In this document: positions 1 to 64,000 of the stretch, piece by piece
Numbering within the stretch: position 1 is the first letter of the stretch
Layout: each line of letters starts with the position of its first letter
Assembly (NCBI RefSeq): GCF_022836435.1
Contig: NZ_BQXC01000001.1
Location: 942,121-1,006,120, forward strand
Direction: 5' to 3'
Origin: Nitrosomonas sp. PY1
Lineage (GTDB): Bacteria > Pseudomonadota > Gammaproteobacteria > Burkholderiales > Nitrosomonadaceae
Length of the DNA stretch: 64,000 bases
Program-made: the position numbers and the translations under genes
The notes under the pieces: generated by a model
What the model saw: only the letters and a program-made list of their open reading frames with translations
The model's database searches: none
Told to the model about the DNA's origin: nothing

Positions 1-198
1 ATTCTAATGCATGAACGCCAAAGTTTGCTTGATGCAACTGGGGCTGCCGCTGTTTTTATTGCAAGCCTAGATAGTGCAAGATTACCTAAATCTGCTCATC
101 AAGCGGCTAAATTACTGGCTCGTTTGCTGAATAGCTTACCCGAAGAAACGTTGCGAGACGCTTTGGAAAAAGTCAATACAAAGCTTGTGCATCGATGA
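1..198 (+). CDS. 3' end of an unidentified gene
   Basis: The reading frame is open to the left edge of the window and ends in TGA at 196-198. The visible residues are rich in Ala and Leu and probably helical, with no motif I recognise. An ATG lies at position 7, but the frame continues upstream of it and the few bases visible give no ribosome site, so this is more likely the C-terminus of a longer protein than a complete small gene. The stop overlaps the start of the patatin gene (ATGA), which suggests translational coupling in one operon. Confidence 0.45.
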   Translation: MLMHERQSLLDATGAAAVFIASLDSARLPKSAHQAAKLLARLLNSLPEETLRDALEKVNTKLVHR

Positions 199-1361
199 AT
201 GATTCTAAGCGGCAAATGGTGCCTAAAGTCGGATTGGTATTGACTGGAGGGGGGGCGCGCGCAGCTTATCAAGTGGGTGTTCTAAAAGCAATTTCGGAAC
301 TATTGCCAGATAAAAAAATAAACCCTTTTCCTGTGGTATGTGGTACATCCGCTGGTGCTATTAATGCTGCAAGTATTGCTGTGTATGCTAGTAATTATGC
401 TGAAGGGGTGAATAACCTTGAAGCGGTATGGTCAAATTTTCACGTTAGCCAGATTCACCGTTCTGATTTTTTGGGCGTCGTACAAAACACTTTGCGGTGT
501 ATGCTTTCATTAGTGTCTAGTGAATATGGGAAATCTCGTCCTATTTCTTTGTTGGATAATACGCCACTACAAATGCTATTGCGGAGTAAGTTCTCTTTTC
601 GTTCTATTCCTTACTGTATACGAGAAGGTTCACTGCATGCGATAGGACTTACGGCATGGGGATATACATCTGGAGAATCGGTTACATTTTTCCAAGCTGC
701 AAAAGGGGTAATGCCTTGGAGAAGAGCTCAAAGAATAGGAGTTCCTGTGAAACTGGGCGTTGATCACTTGTTAGCTTCTTCCTCGATACCGTTTATTTTT
801 CCAGCGGTAAAGTTGAATCGCGAATATTTTGGTGATGGATCGATGCGTCAGCTGGCGCCTATTAGCCCAGCATTGCATTTAGGGGCTGACAAAGTATTGG
901 TAATTGGTGTGCGAAGAGCGATACTGGATGAACCTAGAAGGGTTCAAGCTACAGGCTATCCACCTTTTGCGCAGATCGCCGGACACGCGTTTAATAGTAT
1001 TTTTGTGGATAGCTTGGATGTCGATCTAGAACGCCTGTTGCGAATCAATGAGACAGTTGCACAGGTATCTCATGAAGTGCTTAAGGAAAAAAATATGCGA
1101 TTACGTCCGATTGAAGCAATGATGATCGCACCCACTCAGAGTATCAATCAGATTGCACAAAAATATGCGCATACTTTGCCGTGGGTCATGCGTTATTTGT
1201 ATCGAGCAGTGGGAGCGCTGGGACCGAATGGTTTAACTTTATTGAGTTATGTTTTATTTGAATCGGCTTTTTGTCGAGATTTAATCGAATTGGGTTATTA
1301 CGATACCTTGCAGCAACGGAATGAATTACTGAAATTTCTTGGCGTTGAAACACATATCTGA
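195..1361 (+). CDS. patatin-like phospholipase family protein
   Basis: A 388-residue protein of the bacterial patatin family: serine acyl-hydrolases with a Ser-Asp dyad acting on phospholipids or other acyl esters. Visible are the glycine-rich oxyanion loop GGGAR at residues 18-22, the nucleophile elbow GTSAG at 50-54 (Ser52), and the catalytic Asp in DGS at about residue 214, where the family usually has DGG or DGA. No signal peptide is seen, so it is probably cytoplasmic or peripheral to the membrane. It overlaps the preceding gene by four bases. The substrate cannot be told from sequence. Confidence 0.85.
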   Translation: MNDSKRQMVPKVGLVLTGGGARAAYQVGVLKAISELLPDKKINPFPVVCGTSAGAINAASIAVYASNYAEGVNNLEAVWSNFHVSQIHRSDFLGVVQNTLRCMLSLVSSEYGKSRPISLLDNTPLQMLLRSKFSFRSIPYCIREGSLHAIGLTAWGYTSGESVTFFQAAKGVMPWRRAQRIGVPVKLGVDHLLASSSIPFIFPAVKLNREYFGDGSMRQLAPISPALHLGADKVLVIGVRRAILDEPRRVQATGYPPFAQIAGHAFNSIFVDSLDVDLERLLRINETVAQVSHEVLKEKNMRLRPIEAMMIAPTQSINQIAQKYAHTLPWVMRYLYRAVGALGPNGLTLLSYVLFESAFCRDLIELGYYDTLQQRNELLKFLGVETHI

Positions 1362-1414
1362 ATTGTGGATAGGTATCATAGCCATACAATGAACAAGAAT
1401 TATTAGGAAAATAA

Positions 1415-2137
1415 ATGAGTTTTGATGATCCTCAATTTTGGATTGCAGTGCTACAAATTATCGCCATTGATATTGTATTAGGGGGCGATAATGCTGTGGT
1501 TATAGCTTTGGCGTGCCGTCGCTTGCCAGAAGATCAGCGTAAATTGGGTGTCTTTTGGGGAGTTTTTGGTGCCATTGTTTTACGGATTGTGTTGATTTTC
1601 TTTGCATTAAGCTTACTTGCGATTCCATATTTAAAGATAGTTGGTGCATTATTGCTGCTATGGATTGGAGTCAAACTATTACAACCCGAATCTGATGGTG
1701 GACATGAAGTCGGTGCCAGTACGACTTTGATCGGGGCTATCAAAACCATTATTGTCGCCGATGCAGTGATGAGCTTAGATAATGTGATTGCCATTGCGGG
1801 AGCGGCAAAAGATGAAATGGGGCTCGTCGTTTTTGGTTTGGTAATTAGCGTACCGATTATTGTATGGGGTAGTCAATTGGTAATGAAACTCATGGAACGT
1901 TTTCCAGTGACAATTGCTATTGGTGCAGGGTTACTCGGTTGGATTGCGGGTGATATGTTTGTTTCTGATGTTGTAACCAAGCAATGGGTCGACGCACAAG
2001 CGAATTATTTGCATTGGATTGCGCCTATGGGCGGTGCAATTCTAGTAGTTTTTACGGGCAAAATGATTGCCAAATTAAAGACTGATAAACAAAGAGTTAT
2101 TGTTGATTTGGCGGATGATGCCGCACCGAAGAAATAA
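1415..2137 (+). CDS. TerC/YjbE-family integral membrane protein
   Basis: A 240-residue protein with about seven hydrophobic segments. It carries the two acidic intramembrane motifs of the TerC family, LGGDNAVV near residue 22 and SLDNVIAI near residue 120. Members of this family (TerC, Alx, YjbE/MeeF types) are linked to tellurite resistance or to manganese export and metal loading of exoenzymes. The size and single-domain form fit the YjbE subgroup. I see no manganese riboswitch in the short gap before it. It is followed 32 bp later by a UspA gene. Confidence 0.8.
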   Translation: MSFDDPQFWIAVLQIIAIDIVLGGDNAVVIALACRRLPEDQRKLGVFWGVFGAIVLRIVLIFFALSLLAIPYLKIVGALLLLWIGVKLLQPESDGGHEVGASTTLIGAIKTIIVADAVMSLDNVIAIAGAAKDEMGLVVFGLVISVPIIVWGSQLVMKLMERFPVTIAIGAGLLGWIAGDMFVSDVVTKQWVDAQANYLHWIAPMGGAILVVFTGKMIAKLKTDKQRVIVDLADDAAPKK

Positions 2138-2169
2138 TTAATTATTTTCCATTCATTGAGAAATTACGC

Positions 2170-2595
2170 ATGTTGAAAATGCTATTACCCGTCGATGGCT
2201 CGGATAACTCTGATAAAGCGGTAGCTGGCTTTATATCTATGATTAATTGGTATAAAGAGCTGCCAGAGGTGCATTTATTAACAGTTCAAACACCATTAAG
2301 TGGTAATATTTCATTTCATATCAATGCAACAGATATCAAACAGTATCATCATGAAGAAGGCTTAAAAAGCCTCGAAAATGCCCGCAAATTGCTCGATCAA
2401 GCAGGAATATCTTATCGGTATCATATTACGGTGGGGGATCCGGCTGAAATGATCGTACAGTTTGCGACAGAACAAAAATATGACCAGATCGTCATAGGGC
2501 CGAGAGGTAAAGGAAACATCGAGGGCTTATTATTGGGATCAGTAACTAATAAGGTAATGCAATCGGCATTAATACCTGTGCTACTGGTTAAATAA
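2170..2595 (+). CDS. universal stress protein, UspA family
   Basis: A single UspA domain of 141 residues. The N-terminal beta strand MLLPVDGSDNS and the C-terminal nucleotide-binding signature (GPRGKGN...GSV) of the ATP-binding Usp subgroup are both present, so ATP binding is expected. Usp proteins are cytoplasmic stress factors of broad role. It lies in a same-strand run between a TerC-family gene and a cyclic nucleotide phosphodiesterase-like gene, with 25 bp to the next start. Confidence 0.85.
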   Translation: MLKMLLPVDGSDNSDKAVAGFISMINWYKELPEVHLLTVQTPLSGNISFHINATDIKQYHHEEGLKSLENARKLLDQAGISYRYHITVGDPAEMIVQFATEQKYDQIVIGPRGKGNIEGLLLGSVTNKVMQSALIPVLLVK

Positions 2596-2620
2596 TTGTT
2601 TTGTATGAGGCAAAAATCTT

Positions 2621-3385
2621 TTGAAACTCAGAACGCTAGGGTGTAGCGGCGGTATCGGTAGCGGGGAACAAACCACTGCTTTTCTGTTAGATGAGGATAT
2701 TCTCATCGATGCGGGAACGGGGGTTGGCGGTTTGCGTAGAGACGAAATGATCAAAATTGATCACATTTTTTTAACGCATGCACACCTCGATCATGTGGTA
2801 TTTGTTCCTTTTTTAGTGGATACAGTTGGTTATGTGCGTGATAAACCAGTCACTGTTTACGTAACAAAGGCGACGCATGATGTTTTGCAAAAACACCTAT
2901 TCAATTGGCATTTATGGCCAGATTTCACGAAAATTCCCAACCAGCATACGCCTTATATGCGGTATCAAATTCTTACAATAGGCGATACTATCGATCTACA
3001 AGGCCGTAAAATTACACCATTGCCTGCCAATCATGTTGTGCCAACGGTGGGGTATCAATTAAATTCAGGTAGATCAAGCCTAGTATTTACGTCAGACACT
3101 ACTACCAACCCTGAGTTCTGGCCTATTATTAACAAAATCCAGAATCTGAAGTATCTCATTATTGAATCAGCTTTTTGCAACCAAAAAAGAAATATCGCTA
3201 TCCGATCTAAGCATTATTGCCCAAGCTTGCTGATAGAAGATCTAAAAAGATTTGAGCGCCATGCCGAAATATATATTACGCATTTAAAACCGGGTGAAGC
3301 TGATATCACAATGGATGAAATCCGAAAATCCATGCCGCAGCTTAATCCGCGCAAGTTAGAAAACAATCAGACGTTCGAGTTTTAA
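2621..3385 (+). CDS. metallo-beta-lactamase fold hydrolase, class-II cyclic nucleotide phosphodiesterase-like
   Basis: A 254-residue MBL-fold protein. The metal-binding motif THAHLDH lies at residues 52-58, with a later His in PANHV, an Asp in FTSDTT and a His in ITHLKPGEA. The N-terminal GCSGG...TTAFLLDEDILIDAGT pattern resembles class-II cAMP phosphodiesterases rather than glyoxalases or RNase Z. Predicted role is hydrolysis of 3',5'-cyclic nucleotides. The start is TTG at 2621, preceded by an AGG-type ribosome site near 2607. Only 10 bp separate its stop from the GAF-PilB gene. The substrate is inferred from family resemblance. Confidence 0.7.
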   Translation: MKLRTLGCSGGIGSGEQTTAFLLDEDILIDAGTGVGGLRRDEMIKIDHIFLTHAHLDHVVFVPFLVDTVGYVRDKPVTVYVTKATHDVLQKHLFNWHLWPDFTKIPNQHTPYMRYQILTIGDTIDLQGRKITPLPANHVVPTVGYQLNSGRSSLVFTSDTTTNPEFWPIINKIQNLKYLIIESAFCNQKRNIAIRSKHYCPSLLIEDLKRFERHAEIYITHLKPGEADITMDEIRKSMPQLNPRKLENNQTFEF

Positions 3386-3395
3386 TCAACCATGG

Positions 3396-5795
3396 ATGGT
3401 GCATATGAGAACATCGACTACTTCATTACCAACTAAAGATGGTTCCGCTACAAATCTAGTTGATGGGGGTGATGAAAAAAATTTTCCGAATCACTGGCAA
3501 CCTCTGATCAATAAGATACAAGCCGCTGAAACGATCGATGAGATCATTCTCGAAGCCAGCAAAGAGATTTGTCGATTGTTCAGTGCGGATCGCGCGACGA
3601 TCTATACATTGAGTGAAGATCGAACTTATCTGATTACACGTGCAAAAGCCGGTGATTCGCTGCAAGATCTAAAATTGCCATTGACCAAAGGCAGTATTAT
3701 TGACTATGTCGCTTCACGTAAACAGGCAGTAAATATTGAAGATGTTTACTACAAAGGTGAGTTGAGAAAAATTGATCCATCCATGACGTTCTCGCACGAA
3801 GTGGATAAACGTACAGGGTATCGGACCAAGCAGATGCTGGTGGTTCCGATTGTGAGCGCCAATGGTGAAAAAGTACTGGGCGTTGTACAAGTCATTAATC
3901 ACAAAAACAATCAAGCTTTTTCGTCGACCGATATGACAGGACTGATGGAAATTGGTTGTGCGCTGTCCGGAATCTTACAACCGCAGCCTAAAATTGCCCA
4001 AGTAGCCAAATCAAAATACGATCATCTGATTTTTGGTCGCATTATTTCAGCCGATCAGTATGAGCAGGCCGTGCTTACGGCACGAAATAAGCGCTGTGAG
4101 CTAGAAGATATTCTTATTGACGAGTTAGAGGTTAAGGCACCGCAAGTTGGTCAGGCATTGTCTTTGTTTTTCAATGTGCCTTATGAGGGCTATAAGGTGG
4201 ATCGGATCAAACCTTTCTCATTGTTGAAAAACTTAAAAAAAGACTATATCGAGAACAATGGTTGGTTGCCGGTTGATGAAACCAAGGATGAGGTGACGAT
4301 ATTAGCGCTTGATCCTGAATTGATTAAGTCGCAGCGTATCGTCAATAATATTTTTCCCAAGCATAAGGTTATTTATACCGTTACTACACACCGAGAATTT
4401 AACCAAACCATTGAGCAGTTTTACGGTGTGAATGCGGATGATGTCGCATCGGGCGATATCAATGAAATGTTGGGTGGAATGGATGAAGGAGATAACGAAG
4501 AAGGTGTTAGCCTTAATGAAGAATCATCTGCTGCTTCTGACAATGAATTGGTCAAGTTGGTGAATAAGATCATCATCGATGCCCATAAAATGGGGGTATC
4601 CGATATTCATATCGAACCCTATGGGGGTAAGGAAAAAACTAAAATCCGCTTCCGTAAGGATGGTTCGTTGATGCCGTATATCGAAATTCCTGCCAGTTAC
4701 CGGAATCCGTTGATTACTCGTATCAAGATCATGTGCGATTTGGATATTTCGGAAAAACGCAAACCTCAGGATGGGAAAATTAAATTCCGTAAGTATGCGC
4801 CTTTAGATATTGAATTGCGTGTCGCCACGATTCCTTCTGCGGGTGGTATGGAAGACGTAGTGATGCGTATTTTAGCGGCAGGAGAGCCCATTCCATTGGA
4901 AAAAATGGGATTTACCGCACACAACCAGGAAGAATTGAAAAAAATCATCAGTAAACCGTACGGATTATTTTTTGTGTGTGGCCCAACCGGTTCCGGTAAG
5001 ACCACCACGCTGCATTCGATCCTGAAATTCCTCAACCGTACCGATACTAAAATATGGACTGCGGAAGATCCTGTCGAGATTACACAAAAAGGCTTGCGTC
5101 AGGTGCAAATCAATGTCAAAGCGGGACTGACTTTCCCTGCGATCATGCGTTCTTTTTTGCGAGCCGATCCCGATATCATCATGGTGGGTGAGATGCGCGA
5201 CAAGGAGACGACCGGTATCGGTATCGAAGCTTCGCTAACTGGGCATTTGGTGTTCGCCACGCTGCATACCAACAGTGCGCCGGAGTCGGTCATCCGTTTG
5301 CTCGATATGGGGATGGATCCGTTTAACTTTGCCGATGCCTTGCTAGGGGTGTTGGCGCAGCGTCTTGCCAAACGGTTATGCAAATGCAAACAAGCGCATG
5401 TTGCCACAGAACAAGAGCTTAATGCGTTACTACTCGAATATTGCGAAGAGTTGAATCATATCGACCGCTTTAAAGCGAACCCCGAAGCCTCGCGGCAAGA
5501 AATCCTCGACGATTGGAAAGAGCAATACGGTGATGAGGATGGTCAGATTACATTGTACAAGCCGGTAGGCTGCGATGAATGTGCCAATACCGGTTTTAGG
5601 GGGCGCGTCGGTTTGCACGAGTTGATGACAGCGAGCGATGCATTGAAAAAGAATATCCAGGAACATGCCCGTGTCGCGGATATGTTAGTCACTGCATTGG
5701 GTGACGGCATGCGTACGTTGAAACAGGATGGTATTGAAAAAGTACTGCAAGGTATTACGGATATTCACCAAGTACGGGTCGTGTGTATCAAGTAG
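3396..5795 (+). CDS. GAF-domain PilB/GspE-family assembly ATPase
   Basis: A 799-residue AAA+ ATPase of the type II secretion/type IV pilus extension family. Order of domains: GAF at about 40-190, a GspE/MshE N-terminal-like region at about 205-345, then the ATPase. Walker A GPTGSGKTT starts near 529, Walker B-like DPDIIMVGEMRD near 590, and the zinc-binding cysteines lie in LCKCKQ (about 661) and CDECANTGFRGR (about 726). The N-terminal GAF is not part of standard PilB and could bind a cyclic nucleotide or other small ligand. It is co-directional with the phosphodiesterase-like gene 10 bp upstream. No PilC or PilD lies beside it, so its pilus or secretion partner is unproven. Confidence 0.88.
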   Translation: MVHMRTSTTSLPTKDGSATNLVDGGDEKNFPNHWQPLINKIQAAETIDEIILEASKEICRLFSADRATIYTLSEDRTYLITRAKAGDSLQDLKLPLTKGSIIDYVASRKQAVNIEDVYYKGELRKIDPSMTFSHEVDKRTGYRTKQMLVVPIVSANGEKVLGVVQVINHKNNQAFSSTDMTGLMEIGCALSGILQPQPKIAQVAKSKYDHLIFGRIISADQYEQAVLTARNKRCELEDILIDELEVKAPQVGQALSLFFNVPYEGYKVDRIKPFSLLKNLKKDYIENNGWLPVDETKDEVTILALDPELIKSQRIVNNIFPKHKVIYTVTTHREFNQTIEQFYGVNADDVASGDINEMLGGMDEGDNEEGVSLNEESSAASDNELVKLVNKIIIDAHKMGVSDIHIEPYGGKEKTKIRFRKDGSLMPYIEIPASYRNPLITRIKIMCDLDISEKRKPQDGKIKFRKYAPLDIELRVATIPSAGGMEDVVMRILAAGEPIPLEKMGFTAHNQEELKKIISKPYGLFFVCGPTGSGKTTTLHSILKFLNRTDTKIWTAEDPVEITQKGLRQVQINVKAGLTFPAIMRSFLRADPDIIMVGEMRDKETTGIGIEASLTGHLVFATLHTNSAPESVIRLLDMGMDPFNFADALLGVLAQRLAKRLCKCKQAHVATEQELNALLLEYCEELNHIDRFKANPEASRQEILDDWKEQYGDEDGQITLYKPVGCDECANTGFRGRVGLHELMTASDALKKNIQEHARVADMLVTALGDGMRTLKQDGIEKVLQGITDIHQVRVVCIK

Positions 5796-5803
5796 GTTGG
5801 GAG

Positions 5804-5828
5804 AAAGTGACAAAAATTGTCACTTTTT
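5804..5828 (+). terminator. intrinsic terminator after the PilB-like gene
   Basis: A perfect inverted repeat, AAAGTGACA and TGTCACTTT, with a 5-nt loop is followed by a short T-run, 8 bp after the ATPase stop codon. Confidence 0.75.
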
Positions 5829-5975
5829 GACGCAAATAAGCACTCATAGAAGAATCTAAAAGACACCTCTGCATAACTGATTTCCTCGACTACAAAAAAA
5901 TCACAGGTATTTGATTTATATATACCGGAAATGAACAGAGAAGCTTAAAAACATAGTCATGTGGAGGTCTTTAAA

Positions 5976-6086
5976 ATGCCTATTCGATTGTTAAATGTAG
6001 CAAAACAGAATAAAAAAACCGCTCTAGGAAGAGCGGTTTTTTGTGCAGATCTAGATAGATTACTTTGGCTTCATGTAAGCTTTTAA
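5976..6086 (+). CDS. possible 36-residue small ORF with strong ribosome site
   Basis: ATG at 5976 is preceded by a perfect GGAGG (5963-5967) at ideal spacing and opens a 36-codon frame ending TAA at 6084-6086. The peptide starts MPIRLLNVAKQNKK and matches nothing I know. It reads through the hairpin at 6012-6042, which argues against a normal coding role unless the hairpin serves only the opposite strand. It lies after the upstream gene's own terminator, so it would need its own promoter. It may be a small protein, part of a small RNA, or chance. Confidence 0.25.
   Translation: MPIRLLNVAKQNKKTALGRAVFCADLDRLLWLHVSF
6012..6042. terminator. bidirectional intrinsic terminator after the pilin gene
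   Basis: AAAACCGCTC and GAGCGGTTTT form a GC-rich stem with a 6-nt loop, flanked by A-runs on one side and T-runs on the other, so it can terminate on both strands. It lies about 45 bp beyond the stop of the minus-strand pilin gene and most naturally ends that transcript. Confidence 0.75.
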
Positions 6087-6087
6087 A

Positions 6088-6516
6088 TTAACAGAATCCT
6101 TTCGCTACGCATCCGCCTGATTTAGCCCACTGTATCGGAGATGTGGCACTAGCGGCAGTTCCTGTGAGGATGAAAGTATCGCCAGCTACAAGTCCATTTG
6201 TAGCTGCTGGTGTCATTGTTATCACTGCAGATGTTGCCGTATTACCAGAGATTACGCCCGATTGTATTTGTCCTGTTGCGCCAATTTGCCCAGGTACGCT
6301 ATTGGCACCATGAGTGCAATTGAGCAGAGAAGATTGTTCTTGAAAGCATAGTTCTAGTGCCAGTTTCAGCGGTGCTGCGGCTGATACGACTTCACTGAAT
6401 CTGGCTTTGGTTGTGTATGTTTGATAAGCAGGCACTGCCACAGCAGCCAAAATACCAATAATAGCAACAACAATCATCAATTCGATCAATGTAAAACCTT
6501 TTTGTATTTGTTGCAT
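6088..6516 (-). CDS. pilA: type IV major pilin (PilA/PilE-like)
   Basis: A 142-residue prepilin. A short charged leader MQQIQKG precedes [20 protein letters not shown], giving the prepilin peptidase cut after Gly7 and the conserved Glu5 of the mature protein. Two cysteine pairs are visible (about 92/101 and near the C-terminus in GGCVAKGFC); the last gives the D-region loop of a type IVa pilin. It is the building block of the pilus fibre. It is transcribed alone on the minus strand from a sigma-54-like promoter and ends before a strong terminator. Because it is monocistronic with this promoter it is the best major-pilin candidate; the other pilin-like genes in the window look like minor pilins. 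Confidence 0.9.
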
Positions 6517-6543
6517 GTTTCATTCTCCTTTAGGTTGTGTAAG

Positions 6544-6562
6544 GCACACAAAACGTGTGTGC
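6544..6562 (-). promoter_or_regulatory. hairpin at the predicted pilin mRNA 5' end
   Basis: A perfect 7-bp inverted repeat, GCACACA and TGTGTGC, with a 5-nt loop sits at the predicted transcription start of the pilin mRNA. It could stabilise the 5' end or bind a regulator. No T-run follows it. Confidence 0.45.
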
Positions 6563-6571
6563 GAGTTATTA

Positions 6572-6587
6572 AGCAGGAGTCGTGCCA
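6572..6587 (-). promoter_or_regulatory. sigma-54 promoter of the pilin gene
   Basis: Read on the minus strand this is TGGCACGACTCCTGCT. It fits the RpoN consensus TGGCACG-N4-TTGCW with the correct -24 GG to -12 GC spacing and a single departure (C for T before TGC). It lies about 55 bp upstream of the pilin start codon. RpoN/PilR control of the major pilin is known in several proteobacteria; here it is inferred from the site alone. Confidence 0.75.
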
Positions 6588-6704
6588 GAAATTTTGAAAG
6601 GGTATAGTATTTTTGTAAAAGTATTCTATATTCATCATGTTAATTTTTATATATTTTTCTATCATTGTGATTTTTGTGATGAATCTTTAATTTTCCAAAA
6701 AGCA

Positions 6705-9512
6705 TTATTCGTCTCCAAAAACATCTTCCCACAAAGAAAGCACCGTTAAACGGTCTTCTTGCAAATGGCTGCCTTCCACGCGGGTAAATTGCTGCGCTGG
6801 GGTCTTTGTGGTGGCATTATATATGCTGTCGGTATCGCCGCTCAGGCGTTGCCGATGCTGCAAGCGGCGAAATTCACGATAGGCGATGCGGACTTTTTCT
6901 GCTTTGCCGGTTGAAATTAATCCAAGCTCGGCGGCCAGTTTGAGTAATGCGATATTGCCGATGTTGCCTGTCAATTGTGGAAATTGTTGTGAAAAACCTA
7001 ATACTAGGTATTGCACAATGAATTCGACATCGATAATACCGCCGCGGTCATGTTTGATATCGAACAGCGTGGTGGAGTTAGGATGTGCATCGAGCATTTT
7101 TTGGCGCATTTTAAGTATTTCGTGACGGAGTTCGGTTGGATTGCGTTGTTTGCACAAAATCGTTTTGCGTATGCTTTCGAACAACGCACCAACATGTGTA
7201 TCACCGACAACATACCGCGCACGGGTTAACGCCTGATGTTCCCATACCCAAGCCTGTTCTTGCTGGTATTGTGTAAAAGCATCCATGGAATGTACTAGCA
7301 AACCAGAGTCACCATTCGGACGTAAGCGCAGGTCGGTATCGTACAGTAATCCAGCCGACGTCGGGCGAGTTAGCCATGAATTGATGCTTTGTGCAAGTTT
7401 GGCATAAATTTCTGCGGCATCGGGATGATCGTCTTGAAAAAGAAACACTAGGTCGAGATCGGAAACATAGCCCAACTCCTTTCCACCGAGCTTGCCATAG
7501 CCGATGATTGCGAAAGCAGGCGTTTCGCGATGTCGTTTTTTTAATCCTTGCCATGCCAGTTGCAATACAGTATCCAGTATCAGGTCCGCTAGTGCGGTCA
7601 AATGATCGCTGAGCGTTTCCAGCAGCAAGGATCCTTCCAGGTCGGTTACCAAGAGGCGAAATACTTGAGCGTGTTGAAAGTGACGCAATACGTCCATTTG
7701 CCATTCGACGCTATCAATTTTTGGATTGTTGGCATGATTCAATTGATAAATCAATTCACTGCGTAATGCTGACCAATCAGGCACTGGGTTCGGTACGTCG
7801 CGACGCAGTAATTCATCCAATAAAATCGGATGGCGCCCAAGATAATCACTGACCCATTGGCTGATACTGACCAATTCTGCAACCCGTTGTAGGGTGTGTG
7901 GATGTTCTCGCAGCAATGAAATATAGGCTGTTTGCACGCTGATTTTTTCCAGTAGTTGCAACATACGCTCGAACGTAATTTCGACAGGTGGGCGTTTGGC
8001 GGCAGCTTCAATCAATAACGGAATGAGCGCGGTCATTTGTTGTTGCGTGTATTCCGACAGCAAATGATAGAAATCACCCTGATAAAATAAACGTAATCGT
8101 TTGGATATTTTCTCCGGTTCAACGAAGCCCAGCGTGCTGAGTTTCGTGGTGGCTGCTTTGGTGTCTGAAATATTCTGTACTTCGGTGCGCCACAATGAGG
8201 TGAGCGTGTCATGAGAAATAGATTTCTTGGGTGTGGCAAAAATAAGATCAAAGTGCTGGCTAACGTTGTTGCGATGGATGTCGAGTTGCTGCATGAAAGC
8301 ATCGTAATTGGCGAATCCCATGCTGATGGTGATCAGATGCTGATCATCTGGATTTGTTGGTAATGTTTGTGTTTGCTGGTCATCCAAATATTGCAGGCGA
8401 TGCTCAAGTTTACGCAAGAAAAAATAGGCTTCGGTGAGTTCGGTTACGGTTTGTTCCGGTAGCTGTTGTTTTTCTTGTAACCGTTGTAATACGCTCAATG
8501 TAGGACGGATATACCAATCGACATCACGCCCACCCCGTATGAGTTGAAAAACTTGCGCAATAAATTCAATTTCGCGGATACCGCCAGGACCGAGTTTGAT
8601 ATTGTCATGTAGCTCTCGACGTTCAACTTCCTTGCGGATTTGCGCATGAAGTTTCCGCATCGATTCATAAGCGCCAAAATCAAGATATTTGCGAAATACG
8701 AAGGGACGAACGATTCTTTCTGTCAAAATCGATTCTACGAATTCTGTTTCTTTGTTGTTCGCAGAATAGCGGGCGACCACGCGGCCTTTGATCCAGGCAT
8801 GGCGCTCCCATTCGCGTCCTTGCTTGATGAAATAGTCCTCCAGCATTGGAAAGCTGATTGCGAGCGGACTGTTCTCGCCGTGCGGACGTAAACGCATATC
8901 TACACGGAATACATATCCATCTATGGTGTAATCATTGAGACTGACAATCAGTTTGCGACCGAGCCTGGCAAAAAATTCGTGATTGGAAATGCACTTGTTG
9001 CCGTTTGTTTCGCCATCCTCAGGATAGACAAAGATAAGATCAACATCTGAAGAGACATTCAATTCTCCACCGCCCAATTTTCCCATTGCGACTACCAGTA
9101 AATGCTGCGTGGTGTTGCTAGATTCGCCTTGCGGAAAGCCAAAGCGATCAGGCTGTGTGAGCCAGTTTTCGTGATGCCAAAGCGCGAATTGAATGGTGGT
9201 TTCGGCCAATTCAGTCATACTTTTCATTACTTCGGCGAGATCTGCCAAGCCATTGATGTCGCGTACAATTAAACGTAGCATGACTTGTTTGCGTAAATCG
9301 CGAAGTATCTGGTGCAGCTTATCTTCGTTGGTAATTTGTTCGGTGTGCGAGTTTAAGAAAGCTTGCATTTCATTGCGATCAAAGGATCGTTGAAACGTTT
9401 TTGTCAAGGCATGGATTCTTTCAGGCTCACTGGTAAGGAGTCTTTGTGCGTATCGACTATGAGCAATCGCATTAGACAGTCGTGTGTCTGGTAGTGAATC
9501 TAAATTAGGCAT
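6705..9512 (-). CDS. glnE: bifunctional glutamine synthetase adenylyltransferase/deadenylase
   Basis: GlnE attaches and removes AMP on glutamine synthetase in response to PII signalling. Both nucleotidyltransferase cores are visible: GKLGGGELNVSSDVDLIFVY in the N-terminal half (deadenylase) and GYGKLGGKELGYVSDLDLVF in the C-terminal half (adenylylase), each with the G-K-L-G-G and D-x-D signature. About 935 residues with the ATG at 9512, normal for the family. A TTG at 9563 would add 17 residues, but neither start has a clear ribosome site. Numerous antisense frames inside it are shadows. Confidence 0.93.
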   Translation of the reverse strand: MPNLDSLPDTRLSNAIAHSRYAQRLLTSEPERIHALTKTFQRSFDRNEMQAFLNSHTEQITNEDKLHQILRDLRKQVMLRLIVRDINGLADLAEVMKSMTELAETTIQFALWHHENWLTQPDRFGFPQGESSNTTQHLLVVAMGKLGGGELNVSSDVDLIFVYPEDGETNGNKCISNHEFFARLGRKLIVSLNDYTIDGYVFRVDMRLRPHGENSPLAISFPMLEDYFIKQGREWERHAWIKGRVVARYSANNKETEFVESILTERIVRPFVFRKYLDFGAYESMRKLHAQIRKEVERRELHDNIKLGPGGIREIEFIAQVFQLIRGGRDVDWYIRPTLSVLQRLQEKQQLPEQTVTELTEAYFFLRKLEHRLQYLDDQQTQTLPTNPDDQHLITISMGFANYDAFMQQLDIHRNNVSQHFDLIFATPKKSISHDTLTSLWRTEVQNISDTKAATTKLSTLGFVEPEKISKRLRLFYQGDFYHLLSEYTQQQMTALIPLLIEAAAKRPPVEITFERMLQLLEKISVQTAYISLLREHPHTLQRVAELVSISQWVSDYLGRHPILLDELLRRDVPNPVPDWSALRSELIYQLNHANNPKIDSVEWQMDVLRHFQHAQVFRLLVTDLEGSLLLETLSDHLTALADLILDTVLQLAWQGLKKRHRETPAFAIIGYGKLGGKELGYVSDLDLVFLFQDDHPDAAEIYAKLAQSINSWLTRPTSAGLLYDTDLRLRPNGDSGLLVHSMDAFTQYQQEQAWVWEHQALTRARYVVGDTHVGALFESIRKTILCKQRNPTELRHEILKMRQKMLDAHPNSTTLFDIKHDRGGIIDVEFIVQYLVLGFSQQFPQLTGNIGNIALLKLAAELGLISTGKAEKVRIAYREFRRLQHRQRLSGDTDSIYNATTKTPAQQFTRVEGSHLQEDRLTVLSLWEDVFGDE

Positions 9513-9646
9513 GATGTATTGTAAATCAAATAGTATGCTGGCAAAGTCGATGGTAAAATCCAATATACGAGAGAAAATTTCTGTTTATTATCACAATAAA
9601 AATAAAATAACCTGGTACTATTAAAACCATAATAGGGATAGAGAAA

Positions 9647-9709
9647 ATGAAGATTTCAGATATCCGGTTGAAATTAGTTAGGTATATCATAATCATTGCG
9701 GTACTGTAA
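9647..9709 (+). pseudogene. 20-codon stub, possibly the N-terminus of a lost YhdP/AsmA-like gene
   Basis: ATG at 9647, preceded by GGGATAGAGAAA, opens a frame encoding a basic start (MKISDIRLKLVRY) and a short hydrophobic run (IIIIAVL), then TAA. It ends 3 bp before the nitrilase-family gene. In many betaproteobacteria a large AsmA-like membrane protein (YhdP type) lies between glnE and this amidase, and the stub looks like the start of such a protein. It could equally be a small membrane or leader peptide. The assignment rests on gene order recalled from relatives and is tentative. Confidence 0.3.
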
Positions 9710-9712
9710 AAA

Positions 9713-10576
9713 ATGTTAAAAAATACTCATGAACAATATCAACGAGCGACTGAGCATGGGAAACTGGGTAGTTTTCGTGTGGCGGCCATTCAAATGGCTT
9801 CGGGACCGAGTGTTTCGGCTAATTTAGAAGAAGCGGCTCGTTGGATTGAAGAGGCGGTAATACAACGCGCTCAGCTGATTGTGTTGCCAGAGTATTTTTG
9901 CATTATGGGAATGAAGGATACCGACAAGTTAGCGGTGCGCGAACAACCAGGAGAAGGGCCGATACAGAAATTTCTAAGCGATACAGCCAAACGCCACAAA
10001 ATATGGTTGGTGGGAGGATCTGTGCCGCTTGCGACACCGGATCCCAATAAAGTTTATAACAGTTGCCTAGTATATGCTGATAATGGCGAATTGGCTGCAC
10101 GTTATGACAAGATTCATTTATTTGGCCTGCAATTGGGCAGCGAGCATTACGCCGAGGAAAAAACCATTATGGCCGGAGATAAGGTGGTTACGGTGGATTC
10201 ACCATTTGGCCGAATGGGTTTGTCGATATGCTACGATTTACGTTTCCCCGAATTGTTTCGCAGTATGAACAAAGTTGATATCATTCTGGCACCGGCTGCA
10301 TTTACGGCAATTACTGGAAAAGCACATTGGGAAGTGCTGGTTCGTGCGCGTGCTGTTGAAAATATGGCTTATGTGATTGCGCCGGGGCAGGGTGGGTATC
10401 ATGTGGGGGGTCGGGAAACCAATGGCGATAGCATGATTGTCGATCCGTGGGGAGTGGTGATGGAGCGTCTACCAAAAGGTCCAGGCGCAGTAGTTGCGAC
10501 ACTCGATCCCGAATATCAAACGCGTTTACGGACTAATTTACCTGCTTTAAACCATCGAACTTTACAGTTTTGTTAG
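9713..10576 (+). CDS. carbon-nitrogen hydrolase (Nit1/omega-amidase-like)
   Basis: A 287-residue nitrilase-superfamily amidase. The Glu-Lys-Cys triad is visible: Glu60 in LPEYF, Lys at about 133 in YDKIHLF and Cys at about 173 in SICYDLRFPE. The DxRFPE context and overall length resemble Nit1-type deaminated-glutathione amidases and related omega-amidases, so metabolite repair is the likeliest role; the substrate is not proven. It lies just upstream of tldD, a common betaproteobacterial pairing. Confidence 0.85.
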   Translation: MLKNTHEQYQRATEHGKLGSFRVAAIQMASGPSVSANLEEAARWIEEAVIQRAQLIVLPEYFCIMGMKDTDKLAVREQPGEGPIQKFLSDTAKRHKIWLVGGSVPLATPDPNKVYNSCLVYADNGELAARYDKIHLFGLQLGSEHYAEEKTIMAGDKVVTVDSPFGRMGLSICYDLRFPELFRSMNKVDIILAPAAFTAITGKAHWEVLVRARAVENMAYVIAPGQGGYHVGGRETNGDSMIVDPWGVVMERLPKGPGAVVATLDPEYQTRLRTNLPALNHRTLQFC

Positions 10577-10845
10577 CTTGCTGCCTTTTGTCCTTAAATA
10601 CACTATCCTGGATTTATTAGATTGATCTGGAATGACTTCTAGATTTAATTTTTCCACTGTATCTGAAAATTTCAATCAATTCCTAGCGCATATTTCATCT
10701 AATATCTTTGTATTAAGGTAAAGTATACTGTTTAGGTAGTATTGTGATTTCAATTCATGAAATGATCGTTCTAAAATCATATGCTTTACCTCGGTTCAAT
10801 TGAGACTTCTAGAATCATCAATTTCAAATTTTGTTGGATATAAAT
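10577..10845. other. AT-rich gap before tldD
   Basis: No gene or terminator is seen. The ten-base word GACTTCTAGA occurs twice (10633-10642 and about 10803-10812), and there is an imperfect palindrome around 10750-10765. Nothing can be assigned. Confidence 0.3.
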
Positions 10846-12342
10846 GATATGGTAATGACATTTGAGAGTACCAAAAACAAACAGGATATTGATCATAAGG
10901 ATTCTTTTGCCATTGCTGATAATTGCCTGCTATCACCCTATGGTATTGATACGCCTGGATTACAACGAGTATTAGACCAAATTTTGACTTATCAAGTCGA
11001 TTATGCTGATTTATTCTTTCAATACAATCGCTCAGAAGGTTGGGTATTGGAAGAAGGTATTGTAAAATCCGGTAGCTTTAATATTGACCAAGGTGTCGGT
11101 GTTCGGGCGGTGAGTGGTGATAAAACAGGCTTTGCCTATTCCGACGATATTAGCATGTCTGCGTTGGCGGCTGCCGCTCAAGCAACTCGCGCGATAACTC
11201 AACAAGGAAGCAGTCAATCTGTGCAGGCTAAGAAACGGCATGATATTGATTTTCATAGACAACTATACTTGCCTGAAGATCCGATTGGCCATCTAAAAGA
11301 TGCTGATAAGGTGGCTTTATTAGAAAAGCTGGAGCGCTATACACGTAAAATCGATCCACGTATTACACAAGTTGTTGTTTCGCTAGCGGGGGAGTATGAA
11401 GTTGTTATGATAGCTCGTAGCGATGGTTTGTTGGCGGCGGATGTCAGGCCATTGGTACGTTTGTCTTTACAAGTGATCGCGGAAGAAAACGGTCGCCGTG
11501 AACAGGGTGTTGCAGGTGGGGGTGGGCGCTTCGGTTATGCTTATTTTACTGATGAAATATTGCAGGATTATGCACAAAAAGCAGCACACCAAGCAATCGT
11601 TAACTTGAATGCGCGGCCTGCTCCTGCTGGTGCTATGACTGTGGTGTTGGGAAATGGATGGCCGGGCATCCTTTTACATGAGGCAATTGGGCATGGTTTA
11701 GAAGGAGATTTTAACCGTAAAGGTAGCTCCGCTTTTTCTGGCAGAGTAGGAGAGCGTGTAGCTGCGGCAGGTGTGACTGTGGTCGATGATGGTACGATTC
11801 CGCAACGACGCGGTTCTTTGAATATAGATGATGAGGGTAATCCGACACAATGTACGGTATTAATCGAAGATGGAATATTGAAGGGTTATTTGCAAGATAA
11901 TTTGAATGCGCGGCTGATGGGAGTTGCGGTGACTGGTAACGGCCGTCGTGAATCATTTGCACATATTCCAATGCCCCGTATGACCAATACCTATATGCTG
12001 AATGGCGATAAGATCCCAGCCGAAATTATTGCATCTGTGAAGCATGGTTTGTATGCAGCTAACTTTGGTGGCGGACAAGTGGATATAACCAGTGGCAAAT
12101 TCGTGTTTTCAGCGGCAGAAGCTTATATGATTGAAAATGGCAAAATCACTTATCCAGTCAAAGGTGCAACTTTAATTGGTAATGGCCCAGATGTACTAAC
12201 CCGTGTTTCCATGATTGGTAACGATATGTTACTGGATCCTGGTGTGGGTACGTGCGGCAAGGAAGGACAAAGCGTTCCGGTTGGTGTGGGGCAGCCAACG
12301 CTTCGCATTGATGGATTGACGGTTGGTGGAACGGGAAATTGA
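10846..12342 (+). CDS. tldD: metalloprotease TldD
   Basis: TldD forms a heterodimeric zinc protease with TldE/PmbA that trims peptides such as microcin B17 precursors and CcdA. The zinc motif [11 protein letters not shown] lies near residue 280, followed by the conserved glycine-rich C-terminal regions ([19 protein letters not shown]). Length about 498 residues, slightly longer than usual at the N-terminus. In-frame starts are TTG 10831, ATG 10846 and ATG 10852; I favour one of the ATGs though the ribosome site is weak. No tldE is in the window. Confidence 0.9.
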
Positions 12343-12411
12343 TCTTGGATGATCGGCATTGTTGTGATTAAATGGATAATTTTTAACTGATTTGATTGGG
12401 ATACAGAAAGC

Positions 12412-14115
12412 ATGAATGCGGAATTAACCGGCGCTGAAATTACGATACGCTGCTTACAAGAGGAAGGGGTGCAGTGTATTTTTGGTTATCCCGGTGGGGC
12501 GGTACTATTTATTTATGATGAATTGTTTAAGCAGGATAAGGTTCGTCATATCTTGGTGCGGCATGAGCAAGCGGCGATTCATGCCGCAGATGGTTATGCG
12601 CGATCTAGCGATAAAGTTGGCGTCGCTTTGGTAACTTCTGGTCCGGGCGTGACTAATGCAGTCACAGGAATTGCTACAGCCTATATGGATTCAATTCCCC
12701 TGGTGATTATCAGCGGTCAGGTACCTACCGGTGCGATTGGCTTAGACGCATTTCAGGAAGTGGATACCGTTGGCATCACGCGCCCTTGCGTGAAGCATAA
12801 TTTCTTGGTGAAAGATGTTTCCGAGTTGGCTACAACAATTAAAAAGGCGTTTTATATCGCATCGACCGGTCGCCCAGGTCCCGTATTAGTCGATATTCCC
12901 AAAGATGTCACACAACAACGAACCCAGTTTGTTTACCCGGACAAAGTTACAATGCGTTCGTATAATCCTGTTACCAAGGGAAATTCCCGCCAAATCAAGA
13001 AAGCGGTCGAACTGATTCAGGATGCTAAGCGGCCAATGATCTATGCGGGAGGCGGTGTGATTCTGAGCGATGCTGCCGAGCAGTTGACTGAGCTTGCGAG
13101 AATGCTGAGCTTTCCTTGCACCAACACTTTAATGGGGTTGGGCGGTTTTCCTGCAACGGACAAGCAGTCTTTGGGGATGTTGGGAATGCACGGTACCTAT
13201 GAAGCCAATATGGCGATGCAGTATTGTGATGTGCTGGTTGCAGTTGGTGCGCGGTTTGATGATCGTGTGATCGGTAATCCCAAACATTTCTCTAATGAAA
13301 ATAGAAAAATTATTCATATTGACATTGACCCTTCTTCAATTTCTAAGCGTGTTAAGGTAGATGTGCCAATTGTCGGAGATGTGTTGGATGTACTGAAAGA
13401 ATTAATAAAATTACTCAAAGCCGAGAAAAAGAGACCCGAACTGCCATCATTGAAGGAATGGTGGCAACAGATTGATTTATGGCGAGAACGGAATTGCTTG
13501 AAATTTGATCGTACTAGCGAAATTATCAAACCGCAGATGGTGATCGAAAAACTTTATCAAATTACCAAAGGCGATGCATTTATTACTTCCGACGTTGGGC
13601 AGCACCAGATGTGGGCAGCGCAGTTTTATAAATTTGACAAGCCGCGACGTTGGATTAATTCTGGCGGATTGGGAACCATGGGTTTCGGTATGCCTGCAGC
13701 TATGGGTGTGCAGCTTGCAAACCCAAAGGGTAAGGTTGCTTGTATTACGGGTGAAGCTAGTATTCAGATGTGCATTCAAGAACTATCTACCTGCAAGCAA
13801 TATCGATTACCGCTTAAGATTATCAATTTGAATAATCGTTATATGGGGATGGTGCGGCAATGGCAGGAATTCTTTCATGGTAACCGCTATGCGGAATCTT
13901 ATATGAATGCATTGCCAGATTTTGTTAAATTGTCAGAAAGTTACGGGCATATCGGTATGAAAATTGAGCGTCCTGAAGATGTTGAGGGTGCTTTGAAAGA
14001 AGCGTTCAAGCTTAAAGATCAATTAGTGTTCTTGGATTTTATTACTGATCAGACTGAGAACGTTTTCCCTATGGTGCCAGGTGGTAAAGGTCTATCTGAA
14101 ATGATTTTGGTATAA
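12412..14115 (+). CDS. ilvI: acetolactate synthase large (catalytic) subunit
   Basis: Thiamine-diphosphate enzyme making 2-acetolactate or 2-aceto-2-hydroxybutyrate, the first common step to valine, leucine and isoleucine. At 567 residues it has the normal three-domain length. Visible are the catalytic Glu52 in VRHEQAAIHAADGYAR, the RPGPVLVDIPKD motif, the DVGQHQMWAAQ region and the ThDP/Mg motif starting GEASIQM and ending LNN. The motif has GEA where most relatives read GEG or GDG. It is followed 6 bp later by the regulatory subunit gene, and then ilvC. Confidence 0.93.
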   Translation: MNAELTGAEITIRCLQEEGVQCIFGYPGGAVLFIYDELFKQDKVRHILVRHEQAAIHAADGYARSSDKVGVALVTSGPGVTNAVTGIATAYMDSIPLVIISGQVPTGAIGLDAFQEVDTVGITRPCVKHNFLVKDVSELATTIKKAFYIASTGRPGPVLVDIPKDVTQQRTQFVYPDKVTMRSYNPVTKGNSRQIKKAVELIQDAKRPMIYAGGGVILSDAAEQLTELARMLSFPCTNTLMGLGGFPATDKQSLGMLGMHGTYEANMAMQYCDVLVAVGARFDDRVIGNPKHFSNENRKIIHIDIDPSSISKRVKVDVPIVGDVLDVLKELIKLLKAEKKRPELPSLKEWWQQIDLWRERNCLKFDRTSEIIKPQMVIEKLYQITKGDAFITSDVGQHQMWAAQFYKFDKPRRWINSGGLGTMGFGMPAAMGVQLANPKGKVACITGEASIQMCIQELSTCKQYRLPLKIINLNNRYMGMVRQWQEFFHGNRYAESYMNALPDFVKLSESYGHIGMKIERPEDVEGALKEAFKLKDQLVFLDFITDQTENVFPMVPGGKGLSEMILV

Positions 14116-14121
14116 AAATAA

Positions 14122-14613
14122 ATGCGACATATAATTTCTTTGTTGATGGAGAATGAATCAGGTGCTTTATCTCGTGTTGCCGGCTTGTTTTCTGCGCGTG
14201 GCTACAATATTGAGTCTTTGACGGTAGCTCCTACAGAAGACCCGACACTGTCGCGCATGACGCTTGTTACAGTTGGTTCCGATGAAGTAATTGAACAGGT
14301 AACCAAGCAGTTGAATAAATTGATTGAAGTGGTAAAGATCATTGATCTTAATGAGGGCAATCACATCGAGCGGGAGCTAATGCTGATTAAAGTACGTGCG
14401 ATTGGCGTTGAGCGCGATGAGATGATGCGACTGACTGAAATTTTCAGGGGATCTATTATTGATGTAACCAATAAATCTTATACCATCGAATTGACCGGCA
14501 CCAGTTCCAAACTGGACGCTTTTCTTGAATCCATTGATCGTAGTGCCGTACTGGAAACAGTACGTACCGGTGCTTGCGGTGTAGGGCGCGGTGAATGGGT
14601 TTTAAGGATATAA
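14122..14613 (+). CDS. ilvH: acetolactate synthase small (regulatory) subunit
   Basis: A 163-residue protein with an N-terminal ACT domain (HIISLLMENESGALSRVAGL, residues 3-22) that binds valine and feeds back on the large subunit, and the usual ALS C-terminal domain. The gene sits 6 bp after ilvI, so the subunits are co-translated. Confidence 0.93.
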   Translation: MRHIISLLMENESGALSRVAGLFSARGYNIESLTVAPTEDPTLSRMTLVTVGSDEVIEQVTKQLNKLIEVVKIIDLNEGNHIERELMLIKVRAIGVERDEMMRLTEIFRGSIIDVTNKSYTIELTGTSSKLDAFLESIDRSAVLETVRTGACGVGRGEWVLRI

Positions 14614-14646
14614 TCATTGTTATCGAAAATATTGATGAATGATTAG

Positions 14647-15762
<1,116 letters not shown>

Positions 15763-15816
15763 TTTATACATATCAATCGGATTTTTTATTGTATTTCATT
15801 TAAAACTATTTTATTT

Positions 15817-16461
15817 ATGACATATTATCCTCATCCAATCATTGCCCGAGAAGGATGGCCGTTTATTGCGATAGCATTTTTAGCGGCCATTGGGGTAACG
15901 GTATTTGTCGATTGGCTTTGGGCCATACCCTTTTGGATAATTGCATTTTTTGTATTGCAGTTTTTTCGTGATCCACCCCGAGAAGTGCCTGACAACCAAA
16001 ATGCCATTCTGGCGCCTGCAGACGGTAGGATTGTGGCAATTGAAAAAGTCCAAGATCCTTATTTGAAACGTGATGCAGTCAAAATTAGCGTATTCATGAA
16101 TGTATTCAATGTGCATTCAAACCGTAGCCCGGTAGACGGTAAAGTACAAGATAAATGGTATTTTCCAGGGAAATTTATTAACGCCGATTTGCCCAAAGCA
16201 TCTTTAGAAAATGAACGTAATGCGCTATGGATTAAGGCTGATAATGGTGCTGATGTGACCTGTGTACAAGTGGCTGGTTTGATCGCCAAACGGATTGTTT
16301 GTCATATTGCCATCAAAGATCATTTGCAACGCGGCCAGCGTTTTGGTTTTATTCGCTTTGGTTCGCGTGTCGATGTTTATCTGCCTTTAAATATCAAAAT
16401 TAATGTCAATATTGGCGATAAAGTTTCAGCAACTCAAACTGTTTTAGCTGAATTCCGATAA
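15817..16461 (+). CDS. psd: phosphatidylserine decarboxylase (short form)
   Basis: A 214-residue proenzyme of the short bacterial type that makes phosphatidylethanolamine. The pyruvoyl-forming cleavage site is the Gly-Ser of [10 protein letters not shown] near residue 186, and two N-terminal membrane segments are visible. It cooperates with pssA just downstream, in the gene order usual for betaproteobacteria. Confidence 0.93.
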
Positions 16462-16586
16462 TTGATAGATTTATAACCGTAATAAGCAGAAAAAGTATTA
16501 TTTCGGTTTTGTGATTGTCCATTGTTGATTTTCTAGTTAGGAATTAGCCTAGTATCAGTTAAAGATTTCTTTTGGAAATTATAGTC

Positions 16587-17381
16587 ATGCCTGATTCTCC
16601 ACCGGAGCGTATCGTTCTTAAAAATCGCTTGAGACGTCGTGGCATTTATTTGCTACCTAATCTATTCACAACCGCTGCACTGTTTGCCGGGTTCTATGCC
16701 GTTGTGCAAGCTATGAATGGTAATTTTCAGTATTCCGCTACTGCCATTTTTATTGCGATGGTGTTGGATGGTTTGGATGGCCGAGTAGCTCGATTAACTG
16801 GTACACAAAGCGAATTCGGTGCAGAGTATGACAGTATGTCAGATATGGTTTCTTTTGGCATGGCACCTGCGTTGATCATTTACGAGTGGGCACTGAAAGA
16901 TACAGGGCAATGGGGTTGGATTATTGCTTTTATTTATTGCGCATGCGCAGCATTGAGGTTAGCGCGATTTAATACGAATATTAATATTGTCGACAAGCGC
17001 TTCTTTCAGGGTTTGCCAAGCCCGGCCGCTGCTGGGCTAATTGCCGGATTGGTATGGGTAACCATTGATTTTGGAATACAGATTGATGGAACGAATACTC
17101 AATTTATTGCGGCAGCTGGTATTACATTATTTGCCGCTTTGACTATGGTGAGTAATATTCCTTTCTATAGCGGGAAAGAGATTAATTTGCGTCGCAGAGT
17201 CCCCTTCTTCACGATTCTTTTGTTGATGTTGTTTTTCTTTGTATTGATTCCTAGCCATCCTCCCTTGGTATTGTTTTGCCTGTTTTTGTGTTACGCCTTA
17301 TCAGGTTATGTTGTTAAGCTTTGGCGTTTTCTGGGGAAAAATAGAAGTAAAAAAAATATCGGTGAACCTCCAGTTTCGTAG
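16587..17381 (+). CDS. pssA: CDP-diacylglycerol-serine O-phosphatidyltransferase
   Basis: Membrane enzyme making phosphatidylserine, the substrate of Psd. The CDP-alcohol phosphotransferase signature DGLDGRVARLTGTQSEFGAE continues to YDSMSD, with the D-G-x2-A-R-x8-G-x3-D-x3-D spacing. About 264 residues with several transmembrane helices. I take the ATG at 16587 (MPDSPPER); a TTG at 16572 is possible. Confidence 0.92.
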   Translation: MPDSPPERIVLKNRLRRRGIYLLPNLFTTAALFAGFYAVVQAMNGNFQYSATAIFIAMVLDGLDGRVARLTGTQSEFGAEYDSMSDMVSFGMAPALIIYEWALKDTGQWGWIIAFIYCACAALRLARFNTNINIVDKRFFQGLPSPAAAGLIAGLVWVTIDFGIQIDGTNTQFIAAAGITLFAALTMVSNIPFYSGKEINLRRRVPFFTILLLMLFFFVLIPSHPPLVLFCLFLCYALSGYVVKLWRFLGKNRSKKNIGEPPVS

Positions 17382-17413
17382 TTAGTCTATTGCCTTATAG
17401 AAAAAAACGATTT

Positions 17414-17521
17414 ATGATTCGCGGCTATATGCAAACAAATAATCAACCTCACTGCTGTACCGCTGTCTTAGCGTGGCTTTTTATAGCCGCGTTGAATTCC
17501 CTGCTGCGCTTCGCGCGCTAA
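17414..17521. repeat. GC-rich intergenic segment with 10-bp inverted repeat, possible mobile-element relic
   Basis: Within an AT-rich gap, this segment carries CGCGGCTATA (17420-17429) and its exact complement TATAGCCGCG (17482-17491), plus a GCGC-TTC-GCGC hairpin near 17504-17516. A 35-codon frame fits on the plus strand but has no ribosome site. The minus strand has a short open frame ending in TGA that reads like the tail of another protein (NAAIKSHAKTAVQQ). The composition and repeat suggest a dispersed element fragment; a leuA leader is a weaker alternative. Confidence 0.35.
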
Positions 17522-17628
17522 ATTTTCTTATTCATTCCTTTTTAGCAAATTATAAAATTCTTGTAACGAGTTTTATACCAAAAACAGTACTTAATAATGT
17601 AATTTTTCTTCTCTAAATGGAGAGTATG

Positions 17629-19161
17629 ATGCAAGAGCATTTGATTATTTTTGATACGACCTTGCGAGATGGTGAACAAAGTCCTGGCGCTTCCATGACT
17701 AAAGAAGAGAAAGTGCGTATTGCTTGGCAATTGGAGCGCATGAGGGTTGATGTCATTGAAGCTGGTTTTCCTGCGGCTTCCAATGGAGACTTTGAGGCAG
17801 TCAAAGCCGTCGCTGATTCAGTCAAAGAAAGCACAGTATGTGCGCTGGCACGTGCCATTGAGGTGGATATTCAGCGTGCTGGCGAGGCTCTAAAGTGTGC
17901 AAAATCTTCTCGGATTCATACATTTATTGCCACTTCACCGATTCATATGCAGAATAAGCTTAGAATGGCACCTGAGCAGGTAATTGAGCAGGCAGTAAAA
18001 GCAGTGAAATGGGCGCGTCGGTATACTGACAATGTTGAATTTTCTCCAGAGGATGCGGGGCGTTCGGAAGTCGATTTCTTATGTCGAATTCTTGAATTAG
18101 TCATTGATGCTGGTGCGACTACATTAAATATTCCGGATACGGTGGGTTACACCATGCCCGACCAATTTGGTAAGCTGATTAATCAGTTGCGAGAACGAAT
18201 TCCAAATTCTGATAAGGCTATTTTTTCAGTACATTGCCACAATGATCTGGGATTGGCCGTTGCAAACTCACTTACCGCTGTGATGAATGGCGCACGCCAA
18301 ATTGAGTGTACGATTAATGGATTGGGCGAAAGAGCGGGCAACGCTTCCTTAGAAGAAATAGTGATGGCGGTTCGTACACGCCAAGATTATTTTCCGTGCG
18401 ATACTCGCATAGATGCGACACACATTGTTTCGGCCAGTAAATTGGTATCGAGCATTACTGGATTTCCGGTGCAACCCAATAAAGCGATTGTGGGAGCAAA
18501 TGCATTTGCACACGAATCTGGCATTCACCAAGATGGTGTTTTGAAGCATCGAGAAACGTATGAAATTATGCGAGCAGAGGATGTTGGCTGGGGAGAAAAC
18601 AAATTGTTACTCGGTAAACATTCTGGGCGCAATGCATTTCGTACACGATTAACTGAGCTAGGGATTGAGTTTGAGTCTGAGGAAATGCTCAATAGCATGT
18701 TTGCACGTTTTAAGGAATTGGCTGATAAAAAACATGAAATATTTGATGAAGATTTGCAGGCACTTGCTTCTGATGAAGTGATTGTGTCGCACGAATGCTT
18801 CCGGCTTGTATCATTGATAGTTCATAGTGAGACGGGTGAAGTTCCTTACGCACGTATCGTAATTTCTGAAAATGGTAACGAAATACACGCCGAGGCACGA
18901 GGAAGCGGCCCTGTGGACGCGACTTTTCGCGCCATTGAATCGTTGTTGAATAGTGAATCCCAACTGCAATTGTATTCTGTGAATAACATCACCAGCGGAA
19001 CAGATGCACAAGGAGAGGTAACCGTGCGGTTATATAAATCTGATCGTATTGTGAATGGACAGGGGGCCGATACTGATATTGTTGTGGCTTCTGCAAAGGC
19101 TTACCTGAATGCACTCAATAAGCTATGTCATAAATTGGAGCGTGCGCATCCACAAGTATAA
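17629..19161 (+). CDS. leuA: 2-isopropylmalate synthase
   Basis: First enzyme of leucine synthesis, condensing acetyl-CoA with 2-oxoisovalerate. About 510 residues. The N-terminal TIM barrel has [14 protein letters not shown] and the metal-binding [13 protein letters not shown]; the C-terminal LeuA regulatory domain (feedback by leucine) is present. GGAGAG at 17619-17624 favours the ATG at 17629 (or 17626) over 17617. It ends the ilv-psd-pssA-leuA run. Confidence 0.94.
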
Positions 19162-19189
19162 GGCACGATTGAATCTTGGGAATTTTGAT

Positions 19190-19654
19190 GTGTTAAAACA
19201 TACCGTAATTGTTCTATTAATGGGAGTTCTTTTACTATTTTGTACGCAAATATTTGCATTTCAGTTTCAGGACACGACAGGAAAGACCCATCAACTTTCC
19301 GACTATAAGGGACGTTGGGTGATTGTGAATTTTTGGGCAACTTGGTGCCCACCGTGCTTAAAAGAAATTCCTGATTTGATCGCATTATATAACAATCGAC
19401 AAGATATCATGATCATTGGCGTTGCGATGGATATGGACGATCCTAAAGTGGTACTGGATTTTGTCCAGTCAATGGCTATTAATTACCCTATAGTATTAGG
19501 CAATCCGCAGCTTGCGGCGCAGATTGATGAAATTTCTTTATTACCCAGTACTTACTTTTATGATCCAAATGGAGAACCGGCTGCGCGTCAATTAGGAATT
19601 GTTTCTCGTGATAGCATTGAACAATTTATTGCATCCAAATCACCACAGAAGTAA
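19190..19654 (+). CDS. TlpA-like periplasmic thioredoxin-fold protein
   Basis: A 154-residue protein starting at GTG 19190, with a hydrophobic signal/anchor (HTVIVLLMGVLLLFCTQIFA) followed by a TlpA/ResA-type thioredoxin fold. The redox motif WCPPC lies in VNFWATWCPPCLKEIP. Likely a periplasmic disulfide reductant, as in cytochrome c or cytochrome oxidase maturation; the exact client is unknown. A longer frame begins inside leuA (19109), but the signal peptide supports the GTG start. Confidence 0.85.
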   Translation: MLKHTVIVLLMGVLLLFCTQIFAFQFQDTTGKTHQLSDYKGRWVIVNFWATWCPPCLKEIPDLIALYNNRQDIMIIGVAMDMDDPKVVLDFVQSMAINYPIVLGNPQLAAQIDEISLLPSTYFYDPNGEPAARQLGIVSRDSIEQFIASKSPQK

Positions 19655-19666
19655 AAAAATCCTTTT

Positions 19667-20284
19667 TTATTGACTAGCCAATTGATGATGAGAGGAAGGC
19701 GAAGAGTATCGCCACTGGGTCGACCATTTATCAAATACTAATTGAGGATAGGTAGCTATACCGAGGCTGCCATTATATCGGCCTAGTGCACGAAAATAAT
19801 CGCCTTTTTCTATGTCGAGATAATGCCGCAAAATGGTGCATCCATAGCGTAGATTCACGCGTAGATGAAAAAGATTATGTTCTTCCTGACCGATGACATC
19901 AACCCAAAATGGCATTACTTGCATGTAACCTCGGGCACCTGCGCTTGAAATGGCGTATTTGTTGAAGCGACTTTCAACTTGAATCACGCTTAAGACAATT
20001 TGCGGATCAAGTCCCGCACGTTTTGATTCATAATAAACTGTACGTAGAAATTCATCACGTTCAATTGAGTTAGGTATGAATTTTTCCATACGCTGACTCA
20101 TTGTAGTAAGCCAAGCGGTATTATCTGCTATAGCCACATACTCGATATACGAAACAGCCTGATCGCTGATCTCATGAAAAGAAATTGTTTGTGTGCTGGC
20201 GGATTCGTACTCGTAGCGCTGTTGGTTTGCGACCAGGGGGCTTGAAAATGCTATCAGTAGAACTGCATAGATTAGTAGATACAT
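19667..20284 (-). CDS. lytic transglycosylase, SLT domain
   Basis: A 205-residue exported murein hydrolase. An N-terminal signal peptide ([17 protein letters not shown]) precedes an Slt domain whose catalytic Glu lies in [10 protein letters not shown], followed by [15 protein letters not shown]. It cleaves glycan strands to give anhydromuropeptides. Its start overlaps the proS stop by 13 bp, so the two are translated together. Confidence 0.9.
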
Positions 20285-21981
20285 AACTTTTGTTTGATAA
20301 AGAATAAAATGTCATCAATAGCAATTGATTGTGCAGTTTGATCTGTGCGTCCTTGATATTCGATTATTGACTGTTTTAATCCACGTTCACCGATAACAAT
20401 TCGATGAGGGATACCAATCAGTTCCATATCCGCAAACATCACACCGGGTCGCTCATTACGATCATCCAGTAGCACTTCAATGCCTTCATTCATAAATACT
20501 CGATACAGTTTTTCAGCAGTTTGCTTGACCAGCTCACTTTTTTCCAAACCAATAGGCACAATCGCGAGTTGAAATGGTGCCATCGCAATGGGAAAAATAA
20601 TACCATGATCGTCATGATTTTGTTCAATAGCGGCGGCAACAATACGTGAAATACCAATACCGTAGCATCCCATTTCCATCCAATGTGATTGCCCGGATTC
20701 ATCTAAAAAGCTTGCCTTCATGAGTTGCGAATATTTAGTCCTTAATTGAAAAATATGGCCTACCTCTATTCCGCGGCAAATTTCCAATTGACCTTTACCA
20801 TCTGGAGAGGTATCGCCATTGACTACATTGCGGATATCAAAAATATGCTCGGGTATTTTTAAATCGCGATCAAAATTGACTTCCGTTAAGTGAAATCCCT
20901 CCACATTGGCACCGCATGCAAAGTTACTCATATTGATTACTGCTTGATCGGCGATAATGGAACAGTCTATTCCAACGGGCCCGATATAGCCTGGAACTGT
21001 ACCTGTTTGCTGTAGAATATCCTGTTCGCTTGCCATTTCAAACTCAGATAAGAAGGGTATTTTCTTGACCTTTAATTCATTGAGCTGATGATCGCCACGT
21101 AATAGCAGTAAGAAAAATTGATCGTTTGCTTTGATGGCTAAAGTTTTCAGCGTTTTCTCTAGTGGAATGCCTAAAAAGCTTGCTACTTCAGCGCAGGTTT
21201 TCTTATTGGGTGTTGGTATTTTCTGCATTTCACCTTGTGGTGCAGCGCGTATATTTGGTGCAGGTAGAGCGGTAGCCAATTCTATATTGGCGGCATAATC
21301 CGAAGTTGGGCAAAATGCGATTGCATCTTCTCCCGAATCGGCAAGTACGTGGAATTCATGCGAATGGCTACCGCCGATTGCGCCAGTATCTGCCGCAACC
21401 GCGCGGAATTTTAAGCCCAGTCGAGTGAAAATGCGGCTATACGTTTCATGCATGAGCCGATAAGTTTTTAGTAAGCTTGATTCATCAACATGAAAGGAAT
21501 AGCCATCTTTCATGATAAATTCGCGTGCACGCATGACACCGAAGCGCGGGCGGATTTCATCGCGAAACTTGGTTTGTATTTGATAAAAATTGACGGGTAA
21601 TTGACGGTAACTTTTAATTTCCTTGCGTACAATGTCTGTGATGATTTCTTCATGGGTTGGGCCAAAGCAAAAATCATGTTCGTGTCGGTCTTTGATTTTT
21701 AACATTTGTGGACCGAATACATCCCAACGCCCGGTTTCTTGCCATAACTCACTGGGTTGTACCGCTGGCATAAGAACTTCGATGGCGTTACTGGCATTCA
21801 TTTCTTCACGTACGATATTTTCGACCTTGCGCAGTATTCTGAGGCCTAATGGCATCCAGGTATAAAGCCCGCTTCCAAGGCGTTTGATCAATCCGGCGCG
21901 TAGCATGAGTTTATGGCTGGGGAGCTCTGCTTCTGTCGGTGCTTCTTTAAGGGTAGAAATAAAAAATTGCGAAACGCGCAT
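20272..21981 (-). CDS. proS: prolyl-tRNA synthetase
   Basis: Class II synthetase of 569 residues, the bacterial long type with an editing (INS) domain inserted between motifs 2 and 3. Visible are the N-terminal [16 protein letters not shown], the motif 2 region [18 protein letters not shown], the motif 3 region [18 protein letters not shown], and the C-terminal anticodon-binding domain. Divergent from rppH, the usual betaproteobacterial arrangement. Confidence 0.95.
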
Positions 21982-22199
21982 GGTTCATTCCATTGAAACT
22001 AAAAAAGATCGCCATTCTACCCTGAAATAAATAGTGTTAGTACGCATCTAATCCAAGTGGGGTTTTGCATTTCGTTAAGCTGCAAGCAAAATCAAAGAAT
22101 GATCTACCTTCGGAGTCATTTTTTATTTTGTGATACTTTCAATCTGATGGAAAATATGAAAAAATCTACATACTTGATGGATTAAAATGGGTAATTCAC

Positions 22200-22727
22200 A
22201 TGATAGACCGTAATGGATATCGCCCGAATGTTGGTATTATCTTGCTGAATTCTAGAAACGAAGTATTTTGGGGTAAACGCATCAAACAAAATTCTTGGCA
22301 ATTTCCGCAAGGTGGTATTAAGTCAGGCGAAAGTCCTGAGCAAGCCATGTATCGGGAATTAACCGAGGAGATCGGTTTACATTCCAATCATGTACAGATC
22401 GTTGGTCGTACGAAAGACTGGTTACGTTATGAGGTGCCAGAGCGGTGGATAAGACGTGAGTGGCGTGGTAATTATAAGGGACAGAAGCAAATTTGGTACT
22501 TGCTGCGTTTAACAGGGCGTGATAGCGATGTATCTCTGCGTCGCAGTACACATCCGGAGTTTGATGCTTGGCGATGGAACCAATATTGGGTGGAATTGGA
22601 TTCGGTCGTTGAATTTAAACGGAAAGTATATATGCAAGCACTAACAGAGTTAGCACGGCTTCTAAAGCTGGATTGTTGTCAGGAGAAAAATTATAGCAAT
22701 AAAATAATAACAAATGATGAGATTTGA
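22200..22727 (+). CDS. rppH: RNA 5'-pyrophosphohydrolase
   Basis: A 175-residue Nudix hydrolase that removes pyrophosphate from mRNA 5' ends and starts decay. The N-terminus [17 protein letters not shown] is diagnostic for RppH. The Nudix box starts [17 protein letters not shown] and continues TEEIG with all catalytic glutamates. Divergent from proS. Confidence 0.94.
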
Positions 22728-22837
22728 TCAGAAAAATAAACCGAAGTGAAGATTGTTCGGGTGAAGAAAAAAATTATTAGATGGATATATAAGTATTACT
22801 ATATTGAAGTTTAAAAGAATTTAACCGAGTGGCTTAG

Positions 22838-22851
22838 TCTGTGATCACAGA
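22838..22851. promoter_or_regulatory. 14-bp perfect palindrome upstream of the peroxidase gene
   Basis: TCTGTGATCACAGA is its own reverse complement and lies about 120 bp before the peroxidase start. The TGTGA/TCACA arms recall Crp-family half-sites but without the usual 6-bp spacer, so the cognate regulator is unclear. Confidence 0.45.
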
Positions 22852-22973
22852 TTGCTGATAATAAATCTTCCTAATGTGATATTGTTTACTAAACTCAGGC
22901 GTAACCGGCTGCGCCATTACAGTCGTATTTTAATGTACAGTGTTTTTTGTTTTGTTTCTAAGGGAGAAAATTG

Positions 22974-23966
22974 ATGAAGGTACGTACACTGGTTGCATCA
23001 CTGTTATCGATTAGCGCCTTTGCTATTTCGATGAATGCTTTAGCCAATGAGCCTATTCAGCCTATTAAACCGGCGGTTGTAAAAAATCCAGATATGGTAG
23101 AGCTAGGTAAAATGCTATTTTTTGATCCGAGATTATCTAAATCCGGTTTTATTTCCTGTAACTCTTGTCATAACTTAAGTATGGGGGGAACGGATAATAT
23201 TCCAAGCTCCATAGGTCATAAATGGTTTCAAGGACCTATTAATGCTCCAACTGTGCTAAATTCAAGTATGAATCTGGCGCAATTCTGGGATGGACGTGCT
23301 AAAGATCTTAAAGAACAAGCGGGTGGGCCTATTGCGAACCCTGGGGAAATGGGATCTACCCATAAAGTGGCTGTTGAAGTCATTCAATCCATTCCGCAAT
23401 ATCACGGTTATTTTGAGAAAGCATTTGGTTCTAAAGAAATTAATATCGATAAAGTCACAGAAGCGATTGCTGCTTTTGAGGAGACTTTAGTAACACCCAA
23501 TTCGCGTTTTGATAAATGGCTACAGGGCGATAAAGCTGCGATCAATCAACAGGAATTGGAAGGATACGAATTATTCAAGAATGTCGGCTGTGTAAGTTGC
23601 CATTTTGGTGCGGCAGTAGGTGGGGGTATGTATCAAAAATTTGGAGTACATACACCTTATAAAACTACTAGTAAGATCGAAGGCAGGAAAGCCGTCACAG
23701 GAAAAGACGAAGATTTGAATGTATTTAAAGTGCCTACTTTGCGCAATATCGAATTAACCTATCCCTACTTTCATGATGGTGCTGTGACTTCGTTAGAGGA
23801 CGCGGTTAGAACTATGGGAAAAATACAGCTCAATAAAGACTTAAATGAAAAAGATGTGAGTAGTATCGTTGCATTTTTAAAAACACTGACGGGTGATCAG
23901 CCTAATATCAAATTACCGATCCTGCCGCCGTCAAATAACAATACGCCCAAGCCAGTACCATTTTAA
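22974..23966 (+). CDS. di-haem cytochrome c peroxidase
   Basis: A 330-residue periplasmic CCP/MauG-family protein reducing hydrogen peroxide with electrons from cytochrome c. A signal peptide ending MNALA is followed by two haem c sites: CNSCH (about residue 60) and CVSCH (about 210). The LGKMLFFDPRLS, PTVLNSS and FKVPTLRNIELTYPYFHDG blocks are typical of CCPs. ATG 22974 after AAGGGAGAAAA is the start; a TTG precedes it directly. A palindrome upstream and a strong hairpin downstream suggest a single-gene unit. Confidence 0.92.
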   Translation: MKVRTLVASLLSISAFAISMNALANEPIQPIKPAVVKNPDMVELGKMLFFDPRLSKSGFISCNSCHNLSMGGTDNIPSSIGHKWFQGPINAPTVLNSSMNLAQFWDGRAKDLKEQAGGPIANPGEMGSTHKVAVEVIQSIPQYHGYFEKAFGSKEINIDKVTEAIAAFEETLVTPNSRFDKWLQGDKAAINQQELEGYELFKNVGCVSCHFGAAVGGGMYQKFGVHTPYKTTSKIEGRKAVTGKDEDLNVFKVPTLRNIELTYPYFHDGAVTSLEDAVRTMGKIQLNKDLNEKDVSSIVAFLKTLTGDQPNIKLPILPPSNNNTPKPVPF

Positions 23967-24016
23967 TCTGGTTGTGGTTAGTATAAAGATAGTTATTATT
24001 AATATGTGAAGTTGGT

Positions 24017-24052
24017 ATGGAGCATTCATTTTAAAGAAAATGAATGCTCCAT
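24017..24052. terminator. 16-bp perfect hairpin after the peroxidase gene
   Basis: ATGGAGCATTCATTTT pairs perfectly with its complement across a 4-nt AAAG loop, 50 bp after the peroxidase stop. It lacks a T-run on the plus strand. Its core GGAGCAT/ATGCTCC and the following ATCGG recur in the hairpin at 52913-52943. Confidence 0.6.
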
Positions 24053-24198
24053 CGGAGATGCTGGTTGTGCATATGATTGTCGTCAATCATCAATTTATCT
24101 GCAAAATTTAGCTTGTTTAATACGAACTGCTAGATTTACACAAAAAAATGAAGTAGAGTCACTATTCCGCCAACCATAATTAGAATAAGGAATTACCT

Positions 24199-24444
24199 AT
24201 GGGTAATAAGGGGCAGCTGCTGCAAGATCCATTTCTCAATATATTAAGGAAAGAGCATATTCCGGTATCAATATATTTGGTAAATGGAATTAAACTGCAG
24301 GGACAAATTGATTCGTTTGACCAGTATGTAGTGTTGTTGAAGAACTCTGTTACGCAGATGGTATATAAGCATGCTATCTCTACTGTAGTACCTGCAAGGT
24401 CTGTGACTATTCCAATTGAAGTGTCAGAGTCTCATGATATATAG
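24199..24444 (+). CDS. hfq: RNA chaperone Hfq
   Basis: An 81-residue Sm-like protein that forms hexamers and pairs small RNAs with mRNAs. Sm1 ([20 protein letters not shown]...[13 protein letters not shown]) and Sm2 ([12 protein letters not shown]) are both complete; the KH motif of the proximal RNA face is YKHAIST. The C-terminal tail is short, as in betaproteobacteria. It leads the hfq-hflX-hflK-hflC run. Confidence 0.97.
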
Positions 24445-24468
24445 CACTTGAGTGCACCTGACTCGGGT

Positions 24469-25644
24469 ATGTTTGAATTAAAACAAAACCTAACAAATGC
24501 TATTCTTGTGAGTCTCGATTTTGGTTGTGGTGATTACCATGGCCGATTGCATGAATTACAGCAACTGGTATTAAGTGCAAATCTTGCTATTGCTGGAATT
24601 GTAGAAGGAAAGAGATCGCGTCCTGATGCAAGCACTTTTATTGGTTCGGGTAAAGTTGATGAAGTAGCTCGGCTTGTTTCGAGTACGAATGCTGCACTCG
24701 TTGTTTTTAATCATGATCTTTCTCCCGCGCAGCAGCGTAACTTATCAGTGTATTTAAAATGTAATGTAGTAGAGCGTACCAGTTTAATTTTAGATATTTT
24801 TGCGCAGCGAGCCAAAAGTTATGAAGGACGATTGCAAGTTGAATTGGCGCAACTTGAGCATCTTGCTACGCGATTGATTCGAGGTTGGACTCACTTGGAA
24901 CGGCAAAAAGGAGGGATTGGTCTTCGTGGACCTGGTGAAACACAATTAGAAACTGATCGTCGTTTAATTCGCAAACGTGTCAAGTTATTAAAAGAAAAAT
25001 TATCGGTATTACAACGTCAGCGAACAGTACAAAAACGACAGAGGCAACGTGCGCAAATATTGTCCGTCTCGATTGTTGGGTATACGAATGCAGGAAAATC
25101 AACGCTTTTTAATAAATTAACTGCTGCGAAAAGCTATGCGGCTGATCAGCTTTTTGCAACCTTAGATACGACCACGCGGAAATTGTATTTGAGTGAAGCA
25201 GCAGGGATAGTTACGGTTTCCGATACCGTGGGATTCATTAGAGATTTGCCACATACATTAGTAGCTGCGTTTCGTGCGACACTTGAAGAGACGGTACAGG
25301 CGGATATATTGCTGCATGTAATAGATGCAAGTGCTTCTAATTGGAATGAGCAAGTAGATCAGGTGAATAAAACTCTCAAAGATATAGGTGCAGATACTAT
25401 TCCACAGATCCAGATTTTCAATAAGAGCGATTTAATGGTTTCGTTGATTACTGCAGGGGCAAAGTATGTGCGCGATGAATATGGTAGAATGAATCGGATT
25501 TGTATAAGCGCTAAGACTGGCGATGGTCTGGATTTTTTAAGACTAGCATTGGCAGAATCAATTTTAGAGCATTCTAAGAAAACAGATAGAGAATCTGCTA
25601 TTGGTACAAAAGAAGTAATCGAAGTCCATACTTCAATGCAATGA
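24469..25644 (+). CDS. hflX: ribosome-associated GTPase HflX
   Basis: A 391-residue GTPase that splits or rescues stalled ribosomes under stress. The HflX N-terminal domain (IVEGKRSRPDASTFIGSGKV) and a basic coiled linker (GGIGLRGPGETQLETDRR) precede the G domain: G1 GYTNAGKST, G3 DTVGF, G4 NKSD. I chose ATG 24469; TTG 24448, four bases after hfq, would add seven residues. Confidence 0.94.
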   Translation: MFELKQNLTNAILVSLDFGCGDYHGRLHELQQLVLSANLAIAGIVEGKRSRPDASTFIGSGKVDEVARLVSSTNAALVVFNHDLSPAQQRNLSVYLKCNVVERTSLILDIFAQRAKSYEGRLQVELAQLEHLATRLIRGWTHLERQKGGIGLRGPGETQLETDRRLIRKRVKLLKEKLSVLQRQRTVQKRQRQRAQILSVSIVGYTNAGKSTLFNKLTAAKSYAADQLFATLDTTTRKLYLSEAAGIVTVSDTVGFIRDLPHTLVAAFRATLEETVQADILLHVIDASASNWNEQVDQVNKTLKDIGADTIPQIQIFNKSDLMVSLITAGAKYVRDEYGRMNRICISAKTGDGLDFLRLALAESILEHSKKTDRESAIGTKEVIEVHTSMQ

Positions 25645-25679
25645 CTTTTTTGAACGAATACAATAGGAACTAGACTATT

Positions 25680-26864
25680 ATGGGATTAGATGATCCTCAA
25701 TGGGGGAAAAATAAGGGTGGTTCCAATCCACCGGATTTGGATGAAGTATTGCGGAACGTCAATAAAAAAATAAACAGTTTTTTCGGTCAAAAAAAAGGTA
25801 ATCATAAAGATGATGACCAGAATCAACGTAATCGGGAATCCAAACCGCACGGCAGTGGAAGTATTGTATTAATTATGGGTTTAATGTTGGCGGTGTGGCT
25901 TGCAAGTGGATTTTACATCGTCGATGAAGGACAGCGGGGCGTTGTGCTACGCTTCGGAAAGTATGTTGATACTACGCCCGCCGGTTTGCGCTGGCATATG
26001 CCGTATCCTGTTGAAAAAGCTGAATTAGTCAATGTCAGTCAAGTTCGTACAGTAGAAATCGGTTACCGTAGTAATGTAAAGAATAAAGTGCTGCGTGAGT
26101 CGCTCATGTTGACGGATGATGAAAATATCATCGATATACAATTTGCAGTGCAATATATATTGAATGATCCTGAAAATTTTCTTTTCAAGAATCGTAGCCC
26201 GGAAGATGCAGTGTTGCAGGCAGCGGAAACGGCTATTCGAGAAGTGATTGGTAAAAGTAAAATGGATTATGTTCTATATGAAGGACGTGAGCAAGTTGCA
26301 GCTAACGCTACACAATTAATGCAAAGAATACTGGATCGTTATCAGATCGGTATCTTGATTAACAGGGTAACGATGCAAAACGCGCAACCGCCTGAACAAG
26401 TTCAAGCAGCTTTTGATGATGCAGTCAAAGCGGGACAAGACAGGGAACGTCAGAAAAATGAAGGACAAGCTTATGCTAATGACGTTATTCCCCGTGCTGT
26501 GGGTAGTGCTGCGCGGTTAATTCAAGAATCGGAAGGTTATAAACAACGTGTAATAGCAAGCGCGGAGGGTGATGCGAGTCGTTTTGAACAGATTCAGACT
26601 GAGTATAGTAAAGCACCTAGTGTTACTCGTGATCGCTTATATCTTGACATGATGCAACAGGTTTTGTCCTCAACAAGTAAGATTGTTGTCGATCAGAAAA
26701 ATGGTAACAATTTGCTGTATTTGCCATTGGATAAGTTAATGAGTAGTGGGTCTCCACTGTCATCTCCCGTCAGTGTGCAGACTACACAGCCACAAGAAAC
26801 AGTATCGGATAGCAATCCAAGAACACGGGATTCTTTTCGCAGTCGTGAACGGGAGAGTCGATAA
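25680..26864 (+). CDS. hflK: HflK, FtsH protease modulator subunit
   Basis: A 394-residue SPFH/prohibitin protein. A glycine- and Asn-rich cytoplasmic N-terminus (DDPQWGKNKGGSNPPDLDEV) precedes one transmembrane helix near 60-80 and the band-7 domain in the periplasm. With HflC it forms the large ring around FtsH. Its stop abuts the hflC start. Confidence 0.95.
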   Translation: MGLDDPQWGKNKGGSNPPDLDEVLRNVNKKINSFFGQKKGNHKDDDQNQRNRESKPHGSGSIVLIMGLMLAVWLASGFYIVDEGQRGVVLRFGKYVDTTPAGLRWHMPYPVEKAELVNVSQVRTVEIGYRSNVKNKVLRESLMLTDDENIIDIQFAVQYILNDPENFLFKNRSPEDAVLQAAETAIREVIGKSKMDYVLYEGREQVAANATQLMQRILDRYQIGILINRVTMQNAQPPEQVQAAFDDAVKAGQDRERQKNEGQAYANDVIPRAVGSAARLIQESEGYKQRVIASAEGDASRFEQIQTEYSKAPSVTRDRLYLDMMQQVLSSTSKIVVDQKNGNNLLYLPLDKLMSSGSPLSSPVSVQTTQPQETVSDSNPRTRDSFRSRERESR

Positions 26865-27746
26865 ATGAGAAATTTTTCATCAGGTCTTTTGGGCGTCGTT
26901 GTTGCCTTGGTTTTTTTTGGTAGTTCGGTTATTTATATTGTTGATGAACGTCAGCAAGCAATTCTGTTCCAGTTGGGTGAAGTTATTGATGTTAAAACCA
27001 GTCCAGGTTTATATTTCAAAATTCCCATTGCGCAAAATGTGTTGTATTTCGAGAAGCGCATTTTAACGATGGATACGGATGAGCCTGAGCGGTTTATTAC
27101 ATCAGAGAAAAAGAACGTTTTAGTTGATCTCTTTGTCAAGTGGCGTATTGTTGACGTTAAGCAATACTATATTAGCGTACGTGGAGATGAGGGTTTGGCT
27201 CAAACGCGTTTGGCACAAACGATTAATGCAAGCTTGCGCGATGAATTCGGTAATCGTACGGTACATGATGTGGTATCAGGAGAGCGCGATAGAATTATGG
27301 AGATCATGCGTCAGAAAGCCGATAACGATGCGCGCTCCATTGGCGTAGAGGTTGTTGATGTTCGGTTGAAGCGCGTTGATTTACCACAAGAAGTGAGCGA
27401 ATCTGTTTACCGACGTATGGAAGCTGAGCGTAAGCGTGTCGCTAACGAATTGCGTTCAACGGGGGCTGCTGAGTCAGAAAAAATCCGTGCGGATGCAGAT
27501 AAACAGCGCGAGATTGTATTAGCTGAGGCTTATCGTGAAGCACAAAAGAATATGGGGCAAGGTGATGGGCAAGCAGCAGCTATTTACGCTTCGGCTTTCG
27601 AAAAAGATGCTGAGTTTTATGCATTCTGGAGAAGTATCGATGCATACAAGCAGTCATTTAAGAGCAAAGGCGATATGATGGTTCTTGAGCCTACTTCCGA
27701 CTTCTTTAAGTACTTAAAGCAACCGAGTATAACGGGGACAAAGTAA
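26865..27746 (+). CDS. hflC: HflC, FtsH protease modulator subunit
   Basis: A 293-residue SPFH protein with an N-terminal membrane anchor (GLLGVVVALVFFGSSVIYIV) and VDERQQAILFQLGE at the domain start. Partner of HflK in the HflKC-FtsH complex. The start codon follows the hflK stop directly. Confidence 0.95.
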   Translation: MRNFSSGLLGVVVALVFFGSSVIYIVDERQQAILFQLGEVIDVKTSPGLYFKIPIAQNVLYFEKRILTMDTDEPERFITSEKKNVLVDLFVKWRIVDVKQYYISVRGDEGLAQTRLAQTINASLRDEFGNRTVHDVVSGERDRIMEIMRQKADNDARSIGVEVVDVRLKRVDLPQEVSESVYRRMEAERKRVANELRSTGAAESEKIRADADKQREIVLAEAYREAQKNMGQGDGQAAAIYASAFEKDAEFYAFWRSIDAYKQSFKSKGDMMVLEPTSDFFKYLKQPSITGTK

Positions 27747-27779
27747 TTCTTGGCGTTTAACTACGGATTAGTTTATTAA

Positions 27780-27838
27780 CTCTCAAAGGGGTTCTGAGAT
27801 CGTGGTGGTAATACTCGATTAATGAACCTCTTAGTTTT
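27780..27838 (+). terminator. weak inverted repeat after hflC
   Basis: AAGGGGTTC and GAACCTCTT pair with one mismatch across a long 30-nt loop and are followed by AGTTTTTG. It may act as a partial terminator or processing site between hflC and the next gene. Confidence 0.25.
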
Positions 27839-27897
27839 TGTATGAGTGCATTCTCTCAATCAATGAAGTAACGATATGGAGTAAAGTTGTTGTGATG

Positions 27898-28083
27898 ATG
27901 TGGGAAAATTTTCTGATCGCGATTGCATTAATGTTAATTTTAGAAGGAATACTGCCTTTTTTATCTCCGCACACTTGGCGGGAAGCATTTAGGAAAATGA
28001 TTGAAATTAATGACAATCACATTCGATTTATTGGGCTAACTTCAATGCTGATTGGGGTAATGCTGCTACTCATCATCAGTTAA
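27898..28083 (+). CDS. DUF2065 (YjeT-like) small membrane protein
   Basis: A 61-residue inner-membrane protein with two helices; it begins MWENFLIAIALMLILEGILP and contains SPHTWREAFRKM between the helices, the signature of the family. Its function is unknown, but it is regularly found between hflC and hisZ or purA, as here. ATG 27898 is chosen because it gives the conserved N-terminus. Confidence 0.85.
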   Translation: MWENFLIAIALMLILEGILPFLSPHTWREAFRKMIEINDNHIRFIGLTSMLIGVMLLLIIS

Positions 28084-28118
28084 TTTTTTATATTTTTTGG
28101 CGACAAGTAAGTTGAATC

Positions 28119-29270
28119 ATGCGTAACTGGCTACTTCCAGAGTATATTGAAGACATTTTACCGGCTGAAGCGCATCGCATTGAGTTGATGCGGCGAGAGA
28201 TTATCGATTTACTGTTTGTGCATGGTTATCAACAAGTAGTTCCTCCTTTATTAGAGTATATCGAATCCTTATTGTCAGGTAGTGGTAGCGATATGGATTT
28301 ACGTATTTTTAAAGTGATTGATCAACTGAGTGGCCGTTTGATGGGATTGCGCGCCGATATGACACCGCAAGCAGCTCGTATAGATGCACATTTGTTGAAC
28401 TGTGATGGGATAACACGCTTATGTTATGCCAGCAGTATTTTGCATACTATACCATTCGGAATAACGCAAACCCGAGAGCCTTTGCAAATTGGCGCTGAAT
28501 TATATGGTCATTCTGGTTTGGAAAGTGATCTTGAAATTCAGCAATTGATGCTGCAATGTCTTTCTGTCGCTGGTATCGATCAAATTCATTTGGACTTGGG
28601 GCATGTCGGCGTGTTTCGCGGATTGATTAAGCGAGGCGGTGTATCGACAGAACTCGAAACTGAACTTTTTGCTGTTTTACAGGCAAAAGATATTCCTTCG
28701 TTGAAAGAATTGTCGAGCAAACTCAGAAAACCCACACGTGAAGCGTTGTTGCTATTGCCAGAGCTCTATGGCGATAAAAAGGTTTTGAGAGTGGCTGAGA
28801 AGCACCTGCCTGATTATCCAGAAGTGAGCAGGGCATTAGACGAACTTACCGTGATCGAGAGAGACTTGAAGGTATCGGTGGAGAAAATAGCTTTTGATTT
28901 GTCTGATTTGCGGGGTTATCACTATCATACAGGCATAGTGTTTGCGGCATATACATCTGGCAGTGCGAATGCGGTAGCTTTAGGGGGACGGTATGATGAG
29001 ATCGGTAAGGCTTTTGGTCGAGCTAGGCCAGCAACTGGTTTTAGTATGGATTTGAGAGCGCTGTCTCGATTAAATAAACCGCAGCAGTATCCAAAAGGCA
29101 TAAGGGCGCCTTTTGATGTGAATAATCAAGAATTGCAAGCTCAGATTGCGGCGTTGCGAAAATCAGGACAAATTGTAGTAGTCGATTTACCGGGAAATAC
29201 CAAAGGTTTGGATGACTATGACAGGGAATTGGTTTTCAGTAAAGGTAAATGGATCATTAAAGAAATTTAA
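28119..29270 (+). CDS. hisZ: ATP phosphoribosyltransferase regulatory subunit
   Basis: A 383-residue catalytically inactive HisRS paralogue that binds the short HisG and makes it responsive to histidine. It starts NWLLPEYIEDILPAEAHRIE and keeps class-II synthetase motifs 1-3 in altered form (LRADMTPQAARI, YHTGIVFAAY). No anticodon-binding domain, as usual. hisG is not in this window. Confidence 0.93.
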   Translation: MRNWLLPEYIEDILPAEAHRIELMRREIIDLLFVHGYQQVVPPLLEYIESLLSGSGSDMDLRIFKVIDQLSGRLMGLRADMTPQAARIDAHLLNCDGITRLCYASSILHTIPFGITQTREPLQIGAELYGHSGLESDLEIQQLMLQCLSVAGIDQIHLDLGHVGVFRGLIKRGGVSTELETELFAVLQAKDIPSLKELSSKLRKPTREALLLLPELYGDKKVLRVAEKHLPDYPEVSRALDELTVIERDLKVSVEKIAFDLSDLRGYHYHTGIVFAAYTSGSANAVALGGRYDEIGKAFGRARPATGFSMDLRALSRLNKPQQYPKGIRAPFDVNNQELQAQIAALRKSGQIVVVDLPGNTKGLDDYDRELVFSKGKWIIKEI

Positions 29271-30596
<1,326 letters not shown>

Positions 30597-30653
30597 AGTT
30601 TGTTTCCTGAGAGCCTGCCAAGGCACAGTTGTTTCTGATGGATATATTTCTGA

Positions 30654-31091
30654 ATGAGTGACGATTTTCCTTATCGAATCGAGATTGTTAATTGGAGAAA
30701 TAAGGAATCGAATTTGCGTAGTGTACGTTCAGCAGTTTTTATTGCCGAACAAAATGTTCCAGAAGAAATGGAATGGGATTCGATGGACCAGATTTGCACG
30801 CATATTCTTGTCCAGGATTTTGAAGGGAATAGTATCGGTACCGCACGGTTGCTGCCCGATGGTCATATTGGGCGAATGGCAGTGCTGAAAGTATGGCGAA
30901 GAAAAGGAATTGGCGCTGCTATGCTAAGAAGAATCCTTCAGGAAATGCGGGCTCTGGGAATGAAAAAAGCAACCTTACACGCACAATTGACGGCTGTCGA
31001 ATTTTACGAAAAATTTGGTTTCCAAAAGCGCGGGAAAGAATTTATGGAAGCAGGTATCCCGCATATAATCATGGTACTTGATTTGTCTTGA
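30654..31091 (+). CDS. GNAT-family N-acetyltransferase
   Basis: A 145-residue acetyl-CoA-dependent transferase. The acetyl-CoA loop is visible in VWRRKGIGAAMLRRIL (R-x2-G-x-G/A), and the C-terminal AVEFYEKFGFQKRGKEFMEAG is typical of the YjcF-like subgroup. Small-molecule or protein substrate unknown. It starts 57 bp after purA. Confidence 0.85.
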   Translation: MSDDFPYRIEIVNWRNKESNLRSVRSAVFIAEQNVPEEMEWDSMDQICTHILVQDFEGNSIGTARLLPDGHIGRMAVLKVWRRKGIGAAMLRRILQEMRALGMKKATLHAQLTAVEFYEKFGFQKRGKEFMEAGIPHIIMVLDLS

Positions 31092-31210
31092 AATTGGTTA
31101 TTGTAGGTTCAATGGGTGAAAACGATAACGGAATCGTGTAGCTTACTTTTTGGATTAAGCCCATGAATTATCAACCATCAATTTTGATTGGATCAAAATC
31201 ATCTAAGAAG

Positions 31211-32923
31211 CTACAGAATCCATCGGCGAGCTTTGTAGCACGTGCTTACCTTGGCGCATTCATCTAACAGGTACGCCGTGACATCGTCGACATGCATTGG
31301 TTTCGCGAACAAAAATCCTTGGAAAAAATCAACACCTTCTGCGCGTAAGAAGCTTACTTGCGCCTCAGTCTCCACGCCTTCGGCCACGACTTTTAGTCGC
31401 AAGTTTTTGGCTAACATGATGATGGTACGAACGAGGATCGCATCGTCAGAATTCTCTACGCAGTCTTTGACGAATGAACGATCGATCTTCAGAAACGTGA
31501 GCGGCAACTTTCGCAGGTAACCTAGGCTTGAATACCCCACACCAAAATCATCCACCGAGACGGTTACGCCGCTGTCAGCGAGAGAAGACAGTACACTGCA
31601 TGCTGATTCAACGTCACCCAGCAAGACACCTTCGGTGATTTCCACGCCAATTTTCTCTGGCGGCACATCAGCCGCGCTGCAGGTCTCTCGAAAGTAGCTC
31701 TCAAAACCAGGCTCAAGCAATTGCCGCGCAGAAACATTGACACTGAGATGAAAATCGATGCCTTGGTCGAGCCAAGCCCGTTGTATCCGACATGCTTCTT
31801 CAATCACCCAATTGCCGATGACACTAATGAGGCCTGTTTCTTCCGCCAATGGGATGAACTCGTTCGGAGAAATGGGCCCGCGCTCGCGAGAGTTCCATCG
31901 AAGCAGCGCTTCAGCTGAAGCATAGGCGCTCGAATGTGCGTCAACAATTGGCTGGACATGTAGTTCCAATTCGCCATTATGCACTGCGGTTCGAAGTCCA
32001 TTATAGATGATCAAACGTCGATCCGCTGCATGGTGCAATTCCTCTGAGTACCATTGAAACGTATTTCGTCCGCGAGCTTTCGCCTTGTAAAGTGCCGCGT
32101 CGGCGTGTTTCATGAGAACGTCTTCAGCCATCCCGTGCTGTGGTGATTGTGCGATGCCGATACTGCACGAACTCATCAGCGCCATTCCGTCGACCATGAC
32201 CGGCTCTGCCACGGTGCGCAAGAGTTCTGACGAGAATGTGCTGGCTGCATCGGCATTCGTATTACGAAGCACAAAGATGAATTCATCTCCACCGACTCGA
32301 CACACGAAGTCTTTCGGGTTGCGTAGCTGCTCAAACCGGGCCGAGATAAGTTTGAGGAAGACATCTCCTACTAAGTGTCCGAGAGAGTCGTTGATGTTCT
32401 TGAAGTAATCGAGATCAATGAAGAGCAGTGCGCAGGATTCGCTATTCCGAATGGGTTCCTCAAGAAACACCGAGAGCTGAGAGCGATTGGGAAGTCCTGT
32501 CAGATGGCAATGCTGCGCCAGATAGGCGATTTCCCGGAGTGCGGCGTTACGCTCGGTGACATCGATACACAGACCGAGTACGCCCGGACCCGTCTCAGGA
32601 CTGTCGAAGGGCACCTTTGTGGTCATCAGATCGCGGACGTTGCCATTGCAATCGGTGATCACTTCGTTGATGTACTTGATTTTCCCGGTGTGAAGTACTT
32701 CCAGATCGTCACGGCGAAAGCCCGCAGCTTCTTCCGAGTTGAATGCGAAGTCGGCGTCGCACATCTGGCAGATTTGCTCAGCCGGGATATTATATGCTTT
32801 GGCCACCGCTTCATTGGCCAGGATGTAACGCCCCTCGCTGTCCTTGGCGAATATGAAATGAGGTACCAGATCAATCATCTGCCGAAAGAACGACGATGCA
32901 GCGGGAATTCGTTTCTTTTTCAT
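31211..32923 (-). CDS. PAS-GGDEF-EAL cyclic-di-GMP signalling protein
   Basis: A 570-residue cytoplasmic sensor: PAS domain at about 10-130, GGDEF at about 140-300 with an intact VGGDEF motif, and EAL at about 315-560 with AEALLRWN, EITEGVL, DDFGVGYSSL, KIDRSFV and AEGVETEAQ. Both active sites look intact, so either synthesis or breakdown of c-di-GMP is possible; no inhibitory RxxD site is seen at its usual place. The gene is visibly richer in G+C than its neighbours, pointing to horizontal origin. It has no transmembrane segment. Confidence 0.92.
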   Translation of the reverse strand: MKKKRIPAASSFFRQMIDLVPHFIFAKDSEGRYILANEAVAKAYNIPAEQICQMCDADFAFNSEEAAGFRRDDLEVLHTGKIKYINEVITDCNGNVRDLMTTKVPFDSPETGPGVLGLCIDVTERNAALREIAYLAQHCHLTGLPNRSQLSVFLEEPIRNSESCALLFIDLDYFKNINDSLGHLVGDVFLKLISARFEQLRNPKDFVCRVGGDEFIFVLRNTNADAASTFSSELLRTVAEPVMVDGMALMSSCSIGIAQSPQHGMAEDVLMKHADAALYKAKARGRNTFQWYSEELHHAADRRLIIYNGLRTAVHNGELELHVQPIVDAHSSAYASAEALLRWNSRERGPISPNEFIPLAEETGLISVIGNWVIEEACRIQRAWLDQGIDFHLSVNVSARQLLEPGFESYFRETCSAADVPPEKIGVEITEGVLLGDVESACSVLSSLADSGVTVSVDDFGVGYSSLGYLRKLPLTFLKIDRSFVKDCVENSDDAILVRTIIMLAKNLRLKVVAEGVETEAQVSFLRAEGVDFFQGFLFAKPMHVDDVTAYLLDECAKVSTCYKARRWIL

Positions 32924-33439
32924 AGTGCGAAACTCATCTCAATGAAGTAGAAATTTCAGAGTTGGAGTCCGCAGTGGTTATGACTCTAGGCATATACAGC
33001 ACTGGAGGCTAGTAGTTGCGGGCATTTTACTATTTTGGAGTGATGGCTTGCAGATGTGTGTCGGATTGAACTCAATAAAAGAAATCCACATCTTGAACAG
33101 TGCGCGCAAGCTCGGGTACTTCACAAATAATACCGAGTACTTCGATGAATTAACAGTGCATTTTGTTAACACAGTGACCCTTTCGCTGGCCTTGAAATTC
33201 TGTAGGCGAGTATATGCTAACAAGACAGTCCGTGCAAATAATTACAGCATGAATTCTATCTAAGGAATTATTCGATCAAGTCTGAGATACTCAGCGTCAC
33301 CTAAAATCAGCGCTGTCGGCAACCCTATTTTTGTATAGAGTTGCTGGGCGATATTCTCCTTAATAATTCGTAATGACTATCTTCATTTGATTGGTTTAAC
33401 AACTAAGCTAATCTACTACGGCTCCATTTTTTCTATGGA
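32924..33439. other. non-coding accessory stretch with IS relic
   Basis: No supported gene. Overlapping short frames on both strands (about 32978-33263) show no family resemblance and no ribosome sites. The right part (33352-33426) is a decayed insertion-sequence end. Just beyond it on the minus strand is a short open frame to about 33262 (ending LILGDAEYLRLDRIIP) that may be the torn end of another gene. Confidence 0.45.
33352..33426 (-). mobile_element. decayed end of an IS1595-family element
   Basis: Read on the minus strand it starts GGAGCCGTAGTAGATTAGC and follows the left end of the intact IS at 55733 for about 75 bp, with roughly 11 differences including one gap. It includes the terminal repeat and the degenerate internal hairpin. 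The transposase gene is gone and homology stops near 33352. No matching second end or target duplication was found, so it is a truncated relic. Confidence 0.75.
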
Positions 33440-33817
33440 TTATTTGATTTCAGATTTTCCCCATTCATTCGCTAAATCATCAGAAGCTTTTTTCCAGTGA
33501 TTTACAGCTTGATCGAGAATAGCTTTAGCTTGATCTGATTTTCTTTTAGCATCGGTTGTCTCACGCTCGGCGGTAGCGAGTTTTTCTTTAGCTTCGGTCA
33601 ATTTCTTTTCTGCCGAGATGAAATCTTTCTCTAGATTATCTGCAGATTGCTTGGCTTGCATCATTTTTTCATAAGTAATGCTTGCATTCTTTTGCAATTG
33701 TTCAATGTTCTGGGCCATTGTATTGGGAGAGCATATAGCCACGATTACAAATAATAAAATGGAGCGCGCTAAAAACCTTAGATGAATAGAATATTGATAA
33801 TACTTATTATCTTTCAT
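33440..33817 (-). CDS. small exported coiled-coil protein, unknown function
   Basis: A 125-residue frame with an N-terminal signal peptide (hydrophobic LARSILLFVIVAICS, likely cut after NTMA) and then a long Lys/Glu/Ala-rich heptad region from about 40 to 115 typical of a coiled coil. Regular spacing of Leu and Ala supports a real protein, though no family is recognised. It lies directly next to the IS relic, which begins 14 bp beyond its stop. Confidence 0.6.
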   Translation of the reverse strand: MKDNKYYQYSIHLRFLARSILLFVIVAICSPNTMAQNIEQLQKNASITYEKMMQAKQSADNLEKDFISAEKKLTEAKEKLATAERETTDAKRKSDQAKAILDQAVNHWKKASDDLANEWGKSEIK

Positions 33818-33993
33818 GTTTTTTAGAAGTGATAAAAATCCGCATTTTTTGCTCTTATATTACGAAAAAAGCAGACGATGGAAAAGTAAATAAAGATTAT
33901 ATAATCAGGATACAAAGTAGCATTCTATCTTAGTATAGTGAGAATTTTTGAATTTATAATCTGATAATTGATTGTTAAAAGGAAAAGTATTTG

Positions 33994-34359
33994 ATGGAAC
34001 GCATTCGTAAAAATATTATATTGCTTTTTGGAGGTTTAGTATTTGTATTTTCTTTCTCATCAGCTTACGCAGAATGTGCAGGTTGCTTATGCTCGGGGGA
34101 TCCTTGTAATTTATGTCCGTTACCTGCAATGCAAGACTCGCCTATTAAATTAACCGAGCCAGAGCTATGCAAACGAATACGCGAACAGGTACCACCAACT
34201 TCAGCGCAACCAGGTTCTAACGAGTATTTTCCCAATTTGGATAGATCGGTTGCAGTATGTGTCAAAGAGGGTGGGGATGTGGTTCGGAATCGCAAACAAA
34301 CTACGGAGTTTCCTGCAAGATTCTATTGTAAGCCGCCTATTGATATCAAAAAAGATTAA
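33994..34359 (+). CDS. small exported cysteine-rich protein, unknown function
   Basis: About 121 residues. A clear signal peptide (IILLFGGLVFVFSFSSAYA) is followed at the mature N-terminus by a dense cysteine cluster, ECAGCLCSGDPCNLCP, and three more Cys downstream. Such clusters bind metals or form disulfides; no haem motif is present. ATG 33994 follows AAAAGGAAAAG at good spacing; TTG 33991 directly precedes it. No family is recognised. Confidence 0.65.
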   Translation: MERIRKNIILLFGGLVFVFSFSSAYAECAGCLCSGDPCNLCPLPAMQDSPIKLTEPELCKRIREQVPPTSAQPGSNEYFPNLDRSVAVCVKEGGDVVRNRKQTTEFPARFYCKPPIDIKKD

Positions 34360-34422
34360 GGCGGGATGAATTTAATCAATCAACTATTCAAAGCTGACTC
34401 GGCAATGTAATAAAGTATTCCG

Positions 34423-35016
34423 TTATACAGAGATTTTGTCATTTATAATTAGAGACTTCATTTCTTCCAGTGGTGGTAATTCTTCCAACGTACGTAAATT
34501 CAGGTCATTTAGAAAATTTTCTGTGGTTGCAAATAGTGCAGGTTTGCCTGGAACACTCCGGTGGCCAACGGTTTCAATCCAGCCACGTGCGCTTAGTGTT
34601 TTGAGAATGGCACCGGAAGTACTTACTCCCCGTATTTCTTCTATATCACCTCGTGTAACAGGCTGATGATAAGCAATAATTGCGAGAGTTTCCATGACGG
34701 CACGTGTATAACGCGGTGCTTTTTGCGGAGTCAGGCGATTGAGATAAGGCTGTATCTCGAGTCTAACTTGAAATCGCCAACCACTGGCTACTTGAGTGAG
34801 CTCTACGCAAGAATTGGTCCATTTGTCGCGAATCTTTTCTAGTTGGCTAGTGATTAGAGAAGCAGTCAATTCATGATTGAATAGTTTTCTAAGCTCTTGC
34901 GCAGATAGAGGCTCATGACTGGATAGTAAAGCTGCTTCCAGGATTTGAATTACTTTATTGAGATCGTGCGTTTCATCCGCAGTATTTGTGTGGTCAATCG
35001 CTAATGGATCGGACAT
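34423..35016 (-). CDS. scpB: SMC-Scp complex subunit ScpB
   Basis: A 197-residue winged-helix protein that dimerises on ScpA in the chromosome-condensing SMC complex. The motifs ILEAALLSSHEPLSAQELR, ETLAIIAYHQPVTRGDIEEI and RGVSTSGAILKTL are diagnostic. It overlaps the 3' end of scpA by 23 bp. Confidence 0.94.
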   Translation of the reverse strand: MSDPLAIDHTNTADETHDLNKVIQILEAALLSSHEPLSAQELRKLFNHELTASLITSQLEKIRDKWTNSCVELTQVASGWRFQVRLEIQPYLNRLTPQKAPRYTRAVMETLAIIAYHQPVTRGDIEEIRGVSTSGAILKTLSARGWIETVGHRSVPGKPALFATTENFLNDLNLRTLEELPPLEEMKSLIINDKISV

Positions 35017-35809
35017 AAATTAATTCGAATGGTTGAGATTGGGTAACTTCTATCACTAATGCTTTGGCAAGTTCGAGAATCGCTAAAAAAGTTACTATAA
35101 CTTCTGCAATAGCTGCGGAGGCGCTGAATAATTCGTGAAACTGCAATTGTTCATGTATTTGCAAATCGCGCATGATTTGGCTCATATAGGCCCGAACAGA
35201 TAATGTTTCGCGCTTAATTTGATGATGTTGGTGAATATGAGAGCGAGAAAGAATGGTTTCCCAAGCTCGTCGGAGGTCATCAATATGAAGACTGGGAGAC
35301 TGATCGATCGGCGTATGTGCTGTCCATACTTGTGTCACAGTAATTTCACGACCGACTTGTGGTAATTCATTCAAACGCAGTGCAGCTTTTTTGATTTGTT
35401 CATATTCCAATAACCGCCTAACCAATTCTGCACGTGGATCATCATCTTCTTCGGTATGTATTTTAGGCATGGCGGGAAGTAGCATGCGTGACTTGATTTC
35501 TATGAGTAATGCACTCATTAGTAAGTATTCTGCGGCCAGTTCTAATTGATCGGCGCACATTGTGTCAACATAACGCATATACTGTTGTGTCAATTCAGCC
35601 ATCGGTATATCGAGAATATTGAGGTTGTGCTTACGAATTAGGTAAAGCAAAAGATCCAAAGGACCTTGAAATGTATCAAGCAGAACTTCCAACGCGTTAG
35701 GTGGAATATATAGATCCTGTGGAATTTCTAGCAATGGCTCGCCGCAGATTCTGGCAATGGAAGTAGGTATTCTGGGTTGGTCGATTGAACTTACTATGAC
35801 AGGGTACAT
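34994..35809 (-). CDS. scpA: SMC-Scp complex kleisin subunit ScpA
   Basis: A 271-residue kleisin bridging the SMC heads. The region FQGPLDLLLYLIRKHNLNIL at about 49-68, then IPMAELTQQYM and EYLLMSALLIEIKSRMLLP, is the conserved N-terminal part; the C-terminal winged helix follows. Translated with scpB. Confidence 0.94.
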   Translation of the reverse strand: MYPVIVSSIDQPRIPTSIARICGEPLLEIPQDLYIPPNALEVLLDTFQGPLDLLLYLIRKHNLNILDIPMAELTQQYMRYVDTMCADQLELAAEYLLMSALLIEIKSRMLLPAMPKIHTEEDDDPRAELVRRLLEYEQIKKAALRLNELPQVGREITVTQVWTAHTPIDQSPSLHIDDLRRAWETILSRSHIHQHHQIKRETLSVRAYMSQIMRDLQIHEQLQFHELFSASAAIAEVIVTFLAILELAKALVIEVTQSQPFELIYVRSISD

Positions 35810-35847
35810 ATTAATTGTAAATCAATTGATCGTGCGAGATCTTGAGC

Positions 35848-37050
35848 TTAGGAGTAATTTAATCCCATTACTTTTCGGATATCGCGCATGGTTTCTTCGG
35901 CTAATTTATTAGCTTTCTCGCAGCCATCGGCAATAATATTACGAACTAGCGTTGGATCTTCTTCGTACTTTTGAATTCGCTCATATATTGGACCCTGCTC
36001 AGCTAAAATGGCCGAAATTATTGGTGATTTGCAATCCAAGCAACCGATCTGTGCATTACGGCAACCTTGTTGTACCCATTCTTGTGTATCGTGGTTGGAA
36101 TAGACCATATGAAATTGCCAGACCGGGCATTTATTAGGGTCACCTGGATCGCTTCGTCTAACTCTGGCTGGATCAGTTGGCATGGTGCGAATCTTTTTTT
36201 CGATACTGACTGGATCTTCTCGTAAGCTGATCGTATTGTCATATGACTTAGACATTTTTTGTCCATCCAAGCCAGGCATTTTAGAAGCTCCGGTTAACAA
36301 TGCTTCAGGTTCTGCCAGAATCATTTTTCCACCGCCTTCCAAGTATCCAAATAATCTTTCGCGATCACTGAGGCTTAGACTCTGCTGTTCAGTTAAGAGT
36401 GAGCGCGCCTCTTCTAATGCACCTCCATCACCTTGTTCCTGATAGAGGTTGCGTAATTCATTATATAATTTCGATTTTTTCGATCCTAGCTTTTTAATTG
36501 CCTGCTCCGCTTTTTCTTCGAATCCGAGTTCTTTGCCATAAATATGATTGAATCGGCGTGCGATCTCCCGAGTAAATTCCAGATGAGGAACTTGATCTTC
36601 TCCTACTGGAACCAAGTTGGCACGATAAATCAGTATATCTGCGCTTTGCAATAAAGGGTAGCCGAGAAAGCCATAGGTGCCTAGGTCTTTGTCGGATAGC
36701 TTTTCCTGCTGATCTTTATAGGTTGGAACACGCTCCAGCCAACCCAGCGGCGTCATCATTGACAATAGTAAGTATAGCTCTGAATGTGCCGGTACTTTTG
36801 ATTGAATAAACAGCGTTGCTTGTGACGGATCTACTCCCGCAGCCAGCCAATCGACCACCATATCCCAAACATTTTGTTCAATAATTTCTGGTGTATCGTA
36901 ATGTGTTGTCAGAGCGTGCCAGTCAGCTACAAAAAATAAACATTCATACTGTTGCTGTAAATGAATCCAGTTTTTTAAAACACCGTGGTAATGCCCCAAA
37001 TGTAAGCTGCCTGTAGGGCGCATACCCGATAAAACACGATCAGCAAACAT
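35848..37050 (-). CDS. trpS: tryptophanyl-tRNA synthetase
   Basis: A 400-residue class I synthetase. The HIGH-type motif is in TGSLHLGHYHG near the N-terminus and the KMSKS motif is exact in KMSKSYDN. It carries a lengthened middle region (about residues 150-235) found in some proteobacterial TrpRS. It is followed by the scpA gene 38 bp downstream. Confidence 0.95.
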   Translation of the reverse strand: MFADRVLSGMRPTGSLHLGHYHGVLKNWIHLQQQYECLFFVADWHALTTHYDTPEIIEQNVWDMVVDWLAAGVDPSQATLFIQSKVPAHSELYLLLSMMTPLGWLERVPTYKDQQEKLSDKDLGTYGFLGYPLLQSADILIYRANLVPVGEDQVPHLEFTREIARRFNHIYGKELGFEEKAEQAIKKLGSKKSKLYNELRNLYQEQGDGGALEEARSLLTEQQSLSLSDRERLFGYLEGGGKMILAEPEALLTGASKMPGLDGQKMSKSYDNTISLREDPVSIEKKIRTMPTDPARVRRSDPGDPNKCPVWQFHMVYSNHDTQEWVQQGCRNAQIGCLDCKSPIISAILAEQGPIYERIQKYEEDPTLVRNIIADGCEKANKLAEETMRDIRKVMGLNYS

Positions 37051-37074
37051 GATGCTTTCCTAATCTCGACATTG

Positions 37075-37740
37075 TTAAATATATAATCCGAAAAGTGATA
37101 CGATCATTATTTTGAACCAAATAATAATGGGACCAATTATCGCTCCTAGCGCACCGCTAAACATCAAGACCAGCAATATTACGAATCCATAAGGCTCAAG
37201 ACGCGAGAATTGGTATGCCAAGCGATGGGGTAGTAAGCTAACAGCCATTCGACCGCCATCTAAAGGTGGTAGCGGCAGTAAATTTAGTACCATCAAAATA
37301 ATGTTGATTTCGATACCGGCGATCCCCATTAGAACTGCTGGTTTAGCAAGACTACTTTCAGGGACTGCGATTGCCAATTTGATGACTACTGCCCAGAGAA
37401 TGGCCATGAATAGATTTGCGCTCGGACCGGCTACAGCCACCCAAAGCATATCGCTTTTTGGGTGTCGTAAATTAGAGAAATTAACCGGAACCGGTTTTGC
37501 CCAACCAAATAAAAAACCTGCCCCCATTGTCATCTTACTGATGATAAACAATGAGAGCGGCACCAGAATGGTTCCGATAGGGTCAATATGACGAACCGGA
37601 TTCAAGCTAATTCGTCCTTCATTGTACGCAGTAAAATCTCCGAAATGTTTTGCCGCGTATCCATGGGCGGCTTCGTGCAAAGTAATGGCAAAAATAACAG
37701 GTAAGGCATAAATTGCAATACCTTGAATAATACTATCCAT
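37075..37740 (-). CDS. M50-family site-2 protease, membrane
   Basis: About 221 residues with several transmembrane helices. The zinc site HEAAHGY lies near residue 20 and the second metal motif in PPLDGGRM. Single-domain members like this (YwhC/FtsH-unrelated, no PDZ) are intramembrane proteases with unknown substrates. ATG 37740 is preferred over TTG 37752; it overlaps the end of the YciO gene by 8 bp. Confidence 0.88.
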   Translation of the reverse strand: MDSIIQGIAIYALPVIFAITLHEAAHGYAAKHFGDFTAYNEGRISLNPVRHIDPIGTILVPLSLFIISKMTMGAGFLFGWAKPVPVNFSNLRHPKSDMLWVAVAGPSANLFMAILWAVVIKLAIAVPESSLAKPAVLMGIAGIEINIILMVLNLLPLPPLDGGRMAVSLLPHRLAYQFSRLEPYGFVILLVLMFSGALGAIIGPIIIWFKIMIVSLFGLYI

Positions 37741-38365
37741 GATTGATACCAAAGGGTGCTATAGGTCCTTTTCCTTGCCGAATCAATTCTGGAGTATCTT
37801 TAGTTAAGTCAATTACTGTTGTCATTTCAATGCCACATGATCCAGAATCCATGACTAAATCTACTTGATGTTCTAAGCGATTGCGGATTTCTTCTGCATC
37901 ATTTAAAGGCCATTCATCGCCGGGTAATATTAAAGTCGAACTGAGCAAAGGTTCGCCGAGTTCTTCAAGCAATGCTAGAACCACTGGATGATCGGGAATG
38001 CGTAATCCGATAGTATTGCGTTTGGGGTGTTGCATTCGGCGTGGTACTTCACGAGTTGCTTGTAAAATAAAGGTATAGTTACCCGGTGTGGTTGCTTTTA
38101 GTAATCGATATTGGCTGTTATCAACCTTGGCATAAGTCGCAATCTCTGCCAAGTCTCGACAGATCAATGTGAAGTGATGTTGTTCATCTACTTGTCGAAT
38201 AGTGCGGATACGAGACATTGCTGTTTTGTCATTTAGGTGACATCCTAAAGCATAGCAAGAATCAGTTGGGTAAACAATCACGCCGCCGCTACGAACTATC
38301 GTAACAGCTTGTTTGATCAATCGTGAGTGAGGTGTGTTGGAATGAATTGAGAAAAATTGAGCCAC
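37733..38365 (-). CDS. YciO/Sua5/TsaC-family protein
   Basis: A 210-residue YrdC-domain protein. GGVIVYPTDSCYALGC near residue 29 and PGNYTFIL are family motifs. TsaC makes threonylcarbamoyl-AMP for tRNA t6A; this one resembles the YciO branch, whose role is less certain. Located between a PHP phosphoesterase and an M50 protease, a common betaproteobacterial order. Confidence 0.85.
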   Translation of the reverse strand: MAQFFSIHSNTPHSRLIKQAVTIVRSGGVIVYPTDSCYALGCHLNDKTAMSRIRTIRQVDEQHHFTLICRDLAEIATYAKVDNSQYRLLKATTPGNYTFILQATREVPRRMQHPKRNTIGLRIPDHPVVLALLEELGEPLLSSTLILPGDEWPLNDAEEIRNRLEHQVDLVMDSGSCGIEMTTVIDLTKDTPELIRQGKGPIAPFGINHG

Positions 38366-38408
38366 AGTAAGGGTATCGTTGGATGCAGATAAATAGAATC
38401 AGATAGAA

Positions 38409-39251
38409 TTATGAATTGTTTTTCCAGTTGTGCCAAATGGGTATACAACCCGGGGGAATATTCGGGAGTTGACCCAAGTCATAATAACTTTCATTTGGGC
38501 CATGAAAATCTGATCCGCAAGAAACTGATAGCTTCATATCTTGTGCACATTGTGCATAAAATTTTACTTGTTCAGAGGTGTGGCTTGGGGAGATGACTTC
38601 AAGTGCACTACCCCCTAGCTGACAAAATTCATCTAATAAATCCTGTGTGACATTTTTACCTAAACCATAACGGCCAGGGTGCGCAATTACTGCTTGACCG
38701 CCACTTCCTCGGATCCAATTAATCGCATCACTTAATTCTGCCCATTGGTGGGGTGTGTATCCTGGTTTTCCTTTAACAAGGTATTTTTTAAACACTGATT
38801 TGATGTCTTTGGCGTTTCCTCGCTCAACGAGAAAACGTGCAAAATGAGTCCGCCCGATGATGCCTTGATTTCCAACATATGCACAGGCGCCTTCCAAGCT
38901 GCCATGAATACCATTTTTTTCCAGCTCTGCAGCAATTCTTTCCGCTCGTGATAACCGCCCTGCGCGTAGGGTGGCCAGGCCTTCTAACAGTGGAGTATAC
39001 TTTGGGTCAATTGCAAGGCCAAGAATATGCAATGTGCGACCGCGCCAGCTGACGGAGATTTCTACTCCATTGATAAATTTGATGTGATTGCTGTCGGCGG
39101 CTTTTTGCGCTTCAGACAATCCAGCAATATCGTCATGATCTGTCAGTGCTAGTGTTTCAACGCCTCGATGTAATGCGCGCTCCACTAAATGAGTAGGCGT
39201 TAGTAGTCCATCTGAGATATTAGAATGGCAGTGCAGGTCAATATTGAGCAT
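38409..39251 (-). CDS. PHP-domain phosphoesterase (RNase AM/YciV-like)
   Basis: A 280-residue PHP protein. The metal motifs DLHCHSNISDGLLTP at the N-terminus, LTDHDDI, EISVSW, VIAHPGRYG and CGSDFHG are all present. Relatives (YciV/RNase AM) hydrolyse 3',5'-nucleoside bisphosphates and trim RNA 5' ends. Divergent from nnrS. Confidence 0.88.
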   Translation of the reverse strand: MLNIDLHCHSNISDGLLTPTHLVERALHRGVETLALTDHDDIAGLSEAQKAADSNHIKFINGVEISVSWRGRTLHILGLAIDPKYTPLLEGLATLRAGRLSRAERIAAELEKNGIHGSLEGACAYVGNQGIIGRTHFARFLVERGNAKDIKSVFKKYLVKGKPGYTPHQWAELSDAINWIRGSGGQAVIAHPGRYGLGKNVTQDLLDEFCQLGGSALEVISPSHTSEQVKFYAQCAQDMKLSVSCGSDFHGPNESYYDLGQLPNIPPGCIPIWHNWKNNS

Positions 39252-39374
39252 AAATGAAGATTACGCAAAGTGCAAAGCGCATAATAACAAATAACCGAGT
39301 TTAGGAAAAACAGTGATGCAAATAATCAACGAAACTGTTTTAAAAAATGAGCAATAAAAATATTTATAGGAAAT

Positions 39375-40607
39375 ATGATGGTTAATCAAATGACCGTATG
39401 GAATTATATCTCTGCCGCTCCTCATCGGTGTCTGTTTTTGATTGGTGCACTGCAAGGTATTTTGACATTACTTTGGTGGGTTTTTGATCTTAGCGGGCGC
39501 TATGCCGTTGTGGGGACAGCCTTTAATTGGAGTATTGCACCGATCTGGGCGCATGTTTTTTTGATGATCTATGGCTTCTTTCCGTTCTTTATTTTTGGTT
39601 TTTTGTTTACGACATATCCCAACTGGATGAATGGAGAAAAAGTTAAACCTCGCGGATATCTGTCGACTTGTGTGCTAATGCTGTGTGGCGTACTGCTATT
39701 TTATATTGGATTGGCGGTAGGTAAAGAACTAAGTATAGTTGGCGTTGCAGTCATGCTTATTGGCTGGAGTTTGGCTGTGTATGTGTTGTTACGAATATTG
39801 TTTACGGCTGCTGCGCAGGATAAGCGACATGCCAAGGTAATTAGCATTGCTCTTTTAATGGGATGGCTTGGATTGACGGCTTATCTATTGTGGTTAGTTA
39901 CAGGTAATCCCTTCATGATTGATTTTTCCAATCATATCGGCGTTTGGTTTTTTTTGGTGCCAATTGTACTAACGGTGTCGCATCGTATGATTCCTTTTTT
40001 TTCCAGCCGCGTTTTGGATAATTATGTGATGGTGCGGCCATTCTGGTTGCTTTGGCTAATGATTGCATTCATTGTGGTGCATGGGGGCATGCAGTTGATG
40101 GAAATAAGGGGTTATTTATGGATGGTAGATATCCCGTTGGCATTGTGTGCCTTTTATCTTTCTTATCGTTGGGGATGGGTGCGTAGTTTTCGTGTTAAAT
40201 TATTAGCAGTGTTGCATATTTCATTTGTTTGGTTTGCTATATCTATGGTGTTGTATGGTTTGCAAAGTTTTATTTATATGCAATCTGGTAAGGTGATACT
40301 TGGATTGGCACCGTTACATGCGTTAACCATTGGATTTTTCACGAGTATGATTTTGGCAATGGTTTCTCGTGTCACGCTTGGACATTCAGGACGCCCATTA
40401 GAATTGGATCAATTTACTTGGATATTATTTTTAGGGTTTCAGGCAACTGCAGTACTCAGAATAATCGCTGATGCTCCATTAGCGGCAACAATAATGCCGC
40501 AATTATATGTAATTGCTGGATTGATCTGGCTGTTTTCCTTCGTTTTATGGGCTGTTAAGTATGTGCCGATCTATTGGAAACCCAGGGTCGATGGAAAACA
40601 GGGTTAG
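39375..40607 (+). CDS. nnrS: NnrS-family haem/copper membrane protein
   Basis: A 410-residue protein with about twelve transmembrane helices, matching NnrS, a membrane protein that eases nitric oxide stress. The PHRCLFLIGALQG start and LAPLHALTIGFFTSMILAMVSRVTLGHSGR near residue 310 contain the conserved His residues proposed to bind haem. NO relief would suit an ammonia oxidiser. I could not find a convincing NsrR or FNR site in the divergent 123-bp promoter region. Confidence 0.88.
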   Translation: MMVNQMTVWNYISAAPHRCLFLIGALQGILTLLWWVFDLSGRYAVVGTAFNWSIAPIWAHVFLMIYGFFPFFIFGFLFTTYPNWMNGEKVKPRGYLSTCVLMLCGVLLFYIGLAVGKELSIVGVAVMLIGWSLAVYVLLRILFTAAAQDKRHAKVISIALLMGWLGLTAYLLWLVTGNPFMIDFSNHIGVWFFLVPIVLTVSHRMIPFFSSRVLDNYVMVRPFWLLWLMIAFIVVHGGMQLMEIRGYLWMVDIPLALCAFYLSYRWGWVRSFRVKLLAVLHISFVWFAISMVLYGLQSFIYMQSGKVILGLAPLHALTIGFFTSMILAMVSRVTLGHSGRPLELDQFTWILFLGFQATAVLRIIADAPLAATIMPQLYVIAGLIWLFSFVLWAVKYVPIYWKPRVDGKQG

Positions 40608-40744
40608 ATTACCAGTTAATAACGATAGTCTGAGGAACAATATATCAGAGTCATCTTAGATCGTTCAATAAGCGTTGTTATAATTACTGGATAACGCTAT
40701 CCTGGTACGCTAAATTAGTAATTATTATCGAGAATAGGAGCATT

Positions 40745-41404
40745 ATGACTCAAGATGAACAAAAACGTGCAGTAGCTGCCGCTGCTATACAATATGTTCC
40801 CGTAGGATCTATTGTTGGGGTTGGAACTGGTTCTACTGCCAACTACTTTATTGATGAATTGGCTAAAATCAAACATCAGATTGAGGGTGCAGTTGCGAGC
40901 TCAGATGCGACAGCTCAGCGCCTTAAGGGGCATGGAATTGAAGTTTTAGATCTGAATGATGTTATGGATATTCCCGTTTATGTGGATGGCTCGGATGAAA
41001 TTACTGAACATTTGCATATGATTAAAGGGGGCGGAGGAGCATTGACACGAGAGAAAATAGTTGCTGCGGTTGCACAAAAATTTATTTGCATTGCTGATCA
41101 GAGTAAATTGGTCGAAGTATTGGGCAATTTTCCATTGCCTATTGAGGTAATACCCATGGCTCGTAGTTATGTTGCGCGGGAAATTGTGTTGCTTGGAGGG
41201 CAACCGGCACTAAGGCAAGGTTTTAAAACTGACAACGGTAATGTGATTCTTGATATTTATGGGATGAAAATCATGAATCCTGTGGAATTGGAAGCGAAGC
41301 TGAATCAAATTGCCGGAGTGGTAACCAATGGGCTTTTTGCTATGCGGTCTGCTAATGTGTTGCTACTGGGGACTGATAGCGGCGTTAAAACAATATCGAT
41401 TTGA
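40745..41404 (+). CDS. rpiA: ribose-5-phosphate isomerase A
   Basis: A 219-residue enzyme of the pentose phosphate and Calvin cycles. [16 protein letters not shown] and [15 protein letters not shown] are the phosphate-binding and catalytic blocks, with the catalytic Glu in TREK and Asp in YVDGSDEI. In a CO2-fixing nitrifier it would serve the Calvin cycle. Confidence 0.95.
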
Positions 41405-41473
41405 TTCGTATTATCTTGCCTATCTATTTACCAATAAATTTCATACAAGAACCTTCAGTCGAGAAAAACACTC

Positions 41474-42181
41474 ATGCAAAACAAAGAACATATTTCTAAA
41501 CAATTTGATGCAAGCCTAGAAGAAGTTCGGACACGTGTGCTACAAATGGGAGGCTTTGTTGAAGAACAAATTGAGTGTGCAATTGAAGCGTTGATAACAG
41601 GCAATGAGGATTTGATTGATCAGGTGATTACACGCGATCATCGTGTGAATGCCATGGAAGTGTCAATTGATGAAATTTGTAATCAGATTATTGCACGGAG
41701 GCAGCCAACAGCCAGTGATTTGCGTTTAATCATGATGGTCATTAAAACCATTACGGATCTGGAACGTATCGGTGATGAAGCTGCAAAAATTGCGCGCATG
41801 GCAAAATTGATTTATGCAGCGGATCGTATACATATTCCGCGCTTTAATGAAATCAAGCATGTGGCAAGTATTGCGATGGAAATGTTACATAAAGCATTGG
41901 ATTCTTTTGCGCGACTAGACTTAAATGCTGCTGCGCAGATTGTGCGTCAGGATGAATTTGTTGATGAAGAATTTCGCTCTATTCTTCGCCAGCTCATTAC
42001 ATTTATGATGGAAGATCCAAGAAAGATTTCTACTTGTCTAGAGATATTGTTTATTGCTAAGGCAATTGAACGGATTGGCGATCACGCAAAAAATATGTCG
42101 GAATATGTGGTGTATATGGTGAAAGGAAAAGATGTGCGTCACGTAACTGCAGATCAAATCGAGCAAGAAATAAAGGAATAA
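41474..42181 (+). CDS. phoU: phosphate signalling protein PhoU
   Basis: A 235-residue all-helical two-repeat protein. The metal-binding ERIGDEAAKIAR and ERIGDHAKNMSEYV motifs mark the two PhoU repeats. It normally represses PhoR via the Pst transporter, but neither pst nor pho genes are adjacent here. It starts 69 bp after rpiA and is convergent with the pilE-like gene. Confidence 0.94.
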   Translation: MQNKEHISKQFDASLEEVRTRVLQMGGFVEEQIECAIEALITGNEDLIDQVITRDHRVNAMEVSIDEICNQIIARRQPTASDLRLIMMVIKTITDLERIGDEAAKIARMAKLIYAADRIHIPRFNEIKHVASIAMEMLHKALDSFARLDLNAAAQIVRQDEFVDEEFRSILRQLITFMMEDPRKISTCLEILFIAKAIERIGDHAKNMSEYVVYMVKGKDVRHVTADQIEQEIKE

Positions 42182-42226
42182 TAGTTCGATTTTCCTTTGT
42201 TTCTTGCCAGATTATCAAATTAAAAT

Positions 42227-42691
42227 TTAACGATTCCAACATTCGTCGATACTTCCGCTGGAACCCCGAACCCCCGTATTGGTCAATGTCAAGGTACCGC
42301 AAGTATCTCCTGCCATGGAGCCGGTTGGTACTGCTTGCAAAGTAAAGGTGTTGTTCCCAACTGCTGAGAGGTTGATGTCATATTGCTTAGTGCCATCTCT
42401 AGGAGATTTTGTGATAGGTAAAGTTACAGCGCCATCATCGCCGGTATTTGCAATTCCATCTGCTCCAGATGTTCCATCATATTGATTATGCTGACTATAA
42501 AATTTCTCCATAAACTGTGCATTTTCATGTAATAAAGCTTTTGCTTCGGTTCGATTAGCGCGTCTTACGTGTTCCTGATAGGATGGCAGTGCAATTGCCG
42601 CAATAATTCCGATGATGGCAACTGTGACCATAATCTCTATTAAAGTGAAGCCACGCGAATGCGGGTAATATAAAGCTGTATTAAATTTCAT
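42227..42691 (-). CDS. pilE: PilE-type minor pilin
   Basis: A 154-residue prepilin: [21 protein letters not shown] has the prepilin peptidase site and Glu5, followed by the PilE-like [19 protein letters not shown]. Two C-terminal cysteines (GDTCGTL and DECWNR) form the expected loop. The ATG at 42691 has AAAGGA upstream; a longer frame to 42769 is not needed. It is the last gene of the fimT-pilV-pilW-pilX-pilY1-pilE cluster, as in pilin-priming operons. Confidence 0.9.
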
Positions 42692-42793
42692 AGTGTTTGG
42701 TTCCTTTATGTTAAATTTTATGTACTCAAAAGCTGAAAGTTGACCATTGATCTTGTTTATAAGCACCAAGAAGATATTTTTTCAATTAACGGA

Positions 42794-45700
42794 TTACTCC
42801 TGCGAAAATTCGCGCCATGTGATTCTGCCACGTTTTCCTTGAGCTCCTGGTGATACTGGTGTGTCTTCAATTCTTCCGGGAGGTTTTTGATATACAGCAA
42901 GATCTGATGTGGCGCCAATAGCGGTATTTCTTATGAATGTTACACCACCCATTACAAAACCAATTTCTAAGCCGGAAGAATAACCATCATCCAGCGAAAG
43001 TATTCTGTTTCCATTGGTGTCAAAAGTAGGTCGAGTCAACATGCCGCCGGTCGAGAAATTAACGATATTGAGAAATCCTCTTCCGCCAAAATCACATGGT
43101 GAAGCTGACGGAACAATGGTGGTAAAGCGAAAGAGGCCATCTTGAATTTCGGGTACAGCCGTGAGCCGCTCGCCACTAATCGGTAAATCCATGTACCAAC
43201 CTTTAATGGTTGACGAATAATTCACTGCATTTTGGGTGGTGGTTCGGAAACCGGAACCGGTTGTCATAGAAGTTATTTGCTGTATCAATGAGCTTGCAGA
43301 TAGAGTACCACTGGTATTGTAATCCCATATGCCATACATCGTTTGAGGGTCGGTATTAGTGGTATCCGCGGTTTCTAGGTACTTTCCTGTGCCAAAAAGA
43401 ACCATCTGTCCGCCTTTTTGATGAAAAGTAACTGCCGGAGGTGAAGTGATTGGTTTTGCAGTACCGGATATAAATAATGGCAATCCGCCTTGAGCTACTC
43501 TCCAATTAGCGGGCGATGTGCTACTGGCATCAAACTTCCATAAATTTCCCTTCAGATCACCTGCGTAGATGGTGTCTACTAAACCGTTACCATTGCTGTC
43601 AAATACAGCAGGTGTCGAGAGACCGTTACCTGAGCCGCTATATGAAACCAATTTGATATAATCGGTACCGAGTGTCCAGGTACCATCTTCGCCACCGTTA
43701 ATGAATAATATATACAATGCCGCCTTACCCGCCGTACTATTATATCCATTTCCCACAATGACAGCCCATTGATTGTTTTCCATTTTAACAATTTGTTGAG
43801 CTTGCCCGTTGAGTGAGCTTATTCTCGTGAGGTTATGGCTATACCCCATGTCTGCATCATCAGTATCGGTAAATTCCCATAAAAGAAGGTTCGCGGCATT
43901 CGTGTTGCTGAAAGTGGGTGCGGACTGGGAAGTATCCGTCGGATTGGTTATGTCCAACGCAAAAAATCCTTTCCCGCCGCCATTCATGCTGCCAATGAGT
44001 ATGCTCTTCCAGCTTGATGTAACACTACTATAGATATCTCCTGCCATGGGGGAGCCATCAACAAAGTATCGATGGTTGGCATTGTAATCCTTATCGGTCA
44101 GGCGACTCAAGTTTGCATAAACTGTATTGGGCACATATGCAATCAATTCTTTACCAGCATCGGCAGTTGTGCATCCTGGAGTAACGCCGACAATACAGGC
44201 ATTAAAACCGTGTAGCATGCCATCGTTTGCACCGACGTAGACCATTGGTGTTCTGTTGGCATAGGTATTCCGGAAAGCAGTATAGCCTGCATGATCGACA
44301 TTTGAATAGCCTGCACTAGGCCTACCCACAAAAATTGGTCCGGAATTAACAATATCGCCTAATTTGGTCGTCGGACGAGTACGAAATTTGTTTACAGTAC
44401 TAGAGCTGGCGCACGTGAACGTTCCACTACCTTCATTTGTAGCTATGCCGCGCAGATAGTCGACTCTTTCCGGACCACAGTTATCGACTGTACCGGCTGC
44501 ATTTTTATTCAAAAAATTTTTTTGCGTAGTCGTTAAATTGCCATATTGGAATGCGATACCATCGGAACTGCCTTTTGTGATGATGACACGAGAGTTGGGA
44601 TTAATCGTACTTGAATTAAGCGATACCATTCCTGCTTCCCAATCAGGTGTGCCAAATCCCAAAATAGTAAACGGTATGGATACCAATTGCCCGCTCCAAT
44701 CGCCACTATTAAATTTTGCCTGATAAACGCGGCCATTGGTTGTTAAAGAGCTTGAATTGGTTGCTACGGCGGAAGCAGCACCTGTACGGGCAACAATGGC
44801 TGATAAAGCATTCGATAGCGCTTCTGAAAAAGTGGCAGGATCAGAGGCGCTAAAAAAATTTCCCCGACTATTTATGGCTGCATGCCATAGATCATCAACT
44901 TTTGCTGCATCACTGCCTGTTGGATCAGGCCACGATTCTGATCCAGAAGGCAGCGAGGACAGTGTACCGGTCACTCCTAAACCGACAGTAAAATTAACCA
45001 AATGCTGCCAGAAAGCAGGATCATGTGCATTGGTTGGCACTTTATTGAGCATATCGGTGCGTAAATCGTTTTTCCAATAATGCATGGCAGCATCTGCAAG
45101 GGTATCGCTATAAGCGTCTGAATAAGGTAGTGATGGAGAGTATGTGAAGGAGGCGGGTGTTGCCGGTGAGGAATTATTCGTGATAGTTGTACCCGATTGA
45201 TTATCCGAATTATCCAGCCCTGAAATTGAACCCTCAGTCCAATAGCCATCCGTCATCAAAATGTTGAAATTTTGACGGCATTCGTGCTGTGTTCCACCGG
45301 TAGACCCGGGTGTCTGACCCCAAGGTCCCTTGTCGTCCGTTCTTTTGAAATACTCTCCTACTGCTATCATTGCCTCTCTAAGCGGTGTTCCTGCTGCAGG
45401 AATACTATGACTGTAAAAGTTTGTAAAGAAATTGGTTCTATCTGCGCCAGTAAATTGCCTAACACCATTTTTTACAACGGTGGTAGCCACTCCATCCACT
45501 GTCGTAGAGGTTTTATTGATAGTCGCAAATCCGACACGCATGGTGTTTCCTTGTACAGCAAACGCCCTGCCGATACCTGCGCGTGCCAGCAATATTCGTG
45601 ACCGATAATAGGTATACCAATTGGCAAAGTTCTGGATTTCTTCAGCATACGTGCAAGTCGGTGCAACAGCGCAGTCTGTTCGGTTGGACCCACCTATGTA

Positions 45701-46303
45701 TGAATTGGTAGAAGATTTGATCTCAACTTGTGTGTAGCTGGCGGCTGCATTAACGTTTCCACCTACATACTTAAAATATACGGCTGGATAAAATGTTTTT
45801 GAAAGGCTACCGGATAGCGTACCGTCACTTTTTAGCCATCGGGCGGTTTGAGTGTTGTTAGCGGTCAGGTTACGACAACCTGCGCCTGCGTTAAATGGAT
45901 TATGTGGAGCACAAGCTGGGGGTGCATTACCCATTAACGTCCCATCCCCATTACTCCAAGGAAGATATCTGACAGCCGGATTGTAATAAATTTTATTGAC
46001 GTAACTGGAGCGCAATGAAGTCGAATAACGGTTAGTATAATCAAAATCAACAACGTAGTTGTTATAGTCGCTTGGACCGTAAACATTTGCCGCGCGTGGA
46101 AATACGTAGTATACACTTTGAAGAATGAGTTGTTCCGGCATGATCTCAAAATGCATTGATCCTGAATCATCAAGCGTGAACATCACATTGGGTGAAATAT
46201 TGCCTCCCAGGAACAACGGAACATTAGAGAGCGGTTGCTGAGCACGAATAGAAAAGCTCAATGCAAAAATAAAAATGAAAATACCGTTATAAATGATCTT
46301 CAT
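42794..46303 (-). CDS. pilY1: PilY1, pilus tip adhesin and assembly factor
   Basis: About 1169 residues. The start ATG 46303 follows a GGAGG and gives a signal peptide (IIYNGIFIFIFALSFSIRA). A von Willebrand A-like region with the metal-site motif DDSGSM comes first, and the PilY1 C-terminal beta-propeller with the calcium loop DSNGNGLVD (about residue 905) and GDLKGNLWKFD follows. PilY1 sits at the pilus tip, drives extension and can sense surfaces. A frame extending to 46534 overlaps pilX and is not the real start. Confidence 0.93.
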   Translation of the reverse strand: MKIIYNGIFIFIFALSFSIRAQQPLSNVPLFLGGNISPNVMFTLDDSGSMHFEIMPEQLILQSVYYVFPRAANVYGPSDYNNYVVDFDYTNRYSTSLRSSYVNKIYYNPAVRYLPWSNGDGTLMGNAPPACAPHNPFNAGAGCRNLTANNTQTARWLKSDGTLSGSLSKTFYPAVYFKYVGGNVNAAASYTQVEIKSSTNSYIGGSNRTDCAVAPTCTYAEEIQNFANWYTYYRSRILLARAGIGRAFAVQGNTMRVGFATINKTSTTVDGVATTVVKNGVRQFTGADRTNFFTNFYSHSIPAAGTPLREAMIAVGEYFKRTDDKGPWGQTPGSTGGTQHECRQNFNILMTDGYWTEGSISGLDNSDNQSGTTITNNSSPATPASFTYSPSLPYSDAYSDTLADAAMHYWKNDLRTDMLNKVPTNAHDPAFWQHLVNFTVGLGVTGTLSSLPSGSESWPDPTGSDAAKVDDLWHAAINSRGNFFSASDPATFSEALSNALSAIVARTGAASAVATNSSSLTTNGRVYQAKFNSGDWSGQLVSIPFTILGFGTPDWEAGMVSLNSSTINPNSRVIITKGSSDGIAFQYGNLTTTQKNFLNKNAAGTVDNCGPERVDYLRGIATNEGSGTFTCASSSTVNKFRTRPTTKLGDIVNSGPIFVGRPSAGYSNVDHAGYTAFRNTYANRTPMVYVGANDGMLHGFNACIVGVTPGCTTADAGKELIAYVPNTVYANLSRLTDKDYNANHRYFVDGSPMAGDIYSSVTSSWKSILIGSMNGGGKGFFALDITNPTDTSQSAPTFSNTNAANLLLWEFTDTDDADMGYSHNLTRISSLNGQAQQIVKMENNQWAVIVGNGYNSTAGKAALYILFINGGEDGTWTLGTDYIKLVSYSGSGNGLSTPAVFDSNGNGLVDTIYAGDLKGNLWKFDASSTSPANWRVAQGGLPLFISGTAKPITSPPAVTFHQKGGQMVLFGTGKYLETADTTNTDPQTMYGIWDYNTSGTLSASSLIQQITSMTTGSGFRTTTQNAVNYSSTIKGWYMDLPISGERLTAVPEIQDGLFRFTTIVPSASPCDFGGRGFLNIVNFSTGGMLTRPTFDTNGNRILSLDDGYSSGLEIGFVMGGVTFIRNTAIGATSDLAVYQKPPGRIEDTPVSPGAQGKRGRITWREFSQE

Positions 46304-46334
46304 GGTAGAGAATTCCTCCAGTGATTCCGGAAAA

Positions 46335-46907
46335 TTACGGTCGAAACGTTTCTTGTAGCCAAACGACGGTTCCATTTTTTGCACCTTGCGCCCGGACGGT
46401 AACGCGGTAGTAATAGCGTAAATAACCGCCCGGGGGTGTTTTTTGGATGCCTTCGATGAGATAAGTTGGGGTAGCAACGAGTCCTTTGGGTAATTCGGGA
46501 GCCGTATAAGTAACTCCGTCAATTCTGAAAACATTATTTTTTACATAACTAATTGGGCAGTCTGGTGCGCAGAGTGTTTTCCAAATAGGTGAAGGTGGTT
46601 CTGTATTTGCTCCGTAATAACATAATCCACCTGTGCAAGTCGTATCAAAATCAGTAATACCGTCAATCGGTTTTGGGGAATTGGTTGTATCATCATTGTC
46701 GCGTATGTGATGTTCAGCATAGCGTAGTGTCATTTCTGCAGCTTGCATAGCCAGCATACGGTCGCGCATATTGCCCGACATGCGTTCTTCGATCGTGGCC
46801 ATTTTCATTGCAGTAACACCCAGTAAGGATAAGGCAAGCAGAAAAATCAAGCCTGTGACAAATACGGCACCGGTCTGCTTCCGTGGTAAAGGTATTATCT
46901 CTTTCAT
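46335..46907 (-). CDS. pilX: minor pilin PilX
   Basis: A 190-residue protein with a long N-terminal hydrophobic helix (GAVFVTGLIFLLALSLLGVT) lacking the classic Glu-type pilin context, and MKMATIEERMSGNMRDRMLAMQAAE, the signature of PilX_N proteins. It joins the pseudopilin tip complex with PilV and PilW. Overlaps the pilW stop by four bases. Confidence 0.9.
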   Translation of the reverse strand: MKEIIPLPRKQTGAVFVTGLIFLLALSLLGVTAMKMATIEERMSGNMRDRMLAMQAAEMTLRYAEHHIRDNDDTTNSPKPIDGITDFDTTCTGGLCYYGANTEPPSPIWKTLCAPDCPISYVKNNVFRIDGVTYTAPELPKGLVATPTYLIEGIQKTPPGGYLRYYYRVTVRAQGAKNGTVVWLQETFRP

Positions 46908-47689
46908 AACATGCTGTTAATACGATTACGTAAATTAAATGTGGCGGTAAAAGTCCTTCTAAGACGCCTGTCTGCTGGAATGGCAACAGAGTTTCCATTG
47001 CAATCCAAGTAGTTTCCTACCGTGACAATATTGGTTTTCTCAGAGCGGACTAATACACAAATTCGGGCGGTGATAACTTGCTCCCAATCACCCGGCAAAT
47101 CGACATATTGATCAACCGATTGATCGGTATTCGTATCGATTCCATATGAGACTTGTAGATCTTCTACATTACTTAATAGCGCTCGGCCTGTAGATGGTAC
47201 TCCTGGGGCATTGGGTAAATTACCGTCGCACTGCAATTCAGCATTGGCGACATCAATACTAAAATGGTTCTGAATAACTTCGCCAGCTACAGTAACATCG
47301 GTTGTTTCGCAATCGCTATCACCCAATGTTCCTTCGAATTGTAGGGTAATAGTATCTGCCGCGTTTCCGCTACCATTTGTGCCATTAATTACTGTTCCCT
47401 CGAATTCGGCCTTGAAGCCAGAAAAAGGAATTTCTACATGCCCCGCTTGCTTGACACTGCGTCCAATTATCTCAAGTGCAAAGCGTCCACTTTCTTGTAA
47501 TCTTGCTTGATTTTCCTGTTCATTGAAGGTTTGTCTGCTACTGACAAATACTGTACCAATGACTAACAGTAGAACGAGCCCAATCGTCATAGCTACCATC
47601 AGCTCAACTAAAGAAAAGCCGCGCAGTATATGCATGCTATTGATAGCTGGCTTATTAAAATAGGTTTGTAGTGAGCGGATAGATGTCAT
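46904..47689 (-). CDS. pilW: minor pilin PilW
   Basis: About 261 residues. RGFSLVELMVAMTIGLVLLL is the prepilin cleavage region; FNEQENQARLQESGRFALEI is the typical PilW follow-on. Four or more cysteines mark the C-terminal domain. I chose ATG 47689, which follows the pilV stop by one base (TAAAATG); an inner ATG at 47635 is possible. Confidence 0.9.
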   Translation of the reverse strand: MTSIRSLQTYFNKPAINSMHILRGFSLVELMVAMTIGLVLLLVIGTVFVSSRQTFNEQENQARLQESGRFALEIIGRSVKQAGHVEIPFSGFKAEFEGTVINGTNGSGNAADTITLQFEGTLGDSDCETTDVTVAGEVIQNHFSIDVANAELQCDGNLPNAPGVPSTGRALLSNVEDLQVSYGIDTNTDQSVDQYVDLPGDWEQVITARICVLVRSEKTNIVTVGNYLDCNGNSVAIPADRRLRRTFTATFNLRNRINSML

Positions 47690-47690
47690 T

Positions 47691-48206
47691 TTATGGAATA
47701 AAACGGGCGAAAAAGCATCGGGTTTTGGCAGGAGTGCCACTTGGGCAATTGGAGTTGGCATCGTCAGTGTTACTCATTTCTTTCTCGGTCCACATTAGGT
47801 TGATTTCAAAGCCTGTAGCGAGACTTCCTGTAACCGTACCTCTTCCATCCGGTAATAAAATGGAATTGGCGCTATTCCACTGTGCGTGATCGTAAACAGC
47901 AATTTGAGTCGCTGTACAAACGGCTGCCTTACAATCTGAGCTATTAGGCGTGGTTGCTGCTAACGAGTCATAAGATCCTGATATTATGCCTGCTAAATTA
48001 GCACGCATGCGGTCGGCAATATCCTCGGTTTGTTTGCTGGCAATCGAGCGATAATGTGCAACATTGTTACTTCTGGCTCCGGAAACAATGAGCGCAGCCA
48101 TGCCCAGCAATCCGAAAGAGACAATTAAAATAGTAATCAGTACCTCTAATAAGCTAAATCCCTTATAAGAGCTACTTCGCATCGAATAAAATTTATTTAT
48201 GAACAT
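47691..48206 (-). CDS. pilV: minor pilin PilV
   Basis: A 171-residue prepilin with KGFSLLEVLITILIVSFGLL (cleavage after Gly, Glu5) and the PilV-typical GMAALIVSGARSNN. Two cysteines in the middle and two near the end. It overlaps the fimT stop by 10 bp. Part of the tip-initiation complex. Confidence 0.88.
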   Translation of the reverse strand: MFINKFYSMRSSSYKGFSLLEVLITILIVSFGLLGMAALIVSGARSNNVAHYRSIASKQTEDIADRMRANLAGIISGSYDSLAATTPNSSDCKAAVCTATQIAVYDHAQWNSANSILLPDGRGTVTGSLATGFEINLMWTEKEMSNTDDANSNCPSGTPAKTRCFFARFIP

Positions 48207-48724
48207 GATCCATTACCCGTTTCAGTGCGGAAGCGCCCTTGATTGCTGAGTACAATAGTTTTTGAATAATTAGAACCGCGATCATCACATAGGGAAAAGG
48301 TTGCAGCAGATCCAGGTGAAAAACCATCAGGGCGAAACATGATAGTGCCGGCCAAAGAGGCTTTAAGTGTATTGCCACCAGAAAACGCATAACTCACTTG
48401 AAGAATTTCTTCGCCTACATCAATAGTTCTGCTATTGTTGTTATCAACAAAAACGACCCAGCCATTGGACCAAATGTTACTTGCTGTACAATTTGTACCA
48501 TTGGTACTGGGGCAGATAGTGATTCGAGTGTTTCGTTTTATGGCTTCACTTTTTGCTAAAGCGAGTGCGAAGTAAAAACTGTTACTTTGGGTAATTAGTA
48601 AACTGTCTTGTGTAAATGACCGGTAGCTTGGTACAGCTACAGATAAGAGAATGCTCGCTATACTCAGCGTGATCATTAATTCGATCAGTGTGAAGCCACG
48701 ATATACTGATTTTTTTATGCGCAT
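48197..48724 (-). CDS. fimT: minor pilin FimT/GspH
   Basis: A 175-residue prepilin: [20 protein letters not shown], then VPSYRSFTQDSLL, then a GspH domain (FALALAKSEAIKRNTRITIC, SNGWVVFVDNN). FimT-type minor pilins help prime the pilus and in some species bind DNA during uptake. First gene of the operon. Confidence 0.88.
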   Translation of the reverse strand: MRIKKSVYRGFTLIELMITLSIASILLSVAVPSYRSFTQDSLLITQSNSFYFALALAKSEAIKRNTRITICPSTNGTNCTASNIWSNGWVVFVDNNNSRTIDVGEEILQVSYAFSGGNTLKASLAGTIMFRPDGFSPGSAATFSLCDDRGSNYSKTIVLSNQGRFRTETGNGSCS

Positions 48725-48970
48725 ATTTATTCTAGGGTGCTGTGAATATTTTTATGAATCATAAATTCATCGGGTCTAATTAAGATTTAAGAGGTTATCG
48801 GTTGATGTGCTGATAAACTTTAGTCTGTTAGTCAGAATGGTTTGGGAAGGGTGCTTCGCATAGATTTGAGATGCTTGGAATTAACCTTGTGCAGCCTTGC
48901 GTTTAAGTTTTCCTATTTGTTTATCAATTACTTATCACTGGCTGCCACCGATAATGTTATATAGATCCAT
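48725..48970. other. divergent intergenic region fimT / macA-like
   Basis: This must hold the promoters of the minus-strand minor-pilin operon and the plus-strand ABC exporter. I see no sigma-54 site here, in contrast to the major pilin gene, and no obvious operator. Confidence 0.35.
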
Positions 48971-50119
48971 ATGATTACAATCACACGAAAACAAATTATT
49001 GTTATTGCGTTACTTGTTTTTGTCTTAGCGGGCTATTGGAGTTTCAGCGACACAGTAAGAACCAGCAAGAGCATTTACAAAACGCGTATTGTGGAGCGCG
49101 GTGATGTTGTACAAACCATTTCGGCTAATGGTACTTTGACGCCAGTGATTATGGTTAATGTTGGCACGCAAATTTCAGGTACAGTAATTCGCTTATATGC
49201 CGATCATAATGATCAGGTACAAACTGACCAGATCCTGGCAGAATTGGATCCGGCTTTACTACAGGCACAATTTCAACAATCCAAGGCGAATTTTAATAAT
49301 GCTCAAGTAGTACTCAGAATTGCTGAGAATAAATTGAAGCGGCAACGTGCTTTAAAGCGCCAAGGTTTTATCTCTCCCGAAGCGCTGGAAATTGCTGAGC
49401 AAGAAACTGAAGCTGCGCGTGCACAGGTTTTTGTGAACAAAGCCCAGATGGCTCGTGACGAAACTAATCTCAATTACAGCGTCATTCGTTCGCCAATTTC
49501 AGGTGTAGTGATTGCGCGTGACATTGATGTCGGTCAGACTGTGGCCGCCAGCTTTCAGACGCCTACATTATTTACAATTGCGAAAGACCTACGTCAAATG
49601 CAAATCAATATTAGTGTGGCAGAAGCCGATATTGGTCAATTGCATATCGATCAGATCGTTCAATTTACGGTTGATGCATTTCAGCATCGTAAATTTAATG
49701 GAACAGTGAAACAAGTTCGCCTTAATCCGACTATTCAGGAAAATGTTGTGACTTATAACGTGGTGGCGATGGTTGATAATGAAGATGGTATGTTATTGCC
49801 GGGTATGACAGCTAATATTCATTTTGTTGTGGCGCAGCGTACAGGAGTGTTTCGTATACCAAATGCTGCTTTACGTTACCAACCTAAAGAACCCAACGAA
49901 ACCGAGAAAATCGATAAACCGGTGACGCAGTCAAATGCGTCACGCATTTACCGACTTAAACAAGATAAAATTGAAGTTGTTCCCGTAATTATAGGAATTA
50001 CTGATGGTAATTTTACTGAAATTATCAGTGGCGAAATTGCTGAAGGCGACTCAATTATTATCAACGAAATTGTCGATAAGAAAGAATCTGAAAGCAAGTT
50101 TAAGTTACGCGTTTTTTGA
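48971..50119 (+). CDS. MacA-like periplasmic adaptor
   Basis: A 382-residue HlyD/MacA-family membrane-fusion protein. An N-terminal anchor (IIVIALLVFVLAGYW) precedes the lipoyl halves (NVGTQISGTVIRLYADHNDQ and YSVIRSPISGVVIARDI) separated by a coiled-coil hairpin. It would couple the ABC transporter to an outer-membrane channel. Its stop overlaps the next start. Confidence 0.9.
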   Translation: MITITRKQIIVIALLVFVLAGYWSFSDTVRTSKSIYKTRIVERGDVVQTISANGTLTPVIMVNVGTQISGTVIRLYADHNDQVQTDQILAELDPALLQAQFQQSKANFNNAQVVLRIAENKLKRQRALKRQGFISPEALEIAEQETEAARAQVFVNKAQMARDETNLNYSVIRSPISGVVIARDIDVGQTVAASFQTPTLFTIAKDLRQMQINISVAEADIGQLHIDQIVQFTVDAFQHRKFNGTVKQVRLNPTIQENVVTYNVVAMVDNEDGMLLPGMTANIHFVVAQRTGVFRIPNAALRYQPKEPNETEKIDKPVTQSNASRIYRLKQDKIEVVPVIIGITDGNFTEIISGEIAEGDSIIINEIVDKKESESKFKLRVF

Positions 50120-50850
50120 TTTTATCGATAGTGAAGAATGTGACTGAAAATGCGCTGATTCGTATTGAACATTTAGGTAAGAGTTATAGTTTACAAGATA
50201 CGCATGGTCAAACAATCACGAATCCAGTATTGTTTGATGTCAACTTGTCCATCCAGAAAGGTGAGTTTGTTGCCATTATGGGACAATCAGGCTCGGGAAA
50301 ATCTACCTTAATGAATATTCTCGGGTGTTTGGATACTCCCTCAGAAGGCTCATATTGGTTGGCTGATGAAAATGTTGCCCTATTATCAAACGATCAATTG
50401 GCACAAATTCGTAATCAACGTATAGGCTTTGTATTTCAAGGTTTTAATTTGCTTAAACGCATTACTGCACTGGACAATGTGGCGATGCCTTTACTTTATT
50501 CCGGAATTAACCGTACACAAAGCCGCAAGCATGCCTTGGAATTGCTATGCCGCACTGGTTTGGAGAAGTTTGCGCAGCATCTGCCAAATCAATTATCCGG
50601 TGGGCAACAGCAACGCGTTGCTATCAGTCGCGCATTAATTAACGAACCTCCGTTAATTTTGGCGGATGAACCTACCGGTAATTTAGACTCACAAACCAGT
50701 AAAGAGATTATGCTGCTGTTTCAGCGGCTTAATCAAGAGCGAGGCATTACCATTGTGCTGGTCACTCACGAAGACGATATTGCTGCATACGCACAACGTT
50801 TAGTTATATTAAAAGATGGGCGTGTTATTGTGGACAAAAGTAATGTTTAA
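50116..50850 (+). CDS. ABC transporter ATP-binding protein, MacB/LolD type
   Basis: A 244-residue ABC ATPase. Walker [10 protein letters not shown], the Q-loop in VFQGFNLL, signature LSGGQQQR and Walker [13 protein letters not shown] are complete. It pairs with the separate permease downstream, so MacB here is split in two genes. The frame opens with TTG 50116 overlapping the adaptor stop; GTG at 50131 or 50140 are alternatives. Confidence 0.9.
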
Positions 50851-50898
50851 TGCGCTATTTCCGTAATACATCATACCAACTCTATTTAAGATTCATTC

Positions 50899-52122
50899 AT
50901 GAATTTGTTAGTGATTTTTGTTGAAGCATTAGGAGCTTTGCGTCAGAATCGTCTGCGGACCGGATTAACCATGCTAGGAATGATTATCGGCGTTGCTGCA
51001 GTAGTGTTAATGCTTTCGATCGGTCAAGGCGCGCGCACTAAAATTACTGAAACCATAGCTTCGATGGGTAGCAATCTATTTATTGTGGTTCCGGGGGCTA
51101 CCTCATCTGGTGGCTTCAGTTTTGGTAGCGGTAGCGTCAGAACACTGACTATCAACGATGCCTATGCCATTGCAGAATTGGCTTCGATAAGCGCGACAGC
51201 ACCGGTTACCTCGGGTACGGTGCAGCTCAATTATTCTGCCAAAAATTGGAGTACGATCATCACTGGTACGACGCCAGATTATTTTGCTGTTGGCAACTGG
51301 AGAATAGAAACAGGTACTATTTTTACCGACTCGGATATACGTTCAGCGGCTCGTGTTGTCGTACTGGGATCAATAACCGCAAAAAATCTTTTTGGTGAGG
51401 AAGACCCGATAGATAAAACCATTCGCATCACCAATCGACCTTTTTTAGTGATTGGTGTGTTAGCAGCAAAAGGACAAAGCCTGACCGGTCGCGATCAGGA
51501 TGATAATGTTTTTATTCCGATCACTACCAGCGAGCGGCAAATTACCGGCAATCCATTCCCAGGCTCAATCCGTTACATGCTCGCACAAGCCAAATCTGCT
51601 GAAGATATGGATATTGCAGAGATAGAAATGACGCTGTTGTTGCAGCAACGCCATAAAATCACTAAAGGCAAAGAGAATGACTTTACTGTGCGTAATTTAA
51701 CGGCAATTGCCGATGTTGCCACTGATGCAGCAAAAATCATGTCAATCGTACTGGGTGCGATCGCTTCAGTATCTTTATTGGTTGGGGGGATCGGCATTAT
51801 GAATATCATGTTGGTGTCTGTTACCGAACGCACACGTGAGATAGGCATTAGGATGGCTATTGGTGCTAATCGACGCGCCATTTTGACGCAATTTCTTTTG
51901 GAAGCCGTAATGATTTGCTTTATGGGAGGATTTTTGGGGTTGTTAATCGGCATTGGTGGCGCCTGGATTGTCAGCCGTGTCGCTGATATGTTGATCGTGA
52001 TTACGGTAGGTATGGTCGGTTTGGCTTTTTTATTTGCTTCTGCAATTGGTGTTTTCTTCGGTTATTATCCTGCAAAGAAAGCTGCATCAATGAAGCCAGT
52101 CGATGCATTACGTTATGAATAA
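50899..52122 (+). CDS. ABC transporter permease, MacB/FtsX type
   Basis: A 407-residue permease with an N-terminal helix (LRTGLTMLGMIIGVAAVVLM), a periplasmic MacB core domain (about 45-240) and three C-terminal helices ending GYYPAKKAASMKPVDALRYE, the family hallmark. It drives efflux by mechanotransmission together with the ATPase and adaptor upstream. Substrate unknown. Confidence 0.9.
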   Translation: MNLLVIFVEALGALRQNRLRTGLTMLGMIIGVAAVVLMLSIGQGARTKITETIASMGSNLFIVVPGATSSGGFSFGSGSVRTLTINDAYAIAELASISATAPVTSGTVQLNYSAKNWSTIITGTTPDYFAVGNWRIETGTIFTDSDIRSAARVVVLGSITAKNLFGEEDPIDKTIRITNRPFLVIGVLAAKGQSLTGRDQDDNVFIPITTSERQITGNPFPGSIRYMLAQAKSAEDMDIAEIEMTLLLQQRHKITKGKENDFTVRNLTAIADVATDAAKIMSIVLGAIASVSLLVGGIGIMNIMLVSVTERTREIGIRMAIGANRRAILTQFLLEAVMICFMGGFLGLLIGIGGAWIVSRVADMLIVITVGMVGLAFLFASAIGVFFGYYPAKKAASMKPVDALRYE

Positions 52123-52155
52123 CACACTTTAAAATGAATATCAGAAAAATAATAA

Positions 52156-52791
52156 ATGAGTTATCGTATGACAACTAATAATGATAATAAAGTACCCCCG
52201 ACTTCTGAATTCTTGGCAGTTGTGGTGATCGAGCAGAAAAATGAATTGATCACTGTCGGTGAAATTAAGAATGCTTTGCACGAACGCGGTTTTGGCATAT
52301 TGATGGCAATTGCGGCGATACCCATCTGTTTACCAATACCTGCGCCACCAGGTTACACGACATTGTTTTCCCTACCATTATTTATTTTTTCGCTACAAAT
52401 GATTTTTGGTATGCGTGCTCCTTGATTGCCTGCCTGGCTTGAGCGAAAGAGCATAAAGAAATCAGCCCTAGAAAATATTCTTACAAAAGCGCAGCCCTGG
52501 TTAAAAAAAATAGAGACTTATATGCAACCACGCATGACCTATATTAGTGTGAGTACTTGGGAAAGATTCATTGGGGTTTTTGCATTTGTATTCGCGGTAT
52601 CGATTGCATTGCCAGTACCACTGACCAATTTTTTACCTGGTTGGGGCATACTGATCATGTCATTGGGGTTGCTTAATCGTGACGGTTTAACGATTCTGGT
52701 TGGTATATTGATCGGTACCGTCGGTATCGGTATTGCCATGATTGTACTTGTAGCATTATGGATGGGTATTCGTATGCCAGAGTTTTTTTAA
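52156..52791 (+). pseudogene. exoD: exoD-like membrane protein gene with in-frame UGA
   Basis: Two frames of 89 and 121 residues lie in the same reading frame and are separated only by TGA at 52423-52425. Together they make a normal-length exopolysaccharide synthesis ExoD protein with hydrophobic helices (AIPICLPIPAPPGYTTLFSL; FAFVFAVSIALPVPLTNFLP). The context MRAP-stop-LPAWLERK fits the family pattern where a Trp follows Pro (PWLP), so TGG to TGA is the likely change. Otherwise the sequence is undamaged, so the mutation looks recent; readthrough or a sequencing error are alternatives. ExoD's biochemical role is unclear. Confidence 0.8.
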
Positions 52792-52912
52792 AAAGAGTGT
52801 TTAGCAAAAAATAAAAAATGTCAAACGAGTGAGAGTAACCGATAATTCCTTGCTTAAATCAAGCAAAATCACACTTATTATCAGTATCGCAACCAACATC
52901 ATTTCGTTTTAT

Positions 52913-52943
52913 CGATGGAGCATGCTAATCTCGTGCTCCATCG
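52913..52943. terminator. hairpin upstream of glgB sharing a core with the 24017 hairpin
   Basis: CGATGGAGCA and TGCTCCATCG form a perfect 10-bp stem with an 11-nt loop, 120 bp after the exoD-like gene. GGAGCA/TGCTCCATCGG is shared with the peroxidase-downstream hairpin. No T-run follows. Confidence 0.5.
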
Positions 52944-52988
52944 GTGAAATCCGGTCTATTATCTTTGAAGGATATTGATTAATTAGCC

Positions 52989-55184
52989 ATGACTGTATCT
53001 CGTAAAAACAAGAACTCTATGTTACAGCAATCTTTGTTGGGCGCCCGATTGCACGATCCGTTTGGCTATCTGGGATTACATCAGGATAAAAAACTAACTT
53101 ACATTCGTGTGTTTCGTCCTGGCGTAAAACAGATTTCGATCAAGGTAGAAGATGATTTTGTACCGATGCATTGTATACATCATGATGGTATTTTTGAGTG
53201 GAGCGGCGTGACTAAACCCGAAGTTCCTTATCGTTTACGTATCGAAGTCATGGCTGAGAAGCCAATTATTTTTGAAAGCTATGATGCTTACGCGTTTCCA
53301 TTAAACATTTCCGATCATGATTTGTACCTGTTTAATGAAGGGAGATTATGGCAGGCCTATCGAATGTTAGGAGCGCACGCCGTTCAAAATAATGGGGTCG
53401 ATGGCATACGTTTTTCAGTATGGGCACCCAATGCCGAACGTGTGAGTGTGGTGAGTGATTTCAATCAATGGGATGGGCGTGTCAATCCCATGAAAGTGCA
53501 TCATGCCAGCGGTGTTTGGGAATTGTTTATTCCAGATCTGCTGCCAAACACCTTCTATAAATATGAAATTCGTAATCGAAATACAGGGGAAATTTTGCTC
53601 AAGACGGACCCCTACGCCAATCGCTATGAATTGCGTCCCAATACCGCCGCAATGACGCCCGAGCTTTCAGCATACCACTGGCACGATGCCGTGTGGATGC
53701 AAGAACGCGCTCAGCGCGATTGGTTGCATGCACCCATGAATATTTTAGAAGTGCACGCAGGGTCTTGGAAGCGTCACCTGGATGGACGCTTTTATACTTA
53801 TCGCGAATTAGCCGAGCATCTGATTGCATACGTGCAGGAAATGGGTTACACGCATATCGAATTGATGCCGATTTCCGAGCATCCGCTCGATGAATCATGG
53901 GGTTATCAAACCACTGGTTATTTTGCAGTAACCAGTCGTTATGGTTCATCAGATGATTTTCGTTTTTTTGTCGATGCTTGTCATCAAGCAAATATTGGTG
54001 TGATTCTCGATTGGGTACCGGCACATTTCCCGCAAGATACGTTTGCCCTGGCGCGCTTTGATGGTACTGCGCTGTATGAACACGAAGATCCGCGTTTGGG
54101 GTATCACCACGATTGGGGCACGTATATCTTTAATTTTGGCCGCAATGAAGTGAAATCCTTTTTGTTGTCCAGTGCGCATTACTGGTTATCCGAGTTTCAT
54201 TTGGATGGACTGCGCGTCGACGCGGTTGCTTCGATGCTCTATCTGGATTATTCGCGCAAAGAGGGAGAATGGCTACCCAATCAGTACGGTGGTCGGGAAA
54301 ATTTGGACGCGATCCACTTTTTGCGCGATCTGAATATCATGGTGCATGCCGAATTTCCCGGTGCGCTTACCTTGGCGGAAGAGTCTACCGCCTGGCCAGG
54401 GGTATCGCGTCCAACTTATCTCGGTGGTTTAGGGTTTTCAATGAAATGGAACATGGGATGGATGCACGATACGCTGTTTTATATGCGACAAGATCCGATT
54501 TACCGACGATACCACCAGAATCAACTGACTTTTAGTCAATTGTATGCTTATAGTGAAAATTTCATTCTGCCTTTTTCTCACGATGAAGTGGTGCACGGCA
54601 AGGGTTCGTTGTATAGCAAAATGACAGGGGATAATTGGCAGAAATTTGCCAATCTGCGCTTATTATTCGCCTACCAAATGACTTATCCAGGCAAGAAACT
54701 CAACTTCATGGGCAATGAGTTTGGCCAGATAAATGAATGGCGAGTCAATCATGAATTGGATTGGTATCTTCTGGAAGGCTCTTTTCATGTCGGTGTACAA
54801 ATGGCGCTACGTGACTTGAATCGGCACTATCATACTATTCCGGCACTCCATCAATTGGATTTTTCACCAGAGGGGTTTTATTGGATCGATTGCCAAGATG
54901 CTGACCATTCAATTATTAGCTATGTGCGGCAAGATCACAGCGGCGGATTTGTAGTGGTGGTTCTAAATTTCACCCCAGTGCCGCGCGTGGGGTATCGTTT
55001 AGGGATACCCATGGCCGGAAATTACTACGAAATTTTTAACAGCAATTCGATCTATTACGGCGGTAGCAACCAAGGCAACATTGGTAGCATCAGTAGCGTC
55101 GCACAAAGCTGCATGGGGTTTTCCGATTCGATCACTATCACGTTGCCGCCGTTAGCGGGGATTATTTTGGAATTGCAACCATAA
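52989..55184 (+). CDS. glgB: 1,4-alpha-glucan (glycogen) branching enzyme
   Basis: A 731-residue GH13 enzyme that makes alpha-1,6 branches in glycogen. Domains: CBM48 (about 115-215), then the barrel with [10 protein letters not shown], the nucleophile Asp in [17 protein letters not shown], the acid/base Glu in LAEEST and [12 protein letters not shown], then the C-terminal beta domain. Full length. No other glycogen genes are nearby. Confidence 0.95.
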
Positions 55185-55492
55185 CCTCGGTATAGTTGTA
55201 GGAATATCATTCGATATTCACCTAGCAGCCGCAGTGATTTGTCGAAGCTTCCCTGAAACGATATGTTTCTCATCCGATCAGCAGCTAAACCGGCATTTTT
55301 GACAACATACCTCATTGGGATCCATAAACATACCGGGAAGATTTGCAAGGAAATGAGTTTGTATTTTCTCAAGTCTTGCAAATCTGAATTGCTACACTGC
55401 CTTCAAAACACCCTCAATAAATGGTTGTTTATTCAGAACCAACTGATAATAGATCAGGTGTTTATTTTGTAATAAGGTGATCAATGATTAGT
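55185..55492. other. gap between glgB and the broken HiPIP gene
   Basis: About 308 bp with no convincing gene. A plus-strand frame at 55263-55472 has no ribosome site or recognisable sequence. No clear terminator hairpin after glgB was found. Confidence 0.35.
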
Positions 55493-55724
55493 TTATGATT
55501 TTTTTGAATATGCATTACACCAACCATGAGGACTAATACTGCCATCTACTACTACGCATTCGCCATCGGCTTCAGGTGTTTTGCCAGGTATGAATTGCCG
55601 GCAATTACTACATTGCTCATCCCCTTTGGGCTTGTCAACATAACCCATTAATTCTTTAGATGGTTTTCCTGTCTGCGCTTGAGCAACTAAGCTGGTTGTA
55701 AAAGGAATTGTAGCACTTAAAGCT

Positions 55725-55732
55725 ATAAATTT
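55725..55732. repeat. target-site duplication, left copy
   Basis: ATAAATTT, identical to the right copy next to the other IS end. Confidence 0.92.
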
Positions 55733-55744
55733 GGGGCTGTAGTA

Positions 55745-55769
55745 GATTAGCTTAGATGTTAAGCTAATC
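55745..55769. promoter_or_regulatory. hairpin in the IS left end before the transposase start
   Basis: GATTAGCTTA and TAAGCTAATC form a perfect 10-bp stem with a 5-nt loop ending three bases before the transposase ATG. Placed like this, it could block translation of transposase from outside transcripts, a known IS strategy; the role here is inferred. Confidence 0.55.
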
Positions 55770-55771
55770 AA

Positions 55772-56425
55772 ATGAAGATAAGTCATTGTAGATTATTAAG
55801 GAAAATACAGTTAAGGTTACTGGAATTTTTTGTGCTGGAAGTTACAGCAAGATCAGCAGCCAATATACTCGGAATACAACCCAATAGCGCCGCGTTGTTT
55901 TATCGTAAAATACGTGAAGTTATTGCTTATCATCTGGAGCGGGAATCTCACGAAATCTTTGATGGTATAGTGGAGTTGGATGAGAGCTATTTCGGTGGCG
56001 TTCGTAAAGGTAAACGTGGCCGTGGAGCTGCTGGTAAGGTGGCTGTGTTCGGCATATTGAAGCGTGGTGGTAAGGTATACACAAAAGTTGTAGGCGACAC
56101 TAAATCAGAAACACTTATGCCGCTGATAACCAGAAAAATAGCACCTGACAGCGTAGTTTATACAGATTGTTATCGCAGTTACAATGCGCTTGATGTGAGC
56201 CACTTCTACCATGAACGGATTAATCATTCCACGTTATTTGCGCAAGGCAAGAATCACATTAATGGGATTGAGAATTTTTGGAATCAGGCCAAACGTGTTT
56301 TAAGAAAATACAATGGAATTCCCAAAGAGTCATTTCCATCTTTTCTTAAAGAATGTGAATTTAGATTCAACTATGGAACACCTAAACATCAACTAAAAAT
56401 ATTGAAAAATTGGACTCAAATTTAA
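55772..56425 (+). CDS. IS1595-family transposase
   Basis: A 217-residue DDE transposase of the ISXO2-like/IS1016 type. An N-terminal helical region precedes the catalytic core: first Asp in VELDESYFGG, second Asp in VYTDCYRSY, and the third acidic/Asn region in HINGIENFWNQAKRVLRKYN. The basic GVRKGKRGRGAAGK loop is typical. Complete and uninterrupted. Confidence 0.94.
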   Translation: MKISHCRLLRKIQLRLLEFFVLEVTARSAANILGIQPNSAALFYRKIREVIAYHLERESHEIFDGIVELDESYFGGVRKGKRGRGAAGKVAVFGILKRGGKVYTKVVGDTKSETLMPLITRKIAPDSVVYTDCYRSYNALDVSHFYHERINHSTLFAQGKNHINGIENFWNQAKRVLRKYNGIPKESFPSFLKECEFRFNYGTPKHQLKILKNWTQI

Positions 56426-56444
56426 GCTGATCTACTACAGCCCC

Positions 56445-56452
56445 ATAAATTT
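56445..56452. repeat. target-site duplication, right copy
   Basis: ATAAATTT, identical to the left copy; both lie exactly outside the terminal repeats. Confidence 0.92.
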
Positions 56453-56494
56453 TATTACCTTACGCCTTGAGAATTTTTTTTCACAGTAACTCAT

Positions 56495-56913
56495 AACTTT
56501 CCTCCTTGGTTAGATAAACAACAAATGAAGCACTAGAGAAAATGCGATGATTTTTTCGTCACATAAAAATAGTGCTATTGAAGTTCTTTGGCCACACCAT
56601 CCATAATCAACCACAACCTAACAAGTATTTAGAATAATGCGTAAAATCTACCTTGGTGTCGCATCATAAACACGATTTGAGAACTTTACAAGATTGCATA
56701 AGCTTCTTGCTTCAATATAATTCCGGATTTTATTTGTGTTGTGAGCGACCAATAACTCTTTGGCCTTACACATGAACTCAGGATAATTACCCTAAATTCT
56801 TAAGAATCCGCAAAAAAAATCAGATTTGTCACGTCGTCTTGTCTGTGCTGATTTCTAAGTTCGCTAAGCAATCAAATTATTGCATAATCATAATTCAATA
56901 CAATTAGGTTTCA
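56495..56913. other. gap between the HiPIP and Crp/Fnr pseudogenes
   Basis: About 420 bp of AT-rich DNA that must hold the old HiPIP promoter (minus) and the regulator promoter (plus). I see no gene, terminator or clear Crp/Fnr site. Confidence 0.35.
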
Positions 56914-57614
56914 ATGGAATTGAAAATGCAATCTATAGCTTACGATGCTAAATCTACGTTGGTTAACGAATTTTTTGGACGCGATACGAATCAATTACAG
57001 AAGGATTACTCTTCTATCCTGGAAATCAATGTTCCGAAAAAAAACTATCTTTACCGTCCAGGGAATCGTTGTTCTTATTTGTTTTGGATAAAAACGGTAT
57101 CGTCAAGCTTTCTCATTTAACCGAGCGGGGGAGTAAAATTACGGTTGATCTGCTCAGGAGAGGGGATGTCATTGGTTGTTTTTTGAATGATCCTGCCGGT
57201 CAGGAAATAGATGAGACTGCGCAAGCATTGGATGAGGTTGATTACTATCGGATAGCTTATGGCGATTTTAAAGCAGTGATGTTTCATCAAGCAGAATTGG
57301 CTTAGTATGTTATTCAAGATATGTATGCTCGGAAGCGAAGAGGAGAACGCAAGTTAAGAACTATTTTGACTCAGCCGGTTGAGACGCGCGTTATAACTAC
57401 ATTGTTGGAATTAGCTGAGATGTTTGGAATAAGGTGTACTCATGGGTATACCTTGGAAATTCATTTAACTCAACAAGAAGTGGCAGATCTGGTGGGGGCA
57501 AGCCGCTCTGTTGTAAGTACGATTTTGAACGATTTTCGAAATCGCGGAATGTATACGCGCGATCAAATTTGTATTAATGATGCTGCTCTTATCGATTCGT
57601 GCAGATTCCAATAA
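56914..57614 (+). pseudogene. Crp/Fnr-family transcription regulator, frameshifted and stopped
   Basis: A cyclic-nucleotide-binding-like domain (YRPGNRCSYLF...LDKNGIVKLSHLTERGSK, LLRRGDVIG) and a C-terminal helix-turn-helix (LTQQEVADLVGASRSVVSTI) are spread over three pieces. A one-base loss near 57080-57090 shifts the frame, and TAG at 57303-57305 interrupts the dimerisation helix (AELA-stop-YVIQDMY), probably from CAG. The pieces together match a full-length regulator of about 233 residues. Cysteines expected for an Fnr iron-sulfur cluster are absent. Two separate lesions make a sequencing error less likely. Confidence 0.85.
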
Positions 57615-57622
57615 TCATAATA

Positions 57623-57660
57623 ATGCTTGATGCTTGATGCTTGATGCTTGATGCTTGATG
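57623..57660 (+). repeat. tandem heptamer repeat (ATGCTTG)x5
   Basis: Five perfect copies of ATGCTTG in a row plus a partial ATG, just after the broken regulator and about 110 bp before the SPW-family gene. Heptamer arrays change copy number by slippage. Confidence 0.9.
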
Positions 57661-57769
57661 TGGAATTTGTAAATTTGTTTTTTAGGTAACAGACATCAAG
57701 AATTGCTCTGTATTAATTTATTGATCTGGTGATTATTGGAGTGACCAAAATTAATATAGGAGCATTTGC

Positions 57770-58138
57770 ATGAAAGTAATCTCACCGCGTATACATGGTT
57801 ATCTTGATTTTTTGACAGTTTTTATTTTTTTACTTGCGCCTACGTTGTTAGGGCTAGACCAGTTACCAGCAATACTTGCCTATGGCCTTGCGGTAATACA
57901 TTTGATTGTTACGTTGGTTTCTGATTTTCCTTTTGGAGTAGTAAAGCTAATTCCATTTAGCGTTCATGGTTGGATCGAGCGAATGGTTGGTCCCTTGTTG
58001 ATAGCGATACCTTTTGCTCTTGATTTTTCTGATGAAGCTGTAGCGAGAAATTTTTATATTGCGATAGGTATTATTATTGTTGTAATTGGTATGCTTACCG
58101 ACTATCAGGCTGAAGCAAGGGTTGGAAAAATCAAATAA
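57770..58138 (+). CDS. SPW-repeat-like small membrane protein
   Basis: A 122-residue protein with four predicted transmembrane helices arranged as two repeats, one starting SPRIHGYLDFLTVFIFLLAP, the other PFSVHGWIERMVGPLLIAIP. This duplicated pattern with an H-G-(Y/W) motif resembles SPW-repeat proteins of unknown function. Preceded by AGGAG at good spacing. Lies between the tandem repeat and the RND operon. Confidence 0.65.
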   Translation: MKVISPRIHGYLDFLTVFIFLLAPTLLGLDQLPAILAYGLAVIHLIVTLVSDFPFGVVKLIPFSVHGWIERMVGPLLIAIPFALDFSDEAVARNFYIAIGIIIVVIGMLTDYQAEARVGKIK

Positions 58139-58494
58139 AGTAGATAGCGATGGTGCTATTTGGTTAAGATTTTTTATGCAAGTGGCCATTAGGGTGGCCA
58201 CATAAGCCAAATGTCAAGTAGTGGCAATTTGAATATTATTGATAAGATGTTGATTTTTCTAAAGTGTAGCAAATTTCTCGCGTAATATAGGTTTAAGGCG
58301 CGTTCAAGCTGAAATACGCATTACTCAACAATTTTGAAAGAAAATTGAATGAGGAAAACCAAATCGCGATAAACTACAATCCTTTTTCACGGATTGAAGT
58401 TCCTTCGATTCAGTGAAAAAATATCCGTCGAAAGGGGATGGCTCCAAGTTTTTCAATAGTAGGCAGAAATAAGCAGTAGTCGAAGGAATGTAAA
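58139..58494. other. gap before the RND operon
   Basis: About 356 bp. A perfect 7-bp hairpin (GTGGCCA, 6-nt loop, TGGCCAC; 58182-58201) may end the SPW-gene transcript, although no T-run follows. The remainder holds the efflux operon's promoter region; I identify no operator with certainty. Confidence 0.4.
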
Positions 58495-61400
58495 ATGAAT
58501 CAAATTGTCCTTATTGCCTTACGAAGGCCCTATACCTTCGTGGTCCTAGCAATCTTGATTGTTTTGTTTGGCATCAAATCGGTACGTACCGCGCCGACCG
58601 ATGTTTTTCCAAACATAAAAATACCGGTTATTGCGGTGGTATGGGCTTATGCTGGACTTTTATCGAACGACGTTTCTGGGAGGATCACTTTTTATTTCGA
58701 GCGTATGTTGACTTCGACCGTCGAAGGTATCGACAAGATCGTTAGTCAGTCGTATTTCGGTATTAGTATTACGAATATATTTCTTCAACCTGAAACCAAT
58801 CTGGCCGGTGCCGAGGCTGAGGTTACAGCAATAAGTCAAGCAATTGTTAAGGCATTGCCACCCGATATTTCGCCGCCTATGATCATGCGTCTGGAGGCTT
58901 CTTCGGTACCGGTTGCGATGGTCCAGGTTACTTCCGAAACGTTGACTCCCGCGGAGCTTTACAATCTTGCTTATACACAGATTAGGCCTTTTCTTGTAAC
59001 GATCCCGGGAGCAATTTTACCGCATCCTTATGGCGGGAAACCTAAGCAGCTATTGGTATCTCTCGATCAACAAAAATTAATGGCTCGGCAACTGTCAGCA
59101 AGTGACGTTCATGCGGCTTTTGATCAGCAAAATCTTGTGTTACCAGCAGGGGACATGAAAATCAAAGAGACAGACTGGATGGTTAAGACAAATGCCATGC
59201 CGATTCATGTTGATGATTTTAATAATATTCCAATTAAGAGAAAAGATGATGCTTTCATCTATCTTCGCGATGTCGCTGATGTGCAGCTTGCCGGGCCGCC
59301 TCAAACGAATGCTGTACTGGTGGATGGAAAACAGGCTGTAGTTCTTGTTGTGATGAAAGGTGGCGACGCATCGACTTTGGATGTGGTTGATGGTATTAAA
59401 AAGGCTATGCCTCGCATAGAGGAAATTCTACCGCCAGGGGTAGAGCTTAAGATTCTTAACGACGCGTCAATTTTCGTCAAAGATTCAATTTTTGACGTTA
59501 CGCGGGAGATGTTGACTGCCGGTATTCTTGTCGGTGCTATTGTCATGCTTTTGCTTGGTTCTTGGCGTCCGACGGTAATCGTTGCCACTTCGATTCCGCT
59601 ATCTATCCTGACTTCACTGATTTGCTTGGAGGCATTGGGAGAATCTTTGAATATCATGACACTTGGTGGATTGGCATTGGCCGTAGGAATTCTTGTCGAC
59701 GATGCGACAGTCATGATCGAAAATATCGATACCCATCTGGCAATGGGTAAGCCTCTCGAAGAAGCAATCGTTGATGCAGCAAACCAAATTGTTGTTCCGA
59801 CGCTGGTGGCAACGCTATGTATTGTTATCGTTTGGTTTCCTTTGTTCTGGCTTACTGGAGTATCGGGCTGGTTATTCACGCCAATGGCAAAAGCGGTGAT
59901 GCTCGCTATGCTGGCGTCCTTTATTTTGTCGCGTACGCTCGTACCAACCATGGCAAAGTATATTCTGGTGCATTCCGATTCCCATGAAGATGAACATAAG
60001 CAGGGGGGGATTTTTACTCGCTTTCAGCAGGGATTCGAGAAGCGATTTAATCTTTTCTGTAGTGGATATTACGCACTCCTTGAGAAAGTAATCGAGCATC
60101 GCAATCGATTTGTAGGAAGCTTGTTGATCGTTGCGATCGGATCTCTCGTTTTGTTCTACTTTAATGGTCGCGATTTTTTCCCAGAAATCAAGTCTGATAC
60201 CATGCAGATGCATATGCGAGCTCCGTTGGGTACGCGTATTGAGGTTACGAGCCGTCTCACTTCTCTTGTTGCAAAGGATATCGAACGCTTGCTGCCTGGG
60301 AAGGTTGAAGGAATAATCAGCAATTGCGGACTTCCTGTTGGCCCCCATAATTTGGCTTTTATTCCAACTCCTACAGTAGGAGCTCAGGATTGTGATTTGA
60401 CGATTTCTTTAAAGGACGAAAAATCGCCGGTGTGGGATTATCGGAAAATTATTCGTCAGGGGTTGAAGGAATTATATCCAGGGATTGAGTTTACATTTCA
60501 ACCTGCTGATTTGACAGCAAAAATTCTTAATTTTGGATCTCCGGCTCCGATTGATGTACAAGTAAATGGAATGGATATTTACGGGAATTATGAATTTTCG
60601 CGAAAATTGGTCGGTGAGCTACGCAAAATTCCTGGTTCTACCGATGTGGTAATTCAACAAACCATGCGTACACCAACACTGTTTGTCGAAGGCCAAAGAG
60701 CATTTGGATTGGATGTTGGATCAGGTGTCGAGTTAAAAGAGAAGGATATTGCCACTAACATGCTTTTATCAACATCCGGGAGCCAACAGATTGACCAAAA
60801 ATACTGGCTGGATGAAAGAACGGGTATTTCATATCAAATTAACATCTATACACCGCAGCCGCAGCTTGCAAGCATCAAAGATTTAATGACTATCCCTGTC
60901 AATTCTGGTGACATTGATTCGGCTGATAGAAGCATACAGCTTCTGGGAAATCTTACAGAGCTATCAGCGATTGGGTCGCCAGGACTGGTTACTCATAAAG
61001 GAATTATGCCGTTGTTTAATATATTTGTGTCAGCCGAGGGACGAGGTCTTGGTGGAGTTTTAGCGGATGTTGAGAAAATCGTTCACGATATGGAAAAAGA
61101 TCTTCCTCGCGGTTCAGCAGTTGAAATAAGTGGTCAAGCAGAGACTATGCGCAGTGCTTATTCCGAGCTGGTTTTTGGTCTTGTAGCTGCTGTTGTGTTG
61201 ATTTATCTTCTCCTCGTCGTTAATTTTCAATCATGGTTAGATCCTTTTATCATCATTACAGCCTTACCGGGCGCATTGGCTGGTATCGCCTGGTCTTTAT
61301 TTTTAACTGAAACCAATATTTCTGTGCCAGCCCTGACAGGTGCCATCATGTCCATGGGGACAGCTACGGCAAATTCTATTCTTGTCGTATCCTATGCCAG

Positions 61401-61662
61401 AGAGCGTATTCAGGAGCATGGAGATGCGTTATTAGCTGCCATTGAATCCGGAAAAGCTCGTATTCGCCCTGTGCTAATGACTGCATCAGCTATGATCTTT
61501 GGCATGCTTCCGATGGCTACCGGAGATTCCACTAATGCTCCGTTAGGGCGCGCAGTTATCGGTGGTCTGACATTTGCGACGATATTCACATTGTTCTTTG
61601 TTCCTTGTGTATATGCCATGATATACAATAAACGTACCGCTCCTCAGCGTGAGGATTCCTGA
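58495..61662 (+). CDS. RND efflux pump permease (AcrB/HAE1 superfamily)
   Basis: A 1055-residue inner-membrane proton antiporter with two sets of six helices and two large periplasmic loops. The TM4 proton-relay Asp pair is present in GILVDDATVMIEN (about residue 400). The TM10 lysine of AcrB is replaced: the corresponding segment reads MGTATANSILVV, the form seen in a subfamily of RND pumps. It forms a tripartite system with the adaptor and outer-membrane genes that follow. Substrate unknown. Confidence 0.93.
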   Translation: MNQIVLIALRRPYTFVVLAILIVLFGIKSVRTAPTDVFPNIKIPVIAVVWAYAGLLSNDVSGRITFYFERMLTSTVEGIDKIVSQSYFGISITNIFLQPETNLAGAEAEVTAISQAIVKALPPDISPPMIMRLEASSVPVAMVQVTSETLTPAELYNLAYTQIRPFLVTIPGAILPHPYGGKPKQLLVSLDQQKLMARQLSASDVHAAFDQQNLVLPAGDMKIKETDWMVKTNAMPIHVDDFNNIPIKRKDDAFIYLRDVADVQLAGPPQTNAVLVDGKQAVVLVVMKGGDASTLDVVDGIKKAMPRIEEILPPGVELKILNDASIFVKDSIFDVTREMLTAGILVGAIVMLLLGSWRPTVIVATSIPLSILTSLICLEALGESLNIMTLGGLALAVGILVDDATVMIENIDTHLAMGKPLEEAIVDAANQIVVPTLVATLCIVIVWFPLFWLTGVSGWLFTPMAKAVMLAMLASFILSRTLVPTMAKYILVHSDSHEDEHKQGGIFTRFQQGFEKRFNLFCSGYYALLEKVIEHRNRFVGSLLIVAIGSLVLFYFNGRDFFPEIKSDTMQMHMRAPLGTRIEVTSRLTSLVAKDIERLLPGKVEGIISNCGLPVGPHNLAFIPTPTVGAQDCDLTISLKDEKSPVWDYRKIIRQGLKELYPGIEFTFQPADLTAKILNFGSPAPIDVQVNGMDIYGNYEFSRKLVGELRKIPGSTDVVIQQTMRTPTLFVEGQRAFGLDVGSGVELKEKDIATNMLLSTSGSQQIDQKYWLDERTGISYQINIYTPQPQLASIKDLMTIPVNSGDIDSADRSIQLLGNLTELSAIGSPGLVTHKGIMPLFNIFVSAEGRGLGGVLADVEKIVHDMEKDLPRGSAVEISGQAETMRSAYSELVFGLVAAVVLIYLLLVVNFQSWLDPFIIITALPGALAGIAWSLFLTETNISVPALTGAIMSMGTATANSILVVSYARERIQEHGDALLAAIESGKARIRPVLMTASAMIFGMLPMATGDSTNAPLGRAVIGGLTFATIFTLFFVPCVYAMIYNKRTAPQREDS

Positions 61663-61663
61663 T

Positions 61664-62896
61664 ATGAAGCAATTGAATAAAAAAAATGGAATAATAATTT
61701 TTGTAGTTGTTCTTTCTGTTTTGTATGTAGGCTACCGGATTTGGGAATTTAGGTCGGGCGCAATTGCCTTACAAAAAGAAGCACTTGATAACTCAATTCC
61801 AACGGTTGCCATTACTCATGCCAAACCATCGCCTGCCGAAGAAACGATTAAACTTCCAGGCAATTTACAAGCCTGGTTCCAAGCTCCGGTTTATGCTCAG
61901 GTATCGGGATATGTTCGCGAATGGCACAAGGATTATGGCGCGCAAGTGAAAGTTGGAGATATTCTTGCCGAGATCAACGTGCCAGCTCTCGATGCGAAAT
62001 ATCGACAATCTAAAGCAGATTTAGAAACGGAACGGGCTCTTAATGAGCTTGCAATAATTACGGCAGAGCGGTACATAGCATTGCGTAAGAATCAAGCGGT
62101 GTCCGAGCAATCGATCACAGTCAAAGTAGCAGAAGCAAAGGCTCAAGCAGCAAGAGTCAAGGCTGCGGAGCAGCATGTCAAGAGTTTTGAAGCATTGATT
62201 CGATTTAAAACAATTGTTGCTCCATATGAAGGTGTAGTCATTGATCGTAGTATCAACGTTGGAGACTACATCAATAAAGAAGGTACGATCAGCACGCCAT
62301 CGGGTGAAGTAGTCAGGAATCTATTTACTGTGGCTGATATTAGTCGGATGCGCTTGTTTGTTAATGTACCGGAGAGATTCGGTCCTTTTCTGCATGATGG
62401 ATTAACAGCCGATGTAACGGTACCGCAGCTTCCTAATCGGCACTTTACCGCTCATTTTTTAACCAGTGCCCGTGGCTTTGACACCAGTACACGTACGGTA
62501 GTAACCGAGTTTGTCATTGAGAATGAAGATAAAGCTTTGTGGCCTGGTTCTTATGCGACTGTTCATATAACCGCTCAAGTTGAGAAAGATATTCTTACTA
62601 TTCCATCGAGTGCAATGGTGTTTCAAGAAAAAGGAACGCAAGTGGCCGTTGTGGATGATGATCATCGTGTTCGTTTTAAATCGATCATGGTAACTCGAAT
62701 CTTAGATGCTACGGTTGAGGTGTCTGAAGGAATTTCAGTAAACGATCGAATTATCAATAATCCCAGTGCCGCTTTACTGGAAGGTGATCAAGTGCGCATA
62801 GTTACACCTACAAAAGGGTATATGCTAGAAGACAAGTCGGGGTCGGAATTAAAAACATCTCGAGAATCGGCACTGCGAGAACAACATGCACCATAA
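61664..62896 (+). CDS. RND efflux periplasmic adaptor subunit
   Basis: A 410-residue membrane-fusion protein. An N-terminal anchor (GIIIFVVVLSVLYVGYRI) precedes lipoyl halves (VYAQVSGYVREWHKDYGAQV; TIVAPYEGVVIDRSINVGD) around a coiled coil. ATG 61664 is favoured because GAGG lies nine bases upstream, overlapping the permease end; the frame could also open at GTG 61649. Confidence 0.92.
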   Translation: MKQLNKKNGIIIFVVVLSVLYVGYRIWEFRSGAIALQKEALDNSIPTVAITHAKPSPAEETIKLPGNLQAWFQAPVYAQVSGYVREWHKDYGAQVKVGDILAEINVPALDAKYRQSKADLETERALNELAIITAERYIALRKNQAVSEQSITVKVAEAKAQAARVKAAEQHVKSFEALIRFKTIVAPYEGVVIDRSINVGDYINKEGTISTPSGEVVRNLFTVADISRMRLFVNVPERFGPFLHDGLTADVTVPQLPNRHFTAHFLTSARGFDTSTRTVVTEFVIENEDKALWPGSYATVHITAQVEKDILTIPSSAMVFQEKGTQVAVVDDDHRVRFKSIMVTRILDATVEVSEGISVNDRIINNPSAALLEGDQVRIVTPTKGYMLEDKSGSELKTSRESALREQHAP

Positions 62897-62927
62897 AGAT
62901 CAATTGGTTAATTGACTAGATCTATTA

Positions 62928-64000
62928 ATGCAATCCTTATTTCTGAATTTGTGGTATTTTGGTATAAAGCTCAGCGGCTATTTATTAGCTGTAGCTATTC
63001 TTGCCGCTTGCGGCACCTTTCCCGCAGTTAATCTTTCTCCTTCATATCAACCGACTCAATTCGTTGTGCCAGATTCATGGCAAGGACAAAGCCCATTCAT
63101 CAAAGCCAATCCATCGGATGGTGAGCTAAGGCCCGATTGGTGGAAATTGTATGATGATCCGGTACTGGATGGACTTATAGAGCAGGCAATGATAGCCAAT
63201 CCTGATTTGCACGCAGCCGCTGAGCGGTTTATCCAAGCGCGTAATATCATGATGAAAGCTCGATCTCAGTATATACCTAAGGTCGGTATCGGGTTCGGTG
63301 CTTCGAATAATAGGCAATCCGATCATAGCCTTTTCCGCGGCCTTGGGGAGCATGATCAGGATGTAAGGGTTAATACAGGTGGAATCGCATCCTGGGAACC
63401 AGATTTCTGGTCAGAGCTACGGAATGCGGCACGAATTGGAATTTATCGCGCTCAAGAGCGAGCAGCAGATTATGGGAATGCGCGACTCAGTCTACAAGCA
63501 GAAGTAGCATCGTATTACTTCATATTGCGTGGATTGGATGCACAAATTGCAATCTACACGCAATCTATCGATCTCTATAACTATTCATTGAATATTGTTG
63601 AAGAGCAATTTTCTGGCGCAATTGCATCAGCTCTTGATGTTGCGCGGGCCCAGTCGTTGTTATATAGCACCGAATCAAAAATAGCGATTATTCGAAGCGA
63701 GCGTCAGATGATGGAACAAGCCATTGCCGTTCTTCTTAATCTTGCTCCGGCTAATTTTAAGCTTGAGCCAGTCGATAATTTCCATCAAATCAATCTTTAC
63801 ATTCCTCAGACGTTTCCTTCTACTTTGTTAGAACGCCGGCCTGATATCGCTGCAATGGAGCGCAGGATGGCGCAGGCTAACAGCGCTATTGGCATTGCTC
63901 GTGCCGCATTTTTCCCGAATGTGGCTTTCCGACTTGGAGGCGGATTAGAAGATTCTGGTCTCAATCTACTCAGTTTAGCAAATAGTTTTTGGGCTTATGG
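62928..64000 (+). CDS. RND outer-membrane channel lipoprotein, NodT/OprM type (3' end cut by window)
   Basis: The frame opens at ATG 62928 and runs to the window edge, at least 357 residues. A lipoprotein signal with lipobox LAAC (YLLAVAILAACGTFPAV) precedes the NodT-family pattern: PDWWKLYDDPVLDGLIEQAM, NPDLHAAAERFIQAR, then WEPDFWSELRNAARI, and the second repeat (TFPSTLLERRPDIAAMERRM, IGIARAAFFPNVAF). It would be the exit duct of the RND pump. The C-terminus lies outside. Confidence 0.92.
   Translation, partial: MQSLFLNLWYFGIKLSGYLLAVAILAACGTFPAVNLSPSYQPTQFVVPDSWQGQSPFIKANPSDGELRPDWWKLYDDPVLDGLIEQAMIANPDLHAAAERFIQARNIMMKARSQYIPKVGIGFGASNNRQSDHSLFRGLGEHDQDVRVNTGGIASWEPDFWSELRNAARIGIYRAQERAADYGNARLSLQAEVASYYFILRGLDAQIAIYTQSIDLYNYSLNIVEEQFSGAIASALDVARAQSLLYSTESKIAIIRSERQMMEQAIAVLLNLAPANFKLEPVDNFHQINLYIPQTFPSTLLERRPDIAAMERRMAQANSAIGIARAAFFPNVAFRLGGGLEDSGLNLLSLANSFWAY

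Follow-up and report, generated by a model that had tools for sequence, protein, structure and literature searches.

On the minus strand of the window, the 64,000-nucleotide stretch of DNA that we analysed, a small gene is split in two by a 712-bp insertion sequence, and an exact copy of the 8-bp sequence ATAAATTT stands on each side of the element (Table 1). The tips of the element, GGGGCTGTAGTAGAT and ATCTACTACAGCCCC, match at 15 of 15 bases and then at 6 of 7. The upstream piece of the gene reaches the element after 50 gene bases (16 full codons and 2 bases), 42 of which precede the duplication. When this piece is read on without being joined, it gives 19 residues, followed by two stops within the element. 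The source genome comprises 2.85 Mb in 4 contigs, and the contig with this locus is 2.71 Mb long.

Table 1. Features of the split gene and of the element that interrupts it, in window positions.
Feature	Position	Strand	Basis
5' piece of HiPIP gene: start codon, n-region, twin-arginine motif MSYCEKKFSRRKVI	56453..56494	-	residues 1-19 identical in the nearest relative (L035)
Target-site duplication, copy 2, ATAAATTT	56445..56452	.	read from the window
Insertion sequence, 712 bp, IS1595 family, IS1016-like, terminal inverted repeats	55733..56444	+	sequence and copy comparison
Transposase, 217 aa, uninterrupted frame (654 bases including stop)	55772..56425	+	PF12762, NF033547, signature spacing
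Target-site duplication, copy 1, ATAAATTT, doubling as gene codons	55725..55732	.	read from the window
3' piece of HiPIP gene: hydrophobic part of signal, whole four-cysteine HiPIP domain, stop codon	55493..55732	-	PF01355
Mechanical 97-aa frame, starting within the element and continuing into the HiPIP piece	55493..55786	-	no ribosome site just 5' of its ATG
Region upstream of HiPIP gene, with ribosome site	56495..56620	-	alignable with the uninterrupted gene's upstream DNA in the relative, with one 8-base and one 1-base gap

The first-pass annotation had proposed that the two pieces and the duplication join in frame to a 93-residue HiPIP, and that excision of 55733-56452 in silico should restore one frame. 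The scripted excision indeed gave a single open frame on the minus strand, from 56494 to 55493, which encodes 93 residues and scores above the PF01355 cut-off. As the annotation had also stated, the rebuilt gene has a strong ribosome site of its own (AGGAGG immediately 5' of the ATG), the break lies directly after the twin-arginine motif, as seen in both the joined frame and the 19-residue upstream reading, and the remainder of the gene is undamaged, both halves being free of stops and frameshifts (282 bases in all). The chance of two random 8-mers matching at such base composition is about 3e-5, a rough estimate in which the frame is not counted. Coincidence does not account for an exact 8-bp repeat abutting inverted-repeat tips within a frame whose residues line up one by one with those of relatives.

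In Pfam, the joined protein matched PF01355 with 28.0 bits (cut-off 22) over model positions 24-65 of 66, and the 3' piece by itself scored 27.9 bits against the same cut-off in the genome search. The one other Pfam family found on the joined protein, a zinc finger, stayed below its cut-off (23.8 vs 27). A PDB search returned three chains, two named HiPIP and one named PioC, the best being 1isu (E 5.3e-10). The cluster-binding cysteines C55, C58, C73 and C86, spaced C-x2-C-x14-C-x12-C, are invariant in a seven-row alignment and recur in every row of a larger, 20-row one. The protein resembles known HiPIPs (PF01355; PDB 1isu, 3h31, PioC 6xyv) in its four-cysteine spacing, small size and export signal. 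It differs in that its gene is interrupted, and only relatives show the intact form. Judged by these family and structure matches, the split gene is a predicted HiPIP gene, in agreement with its first annotation.

Before the hydrophobic stretch, the joined frame carries SRRKVIK, which agrees with the twin-arginine consensus, and the protein is a predicted Tat substrate. The source genome encodes TatC (232.7 bits, cut-off 132.7). In PMC11198818, HiPIP precursors are described as model Tat substrates.

The only NCBIfam match of the joined protein was the Iro "iron oxidase" model NF041615 with 57 bits, and membership in that family was dropped because the curated cut-off is 100. The model was likewise matched by 7 of the 7 proteins of our alignment A1 (E <= 0.001). 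Although its score is under the cut-off, the protein aligns over its full length, signal included, with Iro of Acidithiobacillus ferrooxidans (residues 1-93 to 1-89 of 90). Whether iro encodes the first Fe(II) acceptor or a part of sulfur oxidation is presented as debated in PMC2621215.

The insertion sequence and its copies

The transposase matched PF12762 (DDE_Tnp_IS1595) of Pfam with 105.2 bits (cut-off 27) and the IS1595 family transposase model NF033547 of NCBIfam with 162.2 bits (cut-off 75), and the family named in the first annotation therefore stands. In its signature, DESYFG(53)VYTD----Y(24)HINGIENFW-QAK, the spacings 53 and 24 were both found. The length (712 bp, against about 700 bp in the IS1016 subgroup), the inverted tips (15 bp perfect) and the direct repeats (8 bp, against 7-9 bp) also agree with this subgroup. 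In length, transposase and spacing alike, the element matches the IS1016 subgroup within the IS1595 family.

A 2025 paper (PMC12561309) describes ISApl4 of the IS1016 subgroup as 712 bp long, with inverted repeats of 14 bp, A/T-rich direct repeats of 8 bp and a transposase gene of 654 bp, and gives the subgroup signature as DESYFG(53)VYTD----Y(24)HINGIENFWSQAK. Compared by these published sizes and this signature, our element is like ISApl4 in total length, in the 654-bp transposase gene, in its perfect inverted tips (15 bp here, 14 bp there), in the A/T-rich 8-bp duplication and in the signature. It differs from the published description in its host genus and in the last signature spacing, which by our count is 15 here and 14 there.

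Seven near-full-length copies of the element and several fragments are present in the source genome. One other copy shows 0 differences over 712 bases from that in the HiPIP gene, and the remaining five differ at 1, 3, 4, 6 and 6 alignment columns. Of the 7 copies, 3 are flanked by exact 8-bp duplications, whose sequence at the HiPIP site differs from that at the two other duplication-bearing sites. No simple 8-bp duplication flanks the other four, and some copies are therefore older or have been disturbed. A megablast search for near matches to the element in plasmid records returned none. The near-identical copies and the duplications at three sites indicate that the element is active or recently active. 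The insertion into the HiPIP gene is probably recent, because neither half of the gene has acquired a stop or frameshift and because a second, identical copy exists; the latter is in line with the recent event that had been annotated.

Elsewhere in the same genome (C1:2632309-2634538, loci L003 and L004), two copies point in opposite directions. An 8-bp target at the outer flank of one recurs in inverted form at the inner flank of its partner, as after an inversion between copies, and the other pair of flanks shows no match.

Intact relatives in Nitrosomonas

Two loci in genome contigs encode relatives across residues 1-93, with 78% and 66% identity. The nearest, L035 from an uncultured Nitrosomonas MAG, has an uninterrupted gene with 78% protein identity over this range. 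Its residues 1-19 are identical to ours, the DNA alignment shows no gap at the insertion point, and similarity at the DNA level is recognisable to about 120 bases upstream of the gene. The identical N-terminus and the gap-free DNA across the site show that the N-terminal piece belongs to the gene. The annotation had named, as grounds for rejecting its reading, element-free relatives with no HiPIP frame through the site, or N-terminal 17 codons that are not part of it; the relatives have both the frame and the same N-terminus, so the reading stands. Its assignment of the N-terminal codons to the gene was right, and only their number, given as 17, has to be corrected to the size stated above.

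Twin arginines and four cysteines are present in 19 of 19 aligned relatives. The 20-row alignment excludes a decayed copy in genome G043 (L053) and the match L015 from outside the genus, and the matches in G003 and G043:C97 are likewise not among its rows. In a survey of 85 genomes of the genus, our own included, the joined protein matched 20 and PF01355 matched 21, the union being 21 of 85. HiPIP is thus an accessory protein in Nitrosomonas. For instance, the two genomes whose 3' glgB sequence is closest to ours (89% and 87% identity) gave no HiPIP match, whereas G088 has two copies. In our genome, a genome-wide search found PF01355 at this locus only.

One of the two HiPIP matches in G043 is decayed (L033/L053, G043:C182), with a stop present and the cysteine pattern absent. 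It shares its neighbourhood with the intact copies of L018 and L039. This decay is an apparently independent, separate loss of HiPIP.

Consequence for the electron carrier

We consider it highly probable (about 0.92) that an IS1016-like IS1595 element transposed into the single-gene HiPIP locus of this Nitrosomonas species, that 8 bases were duplicated and that HiPIP export was lost, probably recently. The upstream piece, which has kept the ribosome site, the start codon and the twin-arginine motif, would now yield a 19-residue stub only, whereas the downstream piece, in which all four cluster-binding cysteines lie, would be deprived of a start and an export motif. No exported HiPIP would then come from the sole copy in the genome. 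Since the element parts the four cysteines on its 3' side from everything needed to start and export the protein on its 5' side, and since no second PF01355 locus is present, we infer that the exported HiPIP has been lost.

In kind, this is an ordinary event, an element inserted in an accessory gene, and a cleanly documented gene disruption. With the only HiPIP of the genome interrupted, probably not long ago, the locus marks a loss in progress, and the strain is likely to serve as a natural knock-out in which the role of HiPIP in ammonia oxidisers can be studied. Judged by titles and abstract openings, none of the papers found in the open literature deals with HiPIP in Nitrosomonas, and PMC2621215 names the genus in its reference list only; this says little about subscription papers.

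As a counterpoint to a knock-out, a fused open reading frame spans the end of the element in frame. The 3' piece could still be made from a start within the element, giving a HiPIP that lacks the twin-arginine motif and is cytoplasmic or misrouted. The 97-aa frame, which enters the HiPIP piece in frame from 55786 and retains the hydrophobic stretch and an AQA site, would allow this, and the minus strand also has a promoter-like pair of hexamers at 55814-55785. However, the bases 5' of the ATG of this frame show no ribosome site, and the second hexamer of the pair overlaps the ATG, so that a transcript would begin beyond it. Moreover, promoter-like matches occur at chance level (6, vs 4.8 +/- 2.3 in shuffles), and an outward promoter in the element is not supported by this count. 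We therefore regard such residual synthesis as improbable. Still less credit is due to the more elaborate possibilities that the element end restarts HiPIP without twin arginines and so gives it a new compartment or route, or that the insertion can be undone, with HiPIP-on and HiPIP-off states alternating in the population. An assembly error, in which misjoined repeats misplaced the element, is conceivable with seven near-identical copies in the genome. Yet the 8-bp duplication is exact here and has another sequence at the two other duplicated sites, and the assembly has only 4 contigs, the one with this locus measuring 2.71 Mb. This is the least plausible explanation of all.

Compatible with transposition into the HiPIP gene and loss of export is the idea that the gene was drifting before it was hit, the insertion completing an ongoing loss of an accessory gene; we hold this to be rather unlikely, but it deserves more weight than the alternatives above. 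In 6 of 6 outgroup comparisons our lineage had 11-14 amino-acid changes, against 3-5 in that of the nearest relative. Chi-square values over the six outgroups ranged from 2.25 to 7.12 (2.25 in three, then 3.27, 5.4 and 7.12), but only 2 of the 6 tests, which are not independent, exceeded 3.84, and L035 was taken as sister from identity, not from a tree. Three changes on our lineage (Gly to Ser, Ala/Ser to Thr and Lys/Arg to Val) fall at positions fixed or nearly fixed in 19 others. The patchy presence of HiPIP (21 of 85 genomes), the decayed relative in G043 and the broken Crp-like gene that adjoins the locus would also fit a gene on its way out. On the other hand, comparison with L035 gives a pairwise dN/dS of 0.11, although synonymous sites are nearly saturated. 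Our lineage has also retained the twin arginines, the four cysteines and 22 of the 23 columns invariant in the 19 others, and no stop or frameshift occurs across the 282 bases of the gene. The excess of changes on our lineage is modest, and constraint on the gene may already have been weaker when the element arrived.

Genomic neighbourhood

No conserved neighbour that hints at function was found when 11 neighbouring ORFs of the window were compared with 22 loci, some of them short and two pairs from the same contig; one remote RND match (24%) was the only hit. Likewise, no cluster of neighbouring ORFs of at least 80 residues was common to more than 3 of 20 loci (L018, L035-L053). The surroundings of HiPIP are mostly unrelated from one species to the next, a pattern that resembles a gene acquired and lost on its own.

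Beside the HiPIP locus, a gene for a Crp-like regulator (window 56914-57614) is broken by one or more frameshifts and by a premature stop. The gene is a single open frame in all 11 relatives' loci that were read. A second, close Crp-like copy in our genome (C1:2132495-2133186) is also frame-shifted, and Crp-like matches, with paralogues pooled, are present in 58 of the 85 genus genomes at E <= 1e-30.
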